Shown: one piece after another, positions 1 through 64,000 of the stretch
Layout: each line of letters starts with the position of its first letter
Numbering within the stretch: position 1 is the first letter of the stretch
NCBI RefSeq assembly: GCF_900537075.1
Contig: NZ_UNRA01000002.1
Span: 248,001 to 312,000, forward strand
Reading direction: 5' to 3'
Source: Tropicibacter sp. Alg240-R139
Lineage (GTDB): Bacteria > Pseudomonadota > Alphaproteobacteria > Rhodobacterales > Rhodobacteraceae
Length of the DNA: 64,000 bases
Translations under genes and position numbers: made by a program
Notes under the pieces: generated by a model
Databases searched by the model: none
What the model was told of the DNA's origin: nothing
What the model saw: the letters and a program-made list of their open reading frames with translations, nothing else

Positions 1-607
1 AGTGTGTGACTAGAACTAGCGTCGCTCCATGACGGTCACGCAAGTCAAAGAGTAGGTCCATGATGGCATTTCCGTTGGTGCCGTCCAAGTTGCCGGTGGG
101 TTCATCGGCCAACAGGATGTCAGGGCGTGGTGCAATGGCTCGGGCCAGGGCGACCCGTTGTTGTTCACCGCCAGACATCTGGGTTGGATAGTGATGGCTA
201 CGGTGAGCTAGCCCCACGGCTTCGAGTTCTGCTTCGGCGCGGTCAAATGCGTCGCGATGCCCTGCCAGCTCCAGCGGCGTCGCGACGTTTTCCAAGGCAG
301 TCATCGTGGGGATCAGGTGAAAATTTTGAAACACCACTCCCATGTGCGCCCGGCGAAATGTGGCGAGTTGATCCTCGGACATGTCTGTCAGGTTTTGCCC
401 GAGGGCGGTTATCGTGCCGCCGGTTGCGTGCTCCAACCCGCCGATCAGCATCAATAGCGAAGATTTGCCTGAACCGGACGGCCCGATCATTCCCACAGTC
501 TCGCCCTTAGCGACCTCCAATGAGATGCCGTGTAGAATATCCACCCGTCCGGCATTGCCATCCAGTGACAAACACGCATTTTGGAGGGAGAGAATGGGCT
601 GTGTCAT
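1..607 (-). CDS. LolD/YbbA-type ABC transporter ATP-binding protein (3' end off the window)
   Basis: ATPase subunit of a LolD/YbbA-like ABC system, which works at the inner membrane with a LolC/YbbP-class permease. About 200 residues are present and the C-terminus is cut by the left edge. Visible are Walker A (GPSGSGKSS, about residues 42-50), the Q-loop (VFQNFHLIP), the signature [14 protein letters not shown], Walker B ([12 protein letters not shown]) and the start of the H-loop (LVLVTH) right at the edge. The ATG at 607 follows a short leader. It is divergent from the esterase gene 51 bp away, the ybbA/tesA arrangement common in proteobacteria, so a permease gene is expected off the left edge. 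The exact substrate cannot be read from sequence. Confidence 0.9.
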
Positions 608-658
608 GTGGGCCGTCCTGTTGTCGTTTGTTCATTGGGATATGGAGTGTACTGCGAA

Positions 659-1291
659 ATGCGCAAGGTTCTGTTTGCTGGGCTTTTTGTCTTGTGCGGT
701 TTTCCGGCAACGGCGGATCCGCTGGTGGTCGCCGCTTTGGGCGACAGCCTGACCCAAGGATATGGCCTGCCGCAGGGACAGGGGTTCGTGCCACAGCTGC
801 AAGGCTGGCTGGATGAACAGGGCGTCGAGGTGAAATTGATCAACGCGGGTGTTTCAGGCGATACAACCGCCGGTGGCGCCGCTCGGGTGGCTTGGACATT
901 AACACCAAACGTCGACGCGATGATCGTGACGCTTGGCGGCAACGACATGCTGCGCGGGATCGACCCGGCTGCAGTGCGTCAGAACCTGACGACGATCCTG
1001 ACGGCTGCGCGCGATGCAGATGTTCAGGTTCTGCTGGTCGGCATGCAAGCGCCGGGCAATTATGGTCCCGAGTACAAAGCGGACTTCGACAACGCGTATG
1101 TTGAGTTGGCCGATGAGTTCGGGGTGCTTCTGGCCGAGAGCTTCTTTCAAGGCTTCCCAGTGAACGATGATCCGTCCGCTGTACAGCAATGGATGCAGGC
1201 CGACGGCATTCACCCGAATCCCGAGGGTGTGACTCTGATCGTAGAAGCGTTGGGGCCGCAAGTTTTGGACCTGGTCGATGCTGCGAAGTGA
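659..1291 (+). CDS. tesA: Periplasmic GDSL/SGNH esterase (TesA-like lysophospholipase/arylesterase)
   Basis: SGNH hydrolase that cleaves thioesters, lysophospholipids or aryl esters in the periplasm. The ATG at 659 is chosen because it begins a clean Sec signal peptide (MRKVLFAGLFVLCGFPATA, then DPLVV); the longer reading from 581 adds an implausible leader overlapping the divergent gene. SGNH block I is GDSLTQGYG with the nucleophilic Ser, the Gly block is INAGVSGDTT, the Asn block is TLGGNDMLRG, and the Asp/His pair sits in DGIHPNPEG near the C-terminus. The mature length of about 190 residues fits TesA. It is paired divergently with the YbbA-like ATPase gene. Confidence 0.9.
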   Translation: MRKVLFAGLFVLCGFPATADPLVVAALGDSLTQGYGLPQGQGFVPQLQGWLDEQGVEVKLINAGVSGDTTAGGAARVAWTLTPNVDAMIVTLGGNDMLRGIDPAAVRQNLTTILTAARDADVQVLLVGMQAPGNYGPEYKADFDNAYVELADEFGVLLAESFFQGFPVNDDPSAVQQWMQADGIHPNPEGVTLIVEALGPQVLDLVDAAK

Positions 1292-1347
1292 TTTGTCTTC
1301 TGGCCAACCGGTCCTTTAGGCTGATTGAGGAAGCGAAGGAAATTCAA

Positions 1348-1965
1348 ATGCCGGGGCGTTTTTTTCTGACCACGCCGATGACAGAGGTGGCTGAGCAGTT
1401 GTGCGTTCCGGTCGGCGACCTGACCGATGAACCGCCGCGCCAAAACATCCAGCCGGGTCAAGACATCGTGGTACTGACCCCCCTGGGATTGACCCAAATG
1501 CGATGGGGTATGATCCCTGTCGGTCGGGTCAATGCAAGGGGACGTCCAGTGATGGAGACCATCATCAACGCCCGCTCGGAGACGGTGTTCGACAAGTCGG
1601 CGTTTGACGGGGTTGGCCGGGCCATCATCCCGGTGGATGGGTGGTATGAATGGACAGGCGAGAAACGACGCAAAACCACTTGGCGCCTTTCTGCCAGAGA
1701 TGGGCGGCCGCTATTTTTTGCTGCCATCACAGACGTCTGGATTGCTCCGGGTGGGTTGCAGGTTCCGCAAGCTGCAGCTGTTACCTGTGAACCGAACGCC
1801 GATGTCGAACCCATCCACCACCGGATGGGTGTCATCCTGAAGGAAGATGATGTGCAAACTTGGTTAACTGGAGAAGAGGGCGTCGCCCGCGATCTGATGC
1901 GTCCATTGCCAAATGGCCTTCTGGACATCCGCGAGGCAAAAGATGTGAACTGGTCAAGCCCATAG
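1348..1965 (+). CDS. SRAP/YedK (HMCES-family) protein with Pro instead of the catalytic Cys2
   Basis: SOS response-associated peptidase (SRAP) domain protein, 205 residues. Family members such as YedK and HMCES bind abasic sites in single-stranded DNA and cross-link through Cys2 once Met1 is removed. The domain is otherwise well kept: Asn in INARSET, Glu in DGWYEWTG and His in PIHHRMG. Residue 2, however, is Pro (it begins MPGRFFLTTP where the family begins MCGR). No upstream in-frame start restores MCGR: the longer reading to 1189 overlaps the esterase gene. Met removal before Pro would leave an N-terminal proline. Whether this alters or abolishes the chemistry is unknown. Confidence 0.85.
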   Translation: MPGRFFLTTPMTEVAEQLCVPVGDLTDEPPRQNIQPGQDIVVLTPLGLTQMRWGMIPVGRVNARGRPVMETIINARSETVFDKSAFDGVGRAIIPVDGWYEWTGEKRRKTTWRLSARDGRPLFFAAITDVWIAPGGLQVPQAAAVTCEPNADVEPIHHRMGVILKEDDVQTWLTGEEGVARDLMRPLPNGLLDIREAKDVNWSSP

Positions 1966-1995
1966 AAAAAGGGCGGGTCACAGACTGACCCGCCC
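1966..1995 (-). terminator. Intrinsic terminator of the cold-shock gene
   Basis: A perfect 10 bp stem (GGGCGGGTCA at 1971-1980 and TGACCCGCCC at 1986-1995) with a 5 nt loop is followed, on the minus strand, by five T. It sits just after the csp stop codon and may also serve the convergent SRAP gene. Confidence 0.85.
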
Positions 1996-2009
1996 TTCGA
2001 TGTCAGAGC

Positions 2010-2216
2010 TTAGACAACTGCGATGTTCACAGCTGCTTCGCGGCCATCGCGGCCGGGCTCGATGTCGAAAGTGACTTTCTGGTTGTCGGCCAGGCCGGTC
2101 AGGCCAGCGCGCTCGACAGCCGAGATGTGTACGAACACGTCGCGTCCGCCGCCCTCAGGCGCAATAAAGCCGAAGCCTTTAGTTGTGTTGAACCATTTGA
2201 CGGTGCCATTTGCCAT
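2010..2216 (-). CDS. Cold-shock protein, CspA family
   Basis: Single OB-fold, nucleic-acid-binding cold-shock protein of 68 residues, acting as an RNA chaperone in the cytoplasm. RNP1 (KGFGFI) and RNP2 (VFVHI) are intact and the N-terminus MANGTVKWFN is typical. An AGGAG ribosome site lies about 8 bases upstream of the ATG. The roughly 220 bp between this gene and the L,D-transpeptidase gene hold its promoter and presumably a 5' leader; no other gene is seen there. A strong terminator follows the stop codon. Which paralogue this is cannot be told. Confidence 0.95.
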   Translation of the reverse strand: MANGTVKWFNTTKGFGFIAPEGGGRDVFVHISAVERAGLTGLADNQKVTFDIEPGRDGREAAVNIAVV

Positions 2217-2440
2217 CGTCGTTTCTCCTTTAAATAACTGCCCACGGAATGCGGCAGGTCGGCTAGGTCAGTGCAAGATCGAAGACTGAGCCGGAAGAGG
2301 AGCAGTAGTGTCGATAGCGTAACGTCGCGGCCAAGACATGGTACGGATAGGGTTCAATTTCAAGTGAAAACCAAGCAAAAAGCGCAGGTAAGCAACTTCA
2401 GGCCCATAGATAGGGGTTTATTTTCCCTCTGTAGTCGACC

Positions 2441-2998
2441 TTAAAGCACTGTAACCATGGTCCCAATGGGTACTCGTTGGTACAAATCCATAACATGTTC
2501 GTTCAGCATTCGGATGCACCCATTCGACGCTGCCAGACCGATCGTTTCGGGTTGAGTGGTGCCGTGAATCCGGAAGTAGGTGTCGACCCCGTTCTGAAAC
2601 AGATAGAGCGCACGCGCGCCCAAAGGGTTGCTCGGACCGCCTGGTTGCACATATTTGTTGTTGGCAAATTTGGCATAAGTTTGGGGCGAGCGTTCGATCA
2701 TTTCTTGCGTAGGGCGCCAGGTCGGCCACTCTTTTTTGACGTCGATCGTGGCAGTTCCAGTGAACTCCAGTCCGGCTTTGCCAACGCCACAACCATAGCG
2801 GATCGCTTTTCGCTCATCGGTCACAAAATACAGGTAGAACGAGCGCGGCAGGATCAGCAGTCGACCGGGTTCATAGCCTTTTTTGATCCGAACTTCTTGC
2901 GGTGTGGGGTCAAAAACCGCGGAACTCTGGGACCAGGTAACCTGAGGCAAGGTGCCTGCTGCGGCAGTTGCGGCAAGAAAGCTGCGTCGTGAAAACAT
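2441..2998 (-). CDS. Exported L,D-transpeptidase (YkuD domain)
   Basis: Peptidoglycan L,D-transpeptidase that cross-links the wall or attaches proteins to it in the periplasm. The YkuD catalytic signature is complete: RIHGTTQPETIG followed by ASNGCIRM, with the nucleophilic Cys in SNGC. The N-terminus MFSRRSFLAATAAAG carries an SRRSFLA twin-arginine motif, suggesting Tat export. The ATG at 2998 is preferred over one four codons upstream because GAGG lies 7 bases before it; the protein is then 185 residues. It is a stand-alone gene in the same direction as the membrane protein behind it. Confidence 0.92.
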   Translation of the reverse strand: MFSRRSFLAATAAAGTLPQVTWSQSSAVFDPTPQEVRIKKGYEPGRLLILPRSFYLYFVTDERKAIRYGCGVGKAGLEFTGTATIDVKKEWPTWRPTQEMIERSPQTYAKFANNKYVQPGGPSNPLGARALYLFQNGVDTYFRIHGTTQPETIGLAASNGCIRMLNEHVMDLYQRVPIGTMVTVL

Positions 2999-3054
2999 GA
3001 CCGACCTCATTCAAAATCCATATACTTCCAATTTTGAAGGTCTGACTGGGTAGG

Positions 3055-3438
3055 TCAACGGTTTTGCTGCCAATGTCGGAAAAGTGATATCAGGGTTGCG
3101 GCAGCAAAGGCGCAGGTTGCGATCCAGCCAAAGTACCACATTTGCCCGGCCAGAGCGTCCTCGGCATAAGAAGCAGCGAACCGTGTTTTTCCAATTGTGG
3201 CAATGGCATAGCTTGTCGCGGTGAGGGCCGCGAACGCAACCGATCTGACAAGGGCAAAGGGCATGAACGCTGCGCCGATGGCGTAAAGACCCCACCCGAG
3301 GGGCAAACCGATCCAGATCACCTTGTTCGCCCACCAGGGGTGCGCGCCCAGGTTCTTTGGCAGACTCAGGGCCATGGCCAAGGTTGCAAGCAACAGCAAA
3401 AGGACAAGGGGTGGGATCATCTGTCTGGCGTATGTCAT
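3055..3438 (-). CDS. Small multi-pass membrane protein of unknown function
   Basis: 127-residue hydrophobic protein with about four predicted membrane segments: an N-terminal leucine-rich helix, then WIGLPLGWGLYAIGAAF, the SVAFAALTATSYAIA stretch and a C-terminal WIATCAFAAATLISLF helix ending in a basic tail. No motif ties it to a known family. It lies upstream of and parallel to the L,D-transpeptidase gene with a 56 bp gap, so co-transcription is possible. Function is not assigned. Confidence 0.7.
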   Translation of the reverse strand: MTYARQMIPPLVLLLLLATLAMALSLPKNLGAHPWWANKVIWIGLPLGWGLYAIGAAFMPFALVRSVAFAALTATSYAIATIGKTRFAASYAEDALAGQMWYFGWIATCAFAAATLISLFRHWQQNR

Positions 3439-3558
3439 GATCCTGATCTAGGCGGCTAATCAGGGTTGCGAAACCCGCGTGACGGTTTCGTGATCTGCGT
3501 TGCAGTTGTGTCGGTTTCCCGGTCTACTGGACGCGCCGCAGCGCAGAAGGAATAGGAT

Positions 3559-3942
3559 ATGACCGACCAGGCCGAGCCAACAGGCGAACTGACACTACGC
3601 ACCCTTGCCATGCCCAAAGATGTGAACGTAAACGGGGACATCTTTGGCGGTTGGGTGCTCAGCCAGATGGACATCGCAGCCGGGATCATGGCCGGCGACA
3701 AGGCGCGTGGCCGGGTGGCGACTGTTGCGGTCGACGCGATGAAGTTTATCCGCCCGGTTCACGTGGGCGACGTGCTGTGCATCTATTGCCATCTTGCGCG
3801 AGTCGGGCGCACCTCGCTGGCGATAGAAATCGCGGCTTGGGTGCTGCGCGACCGTTACGGAGACCGTGAGAAGGTGACCGAGGCTGTGTTCACTTTTGTC
3901 GCCATCGACGAAAATGGACAGCCACGTCCGGTCGAGGGCTGA
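3559..3942 (+). CDS. yciA: Acyl-CoA thioesterase, YciA type (hotdog fold)
   Basis: Cytoplasmic acyl-CoA hydrolase with a single hotdog domain of 127 residues, the usual YciA length. The active-site region NVNGDIFGGWVLSQMD matches the YciA/BFIT pattern with its conserved Asn, Gly-Gly and Asp. Later conserved stretches are MKFIRPVHVGD and VTEAVFTFVAID. An AAGGAATAGG ribosome site precedes the ATG. The trxC-like gene begins 3 bases after its stop, so the two are almost certainly one transcript. Confidence 0.9.
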   Translation: MTDQAEPTGELTLRTLAMPKDVNVNGDIFGGWVLSQMDIAAGIMAGDKARGRVATVAVDAMKFIRPVHVGDVLCIYCHLARVGRTSLAIEIAAWVLRDRYGDREKVTEAVFTFVAIDENGQPRPVEG

Positions 3943-3945
3943 AGC

Positions 3946-4374
3946 GTGGGCGACAAGACACTGACCTGCCTGAATTGCGGGCAATTGAACCGCGTGCCCG
4001 AATCGAAAATTGGGGCGGGGGCGAAATGCGGAAAATGCAGCAAGGCGTTGGTGCCCGCAGATGCGGTTGAGGTCTCGCCCGCGATTCTGGAAAAGGCCAG
4101 CAAGAACGACGACCTGCCGCTGGTGGTGGATTTTTGGGCCCCGTGGTGCGGGCCGTGCAAGATGATGGCGCCTGAGTATTCCAAGGCCGCGAAGAAGCTC
4201 AGCGGCAAGGCGCGGCTGGTCAAGGTGAACACGCAAAAGCACCAATCGACCGGCGGGCGCTATCGGATTAAGGGCATCCCGACGATGGTGGCCTTTGAAC
4301 GCGGCAAGGAGAGCAAACGCCAAGCGGGCGCGATGCGAGCCGGTCAGATCGAAGGATGGATTAGGGGGCGTTGA
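3946..4374 (+). CDS. trxC: Thioredoxin 2 (zinc-ribbon thioredoxin TrxC)
   Basis: Cytoplasmic protein-disulfide reductase. An N-terminal zinc ribbon (CLNCG near residue 8 and CGKC near residue 28) precedes a thioredoxin fold with the active site WCGPCK and the cis-proline loop GIPT. The 142-residue length is typical of TrxC. The start is GTG, 3 bases after the yciA-like stop codon, which implies translational coupling. TrxC is often induced by oxidative stress in other bacteria; no regulatory site is visible here. Confidence 0.93.
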   Translation: MGDKTLTCLNCGQLNRVPESKIGAGAKCGKCSKALVPADAVEVSPAILEKASKNDDLPLVVDFWAPWCGPCKMMAPEYSKAAKKLSGKARLVKVNTQKHQSTGGRYRIKGIPTMVAFERGKESKRQAGAMRAGQIEGWIRGR

Positions 4375-4378
4375 AGTC

Positions 4379-4597
4379 TTAGGCCGTTTCCATCTCGGCG
4401 GCCAGAACAGCCGGGGGCATGGGCGGGTCAGAGCGTCCGCGCAGCAACAGCACGCCGATGGTAGCGAATAGCGAGAGTGATCCGATCAGCGGATAAAGCG
4501 CCAGTGACAGCCACAGAGGCAGGGCAAAGACGGTATACCCCAGGACAGCGGCCAACAGCCCACCAAACAGTCCCGCGATCAATCCAACCCAAGCCAC
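4379..4597 (-). CDS. Small two-to-three-helix membrane protein
   Basis: A 72-residue hydrophobic protein of unknown function. The GTG at 4597 is preferred over the ATG 11 codons upstream because a perfect AGGAGG lies 8 bases before it, giving the N-terminus MAWVGLIAGLFGG. Two or three membrane helices are followed by an arginine (LLLRGRSDPP) and an acidic tail ending AAEMETA. It converges on trxC with only 4 bp between the stop codons, so no terminator separates them. Confidence 0.65.
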   Translation of the reverse strand: MAWVGLIAGLFGGLLAAVLGYTVFALPLWLSLALYPLIGSLSLFATIGVLLLRGRSDPPMPPAVLAAEMETA

Positions 4598-4730
4598 AAC
4601 GCTAACCTCCTGCTGCGTATACCCGCACACGCGCTAAATTAAGTGTGCACGATTCACCTTATGGTACAATCATAGGTTATCTAGAATTGTGTTCAAACTG
4701 GGGCAAACCCGTAGGTTCGGCGCATTTTCG

Positions 4731-5123
4731 CTAAATTGGCTTGGCGAGGTCTCCAATCTCTGCGCGCAACGGCATCCACTCATCCTTGGGGTTTTCTTCA
4801 ACTTCCTCCACGGTAGCGCCCAATACGGCAATGCCCCCTGTTCTGCGAGTAATGACCTTGCGGCCGGGAGAGTTGTCACGCTGATCGCTAGAGACTGTAG
4901 AAATAAGTTCTTGCAAGTGTGAAACACGTACTTTGCCAACAACAGTTTCGAGAGCGCCAAGATCTTCGCCTGTTTTCGGATCAATGATATTCTCGCCGAC
5001 TCTAAACACCAAAAAACGATCGCCACTCTGAATGCCGGAAGACCCACCTTTGTTTAACACAAGGTTATACTCGTCAATGATTTGCACTACTCTGGGGAGA
5101 TCTTCATAAACATTGTCGGTCAT
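4731..5123 (-). CDS. Hypothetical protein resembling a FlgT C-terminal-type beta domain
   Basis: 130-residue soluble protein. The stretch LVLNKGGSSGIQSGDRFLVF, then DPKTGEDLGALETVVGKVRV, follows the 'G-x3-G-x4-GD...DP-TGE-LG...G-x-V' pattern seen in C-terminal domains of FlgT/CsgG-like envelope proteins, which suggests a small beta-barrel; this is a pattern match only. There is no signal peptide. Its ATG overlaps the stop of the upstream gene by 4 bases (ATGA), so the two are coupled. The stretch is visibly AT-richer than its neighbours, consistent with acquisition. Confidence 0.55.
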   Translation of the reverse strand: MTDNVYEDLPRVVQIIDEYNLVLNKGGSSGIQSGDRFLVFRVGENIIDPKTGEDLGALETVVGKVRVSHLQELISTVSSDQRDNSPGRKVITRRTGGIAVLGATVEEVEENPKDEWMPLRAEIGDLAKPI

Positions 5124-5389
5124 CGGAATAGTCCAGGTTTTACGAGAATTTGATCTTTCTCAGATTTCAGCAAAGCAAGGTAGTCGGTTTCTTGCTCATC
5201 AATGGGCGCGGTTTTGAGTTGCACTAGTTGATTTGACTGTATGTTAATGACTTCCGCTCCGCACACTAGTTTTTCGAAATCATTTTCAAGGATGTAAATT
5301 GCAGTTCCTACGCCTATTCCAAGCCACGGACTGTTCTCGACAATAATTATCCCATCGTCTCGAACGATACGAACCTTGGGAGATGCCAA
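5120..5389 (-). CDS. Hypothetical protein coupled to the FlgT-like gene
   Basis: 89-residue protein of unknown function, rich in beta-prone residues (VRIVRDDGIIIVENSPWLGIG) and ending KPGLFR. The only start that opens the full frame is TTG at 5389, with no clear ribosome site, so translation may depend on coupling to the small membrane gene 15 bases upstream. It overlaps the next gene by 4 bases. Together the three genes 4731-5602 form an AT-rich operon. No family recognised. Confidence 0.45.
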   Translation of the reverse strand: MASPKVRIVRDDGIIIVENSPWLGIGVGTAIYILENDFEKLVCGAEVINIQSNQLVQLKTAPIDEQETDYLALLKSEKDQILVKPGLFR

Positions 5390-5404
5390 ATAGTCTTTCG
5401 GATG

Positions 5405-5602
5405 CTAGCTCAACACTAGCCAAGCAAAAAGGAGTAATAGAAACCAGTAAGCTCCGTGTGTTAGAAGCCAAGTTCCATTATCATTTACCCATGCCTGTCC
5501 TTGAATCAATTGGACGATAACGAAAACTACTGCAAGGAATCCGCCGATTCCCCCAATTGCTTTAGCGTAGCTCAATGCGTCTTTTTTTAGGGTATCCAAC
5601 AC
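5405..5602 (-). CDS. Small two-helix membrane protein of unknown function
   Basis: First gene of the AT-rich three-gene unit. The protein has an amphipathic start (LDTLKKDALSYAKA), a helix around GGFLAVVFVIVQLI, a short polar loop with QGQAWVNDNG, and a second helix at the very C-terminus. The frame stays open back to a TTG at 5659, but that would place an 11 bp palindrome inside the coding region; a GTG at 5602 is used here instead. Neither start has a clear ribosome site. Function unknown. Confidence 0.4.
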   Translation of the reverse strand: MLDTLKKDALSYAKAIGGIGGFLAVVFVIVQLIQGQAWVNDNGTWLLTHGAYWFLLLLFAWLVLS

Positions 5603-5625
5603 TTGCAACTGACTGTAAAATATAT

Positions 5626-5648
5626 GCGTCACGCAACTTGCGTGACGC
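5626..5648. repeat. Perfect 11 bp inverted repeat with a 1 nt centre
   Basis: The arms GCGTCACGCAA and TTGCGTGACGC flank a single C. It lies directly upstream of the likely GTG start of the small membrane gene (or inside its 5' end if TTG 5659 is used), and it points to an operator or a short hairpin. There is no T-run beside it, so a terminator is unlikely. Confidence 0.6.
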
Positions 5649-5694
5649 TTCAGGTGCAAATTACCAGTTGTGAGGTATTATTCAAGCGGCAGTT

Positions 5695-7362
5695 TTACCG
5701 CACAAACTTCTTGTGCTTCAACCGTTTGGGCTCCAAAGAATCCGGCCCCAGACGGCGTTTCTTGTCTTCTTCGTAGTCCTCGAAGTTGCCCTCGAACCAT
5801 TCCACGTGGGCGTCGCCCTCAAACGCCAGGATGTGCGTACAAATCCGGTCGAGGAAGAAGCGGTCGTGCGAGATGACCACGGCGCAGCCGGCGAAGTCGA
5901 CGAGGGCGTCTTCCAACGCGCGGAGGGTTTCGACGTCGAGGTCGTTGGTCGGTTCATCGAGGAGCAGCACGTTGCCGCCTTCTTTCAACAAACGGGCCAT
6001 GTGGACGCGGTTGCGTTCTCCGCCTGACAGCAGGTTCAGCGGTTTCTGCTGATCGCCGCCTTTGAAGTTGAACGAAGAGCAATAGGCGCGGGAGTTCACC
6101 TGCGCGTCGCCTAGTTCGATGATCTCGGCGCCGCCGGAAATGGATTCCCAGACGGTTTCTTTATCATTCAGGTCATCGCGCGACTGGTCGACGTAGGACA
6201 GTTTGACGGTATCGCCATAGGTCACAGACCCGACGTCAGGCTGTTCCTGGCCGGTCAGCATGCGGAACAGGGTCGATTTACCTGCTCCGTTGGGGCCGAT
6301 GACGCCGACAATGCCGCCGGGGGGCAGGGCAAAGGACAGGCCCTCGACCAGCTGTTTGTCGCCATAGTGCTTGGCGATGTTGTCGACCTCGATCACCTTG
6401 CCGCCCAGACGGGGGCCGTTGGGGATGACGATCTGGGCGCGGGTCAGCTTCTCGCGCTCGGACTGTTGGGCCAGATCGTTGTAGGCGTTGATCCGGGCCT
6501 TGGATTTTGCCTGACGGGCCTTGGCGCCCTGACGCATCCATTCCAATTCGCGCTGGAGGGTCTGCTGCTTGGATTTGTCTTCGCGGGCTTCTTGTTCCAG
6601 ACGTTTGGCCTTCTGTTCCAGCCATGCAGAATAGTTGCCTTCGTAGGGGATGCCTTTGCCGCGGTCGAGTTCCAAGATCCACCCGGTGATGTCATCCAGG
6701 AAGTAACGGTCGTGGGTGACGATCAGAATTGTGCCTTTGTAATCAATAAGGTGCTGTTGCAGCCAGGCGATGGTTTCGGCGTCCAGGTGGTTGGTCGGTT
6801 CGTCCAGCAGCAGCATTTCGGGGGCTTCGAGCAGCAATTTGCACAGCGCCACGCGGCGTTTTTCACCGCCTGAGAGGTTGGCGATCTGGGCATCATCGGG
6901 GGGGCAGCGCAGCGCCTCCATCGAGATGTCGATTTGCGCGTCCAGATCCCACAGGTTTTCGGCGTCGATGGCATCCTGAAGGGTGGTCATCTCCTCCATA
7001 AGCTCGTCAGTGTAGTTCTCGGCCATCTCGATTGCGATGGCGTTGAAACGGTCGACTTTTGCCTTCTTCTCGGCGACGCCCAGCATGACGTTTTCACGTA
7101 CATTCAGAGTTTCGTCGAGCTTGGGTTCCTGCGGAAGGTAGCCCACTTTGGCCCCTTCGGCGCACCAGGCCTCGCCGGTGAAGTCCTTGTCGAGGCCGGC
7201 CATGATCTTCATCAGGGTCGATTTACCCGCGCCGTTGACGCCGACGACACCGATTTTAACGCCCGGAAGGAAGGACAGGTGAATGTTTTCAAAGCATTTC
7301 TTGCCACCGGGATAGGTCTTGGAGACCCCCTGCATGTGGTAGACATATTGATAGGCAGCCAT
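5695..7362 (-). CDS. ettA: Energy-dependent translational throttle protein EttA (ABC-F)
   Basis: Cytoplasmic ABC-F ATPase that binds the ribosomal E site and gates the first elongation cycle according to ATP/ADP. The 555 residues hold two ABC domains: Walker A GVNGAGKST and GPNGAGKST, signatures LSGGEKRRV and LSGGERNRV, and Walker B LLLDEPTNHLD and LLLDEPTNDLD. Between the first Walker A and signature is the arm insertion typical of EttA, and the charged linker (about residues 240-320) separates the domains. The N-terminus YQYVYHMQGVSKTYPGGKK and the length are characteristic of EttA rather than Uup. It is monocistronic; phased repeats lie about 150 bp upstream. Confidence 0.95.
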   Translation of the reverse strand: MAAYQYVYHMQGVSKTYPGGKKCFENIHLSFLPGVKIGVVGVNGAGKSTLMKIMAGLDKDFTGEAWCAEGAKVGYLPQEPKLDETLNVRENVMLGVAEKKAKVDRFNAIAIEMAENYTDELMEEMTTLQDAIDAENLWDLDAQIDISMEALRCPPDDAQIANLSGGEKRRVALCKLLLEAPEMLLLDEPTNHLDAETIAWLQQHLIDYKGTILIVTHDRYFLDDITGWILELDRGKGIPYEGNYSAWLEQKAKRLEQEAREDKSKQQTLQRELEWMRQGAKARQAKSKARINAYNDLAQQSEREKLTRAQIVIPNGPRLGGKVIEVDNIAKHYGDKQLVEGLSFALPPGGIVGVIGPNGAGKSTLFRMLTGQEQPDVGSVTYGDTVKLSYVDQSRDDLNDKETVWESISGGAEIIELGDAQVNSRAYCSSFNFKGGDQQKPLNLLSGGERNRVHMARLLKEGGNVLLLDEPTNDLDVETLRALEDALVDFAGCAVVISHDRFFLDRICTHILAFEGDAHVEWFEGNFEDYEEDKKRRLGPDSLEPKRLKHKKFVR

Positions 7363-7509
7363 GGTGCGTCCTTTGGGGTGGGGAATTCAGGTTGGGCGGT
7401 GTGATAGCTGAACGTTGGGGGCGGGGCAATCGTCCAGATGCCTGGCGGGTCGGTCGAACGCCACGAAAGTGTGACGCCTCTGAGGGTGCTCAAACGGTCG
7501 AAAACTGCG

Positions 7510-7553
7510 ATGCACAACCCGTGCACCATACGTGCACTACCCGTGCACCGCTG
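7510..7553. repeat. Four RTGCAC motifs in exact 11 bp phase
   Basis: ATGCAC at 7510 and GTGCAC at 7521, 7532 and 7543 recur every 11 bp, about one helical turn; each unit reads RTGCAC plus five variable bases (most often C-rich). The array sits in the roughly 250 bp between ettA and the broken KAP NTPase gene, within reach of the ettA promoter. It resembles a phased array for cooperative protein binding. The binder is unknown. Confidence 0.75.
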
Positions 7554-7612
7554 TGTGACGGTTTTTTAGGACTTGCTCAGTTCAAACGGTGCAAGAAAAA
7601 GCCAAGTCGCGC

Positions 7613-9013
7613 TCACTCATATGGCGTGACGGCATCAATGTAAGAATGAATCAAAGACGGTAATAGGTTCGCGCGAGAAACCTGCTCGAAGTCTTCGTGG
7701 ACAAAGTCGTTTTTGTTGAGCCTCATACCTTCGGGAAGTGAATGATCCTCAATCGGGTTTAGATCGAACTTCGGATCGAGGTGATACCTCCAAGCAAGCG
7801 CCAAAATTGCTTTTCGATCTATTGGGCGTTGGTATGACTCGACTTCGTGATCTAAACCAAAAAGCGATAATACATCGTGCAAAAGGAGCTTTCCCTGCCT
7901 CATTTGATTCAATAGCTGGGGGTTCTTTACCCGCATAATGACCAAACCGGGCAAAAGCAGGGATTGGAATTGGCCGGAACCCCAACCTGTATCCATCGGC
8001 GGCAAAAGAGCGCATTGTGTTGCAATCTTTTCTAGATCTCGTAGCGACAACGTGACTGCTATTCCAGTTTCGTTCAGGTATCGACCCACACCGTTAAAAG
8101 CTGAGTTAGTTTCAAGATTTAATTTTGATTTGAGAAGTAGGTAGTATTTTGAGTATTCGGATTCTGCTCTACGCTGCTTGCTTGTCGTCAGTGGGATTTG
8201 GACCGAAACAAACTTTGCGAGGTAGTCCGCTGCATTCACGTCTGCTCCATACCTTGCTCTAACGCTGTTTCTCAACTCTTCCAAATTAACACCCAGTATG
8301 AACTGAATGCCGGCTACATTGAAAAAGTGCTTGATGATCTCCAGTAGCGACAGGGCGTAGTCAGGGCGGCAACGATCCAGTTCGTCGACCACTATGACCA
8401 GCTTGCGAGAGGGAGTGCCGCTGGCGTCGGGCTCGGTCAGGTTGACCAATGCTTGACGAAATGCATTCATCGCAGCGCGTTTGCCGTCTTCCTTTTTCCA
8501 GAAGGAGATGAGCGATTTTGAAAGCTCTCCGCCTTCTTCGGCCATATTGTCGCTGATGTCGTTTAATGCCCCGTCCTCATCGCCAGTCAACGATATCACA
8601 TGACCAACGAGAGCAGCGGTGCTGAGTCTAACAGCGACCTTACCTAGAAAAGGCGCAGCGTTCTTTGCCAGTTTCCACGCCTGAGCGGCCTTGCTGTCTG
8701 GCTCGCGCTGAATACGCTCAGAAATTGCTCCGGTCAGTGCAATCAGCGGGTCGTCGAGAAAATCATGCTCGAACGCGTCGAATTAGACCGTTTGGCAATT
8801 GCCGTCCCGTTTCAGGTGCTCGCCGACCCAGCATTTCAGGAACAAGGATTTGCCGCTGCCCCAGGCTCCATCAAGGGCGATGACCAGCGGATCGTCGATG
8901 CGTTCCACTAATTCAGACAAACGGTGGCCGGTTTTCTCGCGGCCAAGCTTGTCGTGTCCGGCGAAACCGTCTTTGTACAATTTAATTTTTGGCGCGGGCA
9001 TCGTCAGGCGCAT
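7613..9013 (-). pseudogene. KAP-family P-loop NTPase, interrupted by one in-frame stop codon
   Basis: KAP NTPases are membrane-linked or phage-defence-linked ATPases. One frame runs from the ATG at 9013 (GGAG 7 bases upstream) to 7613, about 466 codons, broken only by TAA at 8783-8785. Walker A (DGAWGSGKSLFLK) lies before the stop; FDAFEHDF, Walker B (LVIVVDELDRCRPD) and the rest follow in the same frame. The stop falls where KAP proteins usually have an aromatic residue before FDAFEH, so TAT or TAC to TAA is the simplest change. Either the gene is inactivated, the product is split (a GTG at 8599 could restart), or the base is a sequencing error. Confidence 0.8.
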
Positions 9014-9108
9014 GGGTAAACTCCAATTCACAAATCAATCAGGGGTAGTGTTAGCTTCTGGTTCACAAATGGCTAGGGTGTAGTGACGTCAGATTGGGAG
9101 GTGGGTTC

Positions 9109-9576
9109 ATGTCGTTGAAAGAACTGATTGCTAGTTGGGCGCAGCCGGGGCGGGTGGCTTGGATTGGGGTGCGGCCTGGGCGGCGGGGGGAGATGGAGAG
9201 ACTCTCGGGGGTTTGGATTGGTGAGGACGGGTTGCAGGGGGATCGCGCGCGGGCTGGGAAGCGGGCTGTGACGTTGGTCCAGCAGGAGCATTTGGCGGCG
9301 ATTGGGAGCTATCTGGGGCAGGGGGCGGCGCAACCGGATATCCTGCGGCGCAATCTGGTGGTGGAGGGGATTAATCTGAGTGCGCTCAAGGGGCGGCGCG
9401 TGCAGGTGGGCGAGGCCGTGTTGGAGGTCACCACGATCTGCGCGCCGTGTTCCCGGATGGAAGAGGCGTTTGGGCCCGGTGGGTATTCGGCGGTGCGGGG
9501 GCATGGGGGATGGTGTGCGCTGGTGATCGAACCGGGGCAGGTGAGGTTGGGCGATGCGGTTCAGCCTGTTGATTGA
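9109..9576 (+). CDS. MOSC-domain protein
   Basis: 155-residue stand-alone MOSC domain, a fold from molybdenum-cofactor sulfurases that carries sulfur or binds Moco. The conserved Cys is in ICAPCSRMEE; GLQGDRARAGKRAVTL and RRNLVVEGINL are family blocks, and the C-terminal GDAVQPV is typical. The ATG at 9109 is chosen because GGAGG lies 7 bases upstream. The gene runs toward nadD, 33 bp downstream, probably in one transcript. The specific substrate is not known. Confidence 0.88.
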   Translation: MSLKELIASWAQPGRVAWIGVRPGRRGEMERLSGVWIGEDGLQGDRARAGKRAVTLVQQEHLAAIGSYLGQGAAQPDILRRNLVVEGINLSALKGRRVQVGEAVLEVTTICAPCSRMEEAFGPGGYSAVRGHGGWCALVIEPGQVRLGDAVQPVD

Positions 9577-9609
9577 CAACAATCTTCTATCGGGCCAAGC
9601 ACGGGGGCG

Positions 9610-10224
9610 ATGAGACATTTGTTGCCATATGCGCGGGCCGGGCAGGTAATTGGTCTGCTGGGGGGCTCGTTTGATCCGCCCCATGCGGGCCATGTGCATG
9701 TCACGCGCGAGGCGATCAAGGCGTTTGGGCTGGATCGTGTTTGGTGGCTGGTAAGCCCGGGCAATCCGCTGAAGGCGCGCGGACCTGCGCCGCTGGGTCA
9801 GCGGATGGCGGCGGCGCGCGCGCTGATAGATGACCCGAGGGTCGAAGTCACGGATATTGAAGCTCAGATCGGCACGCGGGTGACGGCGGACACCTTGGCA
9901 GACATGCGGCGGCTTTATCCCGGTGTCCGTTTTGTCTGGTTGATGGGAGCCGACAACCTGGCGCAGCTGCATCGCTGGGGCAATTGGCGCGAGATCATGG
10001 AGACGGTGCCGGTGGGCGTGGTGGCGCGACCGGGGGATCGCATCTCGGCCCGGATGGCGCCTGCGGTGCGGGCTTATGGCGGGGCGCGGCTGGATGGTCA
10101 GGCGCGGCGGTTGTTGGGGCGGGCGCAGGCCCCGGCGTGGTGTTTCGTGAATGTGCCGATGGTTGATATCAGTTCAACCGACATTCGTGCGCGCGGGGAT
10201 TGGTCAGCGGCGCAAGGCGGCTGA
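9610..10224 (+). CDS. nadD: Nicotinate-nucleotide adenylyltransferase
   Basis: Transfers AMP from ATP to nicotinate mononucleotide in NAD synthesis. The nucleotidyltransferase motifs are intact: [11 protein letters not shown] near the N-terminus (HxGH) and ISSTDIRAR at the C-terminus. LVSPGNPLK and [12 protein letters not shown] are further NadD blocks. It is 204 residues, normal for the family. Its last 21 bases overlap the 3' end of the convergent DMT exporter gene, so the two transcripts must overlap tail to tail. Confidence 0.95.
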
Positions 10225-11031
10225 GGCGAGACCCGACATGAGGACCAGCGCCAGCCCGGCCCAAGTGATCGTGTCGGGAAAGTCGTTGAATACGGCCCAT
10301 CCCAACCCAGTTGCTGCGATCAGTTGGAAGTAGACCAGCGGCGCCAATTTGGTGGCAGGGGCGCGGGCATAGGCCACCAGCAAGAGCAGATTGCCCAGCA
10401 TCGAGCCAAGCGCGCTGAGCGTTGTGAGCCCGGCGACAGCTGGTGTGAGTGTCGGCAAATGCATCAGCCCCAGTGGCATCAGCACCAGAGCCGAGACAAA
10501 GAGCTGCGTGAAGCTGAGTGCCAGCGGCGAGCCAAGATGTGACAGCCAGCGGGAGGCGGTCAGGAAGCTGCCATAGAAACATCCCGCAAGCAGGGCCCAA
10601 GCCAGACCGCTTGTGCCGCCAAATCCGGGGCGGACGACCAGCAGGACACCGGCAAAGCCAGTCAGCATGAGCAGGGAACGGATTGTTGTCGTTGGCTCTC
10701 GTAGCAGGAAGGCCGAGAGCACGTAGCTGAGGATCGGGCCAATGAAGAAGGCGGCGAAGACATCGGCCAAGGGTTCCGTCTTTAGAGCGGTCTGGATTGA
10801 GAAGATGCCGCCCGCCAGCAAAAGCGCGCGAAACCAGATGCGCGGGTCGCGCAATAGGGATAAGGCTGCACGCGACGTGAAGGGCAGGATTATCACAACG
10901 CCCAGGGCAAACCGTGACCAAGCAACAAAGATCGGGGAAGCGCCTTGGGCCCCTGTCAGCAGCTTTCCCGCCATGTCCCCGGCGGGAATTAGCGACATCG
11001 CAACGAACATGATCAGAACGGCCTTAAGCAT
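10204..11031 (-). CDS. EamA/DMT-family transporter
   Basis: Inner-membrane exporter of the drug/metabolite superfamily, 275 residues with about ten helices in two EamA repeats (roughly residues 5-135 and 145-270). The helices are separated by short loops such as [21 protein letters not shown] and [16 protein letters not shown], the last being a recognisable EamA signature. It converges on nadD with a 21 bp overlap. The substrate (amino acid, purine or metabolite) cannot be predicted from sequence. Confidence 0.88.
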
Positions 11032-11116
11032 GTGTCGCGGGTATCATGGGGCACAGACAGAGAAAACCTTGAAACTGCCGCTTGTTTGACATGAAAGTCT
11101 GCGATTTTATGGCCCC

Positions 11117-12604
11117 ATGAGCGGTTTGATTTCGAGACGATTTTTGTTGGGGGCTTTGGGGGCATTTGCCGTTCCCGGAACAGGCTTTGCCAATGCCCCC
11201 GTGACGTCCCTGCGCCCGCAGATGCGCGGGCTGGGAGGGGCGCCGCAGGGTGGGCCCGAAACGGTTGTCAAAGCGTCTGGGTTGACGGGGAATGTGGCTT
11301 TTGCCGTTGCGGATGTGAAAACCGGCTTGCAGCTGGAATCTGTTGGGTCGGCGACGGGGCTGCCCCCTGCCAGTGTCGCCAAGGCGCTCACGGCGCTTTA
11401 TGCCTTGGATGTTTTGGGGGCCGGGCATGTGTTTCGCACAGAGCTTGTCGCAGAGGGGCCAATCAAGAATGGGGTTCTGAAGGGCGATCTGGTGTTGGTT
11501 GGCGGAGGTGATCCAACGCTGGACACAAATGCGCTGGGCAAGTTGGCGGCAAATCTAAAATCGGCTGGTGTGCGCGAGGTTCGGGGAAAGTTCAAAGTGT
11601 ATGATGGGGCGCTGCCCTATATACGCAGCATTGATCCCGCGCAGCCCGATCATCTGGGATACAGCCCGTCAGTGTCCGGTATTGCATTGAATTTCAACCG
11701 CGTGCATTTCGAATGGAAACGCGGTGGCAAAGGGTATTCGGTCGCGATGGACGCCCGAAGCAACAAGTACAAACCTCAGGTCGCTATGGCGCAGATGCAG
11801 GTCAAGAACCGGCGTCTGCCTGTTTACACCTACGAGGAAACACCGCGGATCGACAAGTGGACTGTGGCCAGTCAGGCGCTGGGCAAGGGTGGATCGCGGT
11901 GGTTACCGGTGCGCAAGCCTGCGCTTTATGCGGGGGACGTGTTTCAGACGTTGGCGCGGGCAAACGGGATCGTTCTTAAGAACCCCAAGGTTACGAATGC
12001 TCGACCCGCTGGAACCGTTTTGGCGGTTCACCAGAGTGCACCGCTGCAGGTTATCTTGAAGGGCATGTTGAAGTATTCGACCAACCTGACGGCTGAAATG
12101 GTCGGTATGTCGGCGACTGCCGCGCGCAGTGGCAAGCCAGCTTCATTGAAAGCCTCGGCCCAAGAAATGAGCCGTTGGGCCGCGTCCAAATATGGCATGA
12201 GCGGTACCAGCCTGGTGGATCATTCTGGCCTGGGCGATGCGTCGCGGATGACGCCACAGGATCTGCTTGGGGCATTGGTGCAGGTTCACAAGCTGGGGAT
12301 TCTTCGCCCGCTGCTCAAGCCGTTTGCCATGCGTGACAGCAAGGGGCGTGTGCTGAAGTCACATCCGATCAAGGTGGATGCCAAGACAGGAACGCTGAAC
12401 TTTGTTTCGGGGCTGGGCGGGTTCATGACGGCAGCAGATGGAACCGAGCTGGCTTTTGCCATCTTCACGGCGGATACGGGTAAACGGGCGCGAATCAAAC
12501 GTGCGGATCGCGAAGTGCCCGAAGGCGCGCGGGCGTGGAACAGGCGATCAAAGCGGTTGCAGCAAAAGCTGATCGAACGCTGGGGTGCGCTTTACGGCAG
12601 CTGA
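11117..12604 (+). CDS. dacB: D-alanyl-D-alanine carboxypeptidase/endopeptidase (PBP4, peptidase S13)
   Basis: Periplasmic penicillin-binding protein that trims or cleaves D-Ala cross-links in peptidoglycan. The three S13 catalytic motifs are present: SVAK (SxxK, in PPASVAKALTALY), STN (in YSTNLTAEMVG) and KTG (in DAKTGTLNFVSGLGG). The N-terminus MSGLISRRFLLGALGAFAV has paired arginines before the hydrophobic stretch, so Tat or Sec export is possible. The 495-residue length fits the family. A strong terminator begins 10 bp after the stop. Confidence 0.94.
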   Translation: MSGLISRRFLLGALGAFAVPGTGFANAPVTSLRPQMRGLGGAPQGGPETVVKASGLTGNVAFAVADVKTGLQLESVGSATGLPPASVAKALTALYALDVLGAGHVFRTELVAEGPIKNGVLKGDLVLVGGGDPTLDTNALGKLAANLKSAGVREVRGKFKVYDGALPYIRSIDPAQPDHLGYSPSVSGIALNFNRVHFEWKRGGKGYSVAMDARSNKYKPQVAMAQMQVKNRRLPVYTYEETPRIDKWTVASQALGKGGSRWLPVRKPALYAGDVFQTLARANGIVLKNPKVTNARPAGTVLAVHQSAPLQVILKGMLKYSTNLTAEMVGMSATAARSGKPASLKASAQEMSRWAASKYGMSGTSLVDHSGLGDASRMTPQDLLGALVQVHKLGILRPLLKPFAMRDSKGRVLKSHPIKVDAKTGTLNFVSGLGGFMTAADGTELAFAIFTADTGKRARIKRADREVPEGARAWNRRSKRLQQKLIERWGALYGS

Positions 12605-12613
12605 TGCCCAACA

Positions 12614-12641
12614 AAAAACCCGGCGATGAGGCCGGGTTTTT
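12614..12641 (+). terminator. Intrinsic terminator after dacB
   Basis: AAAAACCCGGC (12614-12624) pairs perfectly with GCCGGGTTTTT (12631-12641) around a 6 nt loop, ending in a T-run. The A-run on the other side makes it able to act for the convergent terB-like gene as well. Confidence 0.9.
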
Positions 12642-12656
12642 GTAGCATGGAGGGGC

Positions 12657-13079
12657 TCAGACCACGTGTCGGGCCCGTGCGCCGCGTTCGATGGCAGCAG
12701 CGTGCAGACGGTCGACGTTCAGCTCGTACCGGATCTCTTCGAGCAGGCGAAGTTCGGTTTCGGCTAGATTGCCGTCTGCAGCTGCCACGTCGCAGGCGAG
12801 CGCATAAGCGGTTTCATAAAGACGCTCTGGCAGGTTTTCGCGGGTCAAGCCAAATAGCGCATCCAGCCCATCCTCTTGTTCGAACAGGTCGAACACCACA
12901 GAGGAGACGCGATTGATGCGGTCGATGTCATAATCGGCAAAGACGGGGAGCATGTTTACGGCCGACTGGATCTTGACCAGCTCGGCAGTGCGGATGTTTT
13001 CGTCCGAAGCCGATACCGCAACCATGATCGCAACAAGGCAATCCTGCGGGGTCATCGGGTGAGGCGCTTGCTGAGTCAT
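12657..13079 (-). CDS. TerB-family tellurite-resistance-like protein
   Basis: 140-residue all-helical protein with the TerB fold. The family pattern of paired acidic helices is visible in SASDENIRTAELVKIQ and in ACDVAAADGNLAETELRLLEEI, where Asp/Glu clusters are thought to bind metal. The ATG at 13079 is chosen (CAGGA just upstream) over an ATG ten codons earlier. Single TerB-domain proteins like this are common in Rhodobacteraceae and their role is not established; there is no ter operon here. Confidence 0.82.
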   Translation of the reverse strand: MTQQAPHPMTPQDCLVAIMVAVSASDENIRTAELVKIQSAVNMLPVFADYDIDRINRVSSVVFDLFEQEDGLDALFGLTRENLPERLYETAYALACDVAAADGNLAETELRLLEEIRYELNVDRLHAAAIERGARARHVV

Positions 13080-13470
13080 GGTAATCCTGATGATTGAATT
13101 CCGATGCAAGATACGGGTGCGAGGTCATGGGTTCAACACCTTGTTGCAGATTGGAATGCAGGCAATTGTGAACTTGCCCAAGAGGGGGCTCACGGAATGA
13201 GCGGCCAAATGTCTGCTGTTTCTGTCGCACCTCGCAAATCGGGTTTCACCCGTCAAACCCTTGAAAGCGAAGGACATAGGACAGCCTTTGTTCTAAAAAA
13301 GAGGCTTTTGAGATCTCTTGTGAGGTATTTGATGTAAGAATAAGTGCTGAAATTCGCTCTTTTCTGATGCTGAATTGCCCGCTTCACTGGTTCAGGATGG
13401 CGCGGCCATTCGCACGATAAAGATTGCCACAGGTTCTGAAGCCAGTGACGATGCGCCAAGGGAGGAAGAT
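13080..13470. other. Intergenic region between the terB-like and acyl-CoA synthetase genes
   Basis: 391 bp with no convincing gene. It must hold the divergent promoters of both flanking genes. The part from about 13290 to 13350 is AT-rich; no clear operator palindrome or RNA gene was seen. Confidence 0.6.
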
Positions 13471-15204
13471 ATGGTTACTCAGACACAAGACGGAGGACTG
13501 GCAGTTGCGGCCAGACCCGCGGCCCCGGCAGGTGGGCTTTCCCTTGTCAAAGGGCCGGTTACCCCGGACTTGATGCGCAAGACCATTCCCCAACTTCTTA
13601 GGGATGCCGTCGAAGCATTCGGTGAACGAGACGCTGCAGTGTTTTGCGAACAGGGAGTTCGGGTGAGTTATGAGCAGCTCGCGGCGGCGGTTGATGAGCT
13701 GGCGGCGGGGTTGCTGGCAATTGGGTTGTCCAAAGGCGACAGGGTCGGGATCTGGTCGCCGAACCGGTATGAGTGGGTATTGACGCAGTTTGCTACCGCG
13801 CGTGTCGGGCTGATTTTGGTCAACATCAATCCGGCCTATCGATTGGGCGAGTTGGAATATGCGCTGAACAAGGTCGCCTGTAGGGCGTTGATCACCGCGC
13901 GCGCGTTCAAGACGTCTGATTATGTTGGCATGATCCGTGATTTGGCGCCCGAGCTGAACACATGTGCGCCGGGGCAATTACAGGCCGAGAAACTCCCACA
14001 TCTGCGGAGTGTTGTGGTCACTGACTTAGAGTCGGATGCGGGGATGTATTCCTTTGATCAGGTCCGGGATTTGGGACACGCGGTTGAGCGCGTTGAATTG
14101 GACGAAATCGAGGTGACACTTTCGCCCGATGATCCGATCAACATCCAGTTTACATCGGGCACGACAGGCATGCCCAAGGGCGCAACGTTGTCGCACAACA
14201 ACATCGTCAATAATGGGCGGTTGGTGACCGACCTCATCAACCTGACCAAGGACGAAGCCCTGGCGATACCGGTGCCGCTCTATCACTGTTTTGGGATGGT
14301 GATGGGCGTTTTGGGTGCCGTCAGCAAAGGCGCCAAGATGGTCTTTCCCGGCGAAGGGTTTGACGCGGCGCAGACGTTGGATGCGCTGGAGGCAGAAGGA
14401 TGTTCTGCCGTTTACGGTGTTCCGACGATGTTCGTCGCGATGCTTGAAGACTTGGAGCAAAAGCCACGTGATCTGAGTGCGATGCGGACCGGAATCATGG
14501 CGGGGGCTACGTGTCCGGTCGAAGTTATGGAGCGGGTGAATTCGGAAATGAATATGCCCGAGGTGACGATCTGCTACGGCATGACTGAGACCTCGCCTGT
14601 GTCATTCCAGAGCTTTGTGGATGATCCAACGGACAAGCGGTGCGAGACGGTTGGGCGCGTTCACCCTCATCTTGAGGTCAAGATCATTGATACTGACGGA
14701 AACACAGTGGCAGTGGGGGAACAGGGTGAGCTGTGCACGCGCGGCTATTCGGTGATGACGGGGTATTGGGGCGAGGAAGAAAAGACGGCTGAGAGCATCG
14801 TTGATGGCTGGATGCACACCGGTGATCTTGCCACGTTTGACCCGCAGGGGTTCTGTTCGATTGTGGGGCGGGTCAAGGACATGATCATTCGCGGCGGCGA
14901 GAACATTTATCCCCGCGAGGTCGAAGAGTATCTGATCCGACATCCCAAGGTGAGCGATGTGCAGGTGTTTGGTATACCCGACGACAGATTTGGCGAGCAG
15001 GTCTGTGCCTGGGTGATCGCCAAGCCGGGCGAGACAGTGACCCCAACGGAAGTGTTGGAGTTCACCAAGGGGCAGATCGCGCACTACAAAGTGCCCAAAC
15101 ACATCCGGATCGTAGACGAGTTGCCGATGACCATTACCGGCAAGCCACAGAAATTCGTGATGCGGGACAAGATGGTTGAGATGCTGCAGCAACAGGCCGG
15201 ATAA
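13471..15204 (+). CDS. AMP-binding acyl-CoA synthetase (FadD-like)
   Basis: ATP-dependent ligase that activates a fatty or other carboxylic acid to its CoA thioester through an acyl-AMP. Core motifs are the P-loop-like IQFTSGTTGMPKGAT, the adenylation motif YGMTETSPVSF, and TGDLATFDPQGF with GRVKDMIIRGGENIYP; the C-terminal catalytic Lys is in ITGKPQKFVMRD. The ATG at 13471 is chosen because GGGAGG lies just upstream; the 577-residue product is normal for the family. Substrate chain length is not decidable by eye. No beta-oxidation genes are adjacent. Confidence 0.92.
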   Translation: MVTQTQDGGLAVAARPAAPAGGLSLVKGPVTPDLMRKTIPQLLRDAVEAFGERDAAVFCEQGVRVSYEQLAAAVDELAAGLLAIGLSKGDRVGIWSPNRYEWVLTQFATARVGLILVNINPAYRLGELEYALNKVACRALITARAFKTSDYVGMIRDLAPELNTCAPGQLQAEKLPHLRSVVVTDLESDAGMYSFDQVRDLGHAVERVELDEIEVTLSPDDPINIQFTSGTTGMPKGATLSHNNIVNNGRLVTDLINLTKDEALAIPVPLYHCFGMVMGVLGAVSKGAKMVFPGEGFDAAQTLDALEAEGCSAVYGVPTMFVAMLEDLEQKPRDLSAMRTGIMAGATCPVEVMERVNSEMNMPEVTICYGMTETSPVSFQSFVDDPTDKRCETVGRVHPHLEVKIIDTDGNTVAVGEQGELCTRGYSVMTGYWGEEEKTAESIVDGWMHTGDLATFDPQGFCSIVGRVKDMIIRGGENIYPREVEEYLIRHPKVSDVQVFGIPDDRFGEQVCAWVIAKPGETVTPTEVLEFTKGQIAHYKVPKHIRIVDELPMTITGKPQKFVMRDKMVEMLQQQAG

Positions 15205-15311
15205 GGCAAAATCTGCCCCGTCTTTGTTGACTCATGCCGCAGTTGCACAATAGGAGAGGCCGGGTTGGTTGCATGGGGCAACCGGCACCGACTTCCCCTA
15301 TGGAGACTGAT

Positions 15312-16886
15312 ATGTCTGATCTGCGTGAAACCGCTCTTGCGTCCAAGGCCTGGCCTTTTGAAGAAGCGCGCCGGGTGCTTAAACGCTATTCAAAGTCTCC
15401 ACCTGAAAAGGGGTATGTGCTGTTCGAGACCGGGTATGGTCCGTCGGGTCTGCCCCATATCGGGACGTTTGGCGAGGTTGCCCGCACGGCGATGATCAAG
15501 CGCGCGTTTGAGGAAATCAGTGATATCCCAACCAAGCTGGTGTCGTTCTCGGACGATCTGGACGGCATGCGCAAGGTGCCGGGCAATGTGCCCAATGCCG
15601 AGATGATGGAAGAACATTTGCAGCGACCGTTGTCGGTTGTGCCCGATCCGTTTGGGACGCACGACAGCTTTGGTGCGCACAACAATGCGATGCTGTGCCG
15701 GTTCCTGGACACTTTTGGGTTCGACTATGAATTCGTCAGCTCGAGCGAATTTTATCGTTCGGGCGAGTTCGATGACGTCTTGCGCCGATGCGTCGAGCGG
15801 TATGACGACATCATGGCCATCATGCTCAAAAGCTTGCGCGAAGAACGTCGCCAGACCTATTCGATTTTCCTGCCGATCCACCCCGAAACGGGGCGGGTTC
15901 TGTATGTGCCGATGAAGTCGGTGAATGTGGCCGATCACACCATCACATTTGACGACGAAGACGGCAAGGAATGGACGCTGCCGGTCACCGGTGGAAACGT
16001 GAAACTACAGTGGAAGCCGGATTTCGGTGCACGCTGGGCGGCGCTGGGCGTTGATTTTGAGATGTACGGCAAAGACCACAGCACCAACACGCCGATCTAT
16101 GATGGCATCTGTCGGGTTCTGGGGGCCAAGGCGCCCGAGCATTTCACGTATGAGCTGTTTTTGGATGAAAACGGTCAGAAGATTTCGAAGTCGTCCGGCA
16201 ACGGCGTGTCGATCGACGAATGGCTGACCTATGCCAGCGCCGAAAGCCTGTCGTATTTCATGTACCAGAAACCCAAGACCGCCAAACGGCTGTTCTTTGA
16301 CGTGATCCCCAAGGCGGTGGATGAATATCACCAGCAGCTGCGCGCCTATCCCGGCCAAGAGCCGAAGGCGCAGCTGAACAACCCGGTTTGGCATATTCAT
16401 GGTGGCGATGTTCCGGCCTCGACCCTTGTTGTGCCGTTTGCCATGCTGTTGAACCTGGCGTCGGTGTCGGGGGCTGAAGACAAGGAAACGCTTTGGGGCT
16501 TTATCGGTCGCTATGCGCCTGATGCCAGCGCCGAGAGCCATCCTGATCTGGATCAGGCGGCGGGCTTTGCGGTTCGTTACTTCAACGACTTCGTCAAGCC
16601 GACACGCAGCTTCCGCGCGCCGACGGATCAAGAGCGGGAAGCTCTGGAGGCGCTGCGGGCTGAACTGGTTGCGTATGACGGTCCGGTTGAAGATGAGGCG
16701 CTGCAATCCATCGTTTATTCGGTCGGTCGCGAGCGGTTTGATCCGATGCGGGCCTGGTTCACCGCGCTTTACGAGGTTTTGCTGGGTGCCAGCCAAGGGC
16801 CGCGTTTTGGCGGGTTCATTGCGCTTTATGGTGTCGACGAAACCGTGGCCCTGATCGACAAGGGCCTGGCGGGCGAGCTGGCCTGA
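15312..16886 (+). CDS. lysK: Lysine--tRNA ligase, class I
   Basis: Class I LysRS, the archaeal-type enzyme that alphaproteobacteria use in place of class II LysS. The HIGH-like motif is in [13 protein letters not shown] and the KMSKS-like motif is KISKSSGNG. The ATG at 15312 is taken because GGAGA precedes it; an in-frame ATG at 15234 would add 26 residues without family support. The product is 524 residues, as expected. It charges tRNA-Lys in the cytoplasm and is a stand-alone gene here. Confidence 0.95.
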
Positions 16887-16940
16887 TTTGACGATCCGGC
16901 GCATGGGGCTAATTCTGGGGCATAGCCCGGAGGATGTTCC

Positions 16941-17342
16941 ATGCGCCAATTTGTTTCCGCAGTTGCCCTGACACTGGCCTTGGCAAGCCCCTTGCCCGCG
17001 CAAGAGGTTGAGATCGAAAGCCAGATACGGTCGCAGATTTTGGCGTTCAAGGCGGATGATTTTGTTACCGCCTTTGGGTTTGCCAGCCCAACGATCCAGA
17101 ACTTGTTTCGAACACCTGAAAATTTTGGCGTGATGGTTCGGCGCGGCTATCCGATGGTGTGGCGCCCCGGCGAGGTGCGCTTTCTGGAACTGCGTGAGAT
17201 CGCGGGTTATCAGTGGCAGAAGGTCATGATTACCGATGGCGACGGATCAGTGCATATTCTTGATTACCAAATGGTGAACGAAGAAGGTGTGTGGAAAATC
17301 AACGGCGTACAGATTCTGGATGCCGGTGGTGAGACCGCCTGA
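16941..17342 (+). CDS. Exported DUF4864 protein
   Basis: 133-residue secreted protein. The Sec signal peptide MRQFVSAVALTLALASPLPA is followed by a DUF4864 domain, with typical elements such as IRSQILAFKADDFVTAFGFA and GEVRFLELREI, and an SnoaL-like alpha+beta character. A GGAGG ribosome site is 6-10 bases upstream. The family is widespread in Rhodobacteraceae without a known function. It follows lysK by 54 bp. Confidence 0.88.
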   Translation: MRQFVSAVALTLALASPLPAQEVEIESQIRSQILAFKADDFVTAFGFASPTIQNLFRTPENFGVMVRRGYPMVWRPGEVRFLELREIAGYQWQKVMITDGDGSVHILDYQMVNEEGVWKINGVQILDAGGETA

Positions 17343-17483
17343 GCAACGCCACCGTGACGGTGCTATAAAGCGCCCTTAATCCCTTTGACTTACCCAATTG
17401 CTCGCGTCCGAGTTTTTCGCTTGGACCACGGGTTTCGTGCGCTTTTGCAGGTGGTCTGCGGCGCGATTGGGAAAGGGATTTGG

Positions 17484-19769
17484 ATGAACAAGGCAATCAC
17501 CGACGGTATTCAGTTCATGCCGCCTTCGTTTAAGGATGGTCTTAACGTCTGGTCAAGCGGCGACGGCACGCCGGGTTCGGATACATATGACGGGGCTGCC
17601 AATGCAGCTTTTGTTCCAGCCGATGCAGATTTCGGCGGGTGTCTGGAGCTGCAGAAAACCAGCTCGACCCAGAAGCTGCGCTATATGGGGCAAACACCGC
17701 TGCAACCAGGGTGTTATCTGCAGATCAAAGCGCGGGTTAAGGCGATCAGTGGCAACCTACCGACGGTGCGTATCGCAGGCTGGGCCGGGGCGGCGGGAAA
17801 TACCCACATTTCCGGTGTGACCGAGCGTGCGGATGCCGTGACTCTGACGTCTTACGGCGAAGTTGTCGAAGTCACGGGGATCGTCGGTTCGGGTGCGCGC
17901 TCTGGTGTTGACATGCCATGGGGGCGGACTGCGCTTTATGGTCATTTTGGTCTGGATATCGAGGGCGCGAACGGCGGCCTTATCCGCGTCGATGACATCG
18001 AGATCACGGATATCACAAACGTATTCCTGCGCGACATGATCGGGATTGTCGACGTTCGCGATTATGGCGCCGTGGGCAACGGATCAACAGATGATTCTGC
18101 GGCCTTTGAGGCAGCGGATTCCGCCGCAAACGGGCGTACCGTCTTTGTACCCGCGGGCACGTATTACCTGAACAACAGTGTGACCTTGGATTCTCAAGTG
18201 TCATTCGAAGGCACGGTATCCATGCCTGCCGACAGGATGTTGATCCTGACCAAGAACTTTGACCTGCCAAGCTACATTGATGCGTTTGGCAACGAAGAGG
18301 CGGCCTTTCGTAAGGCGTTTCAGGCATTGCTGAACAACGTCGATCATGAGAGCCTTGACCTGGGTGGGCGCAAAGTTGCGCTGAGCGGGCCAATTGACAT
18401 GCAGGCAGCGGTTCCCAACAAGACAAGCTATGCAACGCGCCGTGTGATCCGCAATGGACAACTTGAGGCGCAGGACAGTGCCGCTTGGGACACCCAGATC
18501 TACACCTCGCAGGCGACCTATGATCCAGGTAATCCCAAGGCTTTGACCAATGTGACCAATGTCGCCAACATCCCGGTGGGGTCTCTGGTCAAGGGCAATG
18601 GAGTGGGGCGCGAGGTCTATGTCCGAGCCAAGAACGTCGGTGCGGGTGAGATTACTTTGTCGTCAGAGCTTTATGATGCGGCAGGTACGCAGAATTTCAC
18701 GTTCCACGATTTCAAGTACATGCTGGATTTCCGCGGCTTTAACCAATTGTCGAAGTTCGCAATGTCGGACATCGAATTCCAGTGCAGCGGACGCTGTAGT
18801 GCCATTACCCTGGCCCCGTCAGGGGTCGGCTTCAATTTGCGCGATTGCTTTATCAGCCGCCCAAAAGACAGGGGTGTCACATCCAGCGGCGGCGGGTGCC
18901 AGGGCATGATCATTGATCAGTGCCAGTTCTTGTCACTAGAGGATCAGCTGAATGTCGGTGATCGCGTGTCGATTGCGATCAACGCAAACGCAAACGACGT
19001 CAAGCTTCGAAACAACCGCGCTACCCGCTTTTTGCACTTTGCGGTCCTGTCCGGCGGCAACTCTCTGGTTCTGGGCAATCACTTCTTCCAAGGCGATGCC
19101 GTGGCTGGGGGTCCGCGCTCGGCAGGATTGGTCATTATCGGGACATACACCAGTTCAACCGTCGCCGGGAACTATATCGACAACTGCTCGGTCGAATGGA
19201 CCAACGAGCATGACTCGACCCCTGACTTTGTTTCGGGATTTTCCTACAGCGCGCTTAGCATCACCGACAACATCTTCTTGTCTGGCGATGTGGCGTCGTG
19301 GTTCAGCTATATCGTTGTTCGCCCCTTTGGCACCGGTCATTTCCTGAATGGCGTTTCGATCACAGGAAACAAGTTCCGGTCGGTCAACGGTTACATCGAC
19401 CGGGCCGAGCGGGTCGATACCAGCTTTTCGGGCCTGAATTTCGCCCGCAGCAGAGACGTCTTGTTCGAAGGCAACACGTTCCATGGTGTCACGCAAAGGG
19501 TCGCCAACCCCTTGCGTATTCGCCACGATCAGAATTCAGCCTCGCAGACTTGGGTGATCGATACCGACGGCGGGTTGCCGTTTGGGGCGCGGGCGCGTGG
19601 GGTTGACGGGATTGTTCCGATCAACGCGTTGACCAACGGTTCGGGCAGCACCCGCTATCACATGCCTTACGTTCAACTGGAACGCGGCAGCAATGGCGAT
19701 CAGGTGCATCTTGTCTTTGAAGAGGCCGTTCAGGGGACAGCCGCAGTTCAGGTGCGTATCGATAAATAG
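17484..19769 (+). CDS. Right-handed beta-helix protein, pectate-lyase-3/GH28-related
   Basis: 761-residue protein. An N-terminal beta-rich region (about residues 1-190, carbohydrate-binding-like) leads into a Pectate_lyase_3 start signature (DVRDYGAVGNGSTDDSAAFEAA, given here with its core only: DYGAVGNGSTDDSAAF) and then repeated Asn/Gly-rich beta-helix coils such as ITDNIFLSG, ITGNKFRSV and FEGNTFHG. No signal peptide is seen. Such proteins act as polysaccharide lyases/hydrolases or as phage tail-spike-like adhesins. The ATG at 17484 is the best start with family support. It is monocistronic, so it gives no pathway context. Confidence 0.8.
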   Translation: MNKAITDGIQFMPPSFKDGLNVWSSGDGTPGSDTYDGAANAAFVPADADFGGCLELQKTSSTQKLRYMGQTPLQPGCYLQIKARVKAISGNLPTVRIAGWAGAAGNTHISGVTERADAVTLTSYGEVVEVTGIVGSGARSGVDMPWGRTALYGHFGLDIEGANGGLIRVDDIEITDITNVFLRDMIGIVDVRDYGAVGNGSTDDSAAFEAADSAANGRTVFVPAGTYYLNNSVTLDSQVSFEGTVSMPADRMLILTKNFDLPSYIDAFGNEEAAFRKAFQALLNNVDHESLDLGGRKVALSGPIDMQAAVPNKTSYATRRVIRNGQLEAQDSAAWDTQIYTSQATYDPGNPKALTNVTNVANIPVGSLVKGNGVGREVYVRAKNVGAGEITLSSELYDAAGTQNFTFHDFKYMLDFRGFNQLSKFAMSDIEFQCSGRCSAITLAPSGVGFNLRDCFISRPKDRGVTSSGGGCQGMIIDQCQFLSLEDQLNVGDRVSIAINANANDVKLRNNRATRFLHFAVLSGGNSLVLGNHFFQGDAVAGGPRSAGLVIIGTYTSSTVAGNYIDNCSVEWTNEHDSTPDFVSGFSYSALSITDNIFLSGDVASWFSYIVVRPFGTGHFLNGVSITGNKFRSVNGYIDRAERVDTSFSGLNFARSRDVLFEGNTFHGVTQRVANPLRIRHDQNSASQTWVIDTDGGLPFGARARGVDGIVPINALTNGSGSTRYHMPYVQLERGSNGDQVHLVFEEAVQGTAAVQVRIDK

Positions 19770-19775
19770 GATCAT

Positions 19776-19800
19776 AGGGGGGCTGCTTTGGTGGCCCCCT
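19776..19800 (+). terminator. Probable terminator after the beta-helix gene
   Basis: AGGGGG (19776-19781) pairs with CCCCCT (19795-19800) around a loop, just after the stop codon. There is no strong T-run, so it may be a weak bidirectional terminator for the two convergent genes. Confidence 0.5.
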
Positions 19801-19812
19801 TCGTTGCTTTCC

Positions 19813-20478
19813 TTAGAACTCGCGCCAAAGCGCGATCTTTACGCCGTACCCTTTGGGGTATGCTGATCGGCGTTCGATTCCGAATTGCCACCTTGTGTTG
19901 TTTTTGCCGCGGATCAAAATGGAAGGCGTGATTGACCAGTGAACTTCTGAATCGCCAAAGTAAGAGGTTTCGATCTGTAACATTGGGTTGATAAGTCGAT
20001 CTGCAGACAGCCCCACCGTCGCGTCCAGTTTGTAGAACGGATCATTGGTGCGCAGGCGGTGTTCGAACGCTAAGTCGATAGCCAACCAGCCATAGCCCCA
20101 AGGCGTTTCCAAGCTTTGTCCATAGGACAGTCCCACCTTGTACATCGGGTGCCAACGATCCTGAAAATGATGGCCGCCGCCGCCGAATTCAAAGGCAAAT
20201 CGCCCGTTCTGCCCCAGTTCCGCTACGGGGATGCGGGCAAATACCAGGGCGTGCCCAGTCAGTCCTGGACGCTCGTTCAAGTCGAGGCCGACGGTCAGAT
20301 TGGGGGTCAGCCCCCATTCTCCGTATACGGCTGATTTGAAATCATAGGTGTCGGATGGATTGTAGATTGTTCCAGTCAAGGACAGAAACCCGGTACCTTT
20401 TTCGCGCAGCCATGCACCTGCGCTGGCTGACTGAGCCGCGCATAAACTGAGCAGAAGAATTGCCAGGATGCGACCCAT
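19813..20478 (-). CDS. Exported beta-rich (probable outer-membrane) protein
   Basis: 221-residue protein with a clear Sec signal peptide (MGRILAILLLSLCAAQSASA). The mature part alternates polar and hydrophobic residues and is rich in Gly, Trp and Tyr, and the chain ends in Phe (ALWREF), as outer-membrane beta-barrels often do. No specific family is recognised, so the barrel assignment is an inference. It converges on the beta-helix gene. Function unknown. Confidence 0.7.
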   Translation of the reverse strand: MGRILAILLLSLCAAQSASAGAWLREKGTGFLSLTGTIYNPSDTYDFKSAVYGEWGLTPNLTVGLDLNERPGLTGHALVFARIPVAELGQNGRFAFEFGGGGHHFQDRWHPMYKVGLSYGQSLETPWGYGWLAIDLAFEHRLRTNDPFYKLDATVGLSADRLINPMLQIETSYFGDSEVHWSITPSILIRGKNNTRWQFGIERRSAYPKGYGVKIALWREF

Positions 20479-20611
20479 CGCGTGCCCTCCGATTATAGTT
20501 TCGTAAACCTTAGTTAACGAGGAGTTACCATACGCCCGGATTCAGAAATTTTTGCATTGTGGCGCAGTTGAAAGTGTCTATGCTGCGGTGCAGCAAAATT
20601 GGAGGTTCCCC

Positions 20612-21247
20612 GTGGGGCATGTCGTCACGATTGCGCAGCAAAAAGGCGGGTCGGGCAAGACCACCATGGCGGTCAACCTGGCGGTTGCCTTTGCCAAGGC
20701 TGGCAAGTCCGTGGCGCTTATGGACACCGACCCTCAGGGCAGTGCGGGGCGCTGGTTCATGACCCGGCTGGAGAGCACCGACAACACTCCGGGGTTGGAG
20801 TTTTCCACGGCGTCGGCCTGGGGCGTGACCTATGAGGTTCGCAAACTGGCCGAAGCCCATGATATCGTTCTGATCGACACCCCGCCCAAGGCCGATAGCG
20901 ATCTGCGCCCGGCCATGCGCGCGTCGGATCTGGTTCTGATCCCGGTCGCAACCTCGCATCTGGACTTGTGGGCTGTGGAAATGGTGCTCTACCTTGCGGA
21001 TCGCGAAAGCAAGCCTGCGATGATGGTGATGACGCGCGCCCGTGCAGGCACCCGTCTGGACGCCGAAGTAACCGAAAAGGCGCGTGAGCTAGAGGCTGAT
21101 GTTGCCCAAGCTCAGCTGGCCAATCGGGTCGTTTATGCTGAAACTTTGGGGCAGGGGCGCACGGTCAGTGAATCCGGCAATCGCATTGCCAAGGCAGAAG
21201 TCACTGGATTGATGCAAGAAATCGAGAGCGTCCTGAAAAACCTGTGA
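20612..21247 (+). CDS. ParA/MinD-like ATPase
   Basis: 211-residue ParA-type ATPase that may position chromosomal or other cellular cargo. The deviant Walker A is QQKGGSGKTTMAVNLA, followed by MDTDPQGSAGRW and IDTPPKADSD (Walker B). The GTG at 20612 is chosen because GGAGG (20601-20605) lies at ideal spacing; an upstream in-frame start would add 20 unrelated residues. There is no ParB partner nearby, so this is an orphan ParA and not a plasmid partition locus. Confidence 0.88.
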   Translation: MGHVVTIAQQKGGSGKTTMAVNLAVAFAKAGKSVALMDTDPQGSAGRWFMTRLESTDNTPGLEFSTASAWGVTYEVRKLAEAHDIVLIDTPPKADSDLRPAMRASDLVLIPVATSHLDLWAVEMVLYLADRESKPAMMVMTRARAGTRLDAEVTEKARELEADVAQAQLANRVVYAETLGQGRTVSESGNRIAKAEVTGLMQEIESVLKNL

Positions 21248-21277
21248 TAGGCTGGGGGAGACTCAAGGAGGATCCGC

Positions 21278-21598
21278 ATGCCAAACATTTCCAAAGCCGC
21301 CCAGGTCCAAACCGTCATCACCACCTTTGAAATGACCCCTGGTACCTGCCAGGACCTGCTCGAAGCCCTGACTGGCGCTTATGCCGATTTCATTTCGAAA
21401 CAGCCCGGTTTTGTCGCGGCGGGCTTGCATGTCAACGACGCGCAGACCCGTATTGCCAACTATTCACAGTGGGAACGGCGCGAGGACTTTCTGGCCATGC
21501 TTCGCACCCCGGAAATGCGAGACCGCAATCGCAAGATCAACGAGATGTGCAAAAGTTTCGAGCCGGTCATGTATGACGTGGCCGAGACCTTTGGCTGA
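21278..21598 (+). CDS. ABM-domain (antibiotic biosynthesis monooxygenase-like) protein
   Basis: 106-residue dimeric alpha+beta-barrel protein of the ABM superfamily. QTVITTFEMTPGTCQDLLEAL, shortened here to its core TFEMTPG, and QPGFVAAGLHVN and YSQWERREDF are typical. AAGGAGG precedes the ATG. Members are cofactor-free monooxygenases, haem-degrading enzymes or of unknown role; no haem-ligand pattern is evident. It follows the ParA gene by 30 bp and may be co-transcribed. Confidence 0.82.
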   Translation: MPNISKAAQVQTVITTFEMTPGTCQDLLEALTGAYADFISKQPGFVAAGLHVNDAQTRIANYSQWERREDFLAMLRTPEMRDRNRKINEMCKSFEPVMYDVAETFG

Positions 21599-21674
21599 CA
21601 CATGATCTGAATCAACGCACAAGGCAGCGAGAACAGGCAGGATCTGAGCGTCTTTTCATAAAGGAGCGCGATCC

Positions 21675-22082
21675 ATGTATCATAACATCCTTGTACCGAT
21701 TTCTTTTGATTCAGAACGGGACATTTCTGGCCCGCTCAAACTGGCCGAGCTTTTGGCGACACCAAATGCGCAGATTACGCTGCTGCATGTGGTCGAGCAC
21801 ATTCCGGCTTATGCTATTTCATACATGCCGACCGACTATCTGGTCGAAACCCGTGTTGCCATCCAACGCGAGCTGGAATCACTGGCCGAAACGCTGCCCA
21901 ATGCCAAGGCCGAAGTCATCGAAGGCCACAAGGGTCGATCGATCTTGGACTGGGCCGGAGAAAATAAGCCTGATTTGATCATCGTGGCTTCGCACAGGCC
22001 GGGGATGCAGGACCTGTTGTTGGGGTCCACTGCAACACAGATCGTGCGCAACGCGGGCTGCGCAATCCATGTGGTGCGCTAG
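21675..22082 (+). CDS. Universal stress protein (UspA family)
   Basis: 135-residue cytoplasmic USP-fold protein. The start MYHNILVPISFDSERD and the C-terminal nucleotide-binding block (ASHRPGMQDLLLGSTATQIV, which follows the G-2x-G-9x-G(S/T) pattern) indicate an ATP-binding member. AAAGGAG precedes the ATG. It is often induced under starvation or stress in other bacteria. Its last four bases overlap the 3' end of the convergent small membrane gene. Confidence 0.92.
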   Translation: MYHNILVPISFDSERDISGPLKLAELLATPNAQITLLHVVEHIPAYAISYMPTDYLVETRVAIQRELESLAETLPNAKAEVIEGHKGRSILDWAGENKPDLIIVASHRPGMQDLLLGSTATQIVRNAGCAIHVVR

Positions 22083-22261
22083 ATCGCGTTGATCCAGACC
22101 AGAACAAGGAATGGCAGCGTGGCAAGCAAAAGGGCAAGCCACTGCCATTTCGCGCTGCGCGCAAGAAAATTGACGGGCACAACGACGATGATCAAAGCCA
22201 AAAAACCCACCGTCAGGAAACCATAAGCCATGCCTTGGCCGGCGGCATCAGAGGGGGTCAT
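22079..22261 (-). CDS. Small membrane protein
   Basis: About 60 residues with two membrane helices (GFLTVGFLALIIVVVPVNFL and WLALLLATLPFLVLVWI) separated by a basic loop (ARSAKWQ). The frame stays open to 22348; the ATG at 22261 is chosen because the upstream part lacks membrane-protein character, but there is no convincing ribosome site. It overlaps the usp stop by 4 bases, convergent. No family recognised. Confidence 0.55.
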   Translation of the reverse strand: MTPSDAAGQGMAYGFLTVGFLALIIVVVPVNFLARSAKWQWLALLLATLPFLVLVWINAI

Positions 22262-22363
22262 GGAGATGTTCTGCCAAGCCGGCACAGAACCAATATCTGC
22301 CCGCCTGCGATCAGTTAGATGGCAAAACGCATACACTTCGCTTACCAAAATCGCGCGGGTTTT

Positions 22364-22849
22364 CTAAATCAGATCCGACGGCGATAGCAGAAAGGCTTGG
22401 CCGAACCCACCGTTGAGCAGTCCGTCCGAGACCTCGAAGCGGACGAACCGAAAGTCGGGAAAATCGACATAAAGCTTGGCTTTCGGGCGTAGGGACAGGT
22501 AGCGCGTGCGCAAGGTATCATGCTCAGGACTGCCGCGCTTTAGAAAGCGGGCTGTACAATGCAAGGTTAACCGGGGATGCGTGAGAGGATCACCTTTGTC
22601 ACCCGGTTCGCCCACAAGCAGCGCGCAAGTTGGATTGGCTTCCAGCGCTGCAGTATGGGTTGCCAGCTGCGAGATCAGAGAGACTGGAATGCCCAGATCA
22701 TCGCGTGCGATGGCAATGCGCGTGACCGATGGTGCAGCGATGTTTGGCTGCAAAACGGCCAATGCGGTGTGGGTAGCCATTTCCATCAATTTATGAGCAA
22801 GCGCGCGGGCTTGTTCATTTGCCGCTTGGAATGGGTCTATTGGTGGCAT
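22364..22849 (-). CDS. Pyridoxamine 5'-phosphate oxidase-like (HugZ-type) FMN protein
   Basis: 161-residue split-barrel flavin-binding protein. The family pattern is a start with paired basic and small residues, then LVSLISQLATHTAALEANP (only ISQLATHTAALEANP is cited as the core), ALLVGEPGDKGDPLTHPRLT, and a C-terminal DFPDFRFVRFEV. This matches the HugZ/haem-utilisation or general stress PNPOx-like group, which lack full PNPOx function. It is a stand-alone gene. The true substrate is unknown. Confidence 0.8.
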   Translation of the reverse strand: MPPIDPFQAANEQARALAHKLMEMATHTALAVLQPNIAAPSVTRIAIARDDLGIPVSLISQLATHTAALEANPTCALLVGEPGDKGDPLTHPRLTLHCTARFLKRGSPEHDTLRTRYLSLRPKAKLYVDFPDFRFVRFEVSDGLLNGGFGQAFLLSPSDLI

Positions 22850-22956
22850 ATGGGCAATCCTGCTTCAAACATTATTCCGATACTTTCTATCAGGTAATAA
22901 AGCTTGTGCAACGCAACCCCTATGGACAGCCTTCGCAGATACCGTAGGGTGCGCGT

Positions 22957-23250
22957 ATGACACAAAGCACTGATGAAGAAATCCGCGCCTTGCGCGAAGA
23001 GATTGCCAAGTTCAACGGACACCGATTTGTGAGGGTGCAGAATTCGGTTTGGCTGATGCTTTGGCAGGCGCTTTTGCGTGGTATGGCCGTGGGGCTTGGA
23101 ACGGTGATCGGCGCGTCGATCTTGGTGTCAGCCGTGGTCTACATGCTCAGCCAGATTGATTTTCTGCCCATCATCGGCGACTGGGCCAAGGAAATCTCGC
23201 AGGCGATCCAGAGTTCCACCGGCGTTGATACTGAGGGAGCTTCGGAGTAG
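22957..23250 (+). CDS. DUF5665 membrane protein
   Basis: 97-residue protein with an N-terminal charged helix (TDEEIRALREEIAKFN), then two membrane helices (LWQALLRGMAVGLGTVIGA and VVYMLSQIDFLPII) and an amphipathic tail. This layout and the sequence fit DUF5665, a small membrane family common in alphaproteobacteria and of unknown role. The MmcQ-like gene begins 6 bp after its stop, so the two form an operon. Confidence 0.82.
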   Translation: MTQSTDEEIRALREEIAKFNGHRFVRVQNSVWLMLWQALLRGMAVGLGTVIGASILVSAVVYMLSQIDFLPIIGDWAKEISQAIQSSTGVDTEGASE

Positions 23251-23256
23251 GGCGCG

Positions 23257-23610
23257 ATGGTACGGGATGACTTCAACGCGTTTTGCGCAGAGCTCAAGGC
23301 CACGACCCATGTGGTGCAATGGGGCAATTCCGACGTGTGGAAAGTGGGCGGCAAGGTTTTTGCCGTTTGCGGTTGGAATGATGGAGAAGATGCATTTACT
23401 TTCAAGGCCACCGACATCGCCTTTGAGGTGTTGCAAGGCGAACCCGGCATCCGCCCCGCGCCCTATCTGGCGTCGCGGGGTATGAAATGGCTGCAGGTTT
23501 ATGAAGATCGCGGGATGAGCGATACATCGCTAAAGGAGCACATCCAGATATCGTATGATATGGTCGTCGCCAAATTGACCAAAAGGTTGCGCGCAGAGCT
23601 TGATCTGTAA
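23257..23610 (+). CDS. MmcQ/YjbR family protein
   Basis: 117-residue YjbR-fold protein (cyaY-like, double-stranded-DNA-binding in some members). Typical pieces are TTHVVQWGNSDVWKVGGKVF, shortened here to WGNSDVWKVGGKVF, then RPAPYLASRGMKWLQV and a C-terminal ISYDMVVAKLTKRLRAEL. It starts 6 bp after the DUF5665 gene. The family role is poorly defined. Confidence 0.88.
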   Translation: MVRDDFNAFCAELKATTHVVQWGNSDVWKVGGKVFAVCGWNDGEDAFTFKATDIAFEVLQGEPGIRPAPYLASRGMKWLQVYEDRGMSDTSLKEHIQISYDMVVAKLTKRLRAELDL

Positions 23611-23643
23611 GATTTTCGAATGGCCTGCTTCGCCGTGGCGAAG

Positions 23644-24111
23644 TTAATCCAGATCCAACCGCATGAAGGCACTGTTGGGATCATCAGGATATCCGAAGAT
23701 CGGGCCGCAATAGTTGTATCCAAGCGCTTCATAGAGCTTGCGGGCTGCGCTGTATTCTTCAAGGTGAGCGGCCCCGGTTTCCAGAACCAGCGCAGTAGCT
23801 CCGCTGTTTCGTGCCTGTGTCTCGAGATGGGTCATCAGGTCCCGTGCCAGGCCACGGCCGCGGGCCGCGGCGGCGACATGAACGGATTTCACCTCGGCCG
23901 TGCCGTCATCAAGCGTCTTGAGAGCGCCACAGCCCAGTGGGGTTTCATCGTCATAAAGAACCCAGAACCGAACGTGCGGTTCGCGCAGTGCGTCCGCGCC
24001 CATGGTGTGATTGCTTTCATCGGGGCCCGCACCCTGACTGTGTGCCAGATGCGCCTCGATCAAGGGGCGCAAGTTATCTGCGCCGGGGTCAGCCAGACGG
24101 ATGTCTATCAT
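23644..24111 (-). CDS. GNAT-family N-acetyltransferase
   Basis: 155-residue GCN5-related acetyltransferase that uses acetyl-CoA to acetylate a small molecule or protein. The acetyl-CoA-binding motif A is VAAAARGRGLARDLM, preceded by LLGCGALKTLDDGTAEVKSV (core GCGALKTL). The ATG at 24111 lies 4 bp after the stop of the upstream Complex I subunit gene; an in-frame start 19 codons earlier would overlap that gene. No specific substrate can be inferred. Confidence 0.9.
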   Translation of the reverse strand: MIDIRLADPGADNLRPLIEAHLAHSQGAGPDESNHTMGADALREPHVRFWVLYDDETPLGCGALKTLDDGTAEVKSVHVAAAARGRGLARDLMTHLETQARNSGATALVLETGAAHLEEYSAARKLYEALGYNYCGPIFGYPDDPNSAFMRLDLD

Positions 24112-24115
24112 GGGT

Positions 24116-24427
24116 TCAGTGGGTCCAGGGGCCGCGTCGGTTGGTGGCAAAGTTCTCGCCATAACCACCCATCCGCAGGTTCGGTTTGCGCAGCTTGGGT
24201 TCGATCACTTCGGCGTCGATCCCGTGAGAGTTGGCGTATTCGACCGCTTCTTCTTTGCTGTCGAAGCGCAGGCGCACCTGGGTCTGCGTGTCCGAGCTGG
24301 ACGTCCAACCCATCAGCGGATCAACCTCGCGCGACGAGGCCTGACCAAATTCCAGAACCCACTTGCGGGTCTTGGCCATTCCCGATGTCATTGCGTTTCG
24401 GGCTGGTTTGAAAATACGGGCTCGCAT
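24116..24427 (-). CDS. ETC complex I accessory subunit (NDUFS4-type conserved region)
   Basis: 103-residue protein of the ETC_C1_NDUFA4/NDUFS4 family, an accessory subunit of NADH:ubiquinone oxidoreductase found in alphaproteobacteria and mitochondria. Typical elements are [39 protein letters not shown] (core [12 protein letters not shown]) and [15 protein letters not shown]. The ATG at 24427 is chosen for its GGAGACA ribosome site; an ATG 37 codons upstream adds an unrelated leader. It is followed closely by the GNAT gene. Confidence 0.92.
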
Positions 24428-24649
24428 TGGCTGTCTCCTGTCTCCTGCCTTGTATAGGCAAAGAATCGTCTCATCGACAAGAACCCAATCCGTCAATTGC
24501 GTTGCTTTGTCCTGTCTTGACGGCCCGATTGGGTTCACGCGGCCCCCATCGTCATCCTGATGTCAGTTTTTGTCATTGGTTCGTCAGATCGGCCTTGAAA
24601 CAAACATCGAACAGATCAAAATACGACCTTCCACAAAGGACGCCGCCCA

Positions 24650-26836
24650 ATGCCCTATGCCCACTCTGACAAAACGCAGATGATTTCCGAAGACGTGCGC
24701 GCCCGGCTCAAGCTGGAAGGGGGCAAGCAATTCGTGATGCACACGGAATTTGAACCGGCAGGCGACCAACCCACCGCGATCAAGGAATTGGCACAGGGCG
24801 TCGTGGATGGCGAGCGCGATCAGGTGCTGTTGGGCGCAACCGGCACCGGCAAGACGTTCACCATGGCCAAGATCATCGAACAGACCCAACGTCCGGCAAT
24901 TATTCTTGCGCCCAACAAAACCCTCGCGGCGCAGCTTTATGGCGAATTCAAAGGGTTCTTCCCCGACAACTCGGTCGAGTATTTTGTGTCGTTCTACGAC
25001 TACTACCAGCCCGAGGCTTATGTCGCGCGCTCGGACACCTATATCGAGAAAGAAAGCCAGATCAACGAACAGATCGACCGGATGCGCCACTCGGCCACCC
25101 GTGCGCTGTTAGAACGCGATGACGTGATCATCGTGGCGTCGGTGTCTTGTATCTATGGCATCGGTTCGGTCGAAACCTATGGGGCGATGACGCAGGACCT
25201 AAAGATAGGCAACGAATACAGTCAGCGTCAGGTCATGGCGGATCTGGTTGCCCAGCAATACCGCCGCAACGATCAGGCGTTTCAACGCGGCACGTTCCGG
25301 GTGCGCGGCGACAGTCTGGAAATATGGCCCGCTCACTTGGAAGATCGCGCCTGGAAGCTGTCGTTCTTTGGCGAGGAATTAGAGCAGCTGACCGAATTCG
25401 ATCCGTTGACCGGCGAACGCACAGGAACGATGGAACAGGTTCGCGTCTACGCAAACTCTCACTACGTGACGCCGAAACCAACGATGACGCAGGCCGTCAT
25501 CAGCATCAAAAAGGAACTGCGTGTCCGGCTGGATCAACTGGTGGGCGAGGGCAAACTGCTCGAGGCGCAGCGTCTGGAACAGCGCACCAACTTTGATCTG
25601 GAAATGCTTGAGGCCACCGGCGTCTGCAATGGGATCGAAAACTATTCGCGCTATCTGACGGGCCGTGCCCCTGGCGAGCCACCCCCCACCTTGTTCGAAT
25701 TCATCCCCGACAACGCAATCGTTTTTGCCGATGAAAGCCACGTGAGTGTGCCGCAGATCGGCGGCATGTACCGGGGCGACTATCGGCGCAAATTCACACT
25801 GGCCGAACACGGGTTTCGCCTGCCGTCCTGCATGGACAACCGCCCGCTCAAATTCGAAGAGTGGGATGCCATGCGCCCGCAATCCGTCTTTGTCAGTGCG
25901 ACACCGGCCAAGTGGGAAATCGAGCAAACCGGCGGAATCTTCACCGAACAGGTGATCCGCCCCACGGGTTTGTTGGACCCTATGGTCGAAATCCGCCCCG
26001 TCGGAATGCAGGTCGACGATCTGCTGGACGAGGTGCGCAAGGTCACCGCCGACGGCTTCCGCACGCTGGTGACAACGCTCACCAAACGCATGGCCGAGGA
26101 TCTGACCGAATACATGCACGAACAGGGCATCAAGGTCCGCTACATGCACTCGGACATCGACACGCTGGAACGGATCGAAATCCTGCGCGATCTACGTCTT
26201 GGGGCGTTCGACGTTCTGATCGGCATCAACCTGCTGCGTGAGGGTTTGGATATTCCCGAATGTGGGCTGGTCGCTATTCTGGATGCGGACAAAGAGGGGT
26301 TCTTGCGATCCGAAACATCGCTGGTGCAAACCATCGGCCGCGCAGCGCGCAACGCCGAAGGCCGCGTGATCATGTACGCCGACAGGATCACCGGATCGAT
26401 GGAACGCGCGCTTGGCGAAACCGACCGCCGACGTGCCAAGCAGATGGCGTATAACGAGGAACACGGCATCACGCCCGCGACGGTGAAAAAGAATGTCGAG
26501 GACGTGCTGGCCGGCCTTTACAAAGGCGACGTGGATATGAACCGCGTCACAGCCAACATCGACAAACCGTTGCACGGTGCGAACCTCGAGGCGCATCTGG
26601 ACGGGCTGCGCGCACAGATGCGCAAGGCCGCCGAGAACCTGGAGTTCGAAGAAGCCGCCAACCTGCGGGACGAAATCAAACGTTTGGAGGCGGTTGATTT
26701 GGCCGTCGCGGATGACCCGATGGCGCGTCAATGGGCCGTTGAAAAGGCGTCGGAAGACGCTGTGAAGTCCCGCGGGCGATCAACATCAGGTCGGCCAGGA
26801 CAACGGGGCGGGAACGTCAAACGCAAACGGCGGTGA
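24650..26836 (+). CDS. uvrB: Excinuclease ABC subunit B
   Basis: DNA-damage-recognition helicase of nucleotide excision repair, which receives DNA from UvrA and recruits UvrC. 728 residues. Walker A is [12 protein letters not shown], the beta-hairpin region contains YYQPEAYV, helicase motif II is [12 protein letters not shown], motif VI is [14 protein letters not shown], and the C-terminal UVR motif spans [18 protein letters not shown]. The basic tail KRKRR ends the chain. The 222 bp upstream hold its promoter; no LexA-type box of the alphaproteobacterial GTTC-N7-GTTC form was seen. Confidence 0.97.
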
Positions 26837-26845
26837 CGTCATTCT

Positions 26846-26871
26846 GGCGTCTGCCGCTTTGGACAGACGCC
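26846..26871 (+). terminator. Stem-loop after uvrB
   Basis: GGCGTCTG (26846-26853) pairs perfectly with CAGACGCC (26864-26871) around a 10 nt loop, 9 bp after the uvrB stop. No T-run follows, so it may be a factor-dependent or weak terminator. Confidence 0.5.
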
Positions 26872-26990
26872 GCTTGCGGCTGTGCCTGGACAATCGAACC
26901 GGGCGCTCTGCGACGGTCTTTTGGTGATTGTCGACGCTAGATGCTGGAATGAAAGGAGAAAGTGGGTCGCTCTGCTAGAATACTACCACG

Positions 26991-27019
26991 TTGACATGGC
27001 GGTGAATGTCTTGCAAACA
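26991..27019 (+). promoter_or_regulatory. Probable promoter of the interrupted tRNA-Arg gene
   Basis: A consensus -35 TTGACA (26991-26996) is followed after 17 bp by CAAACA (27014-27019), a weak -10, placing a start about 7-10 bases before the tRNA 5' end at 27033. If active, it now transcribes the broken tRNA and continues into the left end of the element. Confidence 0.5.
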
Positions 27020-27032
27020 CTGCCCATAGAGC

Positions 27033-27090
27033 GGGCCCTTAGCTCAGCTGGATTAGAGCAGGGAACTTCTAATTCTCAGGTCGGGGGTTC
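27033..27090 (+). pseudogene. 5' part of tRNA-Arg(TCT), cut in the T-loop
   Basis: These 58 bases form the acceptor 5' strand (GGGCCCT), the D-arm (GCTC...GAGC), a full anticodon arm (GGGAA-CTTCTAA-TTCTC, anticodon TCT), the variable loop and the 5' half of the T-arm (GGGGGTTC). Sequence then changes abruptly to the element end at 27091. The missing 3' part is found at 62663-62688. Joined there, they give a normal 7 bp acceptor stem with one G-T pair, a 5 bp T-stem and an encoded CCA. Confidence 0.92.
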
Positions 27091-27101
27091 TTATCTTAAC
27101 C
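27085..27101. repeat. Left attachment junction (attL): 6 bp core plus 11 bp arm
   Basis: Core GGGTTC (27085-27090) belongs to the tRNA; the arm TTATCTTAACC (27091-27101) belongs to the element. The arm is the exact reverse complement of the right-end arm at 62652-62662, and the same core recurs at 62663-62668. Confidence 0.92.
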
Positions 27102-27269
27102 TATTTGACAAAAGTTTTAACGCTCGCTGAAACTCCTTTATACCTTGTTGAAAAAATAGAGTTATAAGCCGACAATCGCTGCTTCCTCGCGTAACCCACA
27201 GGAAAGTTATAATACTCTCAACGGATGTGCTGGTTGAACACGTGTCTGTCAGGCGGTTTTGTAGAGCAA

Positions 27270-27336
27270 GGTGCCTTGGTATGCGCGCTCTCCAAAAAGC
27301 TGGCGTATACCAAGGCACCATGGCCCGCAGGGCCAT
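27270..27336. repeat. Long imperfect hairpin followed by a second short hairpin
   Basis: GGTGCCTTGGTATGCGC (27270-27286) pairs with 27303-27319 over 17 positions with one G-T pair and a 16 nt loop. Immediately after, ATGGCCC (27320-27326) pairs with GGGCCAT (27330-27336) around GCA. The structure is near the left end of the element, in the 3' region of the defence gene. There is no adjoining T-run. The remaining 27102-27386 holds no gene. Confidence 0.8.
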
Positions 27337-27386
27337 TCTCATCAGATGTCATCTCGGCTCCCGCAATTTTTTTTGCACAGGAAACC

Positions 27387-30353
27387 TTACTTAACGCGAA
27401 GTCTCCTTTGTCGTTCGAGAAAAGCGTCTTCTCCTCCCTCGAGGATGTTGCAAACAGCCGTGCGGATCGTGAGGTTTTCAAGGCCGCCCGAAATATACTT
27501 TATTAATGGCAGGCCACTTGGCTGATGCTCTCCTGCCTCTGCTACAATGATTTGATCCGCGTCAGTATTGATCACAAGATTGGCGTTGTGGGTCACCATA
27601 ATGACTTGTCGCTTTGCCTTAGCCGCAACGAAAAGTGGCACGAGTTCTTCAAATACAGACTTCGGATCAAGATTTTCTTCGGGCTGGTCTATAATTAGCG
27701 GCCTGTCGTCTGTCTCATCCAGAGCCAGATACAATAGCAGTAGCACTATGCCGCGCGTTCCAGGTGAAAGCTTTCTAATGTCGACGCCATCGTAGAATAG
27801 ATCATACTGAACTGAGATGTGGTTAGTGCCGAATAGCCAGTGGGCGAACCGTTGCGACCACGCGTGGAAATCGTCTTTTTGGCTCGGCTCAAAGGGTGCG
27901 TGTGCAAGAAGGTCTTTCCAGTATTTGGAAATGAATTTTGTCATTGCAGCTTGGACTTCCGTCGCATCACCACTGGTCCAAACTGGCGCCAGTGTTTGAC
28001 TTATTACGCTGGTCAGACTTCCTCGCCCATTGAAAGGACCCGCTTTTCTTCTGTCGAGAAGGTTCTCTTCAGCAAAAGCTCCCCATTGCTCAAAATCGAC
28101 AATTCGGCGAACAGAGAAGCCAAGCTTGTTAAGTGTGCCCTGAGCTTCAGTCAATCGTGTCATGAGCGGACCATATAGATCGCAGAGAGCTGTTTGTTCG
28201 TTGATGATTGCTTGAAATACAAGGCCATAGGCGGTGTCTCTTTCAGTTTGCAGATCTTTTCTGCGAGACACCGCTCCGACTGCATCGTTGAGCTTCGCTT
28301 CGAGTGCGTGAAGCGCTGACGTTTCTTGCGCGATGCGCTTGGTCAATACTGTATAGTTGTCGCGAACAATCTTGTCAGCGCTGAACAACGCCTCGAGGCG
28401 GCCCATCTCCGCAGCTATCGTATTGAGTTTCAGAGTCCCAAGATCAGTTCCATCTTCAATTAGCGGGCAATTCGGATCAGAGATTTCAATTTTTGACCCA
28501 GACAAGGAGGAAATTTCACCATTGACCCAGGCCAAATAACTACTCAAACTTTCGTCTACATTCCCCTTGTAGATCAGCATGAAGTCATCCCATTGCTTAG
28601 GTGACAAACCGCTTTGTGCGTGTTTACCTTGCGCTTCCCGGAGCATTTCTGGGGCTTTGGTAGATCGTAAACTCTGAACCTCGTCTTGCATCGCCAAAAA
28701 AGTTCTTCGCTGGCTCCCAAGCGTTTGAATCTTTGATCTCAAGCCCTGGGCAACTTCGCCAAGCTCTGCATGACGCTTTACTTGCGCCTCCGTCCCTTTT
28801 ACCGCCAGCTTTGAGAGGTCGGATTTGTAATTCTCGATCAATCCCTTTTTTTGCTCAACTTGCGCAGTGAGCAATTCGACCTGTCTTTCCTTCTCAAGTT
28901 CGCTGGCAATCCGGTCTGATATCGCAGCGATTGCCTCTACTTCCCTTGCTCGGGCTTGTTGGAATCTTCTTGTGCGGTGATCACGAAGTTCTGCAAAATC
29001 AATTGCACCATCTCGGCTATCTTCATCATGTGCTGAGAAAATCACTCGCTCAATTTCAGAAATCAGCCCATCTGAAACACCTGTCGAAGAACAAAGTTCT
29101 TCGACGAACTGTTGAGACAAGTATCGCGCCCGCGGTGCAGATAAGTGACCATTGCAGTCGCGACCGTCGAGTGCGAAGGCGCTGATGGCTCCGCCCCCCC
29201 AATTCAATGTTACAGCGGCATCTTCAATGAGAGGTCGGGCACGCGCCAAGAATGAGGGACTCCTGTTGTCATCGGCATTCCATGCTTCCTCTGGAATTGC
29301 GTCACAACCAGCAGCAATCATATCCGCAAGTGCAGTTTTTCCGGATCCCCTTGCGCCAATAATAGCGACTAATCCGCAATTGAGAGGAAATTCGTTAACT
29401 TCCAACCAATCAGCTTCATTGACTGAAATCTCTGTGATGACTTGAGATGGCATAGCTGATGTGGGGGGCCGCTCTCCGACAAAAGCACGGCCTTCTGGAA
29501 CGATACAAGCTTGGCGGAGTGCATCAAATTCCAGTTCACCTTTTATCCAAGAGTACCTTTCGTGAGCAGGAACGCCCACGGTTTTTTGGTCATGGGCGTC
29601 GCTGCCATGTAAACAAGGTTTGCAGCCTCCGTAGCGCTCAGCCAACTGGTTTGGGGATACAGCACCTTTTCCAAACCAGAACAGTCTTTGTGCTTCACTA
29701 CTCGCGAAAATAATGTCGGCAAACTTTTCAATTTCTTGTCGGATAGTTGCATCAGCTGCCTGTCTGACACCAGAAGTCCCATCTCCTGCGGCACCAGCCA
29801 TTCCGACAAGGATATTGTTCTCCGCCCACTCGCTTGATTGGAGTACGGACCTCAATTGAGAGAAGCTAACTTTGAACTGTGTTGCTCCATGCGAAAGTGC
29901 GGCCCTATCATCGGAAATTCTATTGTCGGCCCTTTTTCCTAAGCGAATAAGGTCTTCACGCGTACAGCTAAATGTGTCGCCAAATGCTTGAAACTGCAGG
30001 CGCAATAACAGCCTGTGCAGCTGCTCGAGATGATCTCCATCTTCGGGGCTGACAAGCAAGTGAGCATTGACAAAACCAGCCTTAGCCGCAACGTCCAGGC
30101 GAAGCTCAACATTAGGGAAGACCAGTTTAACACTGGGTAGTCGCCCTTCATCTTTCTTTTTCAAAACCAATTCGTAGGAATCGGTGACATAGTAATCTGT
30201 GATCGCTATCGCTTCGATCATTGGGTTGCTTGTTTCGATAGACGTCAAATAGATTTCCCAAGGGTCACCTTTACCAAACTGGTCGTTCAAAATCGTTCCA
30301 GGCGTATGAATATGTGGTTCCCAGCGGTGCCATTGTGACCCTCTATTGAACAT
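27387..30353 (-). CDS. PHP-domain/SMC-like ATPase fusion, Ppl/TrlF-type anti-phage defence protein
   Basis: 988-residue protein joining an N-terminal PHP phosphoesterase domain to an SMC/ABC-like ATPase. PHP motifs are EPHIHTPG (H14, H16), AIAITDYY, PNVEL and GSDAHD. The ATPase has Walker A GARGSGKTALAD (about residue 335), a long coiled-coil middle (about 440-720), a signature-like SPGTRG, Walker B LIIDQPEENLDP (about 890) and the H-loop MVTHNANL. This architecture is that of the single-gene Ppl defence system and of NCBI's TrlF family. It is at the left edge of the element, reading outward, and is AT-rich relative to the host. The phages it acts on are unknown. Confidence 0.85.
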   Translation of the reverse strand: MFNRGSQWHRWEPHIHTPGTILNDQFGKGDPWEIYLTSIETSNPMIEAIAITDYYVTDSYELVLKKKDEGRLPSVKLVFPNVELRLDVAAKAGFVNAHLLVSPEDGDHLEQLHRLLLRLQFQAFGDTFSCTREDLIRLGKRADNRISDDRAALSHGATQFKVSFSQLRSVLQSSEWAENNILVGMAGAAGDGTSGVRQAADATIRQEIEKFADIIFASSEAQRLFWFGKGAVSPNQLAERYGGCKPCLHGSDAHDQKTVGVPAHERYSWIKGELEFDALRQACIVPEGRAFVGERPPTSAMPSQVITEISVNEADWLEVNEFPLNCGLVAIIGARGSGKTALADMIAAGCDAIPEEAWNADDNRSPSFLARARPLIEDAAVTLNWGGGAISAFALDGRDCNGHLSAPRARYLSQQFVEELCSSTGVSDGLISEIERVIFSAHDEDSRDGAIDFAELRDHRTRRFQQARAREVEAIAAISDRIASELEKERQVELLTAQVEQKKGLIENYKSDLSKLAVKGTEAQVKRHAELGEVAQGLRSKIQTLGSQRRTFLAMQDEVQSLRSTKAPEMLREAQGKHAQSGLSPKQWDDFMLIYKGNVDESLSSYLAWVNGEISSLSGSKIEISDPNCPLIEDGTDLGTLKLNTIAAEMGRLEALFSADKIVRDNYTVLTKRIAQETSALHALEAKLNDAVGAVSRRKDLQTERDTAYGLVFQAIINEQTALCDLYGPLMTRLTEAQGTLNKLGFSVRRIVDFEQWGAFAEENLLDRRKAGPFNGRGSLTSVISQTLAPVWTSGDATEVQAAMTKFISKYWKDLLAHAPFEPSQKDDFHAWSQRFAHWLFGTNHISVQYDLFYDGVDIRKLSPGTRGIVLLLLYLALDETDDRPLIIDQPEENLDPKSVFEELVPLFVAAKAKRQVIMVTHNANLVINTDADQIIVAEAGEHQPSGLPLIKYISGGLENLTIRTAVCNILEGGEDAFLERQRRLRVK

Positions 30354-30639
30354 AATTGGTATCCTATTTCCGTGGCCGAGTTTTGAGCAATTTGATCGCT
30401 AAAGTTACGAACTCTCTGCGATGAACTTACCGCTTTGGTTGAACGAATAACAATGACCACACCAGAATAATCTCTCGCAACTCACTGAAAAACAATCACC
30501 ATCGGGCTCAGGAAACCATCATACCAATGGAAATTGGGCCGTTCTTGTACTAACAATCAACTTGGAGCGGTCAGATAGGGCCGCTCAAGAACACAAAACT
30601 CAGCACGAGAATATGGAGCAATTTTAGAGCGAACGGAAG

Positions 30640-32070
30640 ATGAAGCATTTTGAAAGATTGAAGGTTGAGAAGGGCGGCTATCAATTCACGCGTCTTCTCG
30701 ACCAAGAAGGCCATTTTGTGGTTCCGTTCGACGAATTCACCACTTACTTGATGAGTGCGGGCTATTCTCAGAACACAATTAGCCGCTACGGAGATGTTGT
30801 TGCCGTCTTTCTCGATTACCTGACCGAAGCCGGCGTTTACGGCCGCCCGGCAACTCATTTACAGATCAAGGAATCTGTTGAGCGCTACATAAGCATCAGA
30901 TTGACAGGTCGGGGCTTGCAACGGAGCTCACGCGCAAAGAACGGTACCCTGTCAAAGTGGGATAAGATCGCGGCGGATCTCGATCTCAAAACTCTATCAA
31001 GGGGTAGCCTCGAAAACACCAAAGCGGCAATAAACCTGTTCTTACAGCTGTCGGCGGAGAGGTATCGGTTGGAAGTCGAAGAAGCAGTCTTACGCGGTGT
31101 CAAAGTCAACGTGCTCCAAAGCCCGCGTGAGTTGTTCGATCTTAGGCACCGTACTATGTCGGCACGGGAACATAGTATGTTGGTAAAACGCTCAATGCTT
31201 GCTTCGGTGACCAGGCACAATCCCCAGGGTATTTCTGTTTCTGAAGGTTATCTCAAGCATAGATCAACCTCACAGAGTGCTTTGGTAGACCAGGATCATA
31301 TGGCTTTCCCAACCGAAATGATTGCCCCACTAATTGCGGGTGCGAGGAGTTGTCGCGACAGAGCTTATTGGTTGCTGTTAGTTGGAACAGGTCTGCGCAG
31401 CCACGAGGCCGAACAAATCAACTGGAAAGACGTGGACATTGAGCGTCGATTGGTGTTTGTGCATGATCCAGAAAAGCTACGTTACTCCAATACACTGCCT
31501 GGGGTTCATAAGTTAAGATTTAAGGGAAGGACAGTATCCCAAACCTTTTTTGTCCAACCGTTTAGAGACCAATTTTTCGACGCTTTGGAAGAATATGTAA
31601 GGTTTGAAGCCTTTCCGTGTGCTAACCACGGATTCGTTTTCCAAGACATTAGAACTGGTTTTGCCGGTAGACCTTTCTATCAGTTGTCAGATGCTTCCAA
31701 GGTAAAGGCCTTAGCGAAGGCGTGCGACAACGCAGGGGTCCCTCGAAAACCATCCGGGGCAAGATACGGCAGACATAGCCTGCGACACTGGTATGGTGTC
31801 TTCCTCCTAAATTTTCTTCCACTGCCTGATGGTTTCGGGTTGCGAATTGATGAAGTTCAAAGGCTCATGGGGCATAAGGATCGAAAGTCGACGGAGAAGT
31901 ATGCACGTGAAGACAAGTTGATACTCGAGAGTAAACTTGAGGCAGCGGATGCAATTCTAAGTAGCAGAGCGTCAGATATAAGAGACTTGCGCGAAATAAT
32001 AGCTGGTCGCTACGAGCATAGTGCCGAGGAAATTCGGAGGTCCATGATCAATGATCAACCTCTCGAATGA
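30640..32070 (+). CDS. Tyrosine recombinase, TnpA-like (first of a Tn554-like set)
   Basis: 476-residue site-specific integrase. An N-terminal SAM-like DNA-binding part (TTYLMSAGYSQNTISRYGDV) precedes the catalytic domain, with all core residues: R253 in GTGLRSHEAE, H379 and R382 in GRHSLRH, H in LMGHKD and Y421 in STEKYARED. It opens a three-gene unit; the next gene overlaps its end by 20 bp. It is presumed to catalyse insertion and excision at the 11-6-11 core sites at the element ends. The 286 bp upstream hold its promoter; no gene is seen there. Confidence 0.88.
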   Translation: MKHFERLKVEKGGYQFTRLLDQEGHFVVPFDEFTTYLMSAGYSQNTISRYGDVVAVFLDYLTEAGVYGRPATHLQIKESVERYISIRLTGRGLQRSSRAKNGTLSKWDKIAADLDLKTLSRGSLENTKAAINLFLQLSAERYRLEVEEAVLRGVKVNVLQSPRELFDLRHRTMSAREHSMLVKRSMLASVTRHNPQGISVSEGYLKHRSTSQSALVDQDHMAFPTEMIAPLIAGARSCRDRAYWLLLVGTGLRSHEAEQINWKDVDIERRLVFVHDPEKLRYSNTLPGVHKLRFKGRTVSQTFFVQPFRDQFFDALEEYVRFEAFPCANHGFVFQDIRTGFAGRPFYQLSDASKVKALAKACDNAGVPRKPSGARYGRHSLRHWYGVFLLNFLPLPDGFGLRIDEVQRLMGHKDRKSTEKYAREDKLILESKLEAADAILSSRASDIRDLREIIAGRYEHSAEEIRRSMINDQPLE

Positions 32071-35000
32071 CCTGCTTTTCTTAAGGCCGCCTTCTCGTTC
32101 ACAAATGCAGGCTACGCTTGAACGAATTAGTGAAAACATCTTGACGCCCGATCCGGCTAAAAGAAGCAGAAGCCAAGAGAGTAAGGCACGGTTATTTGAG
32201 AAATTCCGAGATGTAGTGTTGAAATACAATGACACGAGGAGGGTAGCGGAGGACGCTTTCTTGATCGGTCTGGGAGATCATCAATTCGAAATCAAACTGA
32301 GCTTTAAGACCGGTTTCAATAACTACAAAGTGGGCTCACAATACCACTGTATTTTGAAAGGACTTGCACGCAACTTAATGTTTCAGTTTTGGTGTGAGAA
32401 ACGACTGATACTTCCTTACAAGTTCAACTTTCAAAGATCAGTGGCTTCTCAAACACGTGTGAATTCGGCCTCGGAAGTCGCCAAGTTTCTGTCGGGTTAT
32501 GAGGCGGATCAAAGGGCGCAGGCAAAGCACGGCCATTTGATCCAGAAGCGAATGAACTCGCATTGTTGGGTTTGGCTGCACACGACAAGCTGGGTCAATT
32601 TTTCGGATATTTCGCTTGATGACGCCGAACTTCTTTGTCGGGAGATGGCGCGTCGCGTTCACTCCGAGACCGAGACAAATTCGCCTTCATCTGTCGGAGC
32701 ATTCTTGTCAGTTGTGAAGGAAAGCTTCCCGTCGAAAGTCAGTTTTTCTGCCACCGATTGGTTGGCGATCTCTGCGAAGATCCAAGCCGAAGGATTGAAG
32801 TCTGCGGCCGCTACCAAGGCCAAGATGCATTTGCGCCATGAGGATGATGCCATCCTCAGTCAGTTGATCGACACTTCAAGGGAGGATGGCTTTTTTGCCA
32901 TCAATCCAGATCTTGATGGGACGAAATACCAACTGTCAGAGACCGATCTGCTCAGGTGGGAAAAGCTCTTTGCAGAATTTCTGGAGTACCGGCAAAGTAT
33001 AAGAGGGTTTGAGGATCTCAAGGGGATATCGGTCTCGTTGCGAAAGCTTTCGAGTTATATTGGATACTACCTTCCCAGCATGCTTGCCGAGAAAAATGTC
33101 CCTTCGAAATACGCGATAAAGGCACCAAGAGAATTTCGCAGAAAGCTGCACGTGGTTGGCGACGTCGAAAATCTTTCTGTTCCAACATTTATGGCGTTCC
33201 TGAAGGAGTTCTCATCGGTTAACGCGACACGGAGGGTCTGGATTGGCCACGCTGAAAACTTCTTCGCTTGGTTGGCCGCAACCTACTCGGAGCCCGAGTT
33301 TCGAGAGTTCGCCGGGCCAGATTTTAGAAATCCATTCGATCGCAAGTTTGATCTTCCAAGATCAAAAAAAGTATACGTAACAAATAAAAAGCCTATCAAT
33401 AGAGCTACTCTGCCGCATTTACTGCTCTGGCTTTATGAAATCGAGAAGTTCGGTGTCCTTTTGCAGGGGAAAGAGCTCGCTGGAGAAATCTCATTTAAAA
33501 AAAGCAGAACTATCCAAAACGTTGACCGTTTTGTGGATTGTCGCGATTTTGGGCTCAGTCTTCAATATGATTACATGGAAGAGAGGTTTCCCATTTTCCA
33601 GGTTCCGTTGCATTTATTCCGTAGCGGAAATACTTCGGGAGCGATTTGGCTGTCTCATCTTCGTTGGCAAATTTTTACTTTAGAGACAGGACTGCGCCAT
33701 CAGGCTACCCAGTGGATGGACCATCGCACATGGGACTTACAAGCTGGTCAAGACAAGGATCGTTCGGTGAAGCGGCTTTGGGTTAACACTGACAAAACCC
33801 ATGATGCCTTTGAGATCCCAATTCTCAAACGGGTCTATGATCTTCTTTTGCGACAACAAGAACAAGAGGACCGTAGCGGAAACTCATATGTAAATGTTCC
33901 ATATGAGAAACGCCAGCATAGCCGTTTCCCAGATGTCCAGCATCTCTTCCGGTCGCATAAGGGAACTTACATAAGTGATTCAGGCTATCATCGCTATTGG
34001 GGGCAATTACTCTATGCATTTCAGGGTTACATATGTCGAACTGGCTTGGGTTTGCCTCCAGTTGTTCGATTTGACAAACCAGAAGACGGTAGCCCGAAAA
34101 TTAAGCTCGATACCCGTTCGAAATCACCGGTCTGCGAACTCTCATTAAAACTTGAACATACGCCTCATTCATGTCGCGTCTCGTTTATTACGCATAGATC
34201 CCCTTTTGTCGACTTGGGCAGCATCGCCAAACAAGTTGGACACAAAAGCCCAGTGGCCACGGCCCATTATTGCTACCCGGATTTCGCTGAACTTTCTACA
34301 AAGCTCGAAGAATCCGACATGTTAGTCGAACAACAAAGCAAACCAACAATCAGTTCGGGGCCCGCTTTCATCAAGGCGAGTGAACAGAATTCCCGACTGC
34401 GAAAGTCGTTTGAAAGCGATAGACGTAGAACAATCATGGATTTTGGAATGGTTAATCTATCGTCAATTCACGATGAAGGCGAGAGTGGAATAGACATGCT
34501 ACGTGCGTCACGAGCCTCTGAAATAGTTTTTAGGGACACACATATCTGTCCAATTGGAGAAGACTGCTCTCAAGAGGTCATTGAGGATGGTGGCGAAGCA
34601 ATGCGATGTGGTGCGTGCCGGTTCGCCTGTAAATCTGTGGATCATTTGCCTGCTATTGAAGCGAAGAGAAATTCTCTTCTCGCACGGATTCAAGTCAGTG
34701 TTGGTCTCCTGAGAGCTGTAAACAAGGTTCAAAGCAGGTCTTCAGAGCGACAGCAAATCCATAGAAAAATTGAACTGGATACTCGAGAACTGCTTGGTTG
34801 GACACAAACGGCAGAAATCCTTCGCGGTTTTTTGGCTGAGAAGATCCCGAAAGGCCGCTTCTTTACCAATGAGCCTGAGATTGTTCGAAATCATCTGCGT
34901 AGGGTCGTCAGAAAGAGCTCTCAGCAGGAGTTCTTGTTGCAGAGAATTCTTGAGGCAGATTACTTTCCTGCACTGGCCTCTGACGAGCTGAGATTGAAGT

Positions 35001-35206
35001 CCAGCAGGCTTTTTCGAAAACTTCTATCCAGTTCTTTTCCAAAGGACATTGCAGGTGACGACGACCCCGACTTTGAAATCAAAACCATTGCTTCTGCAAT
35101 CTATCTGCGCCTGAAAGCGGGGAATATTAAATTGGCAGATGTCGCCTCCGAAATTGAGAACAAGGGGGACATGCCCCTGGTTCCAGCCAACAAATCACAA
35201 CATTAA
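32051..35206 (+). CDS. Large tyrosine recombinase, TnpB-like, with a Cys cluster
   Basis: 1051-residue recombinase, long for the family. Catalytic residues are R549 (TGLRHQATQW), H706 and R709 (PHSCRVSF), H731 (VGHKSP) and Y740 (TAHYCYP). After the catalytic domain is a five-Cys cluster: C833, C839, C853, C856 and C860 (ICPIGEDC ... RCGACRFAC), probably metal-binding. A basic coiled-coil-prone tail follows. It overlaps the TnpA-like gene by 20 bp and is followed after 9 bp by the TnpC-like gene. AGA codons are frequent (for example two within 32163-32171), unlike the host backbone. Confidence 0.85.
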   Translation: MINLSNDLLFLRPPSRSQMQATLERISENILTPDPAKRSRSQESKARLFEKFRDVVLKYNDTRRVAEDAFLIGLGDHQFEIKLSFKTGFNNYKVGSQYHCILKGLARNLMFQFWCEKRLILPYKFNFQRSVASQTRVNSASEVAKFLSGYEADQRAQAKHGHLIQKRMNSHCWVWLHTTSWVNFSDISLDDAELLCREMARRVHSETETNSPSSVGAFLSVVKESFPSKVSFSATDWLAISAKIQAEGLKSAAATKAKMHLRHEDDAILSQLIDTSREDGFFAINPDLDGTKYQLSETDLLRWEKLFAEFLEYRQSIRGFEDLKGISVSLRKLSSYIGYYLPSMLAEKNVPSKYAIKAPREFRRKLHVVGDVENLSVPTFMAFLKEFSSVNATRRVWIGHAENFFAWLAATYSEPEFREFAGPDFRNPFDRKFDLPRSKKVYVTNKKPINRATLPHLLLWLYEIEKFGVLLQGKELAGEISFKKSRTIQNVDRFVDCRDFGLSLQYDYMEERFPIFQVPLHLFRSGNTSGAIWLSHLRWQIFTLETGLRHQATQWMDHRTWDLQAGQDKDRSVKRLWVNTDKTHDAFEIPILKRVYDLLLRQQEQEDRSGNSYVNVPYEKRQHSRFPDVQHLFRSHKGTYISDSGYHRYWGQLLYAFQGYICRTGLGLPPVVRFDKPEDGSPKIKLDTRSKSPVCELSLKLEHTPHSCRVSFITHRSPFVDLGSIAKQVGHKSPVATAHYCYPDFAELSTKLEESDMLVEQQSKPTISSGPAFIKASEQNSRLRKSFESDRRRTIMDFGMVNLSSIHDEGESGIDMLRASRASEIVFRDTHICPIGEDCSQEVIEDGGEAMRCGACRFACKSVDHLPAIEAKRNSLLARIQVSVGLLRAVNKVQSRSSERQQIHRKIELDTRELLGWTQTAEILRGFLAEKIPKGRFFTNEPEIVRNHLRRVVRKSSQQEFLLQRILEADYFPALASDELRLKSSRLFRKLLSSSFPKDIAGDDDPDFEIKTIASAIYLRLKAGNIKLADVASEIENKGDMPLVPANKSQH

Positions 35207-35215
35207 GGAGGTACA

Positions 35216-35830
35216 ATGGGAGCTCCAAAGGGATCCTACAATGCAAGGGCTTTTCACGAAGAGAGAAGGAAAAAAACTCTTCATAAACTGAAGGCAGAGT
35301 TGCGCAAAATAAGAAAGTCAAAGGCCCGTTTTGACACAATAACAGTGCTTTCCCAGGCCGTAGGCGAAAGAATTGGGGTCTCTGACGTGACACTGCGATC
35401 GCCAAAAAACGTTTACAGGGAACATCTATCCAACCACCTTCTTGAGCAAGAAGGTGGGAAGCATCTGCTTTCGACGCCGGAGCGGAGAATATTGGTTTTA
35501 GAGAGTGAAATTAGAACTCTGCGGCTTGAGAACTCCAACCAGAAAGTGAAGCTGAAGCTGCTTACTGAGGCTCTTAGTAAAAGTGATACAGTGAATGAGG
35601 TGCCTAAAGAAACGGGGCATGCAGGCGCTGAAACAACTGGTTGCTGGTTGGACGAGTTTGAATGCACGGCGACATTAGTATCAATTTTGATGAGGCATGT
35701 TGGTGGCTTGGAGGTTGACACTGAAAACGGGGTCGTCGTTGATACTGCATCTGCGTCCGGAAACGACCCGATTGCTGGGCCAAACGTATGCCTTCCGTAC
35801 GTTAAATGGTGCATGGGCAATAGGAAGTAA
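35216..35830 (+). CDS. Small TnpC-like accessory protein of the recombinase set
   Basis: 204-residue protein with a very basic N-terminus (RRKKTLHKLKAELRKIRKSK), a helix-turn-helix-like stretch (VGERIGVSDVTLRSPKNVYR) and a coiled coil (ILVLESEIRTLRLENSNQKV). This is the layout of Tn554 TnpC, which helps set insertion orientation and efficiency. AAGGAGG lies 5 bases before the ATG and the gene follows the TnpB-like gene by 9 bp. The C-terminal 60 residues have no recognised match and may be element-specific. Confidence 0.72.
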   Translation: MGAPKGSYNARAFHEERRKKTLHKLKAELRKIRKSKARFDTITVLSQAVGERIGVSDVTLRSPKNVYREHLSNHLLEQEGGKHLLSTPERRILVLESEIRTLRLENSNQKVKLKLLTEALSKSDTVNEVPKETGHAGAETTGCWLDEFECTATLVSILMRHVGGLEVDTENGVVVDTASASGNDPIAGPNVCLPYVKWCMGNRK

Positions 35831-35919
35831 GGTTTCCTTCGAACCCCGCCCGTAAACCTTTATCTGACTAAAACGCGGCTACAGGTCCAAGATCGGCGAA
35901 GGCAGCTATCCTTTACAAG

Positions 35920-36177
35920 CTACAGCCTATGATCTTTTGGAGTTTTGAGTTTGATTTCGCGCAAGACCTCCTCGGGTGGAAATGACAAAGCTCGGCAGAG
36001 GACTATGAGTTCGACGACATCAATTCGTCGCTCGCCGCTTTCTATCCTCGCTATCATTGATTGATGGCAGAACAACCTTTTAGCAAGGTCTTGCTGTGAA
36101 AGCCCTTGCTCCTTGCGGAGCTGTATCAGCTTGTCGCGAAGTGCTTGTTGAGCCTCGCTTCTTATTGTCTTTGCCAT
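35920..36177 (-). CDS. XRE-family (Cro/C1-type) transcriptional regulator
   Basis: 85-residue DNA-binding protein with a clear HTH_3 domain: LIQLRKEQGLSQQDLAKRLF then QSMIARIESGERRIDVVEL, the standard Xre helix pattern. ATG 36177 is used; the frame extends three codons to a TTG. It is divergent from the hypothetical gene at 36259, with AT-rich inverted repeats between them that are its likely operator. Within the element it could control that gene and the exonuclease-like gene, or itself. Confidence 0.85.
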   Translation of the reverse strand: MAKTIRSEAQQALRDKLIQLRKEQGLSQQDLAKRLFCHQSMIARIESGERRIDVVELIVLCRALSFPPEEVLREIKLKTPKDHRL

Positions 36178-36208
36178 TGTCGCCAAACCTTTGATGCTTG
36201 ACGACCCG

Positions 36209-36244
36209 TAATCTGAATTTTAGATTATCTAAAAAGTAGATAAT
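36209..36244. promoter_or_regulatory. Overlapping inverted repeats between divergent genes (putative XRE operator)
   Basis: TAATCT (36209-36214) pairs with AGATTA (36222-36227), and ATTATCTA (36224-36231) pairs perfectly with TAGATAAT (36237-36244). These AT-rich palindromes overlap and occupy most of the space between the XRE gene and the gene at 36259, a usual place for autoregulation. Confidence 0.6.
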
Positions 36245-36258
36245 GCGCCGGAGATGCC

Positions 36259-36906
36259 ATGAACACGAACAAAAAGTCTGAACTGAGTTTTCTTCTGAAT
36301 GCAGACATTGCAGCGAGAAATGCACGTGATAGGGCGATAATTGAGTCTGTCCCCGACGCCGGAGCCTTCCATTTCGTGAGACGCCTTCTGTCCAACCCAA
36401 CCCTTCGCCCACTAATGGAGTTGGAACTGAATGGGTGCACCAGTTTGGTGGGAGCTTTGTTGCTCTCAAGTCAAGAGTATGTTCGGACTACCCGTTTCCG
36501 GGGACGTTCGGCTCGATTTCGGGCAAGAGAGTTTGAGGCGCTCGAAATGACGTCACTCGGTAGCGCCGCACTTATGTCTGAAATAGAAGGCTTGGAGAAA
36601 AACCGTTGGCTGGGCGAGTTTCAAACCGCCGTTGAGGGGTATGTGTGTATAGATCATGGGGCAGGAATTTGTATGAGCAGACCCCTTTTCGAAACCGCGT
36701 TAGAAATCCCGGATCCGGAAGTGTTGGAACGGGTCGTTTTCTTGAATAATGGCATGAGGCAGATTGCGGAGATGTATAGAAAGGAAGAGTTTATCGACGC
36801 GGAATGCCGAAGAGATCATTCAATCTGGTGGTCAGAAAATGGCAAGAGTCGGAAAGGCGTTGAGGTCGTTGATTTAGGAAGGCAGTTAGCTGTGTTGGAC
36901 CAGTGA
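36259..36906 (+). CDS. Unrecognised protein, divergent from the XRE regulator
   Basis: 215-residue soluble protein of unknown function. It starts with a polar segment, then has a basic patch (TTRFRGRSARFRAREFEAL), a central segment containing EGYVCIDHGAGICMSRPLF (two Cys, one His) and an acidic/charged end (SIWWSENGKSRKGVEVVDL). No catalytic motif is clear. It is divergent from an XRE gene across an operator-like palindrome and 92 bp upstream of a DEDDh exonuclease-like gene, so the three may be a small regulatory or defence unit; this is speculation. Confidence 0.6.
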   Translation: MNTNKKSELSFLLNADIAARNARDRAIIESVPDAGAFHFVRRLLSNPTLRPLMELELNGCTSLVGALLLSSQEYVRTTRFRGRSARFRAREFEALEMTSLGSAALMSEIEGLEKNRWLGEFQTAVEGYVCIDHGAGICMSRPLFETALEIPDPEVLERVVFLNNGMRQIAEMYRKEEFIDAECRRDHSIWWSENGKSRKGVEVVDLGRQLAVLDQ

Positions 36907-36998
36907 GTTTTCGAAGATTCCGAGGAAACCCTCTGTGAGCCCAAGCCTTTTGATCCTGAGAACACTTCTAAAATAACTCCAGAAAATAAGCTGGTACT

Positions 36999-37634
36999 AT
37001 GGATGAAACTGATTTGGAAACGCTCGCATCAAGTTTGGGTAACCCCAAATGGAGTGATATGACATTCCTTGAAAGACGACGCGCACTTGGACTGGAAGTG
37101 GAGCTTGATGAAAGCGGAGTGTTCGCCGGGCGGCCCAGCCCCGTTTTTATTGATTTTGAAGCATCAAGCCTTTCCGCAGAATCTTGGCCGATCGAAGTGG
37201 GCATTGCTTGGCTTGAAGACAAACGTGTGGTTATTGAAAGCAAACTGATCCGCCCTCGCCCAGAGTGGCCTGAAAAGGACTGGAATCCTGTCAGCGAACA
37301 GGTTCATGGCATTCCCAGAGCGGATCTTGACGATGCGGGTTCCGCGGACGATGTTGCAGCATGGTTACTGGAGGTCATTGCTGGACGGTCTCTGGTTTCC
37401 GATGCTCCTGAATTTGACCAGCGCTGGCTCGATTATCTACTTGGTGGGCCAGGGCCGCAGATTAATGATTTCGATAGAGTGCTCTGGATGGCATTCTCGC
37501 GGGAAGAAGGAATAATCTCTCCGGGGAGGCTAAACAAAGCATACAAAAACAGACTCACACGACCGACGATACATCGAGCGGGCGATGATGCTGCTGGTCT
37601 GTGCTACGCTTGGCGCGCAGGAATAGGAAAATGA
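36999..37634 (+). CDS. DEDDh-family 3'-5' exonuclease-like protein
   Basis: 211-residue protein with a DnaQ-like exonuclease fold. The acidic motifs are VFIDFEASSL (D and E of motif I), the region VSDAPEFDQRWL (motif II D), and HRAGDDAAG (motif III, H and D), which is the DEDDh pattern. A leader of about 45 residues precedes the fold. It follows the unknown gene by 92 bp in the same direction. Substrate (DNA or RNA) is not decidable; a defence or element-replication role is possible. Confidence 0.78.
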   Translation: MDETDLETLASSLGNPKWSDMTFLERRRALGLEVELDESGVFAGRPSPVFIDFEASSLSAESWPIEVGIAWLEDKRVVIESKLIRPRPEWPEKDWNPVSEQVHGIPRADLDDAGSADDVAAWLLEVIAGRSLVSDAPEFDQRWLDYLLGGPGPQINDFDRVLWMAFSREEGIISPGRLNKAYKNRLTRPTIHRAGDDAAGLCYAWRAGIGK

Positions 37635-37721
37635 GCACCGAAACAGCACTTTTGGTCGTGTGTGTGAGGTCTGGAAGTGGACCTGTCTCAGTATATGCCG
37701 CTCCATTGATGGCATTTTGTG

Positions 37722-37910
37722 TCAGTGAACTTTGCGTAAGTGGTGTTGGGCCTCATTGGCTTCAAGTTGAGTAGGTCGGCCGTGAAGTTGAAATGTATTC
37801 TTTGCCAATTCAAAACCACATTGTTCGAAGCTCACATCTCTGTAACTCCTGATCACTTTCCGTCCATCAAGACCATCAGGTGACAGATCGGGGGACATCC
37901 ATTTCATCAA
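37722..37910 (-). pseudogene. Probable remnant of an IS110-family transposase N-terminus
   Basis: A 62-codon minus-strand frame contains CGFELAKNTFQLHGRPTQ, resembling the IS110/IS1328 transposase start (GIDLAKNVFQLHG), where the first catalytic Asp would be replaced by Glu. The rest of the transposase is absent. It lies in the roughly 285 bp between the exonuclease-like gene and the catabolic cluster, where scar sequence would be expected if the cargo was acquired separately. The match rests on about 14 residues. Confidence 0.4.
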
Positions 37911-37919
37911 GAACCTTGG

Positions 37920-38729
37920 CTACCACATAGGGAATAGGCGCTCAAAAGTTGAAGGGATAATTTGAGTAAACAATCGTTTTGTTGCACCTTTTATCGCCAA
38001 GCTTAGTGGCACTTTTGCCGCAGCGCCATCTCGAGGTTGATAGCCAATGACCCGTTTTGTTTCTTCAAGGTCCCACCTCATACCGGGGTTGTCGGACATC
38101 AGGTTCAGAGTGGCAAAGGACACATTTTTTGCGGTAATCGCTGCATGCATGCCCAACAAAAAATCCTGGTCGCTCAGCCACATTTCCTGACCCCAGCGAC
38201 CCATAGCCATGTGCGGCCCGGGTTGGTTGTCGTGTGTCCATTGGGTCCAGCCAATGCGCATGCAGATCACAGAAAGCCCGTGCATATCCGCAAAATACTT
38301 GCCCGTCCTTTCGCAGAACAATTTGGACATACCATAAGCGTTGACCGGTCCGGGGGGCGTCTGGCTGTTCAGGACTTCATCGGAGAATCGCTTGTCACCA
38401 TGCAGCCAGTTTGAGCTGGCGAGAACGACACGCGACACACCTTTTTCCGCGGCCTGATGGTAAAGGGTCAGTGTGGCGTCCATGTTGTTTCGTATGCTGG
38501 ATTCCCAAGAAGCGCCGGGTTCGCGATCACCGGCCAGATGCACGATCACGTCGACATTTTCGAAGTGCCTTGCCCAATCAGGAGTTTCGCCAAAGTCGGC
38601 GACATGAATGTCGGGGTGATCGACGGGACGAATGTCCAGACCGATAACCGTGAACCCCCTTTGCTCAGCCAAGAAATCAAAAAGCTTGCGACCCAAATGG
38701 CCGCCAGCGCCGGTGATCAGGACATGCAC
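37920..38729 (-). CDS. NAD-dependent epimerase/uronate dehydrogenase-like SDR
   Basis: 269-residue extended-SDR protein, similar in size and layout to uronate dehydrogenase, which oxidises a hexuronate to an aldarolactone with NAD. The Rossmann glycine motif is TGAGGHLG, followed by DVIVHLAGD, the catalytic YGMSK (Tyr and Lys) and a C-terminal GYQPRDGA. The start is GTG inside the 3' end of the mutarotase-like gene (13 bp overlap), so translation is coupled. It ends the minus-strand transport operon. UDH is likely but not certain; other nucleotide-sugar or sugar epimerases have similar motifs. Confidence 0.8.
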   Translation of the reverse strand: MHVLITGAGGHLGRKLFDFLAEQRGFTVIGLDIRPVDHPDIHVADFGETPDWARHFENVDVIVHLAGDREPGASWESSIRNNMDATLTLYHQAAEKGVSRVVLASSNWLHGDKRFSDEVLNSQTPPGPVNAYGMSKLFCERTGKYFADMHGLSVICMRIGWTQWTHDNQPGPHMAMGRWGQEMWLSDQDFLLGMHAAITAKNVSFATLNLMSDNPGMRWDLEETKRVIGYQPRDGAAAKVPLSLAIKGATKRLFTQIIPSTFERLFPMW

Positions 38730-39628
38730 GATAGAAGCTCCAAGTCGATGAGAGTGGTTTTGGGATCGGACAGTATGTCGGCCTCTCGGCGGACGTCAAA
38801 ATTTTGATGGTAAGTCAGGCTTTCTTTCGGGGCCAACATCCGCGCCGGAGAATGCCATTCGGCCTCGCAATAGTCATAGTTAACAGAATTGAAGACCTCG
38901 AATTCATGTCCGTGAGCAAAGCTGTCTTTGTCGGCTGGCCGAGGTGTTGTGCAAATCAGAGTCACGGATCCGCTGGGTGTTTCCAATCGTATGAAAACGC
39001 GACCAGTTGTATTGTGCGTTCCCGACTTGAACTCTTGCGGTTTTTTGCAGTCAAACAGGTGAAAGGCTCCGGTTTGTCGAGTCATTCCTGAAGCGTCGCC
39101 AAAGACCGGTATGATGTCCCCGCCGGGGTTTGATTCCAGCCCAATTGTGGTTGGTCGGTTCAGCATAAGAACCGACCAGTTGCCCGTATACCGATCTGAC
39201 GCACCAAGATTTGTCACCCGGTGATGAATGGAAAAACTGGTCTCGCTGGTCAGAAAGATCTCGCGTTCAATCTGAAGGTTGCTACTTGGACAGACGGAGC
39301 TGGTCATGCGGAGCCGGTCCGGGCCTGGGTCGCTTGTTTCATAAGGACCACTGTCCAGAACAGGATAGGGCGCTCCATTGGGCCAATCGCTGTCAGGTGC
39401 GATCCAGGTTTTTTCTCCACCCCAGAGCGGAAATCCAAACTGAGGGGATCGTGTAGGTAGATCCGAAAGCGCATCCAGATCAACCGCGGAGTCAATCAGG
39501 TCTGTGTTTTGAAAGAAAAGAGATTGGCCGTCGAATTGCACGTCCCAAAGGCGGCCGCCAATGCCGGGCAGGCAGTGAAGCTCAAGCGTTCCTGAGGAAA
39601 GTGAATGAATGTTCCAGGGGTCAGACAT
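38717..39628 (-). CDS. Galactose-mutarotase-like (DUF4380-type) protein
   Basis: 303-residue beta-sandwich protein of the aldose-1-epimerase-like superfamily. GGRLWDVQFDGQSLFFQN, WGGEKTWIAPDSDWPNGAPY (core WGGEKTWIAP) and a C-terminal AEWHSPARML fit the DUF4380 branch, whose members sit in sugar operons and are thought to interconvert anomers or sugar acids. It overlaps the downstream UDH-like gene by 13 bp and follows the periplasmic binding protein gene, separated by a hairpin. Confidence 0.72.
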   Translation of the reverse strand: MSDPWNIHSLSSGTLELHCLPGIGGRLWDVQFDGQSLFFQNTDLIDSAVDLDALSDLPTRSPQFGFPLWGGEKTWIAPDSDWPNGAPYPVLDSGPYETSDPGPDRLRMTSSVCPSSNLQIEREIFLTSETSFSIHHRVTNLGASDRYTGNWSVLMLNRPTTIGLESNPGGDIIPVFGDASGMTRQTGAFHLFDCKKPQEFKSGTHNTTGRVFIRLETPSGSVTLICTTPRPADKDSFAHGHEFEVFNSVNYDYCEAEWHSPARMLAPKESLTYHQNFDVRREADILSDPKTTLIDLELLSCMS

Positions 39629-39644
39629 AACGGGATTGGAGCAA

Positions 39645-39669
39645 CCCGGCGCAAAACAGTCACGCCGGG
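39645..39669 (-). other. RNA hairpin between binding-protein and mutarotase-like genes
   Basis: CCCGGCG (39645-39651) pairs with CGCCGGG (39663-39669) around an 11 nt loop, just after the stop codon of the substrate-binding gene. It has no T-run and likely stabilises that mRNA or attenuates downstream expression. Confidence 0.65.
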
Positions 39670-39681
39670 CCAGCCTCTTGA

Positions 39682-40677
39682 TCAGTGCTTGAACTGTGCG
39701 ACGTTGGCCCGAGTGATGGGCATCACACCAGTTTCAACACGTTCAGGCAATGGATTGATACCTGCGGCTTTCCAGTCGGGAAGAACCTTGAGAGCATCGG
39801 TGTTTTGCCAATGCATCATGTGAAAGGCGAGGAAGATTTCCAAATAGGATTTTTGCGCAACAGCCCCAGTGATTGTGCCGTCTTCGATGTATGGCAACAT
39901 GTCATCGTTGCGGTCCATGGCAACGATCTTGATATCGCCCACGCGGCCCGCTTCAGTCACCGCGATGGCGGCCCCTTTGCCGCTGTCGCCGTCCGTTCCG
40001 CCAATGCCAACAATGTCGGGGTGGGCTTGGATCGCCTGCAGATAGGCAGTGGGTGCATATGACGGATCGGCTTTGTCGTTCACAACATCGACAACTTCAA
40101 TCTCCGGATATTTCTCAGCAAAGACCTGCTTGTAGCCCTCGACGCGCTCAAGTGTGGACGGGGCGGGGAAAGTGCCAAGGATAACTTTGCCTTTGCCGCC
40201 AATCGCCTGCGCCAACATCTCACCGCCAACGCGACCGGCTGCGACGCCGTTGATGCCAAGGAAGGTTGAGCGTGGGCTTTCGGGAACGTCACCGATGCAG
40301 CACGTGATAGGAATGCCGGCTTCGACAGCTCGCTCAATACCAGGAGCCAAAGTGGCTGGATCACCGGGGAAGATCAGGATGCCGGCAGGGCGGCGGGCGA
40401 TCAATTCGTCCAGCTGACGAGCTTGGGCCGCGGTGTCGAAGTCCAGAGGACCTGTGAAAGTGGCTTTGATGCCCATCAGCTCTTCGAGGTCTTTCATCGC
40501 GTTGCGATAATCTACCCAAAAAGGCACCTGCGTAACGATTGACAAAAACACATACTCTTTACCCGCTGCGGCCGCCTGGGCCTCGCTTGAGAGTGTGGGC
40601 AGTCCGAATGCACTGGCCAGACCAGCCACGGTGCCGGCTTGCAAAAGGCTTCGACGATTGATGTTTGATTTGGTCAT
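39682..40677 (-). CDS. Periplasmic sugar-binding protein, ribose type (RbsB-like), system 1
   Basis: 331-residue binding protein of a carbohydrate ABC importer. The N-terminus MTKSNINRRSLLQAGTVAGL has a twin-arginine motif (NRRSLLQ), so export is probably by Tat, ending at AQA. The periplasmic-binding-protein fold follows, with an RbsB-like core including ARRPAGILIFPGD, DVVNDKADPSYA and VGIGGTDGDSGKGAA. The ligand is not predictable by eye; neighbours point to a sugar or sugar acid. The permease gene is 42 bp upstream in the operon order. Confidence 0.9.
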   Translation of the reverse strand: MTKSNINRRSLLQAGTVAGLASAFGLPTLSSEAQAAAAGKEYVFLSIVTQVPFWVDYRNAMKDLEELMGIKATFTGPLDFDTAAQARQLDELIARRPAGILIFPGDPATLAPGIERAVEAGIPITCCIGDVPESPRSTFLGINGVAAGRVGGEMLAQAIGGKGKVILGTFPAPSTLERVEGYKQVFAEKYPEIEVVDVVNDKADPSYAPTAYLQAIQAHPDIVGIGGTDGDSGKGAAIAVTEAGRVGDIKIVAMDRNDDMLPYIEDGTITGAVAQKSYLEIFLAFHMMHWQNTDALKVLPDWKAAGINPLPERVETGVMPITRANVAQFKH

Positions 40678-40719
40678 TTTGACCTCCCTTAGTGAAGATT
40701 GATTGGTGGTGGGTTTGGG

Positions 40720-41712
40720 TCAGTTGCGCCGACCCCGGATCAGCATGTCGAGAGCTACGGCGCTGACGAGCACCGCGCCGATGACGATCATCTGCCAATA
40801 GATTGAGACTGCGAGCATGGTCATCGAGTTATTAATAAGTGCGACAAAGACCACTCCGAGGAAGGCACCCAGAATGGTGCCTTCGCCACCCCGCAATGAG
40901 GCCCCCCCGATCACAGCAGCAGCCAGAACCTGCAGTTCGATTCCGTTGCCAGCAGTGGGTGTGCCGCTCATCAATCGCGAGGCAAGGAGAACTCCGGCCA
41001 AGGCCGCCAAAATACCTGTGAGCATGTAGGCAATCACACGTACGCGTCCGACATGGATACCCGACAACATGGCGGCTTTTTCGTTGGCACCGATAAAATA
41101 GACCTGTCGGAAAAAACGTGTGTGGCGCACTGCGAGGTCAAAGATCAGGATCAGGACCATCGTCAGCAGGACCAGTACAGGCAGACCACCCATGGTAGCT
41201 TTGCCGATCCAGCCAAACTCTTTGGGCAGGCTCGACAGGGAAAATCCTTCGGTCAGGACCAGGGCGATACCACGTGCAATGGACATAGTGCCAAGTGTCG
41301 CAATCAGCGGGTTGATACCCAGACCTGTCACCAAAAGCCCGTTGGAAAAGCCGACAACGGCGCCCAGAACAAGGCTGCAGGCAACTGCGACAGGAATGCT
41401 GTAGCCAGCCAGCATCAACATCGCGACAACAGTCGACGAAAGCGCCATGACCGAACCAACAGAAAGGTCAAAGCCTCCGGACGCCAACAGGATGGCCATG
41501 CCGATCACAATGATGGCCGTTGGGGCCATGCCGACCGACAGGGCGCGGAAGTTTGAGAATGACAGGAAGTAGGGGTTCAGGTTCGCCATTACGATAATAA
41601 TAATCGCGATCATGAACAAAAGTGTCAGTTCGCGAATATCGATAAAGGCCCTCAAAATGCGTTGCATCGGAGATTTTTTTACAGCGAGGTCGCCATTGAT
41701 TGCCATGCTCAC
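40720..41712 (-). CDS. Sugar ABC transporter permease, RbsC-like, system 1
   Basis: 330-residue inner-membrane permease with 8-10 helices. The RbsC/BPD_transp_2 signature is visible in LLASGGFDLSVGSVMAL and in AAVIGGASLRGGEGT near the C-terminus. The GTG at 41712 overlaps the ATPase stop by 3 bases (GTGA-type) and has an AGGA upstream; an ATG at 41706 is the alternative start. It is encoded between the ATPase and binding-protein genes. Confidence 0.92.
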   Translation of the reverse strand: MSMAINGDLAVKKSPMQRILRAFIDIRELTLLFMIAIIIIVMANLNPYFLSFSNFRALSVGMAPTAIIVIGMAILLASGGFDLSVGSVMALSSTVVAMLMLAGYSIPVAVACSLVLGAVVGFSNGLLVTGLGINPLIATLGTMSIARGIALVLTEGFSLSSLPKEFGWIGKATMGGLPVLVLLTMVLILIFDLAVRHTRFFRQVYFIGANEKAAMLSGIHVGRVRVIAYMLTGILAALAGVLLASRLMSGTPTAGNGIELQVLAAAVIGGASLRGGEGTILGAFLGVVFVALINNSMTMLAVSIYWQMIVIGAVLVSAVALDMLIRGRRN

Positions 41713-43283
41713 GGGTTCATTCCTTTCTGAAGGGGTGCAGAGGGGCGGCCGCCGTTGGCTGAAAGCCCGGCAGCCATTTGCAACAGGCTGTCTTCGGTGG
41801 CGTCATGTGCTGCCACGTCACCCATGACACGACCTTCGTGCACCACCAGAATATGGCTGGATAGCGATACCAGTTCTGGGAAATCCGAAGACACAACGAT
41901 GATCGCCATACCTTCGGCAGCTCGCCGCTGCAGTTCGGTGTGGATCTGAAATTTGGCACCAACATCCACGCCTTTTGTGGGTTCTTCGATGATCAAAAGG
42001 TCGGGTGCGCGTTCCAGCCATTTGGCCAGCATGATCTTTTGCTGATTGCCCCCTGACAGTGAGCCGATGATCTCTTCCGGGCCTCGGGTTTTCACGCCAA
42101 ACGCTTTTATGGCGCGTTCGCTGGCCTCCATGACCGAGCGACGTCGGATCAGTCCAAAGCGCGTATGTTTGTCGAGACTGGCCGCGGCCAGGTTGTTGTA
42201 GAGCGTCTCTTCGAGGAACAGGCCTTCGGTTTTACGCTCTTCCGGAACGTATCCGATGCCAGCGCGCATTGCGTCTCGCAACGAGTGGAAATTTGCGCTC
42301 TTACCACGTAGTTTAATGTTTCCGGAGTGCCCGTGCATCAGGCCCACAAGAGATCGCATGATTTCGCTACGTTTCGAGCCGAGCAGACCCGCAACTCCAA
42401 GGATTTCACCTGAACGCACGCCAAAGGAAACGTCCATAAAATGATCGGGGCTGGTCAGGCCTTCCACCTCGATCACAACATCGCCAAGCTGGTCATCGCT
42501 GCGCTCAACCTCACCGGGGTGGGCGCCGCCGATCATCTCGGCGACCACCTTGCCCTGCGAAGTGCCACCGGTTGGCGTTGTGCTGATTTTTTTGCCGTCA
42601 CGCAGCACGGAAATCCGGTCAGCGATGGCAAAAATCTCGGTCATGTGGTGGCTGACATAAACAATGCCAATTCCCTTGGCCGTCAGTTTACGCAACACCT
42701 TGAACAAGGCATCAACTTCGTCTGGCGTCAGGGCCGACGTAGGCTCATCCAACAGCAGAATTTGCGAATCCATCGAGATCGCCTTGACGATTTCGACGAT
42801 CTGGCGCGTGCTGATAGGCAGGCTGTCGACAGGTTGGGACACATTGATGGACAGATCAAACTCTGCCAGCAGTGCTTCTGCACGGCGGCGCAATTCCGGC
42901 CAGTCGACGACGCCAAAACGGGATGGGGCACGGCCAGCAAAAATATTCTCGGCGACTGACAGGCCGCCGGCCAGGCTCAACTCCTGAAAAACACAGCCGA
43001 TGCCCAGTGCTTGTGCGTGTGAAGGGCTCTCGATACGGACCTGCTGTCCGTTTCGCTGCACTTCGCCATCTGTGGGCTGATGCAAACCGTAAAGCAGGCC
43101 CAGACAGGTGGATTTCCCCGCCCCGTTTTCTCCGACCAATGCATGGATTTCGCCGGGCAAAAGTTCGAAGTCGATGCCGTCGAGGACGAGGTTCGATCCA
43201 AAAGATTTTTTGACTCCGGACAGTGTAAACAATGGGCTTTGCCCAGTCGTTACACCTGTCACACTAACAGATTCGTGTCGCAT
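41709..43283 (-). CDS. Sugar ABC transporter ATP-binding protein, RbsA-like, system 1
   Basis: 524-residue duplicated ABC ATPase. The first domain has Walker A GENGAGKST, signature near VDSLPISTRQIVEI and Walker B LLLDEPTSALTPDE; the second is degenerate at Walker A (LLGSKRSEIMR) but keeps LSGGNQQKIMLAKWL and IEEPTKGVDVGAK, as is normal for RbsA/MglA. The ATG at 43283 is chosen because GGAGG lies about 7 bases upstream (a TTG one codon earlier is weaker). An operator-like site (43311-43324) lies directly before it, so the minus-strand operon starts here. Confidence 0.93.
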   Translation of the reverse strand: MRHESVSVTGVTTGQSPLFTLSGVKKSFGSNLVLDGIDFELLPGEIHALVGENGAGKSTCLGLLYGLHQPTDGEVQRNGQQVRIESPSHAQALGIGCVFQELSLAGGLSVAENIFAGRAPSRFGVVDWPELRRRAEALLAEFDLSINVSQPVDSLPISTRQIVEIVKAISMDSQILLLDEPTSALTPDEVDALFKVLRKLTAKGIGIVYVSHHMTEIFAIADRISVLRDGKKISTTPTGGTSQGKVVAEMIGGAHPGEVERSDDQLGDVVIEVEGLTSPDHFMDVSFGVRSGEILGVAGLLGSKRSEIMRSLVGLMHGHSGNIKLRGKSANFHSLRDAMRAGIGYVPEERKTEGLFLEETLYNNLAAASLDKHTRFGLIRRRSVMEASERAIKAFGVKTRGPEEIIGSLSGGNQQKIMLAKWLERAPDLLIIEEPTKGVDVGAKFQIHTELQRRAAEGMAIIVVSSDFPELVSLSSHILVVHEGRVMGDVAAHDATEDSLLQMAAGLSANGGRPSAPLQKGMNP

Positions 43284-43310
43284 CAAATTCCTCCCACATC
43301 AACATTGGTG

Positions 43311-43324
43311 TCTGGTATATCAGA
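43311..43324. promoter_or_regulatory. GntR operator-like site 1 (TCTGGTATATCAGA)
   Basis: The palindromic core CTG-GTATAT-CAG lies 28 bp before the start of the ABC system 1 ATPase gene, where repressor binding would block the promoter. Three more copies lie at 44167-44180, 44189-44202 and 54553-54566, always beside one of the two GntR genes or their divergent partners. Confidence 0.75.
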
Positions 43325-43479
43325 TGTCAATTTAAAATTATTAATATAATTCAGCATCTTGACTGGAGGCAGGGAATCAAAAATGAAAAACCAACCCTTC
43401 CAGAAGAGAAAGGTTGATCACTCATTTTCAAACGCGAACCATAAGAGGCAGCGTTAAGAATGTCTGTTTTGTGAGTTAC

Positions 43480-44130
43480 TTACTGGTTCGCTGTGAGGGA
43501 ATAGGTCGCTCGGGTTCTGTCAATATGCTCAACCAGCAAGCTACGAACTGTAGGCATATCTTTTTTGCGCACGGCGATTGCCAAATCCTTGTGTTCAGCA
43601 AATGATAGCTCCGTGTGACGTGGCAATCCTGAAAGATGGGTTCTCAGCGCCGCAATCTTGCCAACATAGCGCTCGTAGCTGGAAGCCAAGTACAAGTTGC
43701 CTGCGTGCTTGAAGATCAACTGATGAAAGGCAGTATCAAGTGCCAAATACTCTTTTACGTCACCCTTCCTTTGCGCGACCTTCATCTTTGCGACGTTGTC
43801 TTCCATTTCACGGGCCAATCCCTCAGCGCTTCTTTCCAGAGCGAGTTCAAAAGCAGCAGATTCGATTGCCAGTCTGAAGTCGCATATCTGCGCAACTTCT
43901 TCCTCACTGAGCGTAAACACGCGAACACCTTTCTGTGGCTCAATATGCACGAGCCCTTCATCCCGGAGTTGCGCCAGAGCTTCCCGTACGGGGGATTTGG
44001 AGACCCCAAGGTCTTCGGAGATTCCCCTTTCGGAAAGCGCCTGCCCCATAGAGAGAGTGCCATCAACAATGCTCTCACGAAGATGCTCGAGGGCAAGCTC
44101 TTTCAAAGATTTGGGACGTGTAAGAGGCAT
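43480..44130 (-). CDS. GntR/FCD-family transcriptional regulator 1
   Basis: 216-residue repressor-type regulator: an N-terminal winged helix (ALEHLRESIVDGTLSMGQAL, then LGVSKSPVREALAQLRDEG) and a C-terminal FCD effector domain, whose metal-ligand residues lie in DTAFHQLIF and in SFAEHKDL. It is divergent from the SMP-30 gene, with operator-like sites 2 and 3 in its own promoter region, and site 1 lies beyond its 3' end, in front of the ABC system 1 genes. The inducer is probably a sugar acid or related intermediate of this pathway. Confidence 0.9.
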   Translation of the reverse strand: MPLTRPKSLKELALEHLRESIVDGTLSMGQALSERGISEDLGVSKSPVREALAQLRDEGLVHIEPQKGVRVFTLSEEEVAQICDFRLAIESAAFELALERSAEGLAREMEDNVAKMKVAQRKGDVKEYLALDTAFHQLIFKHAGNLYLASSYERYVGKIAALRTHLSGLPRHTELSFAEHKDLAIAVRKKDMPTVRSLLVEHIDRTRATYSLTANQ

Positions 44131-44166
44131 TCGGTCACCTAAAAAATTGTTGCAAGGTAAAGATTA

Positions 44167-44202
44167 TCTGATACACCAGTTAAAGCAAGCTGGTATATCA
44201 GA
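44167..44202. promoter_or_regulatory. GntR operator-like sites 2 and 3
   Basis: TCTGATACACCAGT (44167-44180) and GCTGGTATATCAGA (44189-44202) share the CTG-N6-CAG core and are spaced 22 bp centre to centre, about two helical turns. They fill the interval between the divergent gntR 1 and SMP-30 genes and should control both. Confidence 0.78.
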
Positions 44203-44235
44203 CACCAGATGATTCTTTTTGAAAGGACCGCCGGA

Positions 44236-45105
44236 ATGCACGCCGAACTCGTTCTTGATTGCAAAAATCAACACGGTGAGGGGATCTTTTGGAACCCCAA
44301 GGACAAGTGCGTTTGGTGGGCGGATACAGAGGGCCGTACGATCTGGAGCTATGATCCAGAAGCGGGATCACACCAAGTCTATGATATGCCCGACCGTGTC
44401 TGTTGTTTCGCAGCATGCGATACAGGCGGCCTGATTGTGGCCTTTGCAAATCGCGTCTCTCTTTTTGATCTTGATAGTGGAAGAGAAGAGAAAATTTGTG
44501 ATTTTGAACCTGACAATCCGGAAACCCGAGCCAACGATGGGCGCACGGATCGTCAGGGACGATTGATCGTCGGGGGAATGAACGAGGTCTCTGGTGCCGC
44601 AAATTCATCTGTCATTTGCATCGATTCTGACCTGACCGTTTCGACGTTGATCACCGGCATCTCCTGCGCCAATTCAACGTGCTTCAGCGTGGACGGTAAG
44701 GCTATGTACTTCGCAGACACCCCAAATCGAGAAATCCTGGTTTACGACTACGATCCAAAGGTTGGTGCGGTGACTGGCGTACGACAGTTCGCGTCGTTTG
44801 AAGGAGAGCCCGGCTTGCCGGATGGTTCCTGCATTGATGCAGAGGGCGGTGTCTGGAACGCGGAATGGTCAGGGCGCCGTGTCGTGCGGGTTTCCCCGGA
44901 TGGCATCATCGACAAGGTCATCGAAGTGCCAGTCTGGAAGCCGACGTGCTGTGCCTTTGGTGGCAAAAATCTCGACACACTTTTTATCACGACGTCCCGC
45001 TTGAACAGCGATGACGACGCGTTGGCAAAAGAGCCCCTCTCCGGAGGTCTTTTTGCCGTCAAACCAGGTTTCAAAGGCGTGGAGGATACGCCCTTTCGAA
45101 ATTGA
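44236..45105 (+). CDS. SMP-30/gluconolactonase-like lactonase
   Basis: 289-residue six-bladed beta-propeller hydrolase that opens sugar-acid lactones with a divalent metal. The N-terminal metal-binding Glu is in GEGIFWNP, and the typical later pattern LPDGSCIDAEGGVWNAEWSG (core PDGSCIDAEGGVWNAEW) supplies the Asp. The ATG at 44236 is chosen for GAAAGGA upstream; an in-frame ATG at 44209 would sit almost on the operator site. It opens the plus-strand catabolic operon and would act after a sugar or uronate dehydrogenase that produces a lactone. Confidence 0.88.
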   Translation: MHAELVLDCKNQHGEGIFWNPKDKCVWWADTEGRTIWSYDPEAGSHQVYDMPDRVCCFAACDTGGLIVAFANRVSLFDLDSGREEKICDFEPDNPETRANDGRTDRQGRLIVGGMNEVSGAANSSVICIDSDLTVSTLITGISCANSTCFSVDGKAMYFADTPNREILVYDYDPKVGAVTGVRQFASFEGEPGLPDGSCIDAEGGVWNAEWSGRRVVRVSPDGIIDKVIEVPVWKPTCCAFGGKNLDTLFITTSRLNSDDDALAKEPLSGGLFAVKPGFKGVEDTPFRN

Positions 45106-45128
45106 GAACACCGATCAGGGAGGAAAAC

Positions 45129-46163
45129 ATGATCAATTCGTTCAAAACCATAGCACTGGCTGCCAGCCTAACGGTCGCAGCTGCGGCAGCACAGGCTGGT
45201 GACTATCCGACACCAGTACCGCTCAAAGAAGGCGCGCAAGCCCCTATCAGCGCGATTAAGCCTCGCAATGAGACGTTTCGCATCGCCTACATGCCACCTG
45301 CGACCGAATTCAACTATTACATCGCGATTGGCGAAGGCATCAAAGCCGTTGGCAAAGAAGCTGGCGTAGATGTCTTTATGCTGGCCCCGCAAAGTGGTGC
45401 TGACATCAACGGTCAGATGGGAATGATTCAGGATGTTCTTACACAGGATGTCGACGCGATCATCTTTGGTACACACGATGAATTTGCTGCTGCCCCTCTG
45501 CTGAAAAAGGCGGTCGATCAGGGCATTGCAGTTTTGATGATCAACTCGGACATCCCAAACTTCCCAACTCCGATCCACGGCGTCGTTGGCTATTCGCAAC
45601 GCAACGGCACCCACGCGATCGCCGATTGGGCGATTGAAACTTATGGCGACAAACCGTTGAAGGTTGGCATCATCGAAGGTCAGCCTGGATATCACTCGAC
45701 CGAGCGCGTCGGTGGTTTCCTTGATGGCATCGAAGGCAATGAGAACTTCAATGTGGTTGTGTCGATTGACGGCAAGTGGAATGTCGAAGGCGGCAACACC
45801 GCTGGCATGGACATCCTACAGTCACACCCCGATCTGGATCTGGTCTTTGCGGCCAATGATTACATGATCATTGGCGCGTCTTTCGCAGCCAAAGCCTTGG
45901 GTCGTGGTGATCTGATCATGCTGGGCAACGATGGTGACACATCCGGTCTGGAAGAAATTGCCGCCGGCAACATCACCGCGACCGTGAATACATCGCCTTA
46001 CCTGATGGGCAAAGCCGCCATGAGCGCAACATTGGATGCCCTGAACGGGACTTACGTTGGCGGCTGGATCGAAACCCCCACCTCGATCGAAGATCAGGCA
46101 GGTGCGACGGCGGTTCTGCAAGAGCCTGAAAAGCTCTTCCCGCAGCCTTCGAAGAAATACTAA
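45129..46163 (+). CDS. Periplasmic sugar-binding protein, ribose type, system 2
   Basis: 344-residue binding protein with a Sec signal peptide (MINSFKTIALAASLTVAAAA, cleaved near AQAGDY). PBP type 1 features include MLAPQSGADINGQMGMIQD, VDAIIFGTHDEFAAAPLLKK (core AIIFGTHDEF) and LGNDGDTSGLEEI. GGAGG lies 6 bases upstream of the ATG. A strong hairpin follows the stop codon. It feeds the ABC ATPase and permease genes downstream; the ligand is unknown. Confidence 0.9.
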   Translation: MINSFKTIALAASLTVAAAAAQAGDYPTPVPLKEGAQAPISAIKPRNETFRIAYMPPATEFNYYIAIGEGIKAVGKEAGVDVFMLAPQSGADINGQMGMIQDVLTQDVDAIIFGTHDEFAAAPLLKKAVDQGIAVLMINSDIPNFPTPIHGVVGYSQRNGTHAIADWAIETYGDKPLKVGIIEGQPGYHSTERVGGFLDGIEGNENFNVVVSIDGKWNVEGGNTAGMDILQSHPDLDLVFAANDYMIIGASFAAKALGRGDLIMLGNDGDTSGLEEIAAGNITATVNTSPYLMGKAAMSATLDALNGTYVGGWIETPTSIEDQAGATAVLQEPEKLFPQPSKKY

Positions 46164-46174
46164 GTCACTCCCCG

Positions 46175-46209
46175 CTCTCCGGCGACCCGCTCCTAAGGGC
46201 GTCGGAGAG
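46175..46209 (+). other. RNA hairpin after the system 2 binding-protein gene
   Basis: CTCTCCG (46175-46181) pairs with CGGAGAG (46203-46209), with a further partly paired CG/CCC inner segment. It lies between the binding-protein gene and the ATPase gene. Such hairpins usually protect the 5' segment, giving more binding protein than transporter. Confidence 0.7.
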
Positions 46210-46251
46210 CACCCTTCTAAAATGCAAGTCACTTAGGATCGGTTTGGTTCC

Positions 46252-47778
46252 ATGGATCAGAATAGGACGCCTCTTTGGGAATTTGTCGACGTTAGCAAGG
46301 CCTATCCCGGCGTTCTGGCCAACGACAAAGTCTGCATCAAATTGCTGGATGGCTCGATCCACGGGTTGTTGGGTGAAAACGGGTGCGGAAAATCCACGCT
46401 CATCAAGACGCTCTCGGGTGTTCAGCAGCCAGACAGCGGTCAAATCCTTTATAAAGGTAAAGCAACACATATCGGCGATCCTCAGGATGCGCGCGACAAG
46501 GGCATTGCCACTGTATTTCAGGAATTTTCCATCGTTCCGACCCTGTCTGTCGGAGAAAACATCTTTCTCGGCAATATGCCAAGGAATCGCTTTGGGGTGA
46601 TTGACTGGAAGCAGGTAAATACCTCTGCGGCGTCTGTTCTTGCTGAGATGGAAGTCGATATTGACCCCGAAGCCATCACTGGAAATCTATCTGTCGGTGA
46701 ACAACAGCTGGTAGAAATCGCCAAGGCCGTTGCGATGAAGGCCCGGATGATCATCCTTGACGAGCCGACCGCCGCCTTGGGCGAGGACGAAATCGAGCGC
46801 CTGCATGCGCTTTTGCGCAAAATGCGCGGTCAGGGCACCGCTATTCTTTATGTCTCCCACCGCTTGGACGAGGTTGAGCGGATCGTCGATGAAGTGACGA
46901 TCCTGCGTTCCGGGCGGGTTGTGCGCGCCAGCGGTGAGACAGAAATCAATGTCAGCGAGATTGTCAGCGCCATGGTTGGCGAAGATATCGCCGAACACTA
47001 CCCCAAGGAACAAAATGCCAGCGCCGAAATCGTTCTGACCGCCAGCAATCTGTCGACCAAGAACGGTGTCGAAAACGTGAGCTTCGATCTGCACAAAGGC
47101 GAAGTTCTGGGACTGGGTGGCGTGTTGGGCAGTGGCCGAACCGAGATTGCGCGTGCGCTATTTGGGGTAGATACGCTGACCGGTGGCAACGTCACCCTCA
47201 ATGGCAAACTCTTGAAAGTCCGTCACGAGATTGACGCGATTGATGCGGGCCTCGCTCTGGTGCCAGAGAACCGAAAATTCGACGGCCTATTCTTTAATTT
47301 CCGTGCCAGTGGCAACATTACGGCTGCATCCTTGGGTGGATTGTCCAGGTTGGGCGTCCTGAATTTGAAGTCCGAAGAGGCGGGCACCCACAAGCTGATC
47401 GAAGAGCTTGAGATTTCGCCGCAGGCCGAACAGAAAACCGTAAACTTCTTGTCTGGTGGTAACCAGCAAAAAATTGTGATTGCCCGGTGGCTGTTTTCGG
47501 ACTCCAAGGTTCTGATTTTTGACGAGCCGACACAAGGTATTGATATCGGTGCGAAAATCGCCGTTTACAAACTAATCAATGCACTAACGCGTGCCGGTAA
47601 ATCCATCATTTTGATCAGCTCTGACCATGACGAATTACTGGCGATGAGCGACCGTATTGCCGTCGTGCAGCACGGCAGTATCAGCCGCACTGTTCCGGCT
47701 TCTGATCTTACCCATGACGACCTGGTGAGGGCCTCTGCGACGCAGATGGACTACACGGCGACGGAGGAACGCCAATGA
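46252..47778 (+). CDS. Sugar ABC transporter ATP-binding protein, RbsA-like, system 2
   Basis: 508-residue duplicated ABC ATPase. Domain one: Walker A GENGCGKSTLIK, signature LSVGEQQLVEIAKA, Walker B ILDEPTAALGEDE. Domain two: degenerate Walker A VLGSGRTEIAR, signature LSGGNQQKIVIARWL and IFDEPTQGIDIGAK. The permease gene overlaps its last 4 bases. It completes the importer with the genes at 45129 and 47775. Confidence 0.93.
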   Translation: MDQNRTPLWEFVDVSKAYPGVLANDKVCIKLLDGSIHGLLGENGCGKSTLIKTLSGVQQPDSGQILYKGKATHIGDPQDARDKGIATVFQEFSIVPTLSVGENIFLGNMPRNRFGVIDWKQVNTSAASVLAEMEVDIDPEAITGNLSVGEQQLVEIAKAVAMKARMIILDEPTAALGEDEIERLHALLRKMRGQGTAILYVSHRLDEVERIVDEVTILRSGRVVRASGETEINVSEIVSAMVGEDIAEHYPKEQNASAEIVLTASNLSTKNGVENVSFDLHKGEVLGLGGVLGSGRTEIARALFGVDTLTGGNVTLNGKLLKVRHEIDAIDAGLALVPENRKFDGLFFNFRASGNITAASLGGLSRLGVLNLKSEEAGTHKLIEELEISPQAEQKTVNFLSGGNQQKIVIARWLFSDSKVLIFDEPTQGIDIGAKIAVYKLINALTRAGKSIILISSDHDELLAMSDRIAVVQHGSISRTVPASDLTHDDLVRASATQMDYTATEERQ

Positions 47779-48794
47779 AACGTATATTTGATTCCCAACT
47801 GATCGGGCCGTTTGCCGCAATGATGATTGTTGCCCTTGTTGTGGCGCTGACCACTGAGCGGTTCCTGAACCCCGGTAACTTGTCGAACCTGTCGCTTCAG
47901 GTAAGCATTGTTGCCCTCATCGCCATCGGATCGACGATTGTAATATTTGCGGCAGGCATTGATCTCAGCTCGGGCTCTATGGTGGCCCTTCTGACGATGA
48001 TCCTGGCTCAGGTGCTAAAATTCATGGGCATTCCGCTAATGATGGCTGTGCCTCTGATATTGATTGTTGGCGGATTGCTCGGCTTCGTGCTTGGGGCCAT
48101 CACCGCCTACGGACGCATTCCGGCGTTCATTACGACACTGGCAGCGCTGATCGCGTTCCGGGGGTTGGCGCTGACCTTTAACAACGGCTCGCCGATCTTC
48201 TCGCTCGATCCGGCACTTGAGCCGCTGTTTTACGGCAAAGTCGCCGGTATCCCGATGCCGTTTTTCTACCTTGTCTTCTTCTATGGTCTCGCGGCTTTCA
48301 TAATGAATTTTACCAAGCTTGGCCGCGAGATTTATGCCGTGGGTGGCAACCCGGCAGCGGCAGTCCTGACCGGTATCAATGTACGCAAAGTGCAGACGAT
48401 GACCTTTGTGATCGCTGGCTTCATGACCGCCGTTGGAGCAGTGTTGATGTCCGCACGCCTGAATTCGGGTTCCCCGAATTATGGTCAAACCCTTGAACTT
48501 CAGGCCATCGCGGCCGCCGTTGTGGGCGGTGCCAGCCTTGCTGGCGGGCGCGGTAACATCCTCGCCACATTAATGGGCGCGATGACCATCGTGATTGTTC
48601 AAAACGGCCTCAACCTCAATGCAGCGCCGTCGTCGGTTCAAAACATCGTGCTTGGGGCCATCATCCTGCTGGCGGTTGGGATTGACATGTGGCGTACCGA
48701 GCTTTCCGCGACCATTGGGCGGCTGTTTGGTCACTCAGATCAACCGGCATCGCGGGCATCTTCCGCAAAACCCGCAACTTCAAAGGACAGCTAA
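47775..48794 (+). CDS. Sugar ABC transporter permease, RbsC-like, system 2
   Basis: 339-residue inner-membrane permease of about ten helices, with the RbsC-type elements IFAAGIDLSSGSMVALLT and AAAVVGGASLAGGRGN. A hydrophilic tail (DQPASRASSAKPATSKDS) follows the last helix. Its ATG overlaps the ATPase gene (ATGA) and GGAGG is present upstream. The SDR gene begins 2 bp after its stop. Confidence 0.92.
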   Translation: MKRIFDSQLIGPFAAMMIVALVVALTTERFLNPGNLSNLSLQVSIVALIAIGSTIVIFAAGIDLSSGSMVALLTMILAQVLKFMGIPLMMAVPLILIVGGLLGFVLGAITAYGRIPAFITTLAALIAFRGLALTFNNGSPIFSLDPALEPLFYGKVAGIPMPFFYLVFFYGLAAFIMNFTKLGREIYAVGGNPAAAVLTGINVRKVQTMTFVIAGFMTAVGAVLMSARLNSGSPNYGQTLELQAIAAAVVGGASLAGGRGNILATLMGAMTIVIVQNGLNLNAAPSSVQNIVLGAIILLAVGIDMWRTELSATIGRLFGHSDQPASRASSAKPATSKDS

Positions 48795-48796
48795 AA

Positions 48797-49585
48797 ATGG
48801 ACCTTGGATTGAAAGATAAACTGGTACTGGTCACCGGTTCGGGATCGGGCATCGGCAAGGCCACCGCCAAAACATACCTCGACGAAGGCGCGCGCGTGAT
48901 TGTGCATGCCCTGACCCAGGCCGAGGTGGACGCTGCGGTCGCGGATCTGTCGCAACACGGCAATGTCGTGGGGCAGGCCGGTGATCTGACCAATCTGGAT
49001 GACGCCAACGCGCTGTGTGCGTTTGCAGAGGCGCAGGGTGATGTCGATGTCTTGGTCAACAATGTTGGCATCTTCTCGGTCAAGGCGTTTGAAGATCTGA
49101 CCGATGAAGACTGGATGACTTACTTTAACATCAACGTCTTAAGTGCGGTACGTATCAGCCGGGTGATCCTGCCTGCGATGCTGGAACGCGGCACCGGATC
49201 GATTGTTAATCTGGCCAGCGAAGCAGGCGTCAAACCCTTACCCCAGATGGTGCATTACTCGGTCACAAAGACCGCGATGCTGGGCCTGACCCGTGGCATG
49301 GCTGAACTGACTAAGGGCACCGATGTCCGCGTGAATTCTGTGCTGCCCGGCCCAACCTGGACCGAAGGTGTCGAAGCTTACTTTGTCGGCTTGGCCAAGC
49401 AAAAGGGCCTGCCGATGGACGAGATCATCGACAACTACTTTAAATCTGATGAGCCAACGTCATTGATCCAACGATTTGTCCATGCCGAAGAGGTGGCCCG
49501 CACCATCGTCACGGTGTCGGCCAATGCGGCTGCCAATGGCGCTGCGCACCGGGTCGAAGGCGGAATCATCCGCAGCATTCTCTAA
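48797..49585 (+). CDS. Short-chain dehydrogenase/reductase
   Basis: 262-residue classical SDR that oxidises or reduces a sugar or hydroxy-acid with NAD(P). The glycine motif is TGSGSGIGKA, the NNVG motif is present (VNNVGIF), Ser is in NLASEAG and the Tyr/Lys pair in YSVTK. The ATG at 48797 lies 2 bp after the permease stop; earlier in-frame starts would overlap that gene. Given its neighbours, a sugar (acid) dehydrogenase is likely, but the substrate is not determined. Confidence 0.88.
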   Translation: MDLGLKDKLVLVTGSGSGIGKATAKTYLDEGARVIVHALTQAEVDAAVADLSQHGNVVGQAGDLTNLDDANALCAFAEAQGDVDVLVNNVGIFSVKAFEDLTDEDWMTYFNINVLSAVRISRVILPAMLERGTGSIVNLASEAGVKPLPQMVHYSVTKTAMLGLTRGMAELTKGTDVRVNSVLPGPTWTEGVEAYFVGLAKQKGLPMDEIIDNYFKSDEPTSLIQRFVHAEEVARTIVTVSANAAANGAAHRVEGGIIRSIL

Positions 49586-49612
49586 TCAATGAAAACTTAA
49601 GGAGCGAACAAA

Positions 49613-50107
49613 ATGAGCGCACTGACATTCTCTCACATCGGGATCACAGTCCCGGATCTGGACAAAGCTGTCGAGTTTTATTCCAAAGCATTTGGCCTTT
49701 ACGTGATCATGGGACCTACTGAGGTGCAGCACGATGACAGCGCCATCGGACAGATGTGCGATGACGTCTTCGGTGAAGGCTGGGGCAAGTTCCGCATTGC
49801 ACATATGTCGATGGGTGACGGTGTTGGCATCGAATTGTTCGAATTCCCCAATACCATCGAAGAAGAGCGTCCCTTTGAGTACTGGCGTCGTGGTCTGTTC
49901 CATTTCTGTGTGCAGGACGACAATGTTGAAGAGCGTGTAAGGATTATTGAGTCACTTGGTGGCAAACAACGCATGAGCCAGGTGCGCGAATATTATCCGG
50001 GCGAGAAGCCCTATCGCATGGTCTATATGGAAGACCCGTTTGGCAACATCTTCGAACTTTACAGTCACTCTTACGAACTGACCTATTCGGCTGGCGCCTA
50101 TGTCTGA
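49613..50107 (+). CDS. VOC (glyoxalase/bleomycin-resistance) family protein
   Basis: 164-residue paired betaalphabetabetabeta protein. Candidate metal ligands follow the glyoxalase I H-E-H-E order: H8 in FSHIGITV, Glu in GIELFEF, His in GLFHFCVQ and Glu in GNIFELYS. It could be a glyoxalase I-type enzyme acting on methylglyoxal adducts, or an epimerase or isomerase of sugar-acid metabolism. AAGGAG precedes the ATG, and the dehydrogenase gene overlaps its end by 8 bp. Confidence 0.85.
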   Translation: MSALTFSHIGITVPDLDKAVEFYSKAFGLYVIMGPTEVQHDDSAIGQMCDDVFGEGWGKFRIAHMSMGDGVGIELFEFPNTIEEERPFEYWRRGLFHFCVQDDNVEERVRIIESLGGKQRMSQVREYYPGEKPYRMVYMEDPFGNIFELYSHSYELTYSAGAYV

Positions 50108-51131
50108 TCCCGGCGCCCCCCTCTTTAGGTCTGACCGCCCCAAAGTCGTGATCACTGATTATGACTATGGGGATGTCGACGTCGAGCGCGCCATTCTCGA
50201 GAACGTTGGTGCCGAAGTCATCGCATTGCAGGCCAAGTCTGAGGCCGATCTTTTTGAGGTTGCGCAGGATTGCGCGGCTATGATGAACCAGTATGCGCGG
50301 ATTGGATCAGAGACCATTTCGCGTATGCAAAAATGCGAAGTGATCGCGCGCTATGGTGTTGGCGTTGATATCGTCGACGTCAAGGCCGCGACGGACCGAA
50401 ACATTCTGGTCACCAACGTGCAAAACTATTGCACCGAAGAGGTCGCGGATCACGCGATTTCATTGTGGCTAACCCTTGCCCGCAAGCTGCCCGACTATGA
50501 CCGGGCGACGCACAAGGGCATCTGGCAATGGCAAAGCGGCAAGCCGATCTATCGCTTGCGAGGCAGAACCATGGGCGTTGTGTCATTTGGCAAAATCGGC
50601 CAGGCCATTGCCGCACGCGCGTGTGCTTTTGGGGTGAATGTGATCGCCTATGATCCGTTTTTGCCCGAAGCAATTGCGCGCGAAAATGGGGCAGAGCTGG
50701 TCTCTAAGGCCGACCTTTTGGCCCGTTCAGATTACATCCTGATGCAGGCTCCGATGACGCCTGACACAAAGTACTTTCTGTCGGATGCTGAATTTGCCGC
50801 GATGAAACCCGGTGCGATTCTTGTCAACACGGGCCGTGGCCCGACGGTGGACAACAAGGCGCTTTATCGTGCTTTGACCGAAGGCCATCTGGCCGCTGCT
50901 GGTCTTGATGACCCCGAGGAAGAGCCTGCGAAACGCGCCAGCTGGGATCCGGGTGACAACCCGATCTTTGCGCTTCCGAGCGTCGTGGTGACACCGCATG
51001 CAGCGTATTACTCGGAAGAGTCGATCACAGCCGCGCGCACAATTGCCGCCACCCAAGTGGCCAAGGTGCTGACCAAACAAACACCCGATTACACAGTCAA
51101 TGCAGAGGCATTGGCCGCAACACCCGCATAA
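50100..51131 (+). CDS. D-2-hydroxyacid dehydrogenase (C-terminal-binding-protein-like)
   Basis: 343-residue NAD-dependent dehydrogenase that interconverts 2-hydroxy and 2-keto acids. The Rossmann motif is VVSFGKIGQAIAAR; catalytic Arg lies in NTGRGPTVD, Glu in DDPEEEPA and His in TPHAAYYSEES. Its start overlaps the VOC gene by 8 bp. In this operon it could act on a hydroxyacid such as D-lactate, a 2-keto-sugar acid or tartronate; the substrate is an inference. Confidence 0.88.
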   Translation: MSDPGAPLFRSDRPKVVITDYDYGDVDVERAILENVGAEVIALQAKSEADLFEVAQDCAAMMNQYARIGSETISRMQKCEVIARYGVGVDIVDVKAATDRNILVTNVQNYCTEEVADHAISLWLTLARKLPDYDRATHKGIWQWQSGKPIYRLRGRTMGVVSFGKIGQAIAARACAFGVNVIAYDPFLPEAIARENGAELVSKADLLARSDYILMQAPMTPDTKYFLSDAEFAAMKPGAILVNTGRGPTVDNKALYRALTEGHLAAAGLDDPEEEPAKRASWDPGDNPIFALPSVVVTPHAAYYSEESITAARTIAATQVAKVLTKQTPDYTVNAEALAATPA

Positions 51132-51143
51132 CAGGAGATTAAC

Positions 51144-51833
51144 ATGCCCGATGTGAGCACAGACCTCAGGGTCTTCAATGATTTTGACCGCAATCCGGAA
51201 CTGCTGAAAAAATTCGACAAGGTGCTGGAGGCGTATTCCGCAGCCGCCATCTTTGCTGATGTGCAGTACCGTACCGGCGTGATGGACAGTGCCATCAAGC
51301 CTGCCTTTCGTGCCAAAGTGACCGGTCAGGCCGTGACGGTTCAACTGTCAAAGGGCGATCTGGTCGACCCTTTGAGGGCGCTTGAAATGGCTCAGCCGGG
51401 TGATGTGATCGTTGTTGATGCAGGTGGCGATTTGCAAACGTCGGTCTGCGGCGGTCTTATGGGCGGATTGGCCCAGAACCGTGGAATCCGCGGCATGATT
51501 GTGGATGGTACCGGTCGCGACACGGACGAACTGGAAGATATCAACTGGCCGATCTGGACAAAAGCAATCACGCCACGCGGCACGCATACGATGTTCTCCC
51601 AACGCAAGGAAGAGCTATCGATTAACGTCCCAATCGCCTGCGGCGGTGTCGTCGTGAACCCCGGTGACTTTATCGTGGCCGATCTGATGGGGGTCGTTGT
51701 GATCCCGCAAGAGATCGCCGAGGAAACTGTGCGTCTTGCACAGGAACAGGCTGACCGCGAAGAAGAAACCCGCAAGTGGGTTGCCAAAGGTAAAACTGTT
51801 GAGGATCTGCTGAATGAATTCGGTCGCATCTGA
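51144..51833 (+). CDS. RraA-family aldolase/decarboxylase-like protein
   Basis: 229-residue protein of the RraA/HMG-aldolase family, which includes 4-hydroxy-4-methyl-2-oxoglutarate aldolase and oxaloacetate decarboxylase. Family blocks are DVIVVDAGGDLQTSVCGGLM (core GGDLQTSVCGGLM), then GIRGMIVDGTGRDTDEL with the conserved Arg-Asp. It probably performs a retro-aldol or decarboxylation step on a keto acid, not the RNase E regulation that gave RraA its name. The DgoK-like gene overlaps its end by 20 bp. Confidence 0.85.
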   Translation: MPDVSTDLRVFNDFDRNPELLKKFDKVLEAYSAAAIFADVQYRTGVMDSAIKPAFRAKVTGQAVTVQLSKGDLVDPLRALEMAQPGDVIVVDAGGDLQTSVCGGLMGGLAQNRGIRGMIVDGTGRDTDELEDINWPIWTKAITPRGTHTMFSQRKEELSINVPIACGGVVVNPGDFIVADLMGVVVIPQEIAEETVRLAQEQADREEETRKWVAKGKTVEDLLNEFGRI

Positions 51834-52731
51834 TGCAGCACTGATCGGTCTGGATTGGGGCACGTCCTCACTCCGGGCCTTTCTTATCAATTCAGACGGA
51901 GACATTCTGGACGAGGTTTCCACCTCTCAGGGCATCATGAACGTGAAGGGTCGTGACTTTGACGCGGCCTTTCATGATCTGATCGGGGCCTGGGTTGACG
52001 AAACACCGTTGCCAGTCATCGCATCGGGCATGATCACCAGCCGTAATGGTTGGGTTGAGACGCCTTATGTTCAGGTTCCTGCTGGAAAAAACGACCTGGC
52101 CAAAGTGCTGGTGCCGTTCAAATCGTCAAAAGGTATCTCCATACAGTTTGTGACGGGTATGACCGCCGAACACGATGGTGCACCGGATGTCATGCGCGGA
52201 GAGGAAACCCAGATCATAGGGGCCGCTGCAATGGGGCTGGGTGACGGCATTTATGTCCTTCCCGGAACGCACAGCAAATGGCTTGTGGTCAAAGACGGCG
52301 GCATTGAAGACTACAAAACCTACATGACTGGTGAACTGTTTGCTGCACTCAAAGGCCATACAATCCTTGGAACTTTGATGAAGGACGGTGAATTCAGCGA
52401 AGAAGGCTTCAGGATTGGCGTCAACGAAGGCCTGAGCGCCGCTGGTGACTTGCTGAATACGTTGTTCCACGTCCGAACCATGCCCTTGTTTGAGAAAATC
52501 TCCGCTGAAATGGCGGCTGACTATCTCTCGGGCATGCTGATTGGCGCTGAAATTTCCTCTGGCTCAAGTGATATTGAGGCAGGGCAAGTGACAATTGTCG
52601 GACGCGGCGACCTTGCGGACCGCTACGAGATCGCCTTGTCAGTGGCTGGGCATTCCAGTCGCAGAGCCCCCTCGAACATTTGTGCCCGGGGACATTTTGA
52701 AATCGCAAAATCGGCGGGATTACTATCATGA
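51814..52731 (+). CDS. dgoK: 2-dehydro-3-deoxygalactonokinase
   Basis: 305-residue kinase that phosphorylates 2-dehydro-3-deoxy-galactonate at C6 in the DeLey-Doudoroff pathway. DgoK features are the start LIGLDWGTSSLRAFLI, then ASGMITSRNGWVETPYV, LPGTHSKW and a C-terminal nucleotide-binding segment (TIVGRGDLADRYEIAL). It overlaps both neighbours (20 bp upstream, 4 bp downstream) and pairs with the DgoA aldolase gene. No galactonate dehydratase gene is present in the window. Confidence 0.92.
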   Translation: MNSVASDAALIGLDWGTSSLRAFLINSDGDILDEVSTSQGIMNVKGRDFDAAFHDLIGAWVDETPLPVIASGMITSRNGWVETPYVQVPAGKNDLAKVLVPFKSSKGISIQFVTGMTAEHDGAPDVMRGEETQIIGAAAMGLGDGIYVLPGTHSKWLVVKDGGIEDYKTYMTGELFAALKGHTILGTLMKDGEFSEEGFRIGVNEGLSAAGDLLNTLFHVRTMPLFEKISAEMAADYLSGMLIGAEISSGSSDIEAGQVTIVGRGDLADRYEIALSVAGHSSRRAPSNICARGHFEIAKSAGLLS

Positions 52732-53360
52732 CCCTTTGGGAAAACGCACTATCTGACAATTCAATGATCGCAATTCTGCGCGGCCTCGAGCCAGTTAGGG
52801 CGATTGAGGTTGCAGACATTCTGGTCGATGCCGGATTTCGGATCATAGAAGTTCCGCTAAATTCACCAGATCCGTTGACGTCTATCGAAGCTATCGTAAG
52901 GAAACACGGAAACAGTGTTATCGTCGGAGCAGGCACTGTTCTGACAGAACAACAGGCGACGGACGTCATTGGCGTGGGCGGGCAAATCATTGTGTCTCCC
53001 AACATGAATCCAGCCGTTGGCAAACGAACGGTCGAGCTGGGCGGCAAGTGGTGCCCCGGTGTAATGACACCTTCCGAGGCCTTCGCAGCATTGGAACTGG
53101 GGGCATCTGTCCTCAAATTCTTCCCGGCCGAGCTTGTTCCGCCCAAGGCGATTTCAGCGATGCGCGCGGTTTTGCCAAAGGATGCAGTTGTGGCTGCAGT
53201 TGGCGGTATTACACCGGAAACTATGGTTGATTTTTATAAAGCGGGATCAAATGGGTTTGGCTTGGGATCGGCACTGTTCAAACCGTCCTACGATAATCAC
53301 GCCCTGAAACAACGCGCGAGAGCCTTTGTGACGGCATACAGAGAGCTGGACGCAGCGTGA
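52728..53360 (+). CDS. dgoA: 2-dehydro-3-deoxy-6-phosphogalactonate aldolase
   Basis: 210-residue class I KDPG/KDPGal aldolase producing pyruvate and glyceraldehyde 3-phosphate. The catalytic Glu is in IIEVPLNSP, the Schiff-base Lys in SVLKFFPAE, and GAGTVLT and GVMTPSEA are family blocks. AILRG near the N-terminus is standard. Pairing with dgoK supports the galactonate-type branch over the gluconate-type Entner-Doudoroff aldolase. The mgsA gene overlaps its stop by 4 bases. Confidence 0.92.
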
Positions 53361-53782
53361 CGGGGCGACGCAGTAGTCCTGACAGGTCGCCAGGCAGGCT
53401 CTGTCGGCTGGCGCTCGTCGCGCATGACGCCCAAAAGGAACGGTTGGTCGCATGGGTCGGAGAAAACCTTGATGTTTTCCAAGATGCTGAAATTGTTTCG
53501 ACAGGAACAACAGGTGGGATGTTACTGCAAACTTATCCAGAGCTGAAGGTTACTGCGCTAAAAAGTGGCCCCCTTGGAGGCGATCAGCAAATCGGTGCAT
53601 TGATTTGCGAGGAAAAATTGGATGCACTTGTTTTCTTTACAGACCCGCTCTCGCCGATGCCTCATGATGTTGATGTCAAAGCGTTGACCCGACTGGCGAC
53701 GGTCTATGACCTGCCAAGTGCATGCAGCCGTTCAACGGCCAACCTCATCGCACAGGGAATGCGGCATGGTTTTTTGGACTGA
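53357..53782 (+). CDS. mgsA: Methylglyoxal synthase
   Basis: 141-residue enzyme that turns dihydroxyacetone phosphate into methylglyoxal and phosphate. Family residues are present: [15 protein letters not shown] with the His-Asp pair, [21 protein letters not shown] with the catalytic Asp, and [16 protein letters not shown]. The start is GTG, overlapping the dgoA stop, so the product is coupled to the aldolase. Methylglyoxal synthase in a galactonate-type operon is unusual. Confidence 0.92.
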
Positions 53783-53811
53783 GGGGGCGCATCAGATTTC
53801 AATGTGATGTA

Positions 53812-54510
53812 TCACAAGCTGTCTTTTTTCATGATTTCGTCAAGCGCATTGCTGCCGCGATCAATTTGTTCGCTGAGGACCTGCTTCGCTTCCGTGTGAC
53901 GGCCTGATTTTAGCGATTTGGCAATTTCAAGATGCTCAGAATAGGATTTGTCGGTACGCAGTGGCGCCCGCGACAGGTAAGTCCGTAAGGTCGAGACCTT
54001 ATGGCTGACGCTTTTGTAGCCTTCCTTCAGAAACTGATTTCCAGAAAACTCAAAGAATGCATCGTGAAAATCCCGGTCAAGCTTAAGATAGCTGTCAAAA
54101 CTCCCTGACAGACGTGCCTCAGCCATGCTTGCGCAGATGTCATTCAGGCACTTGCACAATCCCTCAGCATCGTTTTCGAGGGCCAGATCAACCGCTGCAG
54201 ATTCCAGCGTAAACCGATAGGTGCAAAGTTGATGTAGCTGGTCAGCGGTCAGCGTAAACACCCGAACACCCTTTTGAGAATCGCTTTGTATTAGGCCTTC
54301 GCGTTTTAGAGAAGAAAGGGCCTCACGCACGGGTGTTTTGCTGATTCCGAGAAATCTGGACAAAGAAATTTCTGTAAGAGCCTCTCCCAGCCGAAAATCG
54401 CCACGGATGATTGCCTCGCGAATATGGTTTGCGGCTATGTCGGTAAGCGTTTGTGGGCGCTCAATTTTCAGAACCGTTACTTGTGTCACATGTGTCTCCC
54501 TGCGCGCCAT
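53812..54510 (-). CDS. GntR/FCD-family transcriptional regulator 2
   Basis: 232-residue regulator with an N-terminal winged helix (IREAIIRGDFRLGEALTEIS, LGISKTPVREALSSLKREG) and an FCD domain whose likely metal ligands lie in DRDFHDAFFE and SYSEHLEIA. It resembles GntR regulator 1 (SKSPVREAL versus SKTPVREAL) and is divergent from the TRAP transporter operon. An operator-like site (54553-54566) of the same type lies between them, suggesting shared or cross-recognised operators. Confidence 0.9.
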   Translation of the reverse strand: MARRETHVTQVTVLKIERPQTLTDIAANHIREAIIRGDFRLGEALTEISLSRFLGISKTPVREALSSLKREGLIQSDSQKGVRVFTLTADQLHQLCTYRFTLESAAVDLALENDAEGLCKCLNDICASMAEARLSGSFDSYLKLDRDFHDAFFEFSGNQFLKEGYKSVSHKVSTLRTYLSRAPLRTDKSYSEHLEIAKSLKSGRHTEAKQVLSEQIDRGSNALDEIMKKDSL

Positions 54511-54552
54511 GAAACCAGCCTAACTCAAAATTGTTTACTTTGCTACAGAATA

Positions 54553-54566
54553 TCTGATATACCAGA
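54553..54566. promoter_or_regulatory. GntR operator-like site 4 (TCTGATATACCAGA)
   Basis: The core CTG-ATATAC-CAG, extended to ATATCTG and CAGATAT arms, lies between gntR 2 and the TRAP binding-protein gene, 43-59 bp from the two starts. It matches sites 1-3 near gntR 1. Confidence 0.78.
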
Positions 54567-54611
54567 TATGAGATCGTAAAATGAAATGTCATTTTGAACT
54601 CTGGAGGAAAC

Positions 54612-55610
54612 ATGTTCAAAAAAACTTCTCTCGCGCTCGGCGCGGCTTTCACTCTTGGCTTTGCACTTAGTGCGTCAGCCGGAACAGTCATCAAAATCGG
54701 TCACGGCGCCAGTGAAACGTTCCACATGCATCGCGCGATGCTCAAGTTTGAAGAGCTGGTCGAAGCCGGTTCGGGAGGGGAGATTGACGTTCAGATTTTC
54801 CCGTCATCACAAATGGGACCTGACCGGGAAATGATCGAAGGTGTTCAGACCGGTGTTCTTGAAATGGCTATTCCGCCGTCCTCATTCTTTGCAGGATGGG
54901 ATCCGGCGTTTGCTGTTGTTGAATTGCCTTACATGTATGCATCCAAGAATATCGCTTTCAAAGTGCTTGAGGGCGAAGCTGGTGACAGCATGATTGCACG
55001 CCTCGACAAGCAGGGTCTCGTGGGTCTTGGCTGGCTTGAGCTTGGCGTTCGTAACGTCACCAACAACGTGCGTCCGATTGCGTCGCCAGAGGATCTCGAA
55101 GGCGTAAAGTTGCGCACCATGAAAGTACCTGCGCACGTAGCGACCTTTGAAACGCTTGGCGCCAACCCGACCCCAATGAATTTTGGCGAGGTCTACTCGG
55201 CGCTTCAACAGGGTGTGATCGACGGACAGGAAAACCCGCTGGCCATCATCACCTCGCAGCGTTTTTACGAAGTGCAAAAGCACCTGTCGACAACCGGTCA
55301 CGTCTTTGCCGTCTACATCCCGGTCATCAGCCAGATGGCGTTTAACGGCCTGTCGGCTGACCATCAGCAGCTTCTGCGCGACTCGATGGCGGCAGCCGGC
55401 GCGTATCAGCAAGAACTGGTGTCTTCCGAGGATGCAGAACAGCTTGAAACAATCCGTGCTGCGGGTGTGGAAGTGCTCGAACTGACAGCTGAACAGCGCC
55501 AGGCCTTTGCTGACAAAACCGAAAGCGTGCGTTTGCAGTATCGCGACGAGGTCGGCGCCGAAGCCTATGACGCCTGGGTTGCAGCCGTTGCCGCGGCATC
55601 TGCCAGCTGA
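54612..55610 (+). CDS. TRAP transporter substrate-binding protein, DctP type
   Basis: 332-residue periplasmic binding protein with a Sec signal peptide (MFKKTSLALGAAFTLGFALS, cleavage near SAGTVI). DctP features include IFPSSQMGPDREMIEGVQTG, the carboxylate-binding GVKLRTMKVPAH and GQENPLAII. GGAGG is 6 bases upstream. TRAP systems import organic acids, often sugar acids, with a sodium gradient; the conserved Arg in KLRTM suggests a carboxylate ligand. It begins a three-gene TRAP operon. Confidence 0.92.
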   Translation: MFKKTSLALGAAFTLGFALSASAGTVIKIGHGASETFHMHRAMLKFEELVEAGSGGEIDVQIFPSSQMGPDREMIEGVQTGVLEMAIPPSSFFAGWDPAFAVVELPYMYASKNIAFKVLEGEAGDSMIARLDKQGLVGLGWLELGVRNVTNNVRPIASPEDLEGVKLRTMKVPAHVATFETLGANPTPMNFGEVYSALQQGVIDGQENPLAIITSQRFYEVQKHLSTTGHVFAVYIPVISQMAFNGLSADHQQLLRDSMAAAGAYQQELVSSEDAEQLETIRAAGVEVLELTAEQRQAFADKTESVRLQYRDEVGAEAYDAWVAAVAAASAS

Positions 55611-55637
55611 TCGATCCGGCACCTAAAAAGACGGCAT

Positions 55638-55656
55638 CCGTAATCTCGAATTACGG
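55638..55656 (+). other. RNA hairpin after the TRAP binding-protein gene
   Basis: CCGTAAT (55638-55644) pairs with ATTACGG (55650-55656) around a 5 nt loop, between the binding-protein gene and the small permease gene. All three binding-protein genes of the cargo are followed by such a hairpin. Confidence 0.65.
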
Positions 55657-55685
55657 GCGCCGAAATTTCTGTGGGAGGAATTGTT

Positions 55686-56183
55686 ATGGTTGCCATCAGG
55701 TGGTTGGACCAAAATGTTGAACGGGTCCTTGTGAGCATTCTGCTTGCGGCGATCGTACTGTTGATCGCTGGAAATGTGGTCATGCGTTATATTTTCAACG
55801 CGTCATTGTCGTGGGGTGAAGAGCTGACACTCTGGTTCTTTGTCTGGTTTATCTGGTTGGCGGTAAGCTACGGCTTTCACAAACGGGAACATATCCGCAT
55901 CACGGTTCTGCGCGACCTGTTGCCGCCCCGTGTTGTGCCGTTTTTGAACATCGCGGTCGACATTCTAATCCTGGCGTTTTTGTTCACGCTGATCCGGGAA
56001 TGCGTCGCGTTGATCCGAATGCCGTTTGTGGCCTCGCAATCCTCTGTCGTGCTCGGGCTGCCAATCCCGCTCTTATACTCTTCCGCACCGATTGGGGCCT
56101 CTCTGTCGGCTATTCGCGTTCTGCAAAATCTATGGCGCACGATCCAATCCATGCGCCAATCTGAATACGGAGGGCAAGCCTGA
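55686..56183 (+). CDS. TRAP transporter small permease, DctQ type
   Basis: 165-residue inner-membrane protein with four helices and the DctQ hallmark ELTLWFFVWFIWLAVSYGF. The ATG at 55686 is chosen because GGAGG lies 8 bases upstream (a GTG five codons earlier coincides with that ribosome site). It overlaps the large-permease ATG by 1 base, so translation is coupled. Confidence 0.92.
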   Translation: MVAIRWLDQNVERVLVSILLAAIVLLIAGNVVMRYIFNASLSWGEELTLWFFVWFIWLAVSYGFHKREHIRITVLRDLLPPRVVPFLNIAVDILILAFLFTLIRECVALIRMPFVASQSSVVLGLPIPLLYSSAPIGASLSAIRVLQNLWRTIQSMRQSEYGGQA

Positions 56184-57466
56184 TGGTCGCCGCAGTACTT
56201 TTTCTTTCTCTTGTCGCCCTCCTGTTTTTTAGCGTTCCGATCGGGATCTGTCTTGGCCTCGCTACGATGGTGGTCATGCTGTTTGTTGACGGCACGCCGC
56301 CATTGGTTTTGCTGGCGCGCTCGGTAGTGACCGGGGCTGACTCATTTCCGCTGATTGCTGTGCCACTGTTCGTTCTGGCGGGAGATCTGATGCAACACGG
56401 CGGTATGTCGCGCCGGATTGTGGCTTTCGCCAACTCACTGATCGGACACATTCGGGCCGGGCTGGCTTATGTCAACGTTTTGGCCTGCGTATTCTTTGCG
56501 GCTATCTCGGGCTCGTCCCCTGCGACCGTCGCTGCCATCGGATCGAACATGATCCCCGAGATGGAAAAAGTCGGATATTCGCGCCGCTTCAGCAGTGCAC
56601 TGACTGCGTCTTCAGGCATGATAGGCGTGATGATCCCACCCAGCATTCCCTTCATCATCTACGGTGTCACCGCCGAGGTTTCGATCGGTAAGCTGTTCCT
56701 TGCCGGCGTGATCCCAGGCGTCATGTTCGCGCTTATGTTTATGTTCATTGCACGCATTCTTCTGCGCAAAGAGAGTGATGTGGTCGAATCTTCCGTACCC
56801 TTTTCGGTTGGCTCAGTAGCTTCGAATTTTCGTACATCTTTCTGGGCATTGCTGGTGCCCGCGATCATCCTTGGTGGCATCTACGGTGGTATTTTCACAC
56901 CCACTGAGGCCGGAGCCGTTGCTGTGGTCTATGCCGCATTCATCGGGCTGTTTGTGTACCGTGACATCCGTATCAGCGACCTTCCTACCATTCTGGCCCA
57001 AAGCGCGCTGACCAGCGGAACCATCCTTATTCTGGTCGTCATGGCCGCTGCTTTTGGTCGCCTCGTGACGTTGGCACAGATACCGACGCAACTGGCCGAA
57101 AGTCTGACGAGCCTTTCCAGCAATCCGATCCTCATATTGTTGCTGATCAACTTGTTGTTGCTGGTCATCGGGATGTTCATGGAAACGATCTCGTCGATCA
57201 TCATCATGACACCAATCCTGCTTCCGGTTACCACCGCGCTGGGTGTTGATCCCATTGTGTTCGGCGTGATCCTGACTGTGAACCTGGCGATTGGTTTCTG
57301 CACCCCGCCACTTGGCGTGAACCTGTTTGTGGCCAGCGGTATATCCGGTGTGTCGATCGAGAGGATCAGCATCGCTATTCTACCCTTCTTTGTCGGGATG
57401 CTGGTGCTCTTGATGCTTGTCACCTACGTGCCAGCACTGTCGTTGGCGCTGCCATCGCTTTGGTGA
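56183..57466 (+). CDS. TRAP transporter large permease, DctM type
   Basis: 427-residue membrane protein with about 12 helices. DctM family features are visible, such as VPLFVLAGDLMQHGGMSRRI, AAISGSSPATVAAIGSNMIP, IPPSIPFIIYG and a C-terminal CTPPLGVNLFVASGI. It is translationally coupled to the DctQ gene and is followed after 5 bp by the FMN oxidase gene, so import and oxidation of a hydroxyacid may be linked. Confidence 0.94.
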   Translation: MVAAVLFLSLVALLFFSVPIGICLGLATMVVMLFVDGTPPLVLLARSVVTGADSFPLIAVPLFVLAGDLMQHGGMSRRIVAFANSLIGHIRAGLAYVNVLACVFFAAISGSSPATVAAIGSNMIPEMEKVGYSRRFSSALTASSGMIGVMIPPSIPFIIYGVTAEVSIGKLFLAGVIPGVMFALMFMFIARILLRKESDVVESSVPFSVGSVASNFRTSFWALLVPAIILGGIYGGIFTPTEAGAVAVVYAAFIGLFVYRDIRISDLPTILAQSALTSGTILILVVMAAAFGRLVTLAQIPTQLAESLTSLSSNPILILLLINLLLLVIGMFMETISSIIIMTPILLPVTTALGVDPIVFGVILTVNLAIGFCTPPLGVNLFVASGISGVSIERISIAILPFFVGMLVLLMLVTYVPALSLALPSLW

Positions 57467-57471
57467 TCGCA

Positions 57472-58614
57472 ATGGAATTGGATCTGTCTCATCCGTCTAT
57501 CGAAGACCTGCGCCGAAGGGCGCGCAAACGAATGCCAAAATTTGCCTTTGAGTATCTGGATAGCGCGACCGGGCGCGAGCTTGGTTTGCAGATCAATCGC
57601 GACGCTCTGGATGCGGTTGGGTTCATGCCCGGCATTCTTCAGGGGCGGGTTGAGGCGGAGCTCAAAACTTCTTTTCTGGGACAAACGTTTGATTCACCTT
57701 TTGGCATTGCCCCCATCGGGATGTCAGGGTTGATCTGGGCAGGGGCAGAACGCCATCTGGCAAAAGCAGCGGTTCAGCACAATATCCCTTACTCGCTCTC
57801 CAGCGTTGCGGTGGCATCGCCGGAAGATGTGTCACCATACATCGGCAATAACGGCTGGTTTCAGCATTACCCGGTGAATTCGGCAGAATTGCGCAGGTCG
57901 ATGTTGCCACGCATAAAGGCCGCTGGGTTCAACAAACTGATCATCACTGTTGATGTTCCTCAGGAAAGTCGCCGTGAGCGGCAAAGGCGTGCCAACCTAA
58001 CAGTGCCTCCCAAGGTCGATTGGCAAACGGTGGCGTCGATGGCGATGCGTCCGGCCTGGTGCCTTGCACATCTTCGCGAGGGCATCGTTCCGCGAATGCG
58101 GTTCTTTGACGACTACATTTCCTCTCGCGGGCGACAGAGTTTCACCCACGCAGGTGCACTGATCCGGGGCTGCCCCGACTGGCAATATCTGCGCGAGTTG
58201 CGACAGGAATGGGATGGTGATCTGATCGTCAAGGGTGTCCAGAGATCGGAAGACGCCAAAAGGTTGGCTGAAGAAGGCGTGGATTGCATCTGGGTGTCGA
58301 ACCACTCCGGCCGCCAGTTCGAGGCAGGACCGGCTGTGATCGATCAGCTACCCAAGATCCGGGCAGCCGTGGGACCGGACATGCCGCTGATCTACGATTC
58401 TGGCGTGGCCTGGGGACTGGACATCATGCGCGCTCTGGCCAAAGGGGCAGATTTCGTGATGGTTGGCAGGGCCTTTCAGTATGCAGTTGCGGCCTTTGGC
58501 TCAAAAGGGATCGATCATCTTGTGCACATCCTGCGCGCAGATATTCAGGCAAACATGAGCCAGCTTGGTATCGAAAAGATGGGCCAGCTAAATGACTGCC
58601 TGTTGAAGGACTAA
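57472..58614 (+). CDS. FMN-dependent alpha-hydroxyacid oxidase/dehydrogenase (LldD-like)
   Basis: 380-residue FMN enzyme that oxidises an L-2-hydroxyacid such as lactate or glycolate to the keto acid. Family pieces are GIAPIGMSGLIWAGAE, SLSSVAVASPEDV, ITVDVPQESRRERQR and LIVKGVQRSEDAKR; the catalytic His lies in VSNHSGRQFEAGP, where the usual second Gly of SNHGGRQ is Ser. The GTG/ATG choice is ATG 57472, 5 bp after dctM. Lactate oxidation or use of the TRAP substrate is plausible. Confidence 0.88.
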   Translation: MELDLSHPSIEDLRRRARKRMPKFAFEYLDSATGRELGLQINRDALDAVGFMPGILQGRVEAELKTSFLGQTFDSPFGIAPIGMSGLIWAGAERHLAKAAVQHNIPYSLSSVAVASPEDVSPYIGNNGWFQHYPVNSAELRRSMLPRIKAAGFNKLIITVDVPQESRRERQRRANLTVPPKVDWQTVASMAMRPAWCLAHLREGIVPRMRFFDDYISSRGRQSFTHAGALIRGCPDWQYLRELRQEWDGDLIVKGVQRSEDAKRLAEEGVDCIWVSNHSGRQFEAGPAVIDQLPKIRAAVGPDMPLIYDSGVAWGLDIMRALAKGADFVMVGRAFQYAVAAFGSKGIDHLVHILRADIQANMSQLGIEKMGQLNDCLLKD

Positions 58615-58746
58615 CATGCATGGCCCCGGGTATGTAAAACTGCCCCTGTAATTGCGAGGTTGCTTACGAGACGCCTGCTGAGATTTGGAATAAACTACCA
58701 ACAGCGTAAAAGATACCAAAACGCTGCTGAGACAAGGAACAGAGCC

Positions 58747-60981
58747 ATGGTCCAATCCCGCTCGAAACGCTTTGAGAAACTGCGCGAAAGAGACATCAAC
58801 AAAGAGGTGTATGTCTCCGAGCTCCCCGAGCTTGGCCTGATCGTGATGGATAGCCCCACCGACCCCAAGCCGTCTTTGGAAATGCGCGATGGGCGGATTG
58901 TTGAAATGGATGGGCGGCCAGAGGCAGAGTTTGACGCCATTGATCGGTTTATTGCGGCGCATGCAATCAATCTGGAGCGGGCTGAGATGGCGATGGAGAT
59001 GGGATCTCTGACAATTGCCCGCATGCTGACCGATATCAACGTGTCGCAGCGAGAAGTGATGGCGGTGTTCTCGGGGCTCACACCGGCAATGATCGCCGAA
59101 GTGATGAGTCATCTCAACGTCGTGGAAATGATGATGGCCATGCAGAAAATGCGCCAGCGCAAGCGGCCCTATGATCAGGCGCATGTGACCAACTGGAAAG
59201 AAAACCCCTGCCTACTCGCCGCTGATGCCGCCGAAGCGGGACTACGTGGGTTCGCCGAAGAGGAAACCACGGTCCGCGTCGCCCGCATGGCACCGTTTTC
59301 AGCACTGGCGCTGCTGGTTGGATCACAGGTTGGGCGTCCCGGAGTGATGACACAAATCAGCTGCGAAGAGGCGCTGAACCTGCGATTGGCGATGAAGGGT
59401 TTGGCCACCTATGCGGAAACGCTTTCGGTTTATGGCACAATCCCGTCCTTTCTTGATGGCGACGACACACCTTGGTCCAAAGGCATTCTGGCGTCAGCCT
59501 ATGCTTCGCGGGGGGTAAAGTCGCGTTTCACGTCCGGGTCGGGATCTGAGGCCCTGATGGGCTATGGTCTTGGTTGGTCGATGCTTTACTTGGAAATTCG
59601 CTGCATTTTGATGGTCAAAGGCGCCGGCAGCCAGGGGGTGCAGAACGGTTCGATCTCTTGCATTGCACTGCCTGAAAGCCTGCCAAATGGCGTGCGCGGC
59701 GTGATGGCTGAAAACCTTGTCGCGGCCTCCTTGGGGCTGGAAGTTGCTGCGGGCAACGACGCCATGTCATCGCATTCCAGTATGCGCAAAACTGCCAAGC
59801 TGATGCTGCAGATGTTGCCCGGAACTGACTTTGTAACCTCCGGCCATTCGGTGATGCCCCGCAAAGATAACCTGTTTGGCGGCGGGAATTTTGATGCCGA
59901 GGACATGGACGACTGGTTGGTCATCCAACGGGACATGCAGGTTGATGGCGGTCTGAAACCAGTGCGCGAAGACGATGTTCTGTCGGTCCGCGAAAGAGGC
60001 GCTCGGGCTATTCAGGCCGTGTTTGCTGAAATGGGCTTCCCTGCGATCAGCGACGAAGAGGTTGCCGCCGCGACCACGGCATTTTGCTCGGACGATATGC
60101 CCGACCGTGACAGTGTGACCGACCTCGCCGCGGCTGACGCGTTTCTGGACGGCGATCAGACCGCGCTTGATGTGGTGGCGGCCCTGACCAGAGCCGGATT
60201 TGACGATGTCGCTGAAAGCGTTCTCGAAATGCAGCGTCAACGGGTTCTCGGGGATTATCTGCACACCTCAGCCGTTTTTGACGAGGATTTCACTGTTGCC
60301 AGTGCTGTGAACACTCCCAACGATTACGAGGGTCCCGGAACCGGCTATCGTGTGGAGGGCAAAGTTTGGGATGATATTCGCGCTCTGCCGCAGGCGCTGG
60401 ATCCACATGCACTGATCAAGGATGAGGCCCTCGATCCGAATGTGATCCTTGAACCGATCGGTCCGGCAGGAGAAGGCAGTGAGACCGAAGTGGTTGTATC
60501 TCTGGGGCCAGCCTTTGCATCTGTCATGAACCAGACACTTGCTGATCTGTCCCATGCCGATGTGTTGCACGCGATCCTCGAGGGGATCAAAAGCGAGGGT
60601 GTGTCTGCCCGTGTTGTCAAAGTTTGGCATGGTGCGGATGTGGCCGATATTGGCTTGTCTGGCGCACAACTCAGCGGATCTGGCATTGGCATCGGGTTGC
60701 AATCCAAAGGTACGGCGCTGATCCACAAAAAGGGGCTGGCGCCGCTCAACAATCTCGAGCTTTTGTCCATGGCACCAAATCTAACTTTGGAAAGCTACCG
60801 CGCTCTGGGGCGTAATGCTGCCTGTTACGCCACCGGTCGCGCACCCAGCCCAGTGCCGATGAAGATAGATAACATGGCGCGGCTCCGGTTGATCGTTCAT
60901 ACCACACTGTTACATCATCGTGAGGTAAATCAGATTGATGAAGGCCGTGGGATTGAAGAAATGAAGGTGACCTTCCGATGA
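58747..60981 (+). CDS. B12-dependent diol/glycerol dehydratase, large and medium subunits fused
   Basis: 744-residue fusion of PduC-like large (about 1-550) and PduD-like medium (about 560-744) subunits, normally two proteins. The large part keeps the active-site residues of Klebsiella diol dehydratase: Gln and His in DQAHVTN, Glu in FAEEETT, Glu in YAETLSVYG, Gln in GSQGVQNG, Asp in GNDAMSSHS and Ser in TSGHSV. The medium part has GSGIGIGLQSKG and LAPLNNLELLSMAPNLTLES (core NNLELLSMAP). It converts vicinal diols to aldehydes by adenosylcobalamin radical chemistry. The small-subunit gene overlaps its end by 4 bases. No reactivase gene is in the window. Confidence 0.92.
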   Translation: MVQSRSKRFEKLRERDINKEVYVSELPELGLIVMDSPTDPKPSLEMRDGRIVEMDGRPEAEFDAIDRFIAAHAINLERAEMAMEMGSLTIARMLTDINVSQREVMAVFSGLTPAMIAEVMSHLNVVEMMMAMQKMRQRKRPYDQAHVTNWKENPCLLAADAAEAGLRGFAEEETTVRVARMAPFSALALLVGSQVGRPGVMTQISCEEALNLRLAMKGLATYAETLSVYGTIPSFLDGDDTPWSKGILASAYASRGVKSRFTSGSGSEALMGYGLGWSMLYLEIRCILMVKGAGSQGVQNGSISCIALPESLPNGVRGVMAENLVAASLGLEVAAGNDAMSSHSSMRKTAKLMLQMLPGTDFVTSGHSVMPRKDNLFGGGNFDAEDMDDWLVIQRDMQVDGGLKPVREDDVLSVRERGARAIQAVFAEMGFPAISDEEVAAATTAFCSDDMPDRDSVTDLAAADAFLDGDQTALDVVAALTRAGFDDVAESVLEMQRQRVLGDYLHTSAVFDEDFTVASAVNTPNDYEGPGTGYRVEGKVWDDIRALPQALDPHALIKDEALDPNVILEPIGPAGEGSETEVVVSLGPAFASVMNQTLADLSHADVLHAILEGIKSEGVSARVVKVWHGADVADIGLSGAQLSGSGIGIGLQSKGTALIHKKGLAPLNNLELLSMAPNLTLESYRALGRNAACYATGRAPSPVPMKIDNMARLRLIVHTTLLHHREVNQIDEGRGIEEMKVTFR

Positions 60982-61400
60982 CTGACAAACCTGAGATCCG
61001 CTATCCGTTGGGCGTGCATCATCGCGATGAAATAAGTGCCAAATCCGGGCGTCCATTGCGCGACCTGACACTGGATCAGGTTCAGCAAGGGAACGCGCAG
61101 CCGGACGATCTTTCGGCCAGCACAGAGACTTTAAAAATGCAGGCGCAAATTGCGCGGGAATCCGGGTATGATGAGGTCGCAGCCAACCTAACTCGCGCAG
61201 CCGAAATGGCGGGCATGCCCAACGTTCAGATACTCGAAATCTACGAAGCGTTGCGCCCGGGGCGGTCGACTTATTATCAGCTTTTGTCGCTAAGTCAGCA
61301 AATTACAAGCATGTATGGAGCCGAGAACACCGGTGGCTACATCCGTGAAGCCGCCGAGGTTTATCGCGACACGGGTTTGTTGAAAGATGAGGATCGTTAA
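60978..61400 (+). CDS. Diol/glycerol dehydratase small subunit (PduE-like)
   Basis: 140-residue gamma subunit of the B12-dependent dehydratase. RYPLGVHHRDEISAKSGRPL resembles the PduE N-terminus, ending DLTLDQVQQGN, and RPGRSTYYQLLSLSQQI is conserved near the C-terminus. Its ATG overlaps the fused subunit's stop (ATGA), matching the usual large-medium-small order. It ends the cargo operon. The 274 bp after it have no gene; TTTCACC and GGTGAAA there form a weak stem. Confidence 0.92.
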   Translation: MTDKPEIRYPLGVHHRDEISAKSGRPLRDLTLDQVQQGNAQPDDLSASTETLKMQAQIARESGYDEVAANLTRAAEMAGMPNVQILEIYEALRPGRSTYYQLLSLSQQITSMYGAENTGGYIREAAEVYRDTGLLKDEDR

Positions 61401-61674
61401 GTTTTGATGGAGTGAGCACGCTACTTTCACCGTCTTAGCCAAGGAGGGTGAAAATTGCTCAAACTAACTTAGACAAAGACCGTGAAAACAGTCGCGTCAC
61501 GACACAAATCGCGACATTACCCGTGAGCAGGCAATGCTTTCCAAGCATCTCAGTTTCCCATAGTGATCGAGAATTCAACTGGTAAACGCTTTACTTGAGC
61601 AATGCCGAATTAGAAAATTCAAAAAGTCATTTTCTTTTTTTGAAACGAGACACACTTTCTCATCACTATTCACA

Positions 61675-62079
61675 ATGAATGAGAAAAACATGAACAGTAA
61701 TACTCTTTTGAACAAGACTCTTTTTCACGCCATTGCCAATGGCAGACTTTCGCTGAATCGGGAAGACTACAGCATTAGCTTTCAGCTAAAGGGTAACGAT
61801 TGCTATGTTTCTGGTCGACTACTCTTGCGTCCGGACTGGGCGGATGCACTTGGGCGTCCAGGTACAATGCCAATGATTGAGACGATAACACTGCCCAGTG
61901 GCGAGGCCATTGACGTTGACTCAGGCGCTATTCCTTCAACTGAAATTGGTGCTCTGTATCCGGTTCTGCAAGAGCGCTTGGCCCCGGAACGGCTCTTTAC
62001 AAGTCGTAAGGGGGAGGGCTGGCTACTGACCAGCTCTAAATCAAAACCGATGGGTGACAATTTCCTTCTTTGTGCTTGA
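61675..62079 (+). CDS. Hypothetical protein in the right end of the element
   Basis: 134-residue soluble protein of unknown function. It has a short polar N-terminus (an ATG five codons later is an alternative start), then alternating hydrophobic segments such as ISFQLKGNDCYVSGRLLLRP, a Pro/Gly-rich middle and a basic C-terminus. No motif is recognised. It stands alone between the dehydratase operon and the tRNA-Arg gene and is AT-rich at its start. Confidence 0.5.
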   Translation: MNEKNMNSNTLLNKTLFHAIANGRLSLNREDYSISFQLKGNDCYVSGRLLLRPDWADALGRPGTMPMIETITLPSGEAIDVDSGAIPSTEIGALYPVLQERLAPERLFTSRKGEGWLLTSSKSKPMGDNFLLCA

Positions 62080-62310
62080 AGCAGTGCCGGTTTTACCGGT
62101 ACGGCGACTGTCGTAATCGTGTGAGCCAACTTGGCTTGGCCAGCGAAAGGCCAAGCTTGGCTTCCAACAAATAGGGGAGTCCTTCAGCTTTTACATGGCC
62201 CGAAAGGAAAGCGCCGCCATCAAGCTGATCAACGATTCCAAGTCGTAAGACTCCTACCAAAACTTCACCGCACTGATAAAGCCCCGCCACTATTACATCA
62301 GGAGGAGGTG

Positions 62311-62387
62311 TGGCGACCCCGGAAGAACTCGAATCCTCAACCTGCTGATTAGAAGTCAGCTGCTCTATCCAGTTGAGCTACGGGGCC
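62311..62387 (-). tRNA. tRNA-Arg(TCT), complete, carried by the element
   Basis: Minus-strand tRNA of 77 nt with encoded CCA. Acceptor GGCCCCG/CGGGGTC (one G-T pair), D-stem GCTC/GAGC, anticodon arm GCTGA-CTTCTAA-TCAGC (anticodon TCT, reads AGA and AGG), T-arm GAGGA-TTCGAGT-TCTTC. Same anticodon as the tRNA broken by the element, but the sequence differs in all arms except the D-stem and it is in the opposite orientation, so it is not a duplicated end of the target. It lies 275 bp inside the right boundary. Confidence 0.96.
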
Positions 62388-62401
62388 GTATCCACAGAGG
62401 G

Positions 62402-62430
62402 TATGTAGCAGATGAAAAAAACTGTGAAAA
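62402..62430 (-). promoter_or_regulatory. Promoter-like sequence for the carried tRNA-Arg
   Basis: On the minus strand, TACATA (62402-62407) lies 14 bp before the tRNA start and TTTTCA (62425-62430) lies 17 bp further up, matching -10 and -35 positions. This suggests the carried tRNA is transcribed from within the element. Confidence 0.45.
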
Positions 62431-62651
62431 GCACGTTTCCTCCCCTCGAAGACAAGATAGTAATAATTTATCGAGATAAGTAATAATTTGAACACTAAAA
62501 CACCCAGTGTCGTTGCCAACGTTTGGGGGCGAAGACATTTAGTTGGAAAAAATTACCTTATAATACAAAGTTTTATGGCTTTATTACTGCAAAGCAAAGC
62601 AAGGGTTGCAGATCCTGAGCTCGTGCAAAAGGGGTTGCGGGGGAGATGGTT

Positions 62652-62668
62652 GGTTAAGATAAGGGTTC
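62652..62668. repeat. Right attachment junction (attR): 11 bp arm plus 6 bp core
   Basis: The arm GGTTAAGATAA (62652-62662) is the exact reverse complement of the left arm at 27091-27101. The core GGGTTC (62663-62668) repeats the left core and continues into the tRNA 3' part. Confidence 0.92.
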
Positions 62669-62688
62669 GAGTCCTCCAGGGCTCGCCA
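62663..62688 (+). pseudogene. 3' part of the interrupted tRNA-Arg(TCT)
   Basis: GGGTTC, then GAGTCCTCC, AGGGCTC, G and CCA supply the T-loop end, T-stem 3' strand (CCTCC pairs with GGGGG of the 5' part), acceptor 3' strand (AGGGCTC pairs with GGGCCCT), discriminator and CCA. Joined to 27033-27090 it gives one complete tRNA-Arg. Confidence 0.9.
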
Positions 62689-62970
62689 AATATACCGTCT
62701 CTGTGCCAATTGACCATAAGTGTGGAGTTCCAGCGCGGTTTATGCAAATCCGCGCCAAGAAGGTTTTTTTGCTGGTGCAGGCAGCAGCAAGAGGGGCACC
62801 GCAAATTCCCACAGGCAGCCTCTCCAGCTATTTGTCTTGTTTTATAGATGTCGTGCTTCTCGGTGGACACATACAATGGGCAGCATTCTTCTTAGGGCAG
62901 TGCTCGCAAGGCGTTCTGGGGGTTAGAGAAGCTGGGAAATCTGGCGTGTGAAAGGGTGGTTTTCACCTGA
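62689..62970. other. Intergenic region right of the element
   Basis: About 280 bp of host sequence with no credible gene, tRNA or terminator found. Confidence 0.6.
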
Positions 62971-63231
62971 CTAGGCCATTGACCGATCCAATTGATACTT
63001 CATCACCATCGCGCAAATGATGCTGGTGACAAACACGCCGTTCATTATCAAGACCGGGGTCAGCCCGAGAAAAAAAGCATAAGCTTCATAAAAGGCTCCG
63101 CTCAGACCCGAAGCAGCGAGAGTCCCCCAAGACAAATCAGTCATCGAGCGAGTTCGCATGGACTTGAAGATCTGCGGGAGAAAACTGATCATCAGGAAAA
63201 CGCCGCCTATATAGCCAAGCAGATCAACCAT
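62971..63231 (-). CDS. SemiSWEET-like PQ-loop transporter
   Basis: 86-residue protein with three membrane helices and the PQ-loop (SFLPQIFKSMRTRSMTDLSW) that marks bacterial SemiSWEET sugar transporters, which work as dimers to move sugars across the inner membrane. The length is typical. It stands alone in host sequence to the right of the element; the sugar is not predictable. Confidence 0.9.
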   Translation of the reverse strand: MVDLLGYIGGVFLMISFLPQIFKSMRTRSMTDLSWGTLAASGLSGAFYEAYAFFLGLTPVLIMNGVFVTSIICAMVMKYQLDRSMA

Positions 63232-63325
63232 CCAACACCTCGCACGTTTTTTGTGGCACCGAGCAATCTACATGCTCTTGGGTAAACGACGAATGGATAG
63301 GTGTGAACACGTCGACCCCCTTGGA

Positions 63326-64000
63326 TCAGTTGCTTTCCAAGGTTTGACTGGGGAGTTCGCCATACATCCGACGATAGTACTGGGCAAATCTGCCCAGGTC
63401 GCTGAAGCCATTTCGAATTGCAATTTGCTTGATCAGAGTTCGGTCAAGGTTTGCTTGAATGATCTCCGAGCGGACGCACTGCAAACGTTGTTGCAACATG
63501 TAACGACCAGGGCTGATCCCAAGTTCCTGTCGAAATGCAAGGTCTAGAACCCGCAAACTGACCCCAAGAGTTGATGCCAAAGCGCTTGCACCGATCCGAT
63601 CAGACGAGTGATTTGCCAGCCGAACGGCCCGTTGAACCAGGCCAAAACCAGCGACTGGTCGAGCTCTTGGTTGTTGCATTGCGTTGGCTTCGTCCAGTGC
63701 TTTGCCAAGAAGACACAATATCTCATCCTGAAGCGCCAGATCGTCAAACAACATTTCAACTCGGTCAGACAACATCAACTCGAACAGGAGCTTGCGCAAT
63801 TGCCGACCGGTTCGCATCAACGGGACTACGGCGTTGGTACTGGAACTTACCAGTCCCCGCGTTTTGCACGGTAAGGCGTTGTACCGGTCAAAAAGGTCTG
63901 TTTGTGCCGTCAGCATCACCATGCTCAAGTTGTGTGGCGTGCGTGCGAAATGATCGCGATCCGAAGATGTAACCAGCATGTCGTCAGGTCCGACTTCGTG
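63326..64000 (-). CDS. AraC-family transcriptional regulator (5' end off the window)
   Basis: C-terminal 225 residues or so of an AraC/XylS-type regulator. The frame remains open to the right edge (HEVGPDDMLVTSSD), so the start is missing. The two HTH elements are ALASTLGVSLRVLDLAFRQE and IKQIAIRNGFSDLGRFAQYY, followed by RRMYGELPSQTL, the AraC end signature (xYRxxxGxxPSxxL). The upstream part is an AraC effector domain of unknown ligand. Its promoter and partners are outside the window. Confidence 0.9.
   Translation of the reverse strand, partial: HEVGPDDMLVTSSDRDHFARTPHNLSMVMLTAQTDLFDRYNALPCKTRGLVSSSTNAVVPLMRTGRQLRKLLFELMLSDRVEMLFDDLALQDEILCLLGKALDEANAMQQPRARPVAGFGLVQRAVRLANHSSDRIGASALASTLGVSLRVLDLAFRQELGISPGRYMLQQRLQCVRSEIIQANLDRTLIKQIAIRNGFSDLGRFAQYYRRMYGELPSQTLESN

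Follow-up and report, generated by a model that had tools for sequence, protein, structure and literature searches.

The window (the whole stretch of 64,000 nucleotides analysed, from Tropicibacter sp. Alg240-R139) encodes a SRAP protein that carries a proline at the position of Cys2. It belongs to a conserved group of SRAP paralogues whose N-terminal nucleophile appears to have been switched from Cys to Pro and which may act as turnover AP lyases; judged from residue conservation and from the chemistry of characterised proteins, this reading is given a probability of about one half. Many marine roseobacter-type bacteria carry a Pro2 SRAP, which probably seizes abasic sites and cleaves them rather than remaining attached. 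The protection of abasic sites by SRAPs is understood through Cys2, which has been called absolutely conserved in them (PMC3765255). A Pro2 subfamily with an otherwise intact site repeats the C2A experiment in nature and bears directly on the function of the thiol (to protect against cleavage). Among the titles and abstract starts of the top matches in the open-access literature, no Pro2 or other natural Cys2-less SRAP was found; subscription papers are mostly outside this literature, and the absence is thus unproven.

The gene starts with the ATG at 1348 and ends with the stop codon at 1963-1965, and the N-terminus of its product is MPGRFF. The sequence-only reading had described this start instead of MCGR, and the start, the coordinates and the frame were right. 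It had also described the active-site Asn, Glu and His as retained, which agrees with the alignment with E. coli YedK (MG1655 yedK): Pro2 occupies the Cys2 column, and Arg4, Asn74, Arg76, Glu101, Trp102, Thr146, His157 and Arg159 of the window protein correspond to Arg4, Asn75, Arg77, Glu105, Trp106, Thr149, His160 and Arg162 of YedK. In the Pfam scan of the window protein, SRAP (PF02586; 135.4 bits, cut-off 27.1) alone was matched, and no Fpg/Nei N-terminal domain was found; PF01149 has a single match in the genome scan, at another locus. The solved relatives found by sequence (11 at E <= 0.001) are all SRAPs: YedK, HMCES and structural-genomics entries. The second SRAP of the genome (G000:C2:662190) is of the ordinary Cys2 type. 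It starts with MCGR, scores 228 bits (135 for the window protein) and is 36% identical to the window protein across the aligned part. The sequence-only reading dealt with one gene and overlooked this paralogue, the Trp67 change, the loop specific to the clade and the pairing with an esterase gene. The features of the locus are collected in the table.

Table. Features of the Pro2-type SRAP locus in the window. Residue numbers are those of the window protein; YedK equivalents are given in brackets.
Feature	Position	Strand	Basis
GDSL-type esterase gene immediately before the SRAP gene (position of its start uncertain)	659-1291	+	Lipase_GDSL_2 93.5 bits
AAGGAAA, likely ribosome-binding site before the ATG	1336-1342	+	by eye
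Pro2-type SRAP gene, 205 aa	1348-1965	+	Pfam SRAP 135.4 bits; AF2 pLDDT 90.6
CCG codon of Pro2 (YedK/HMCES Cys2)	1351-1353	+	sequence, alignment
Residues 59-68 GRVNARGRPV, clade-specific loop replacing the YedK Trp67-Trp68 stretch	1522-1551	+	alignment
Asn74 codon (YedK Asn75)	1567-1569	+	alignment
Glu101 codon (YedK Glu105)	1648-1650	+	alignment
His157 codon (YedK His160)	1816-1818	+	alignment

The AlphaFold2 model of the window protein (53 aligned sequences) has a pLDDT of 90.6 and a pTM of 0.89. Foldseek with this model returned 21 PDB chains at E <= 0.001. All are SRAPs, including 8d2m (YedK C2A, Schiff base to abasic DNA). The VIA-align superposition on 8d2m covers 192 aligned residues, from residue 2 of both proteins (Z 22.3, rmsd 2.5); for the 15 entries shown, Z ranges from 20.4 to 25.2. 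The window protein shares with E. coli YedK and human HMCES the superfamily, the fold (VIA Z about 22) and the equivalents of Arg4, Asn75, Arg77, Glu105, Trp106, Thr149 and His160. It differs from them by Pro for Cys2, Gly for Trp67 and a clade-specific loop, and its identity with YedK is about 26% over the structural alignment.

Orthologous loci (L033-L142, 110 in number) were picked by similarity, with residue 2 ignored. PGR is found as residues 2 to 4 in 110/110, so that the alignment of roseobacter relatives proposed in the sequence-only reading gives Pro2 throughout. With the window's own locus, these loci encode 101 distinct proteins. The equivalents of YedK Arg4, Asn75, Arg77, Glu105, Trp106, Thr149, His160 and Arg162 are present in 101/101 of them, and in 115/115 distinct Pro2 proteins of a larger set. 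For comparison with the latter, 66 distinct Cys2 proteins were taken from the family, the class and viruses, plus YedK. The majority of the positions that Cys2 SRAPs conserve are conserved in the Pro2 set too. Only three positions (YedK numbering) are near-fixed on both sides yet different: Cys2, which is Pro in 115/115; Trp67, which is Trp in 65/66 Cys2 relatives and Gly (113) or Ala (2) in the Pro2 set; and Ala152, which is Pro in 114 of 115 Pro2 proteins. Pro164, found in 66/66 Cys2 proteins, is Gly (104), Ala (10) or Leu (1) in the Pro2 set, where Val204 is mostly replaced by Ala (111). The GRVNARGRPV loop after the Trp67 position hardly varies within the Pro2 clade. Cys147 (100/101 in the Pro2 clade) adjoins the equivalent of YedK Thr149. 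It was considered as a moved nucleophile, which was not adopted since Cys147 also occurs in ordinary members.

In YedK, the abasic sugar is opened by Glu105 and His160, after which the Schiff base comes from the N-terminal amine and the thiazolidine is closed by the thiol (PMC9436759). YedK C2A still gives a Schiff base with its N-terminal amine, and it cleaves AP-DNA; a borohydride-trapped Schiff base is reported for C2A and C2S, and AP lyase kinetics for C2A (PMC9436759). The rate constants given are 0.05 for the lyase activity of C2A, 0.002 for that of C2A E105Q and 1.7 for the borohydride-trapped Schiff base (PMC9436759). C2A and C2S resemble the Pro2 clade by their thiol-less N-terminus and intact Glu105 and His160. 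They differ from it in that they are engineered primary amines, whereas the Pro2 clade has a natural secondary amine fixed in a whole subfamily.

The other precedent is found among the Fpg/Nei AP lyases. Mycobacterial Nei2 (M. smegmatis) loses its Met and uses Pro2, then N-terminal, as the nucleophile of its AP lyase on ssDNA; cleavage falls from 93.8% (wild type) to 3.3% (P2A) and 2.6% (P2C) (PMC11323726). Nei2 and the Pro2 SRAP share the Met-Pro start, and an N-terminal Pro nucleophile is expected in the Pro2 SRAP too; Nei2 acts on ssDNA AP sites. The fold is unlike: the PDB matches of the window model are SRAPs, and the Fpg/Nei domain is absent from the window protein. Glycosylase activity is not expected in a Pro2 SRAP. 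The AP lyase of Nei2 also needs a Lys; no equivalent Lys was identified in the Pro2 SRAP. The Schiff-base and AP-lyase chemistry put forward in the sequence-only reading is thus precedented both by YedK C2A (PMC9436759) and by Nei2 (PMC11323726). Its term "suicide cross-linker" for the Cys2 proteins was too strong: YedK undoes its own cross-link in the course of hours (PMC9436759).

The proposed mechanism has four steps. Met1 would be removed by methionine aminopeptidase, as expected from general knowledge, from purified YedK (without Met) and from the structure of Nei2 (residue 2 Pro), in which Met is unseen. The protein would then bind ssDNA with an abasic site, and Glu101 and His157 would open the sugar to the aldehyde, given their identity with YedK Glu105 and His160. 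The secondary amine of Pro2 would attack C1', which would yield a cationic iminium. A thiazolidine through residue 2 should be chemically impossible without the thiol; beta-elimination on the 3' side and hydrolysis would free the protein, which would make it a turnover AP lyase. More speculatively, the absence of Trp67 and the presence of the Arg-rich GRVNARGRPV loop would fit a re-shaped site and DNA grip. By analogy with the proteins above, a covalent Pro2 iminium with the AP site is likely (about two in three); for turnover lyase as the main function, the chances are about even. If true, an unrelated fold would have reached the N-terminal-proline solution of Fpg/Nei. A wider picture is offered tentatively, as somewhat less than an even bet: a SRAP-fold AP lyase, converged with Fpg/Nei on an N-terminal Pro, would work beside a protective Cys2 SRAP in the same cells, one capping ssDNA abasic sites and the other cutting or clearing them, possibly with the cross-links of its sister too.

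The first alternative, unlikely as it stands, is a reversible AP-site shield: an iminium or a non-covalent cap whose hydrolysis would be much faster than beta-elimination, with no cutting and no lasting cross-link. The AP-site residues are all kept, as such a shield would have them. In YedK C2A, Schiff-base trapping (1.7) far exceeds lyase activity (0.05); elimination is therefore not the default fate. As C2A is a slow lyase, a Pro imine in this pocket could end mainly in hydrolysis. However, the permanent charge on the Pro iminium should favour elimination as in Fpg/Nei, and the loss of the thiol in the SRAP fold gave a lyase in print (PMC9436759).

A pseudoenzyme, binding ssDNA or AP-DNA with no covalent chemistry, is quite unlikely. 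SRAP lineages of this kind seem to exist. Two of them, A (L474-L503) and B (L504-L533), were used as a control; their types turned up in the phylum census described below, and they consist of the 30 best-scoring loci of each search and come from two genome families. In lineage A, residue 2 is Ser (13), Cys (11) or Thr (6), the Asn75 position is His (23) or Gln (7), His160 is gapped in 30/30 and Glu105 is kept in 30/30. In lineage B, residue 2 is Ala (26) or Thr (4), the Asn75 position is Cys in 30/30, Glu105 is replaced by Val (24), Leu (3), Ala (2) or Ile (1), and His160 by Ser (18), Thr (11) or Gly (1). Arg4, Arg77, Trp67 and Trp106 are kept in both lineages (30/30 each), which are apparently non-covalent DNA binders. 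In lineage A, 11/30 rows retain Cys2 without Asn75 and His160, so that the coupling between residue 2 and its partners is loose in this lineage. As Cys2 is not fixed in these lineages, its description as absolutely conserved (PMC3765255) does not hold.

The Pro2 clade resembles lineages A and B in having no fixed Cys2, but shows the opposite pattern in its site: residue 2 is fixed and the catalytic Asn, Glu and His are kept in 115/115, whereas Asn and His are lost in both lineages and Glu also in one. Because position 2 and its partners are fixed in this clade, whereas in lineages A and B position 2 varies and Asn and His are lost, Pro2 looks like a changed nucleophile rather than decay. This contrast is the strongest evidence here for a Pro2 chemistry, and it favours retained chemistry over the non-covalent binder that the sequence-only reading had allowed. 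The gene is under strong purifying selection: between the window gene and its two nearest named orthologues, dN is about 0.084, dS 1.3-1.4 and dN/dS about 0.06. Decay as the main reading was rejected from dN/dS, from the retention of Asn, Glu and His and from the contrast with lineages A and B. The same contrast suggests a simple rule that separates re-tooled from decayed SRAPs, a split that the shared name "SOS response-associated peptidase" (annotation on relatives) would hide.

A changed substrate is very unlikely. The N-terminal Pro would here be a base or nucleophile on another carbonyl: a thiazolidine cross-link made by a Cys2 paralogue, an unsaturated aldehyde at a 3' end or a small esterase-linked aldehyde. 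The replacement of Trp67 by Gly, at a position where Trp is kept in the Cys2 and lineage A and B rows, could mean such a change, and the near-invariant new loop points the same way. The tight pairing with the esterase gene is also consistent with it. In 67/80 orthologous loci, the SRAP gene is preceded by a GDSL esterase gene in the same orientation, and the gap between the two genes is at most 10 nt in 59/68 (the window, with a gap of 56 nt, is among the 68); from this short gap, the two genes probably form one operon. A further SRAP match is found in 32/35 Pro2 genomes of the family sample (Cys2 status read for some only). Against a changed substrate, Arg4, Arg77, Trp106 and the AP-site residues are unaltered, and 8 of 90 Pro2 genome rows have no second SRAP match (3/35 in the family sample and 5/55 in the order sample; the samples overlap, and at most 12 candidates per genome were scored in the order sample). 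Four of the five order-sample genomes concerned are at least 99% complete, with no flagged stop. Since some genomes lack a second SRAP match, the Pro2 protein may not strictly need a partner SRAP, which is suggested and not firm. One Pro2-type SRAP (G266:C5:222592-223167), the only SRAP match of its genome, carries one flagged in-frame TAG.

An annotation or sequencing artefact that masks a Cys2 start, a possibility raised in the sequence-only reading for a sequencing error, is excluded by the 110/110 PGR, preceded in 109 by ATG, GTG or TTG. The first codon is ATG in 95 loci, GTG in 13, TTG in 1 and AGG in 1. The last case (L121:3998-4000, from a MAG) has AGG directly before Pro-Gly-Arg, hence no start codon there, and could be taken for such an artefact; so could the window frame, which is open upstream of 1348 as far as an ATG at 1189 and which places the window gene outside the strictest start-site cases. 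In 67/100 distinct loci, no alternative start (ATG, GTG, TTG or CTG) is present up to the upstream in-frame stop, and in none of the 100 distinct Pro2 loci do the 150 nt ahead of the start encode MCGR on the strand of the gene. In the controls, MCGR is found in 31/31 Cys2-type family loci (best-scoring ones and the window genome's own) and in 26/26 best-scoring class loci outside the family.

Pro2 proteins were found only within the window's family, in the genomes sampled here. In the family sample (248 genomes), a close relative is present in 35, the window's included (at least 54% identity; next best 44%). In the order sample (244 genomes; the listed ones are all of the same family), 55 have an orthologue of at least 238 bits by alignment A1. 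These orthologues score 301 to 370 bits, with 238 for the one of G396; next below them come a second G396 protein (145 bits) and others of at most 136. The 35 and 55 rows were counted by hand. In a one-genome-per-species scan, the best 80 of 137 loci were kept; they come from Ruegeria, Tateyamaria, Shimia, Sulfitobacter, Cognatishimia, Silicimonas and the like, and two from "Alphaproteobacteria bacterium". In the class sample (338 genomes, 5 of the window's family), the best match outside the family scores 130 bits. The phylum census (68 loci) includes 31 MCGR, 1 Pro2 (G248, already in the order sample) and 6 with Ser, Thr or Ala as residue 2; the other 30 loci were left out of these counts (divergent starts, many of them Met-Cys, or unplaced N-termini).

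In a tree made without the first four residues, the Pro2 proteins (30/75 rows) form one branch with a bootstrap of 100, which had not settled, and an SH-aLRT of 98; YedK is a long branch. In an earlier quick tree with residue 2 included (56 Pro2 rows of 110), the support of this branch was 97. In G396, about 2 kb separate two Pro2 SRAP genes (L197:4274-4858 and 6925-7494). One product is an ordinary clade member (50% identity) and the other branches off before all other Pro2 proteins. The latter has a canonical-like body that retains Pro164 and Val204 of the Cys2 type and has no NARGRPV loop, yet Pro2, Gly at the Trp67 position and Pro at the Ala152 position are already in place. These three changes travel together, as all are present in this deepest-branch protein. 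The NARGRPV loop seems to have come later, or to have been lost in this protein.

Viral contigs include 32 relatives (profile scan), with no Pro2 start among the readable N-termini. Two degenerate-DNA scans for viral Pro2 SRAPs gave 98 and 79 stretches; 0/165 loci encode a SRAP by a profile that finds 32/32 in the control set. The second scan was added since the spacing in the first pattern fell slightly short of that in YedK-like proteins; both miss GTG starts. Relatives are found in 1560 plasmid and 50 phage records, all below 60% identity.

SRAP neighbourhoods described in print include umuDC, imuAB-dnaE2 or dinB (PMC3765255). The neighbours sought in the 80 Pro2 loci were those of the window gene; in the 4-kb flanks, 54 loci have a cold-shock gene and 30 an L,D-transpeptidase gene. 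SOS boxes were counted with a consensus of the box. Before the Pro2 SRAP gene, exact boxes are found in 0/111 upstreams and boxes with one mismatch in 11/111 (12.2 in shuffles). Before the esterase gene, the counts are 0/68 and 5/68 (16.8 in shuffles); in the Cys2 family set, 0/30 and 6/30 (3.35). SOS regulation of the Pro2 SRAP gene has no support from the counts before the SRAP and esterase genes. Gene context by itself tells no DNA-repair story: with no SOS-box signal and an esterase, not a repair gene, as partner, the role in DNA rests on homology. Among 30 upstreams of Cys2 SRAP loci (L001, L003-L032), 10 have a TAnnnK hexamer that starts 12 nt ahead of the ATG and 5 have one at 13 nt, a spacing that would suit leaderless transcription of these genes. 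In Pro2 genes, TAnnnK is found 12 nt before the start in 11/111.
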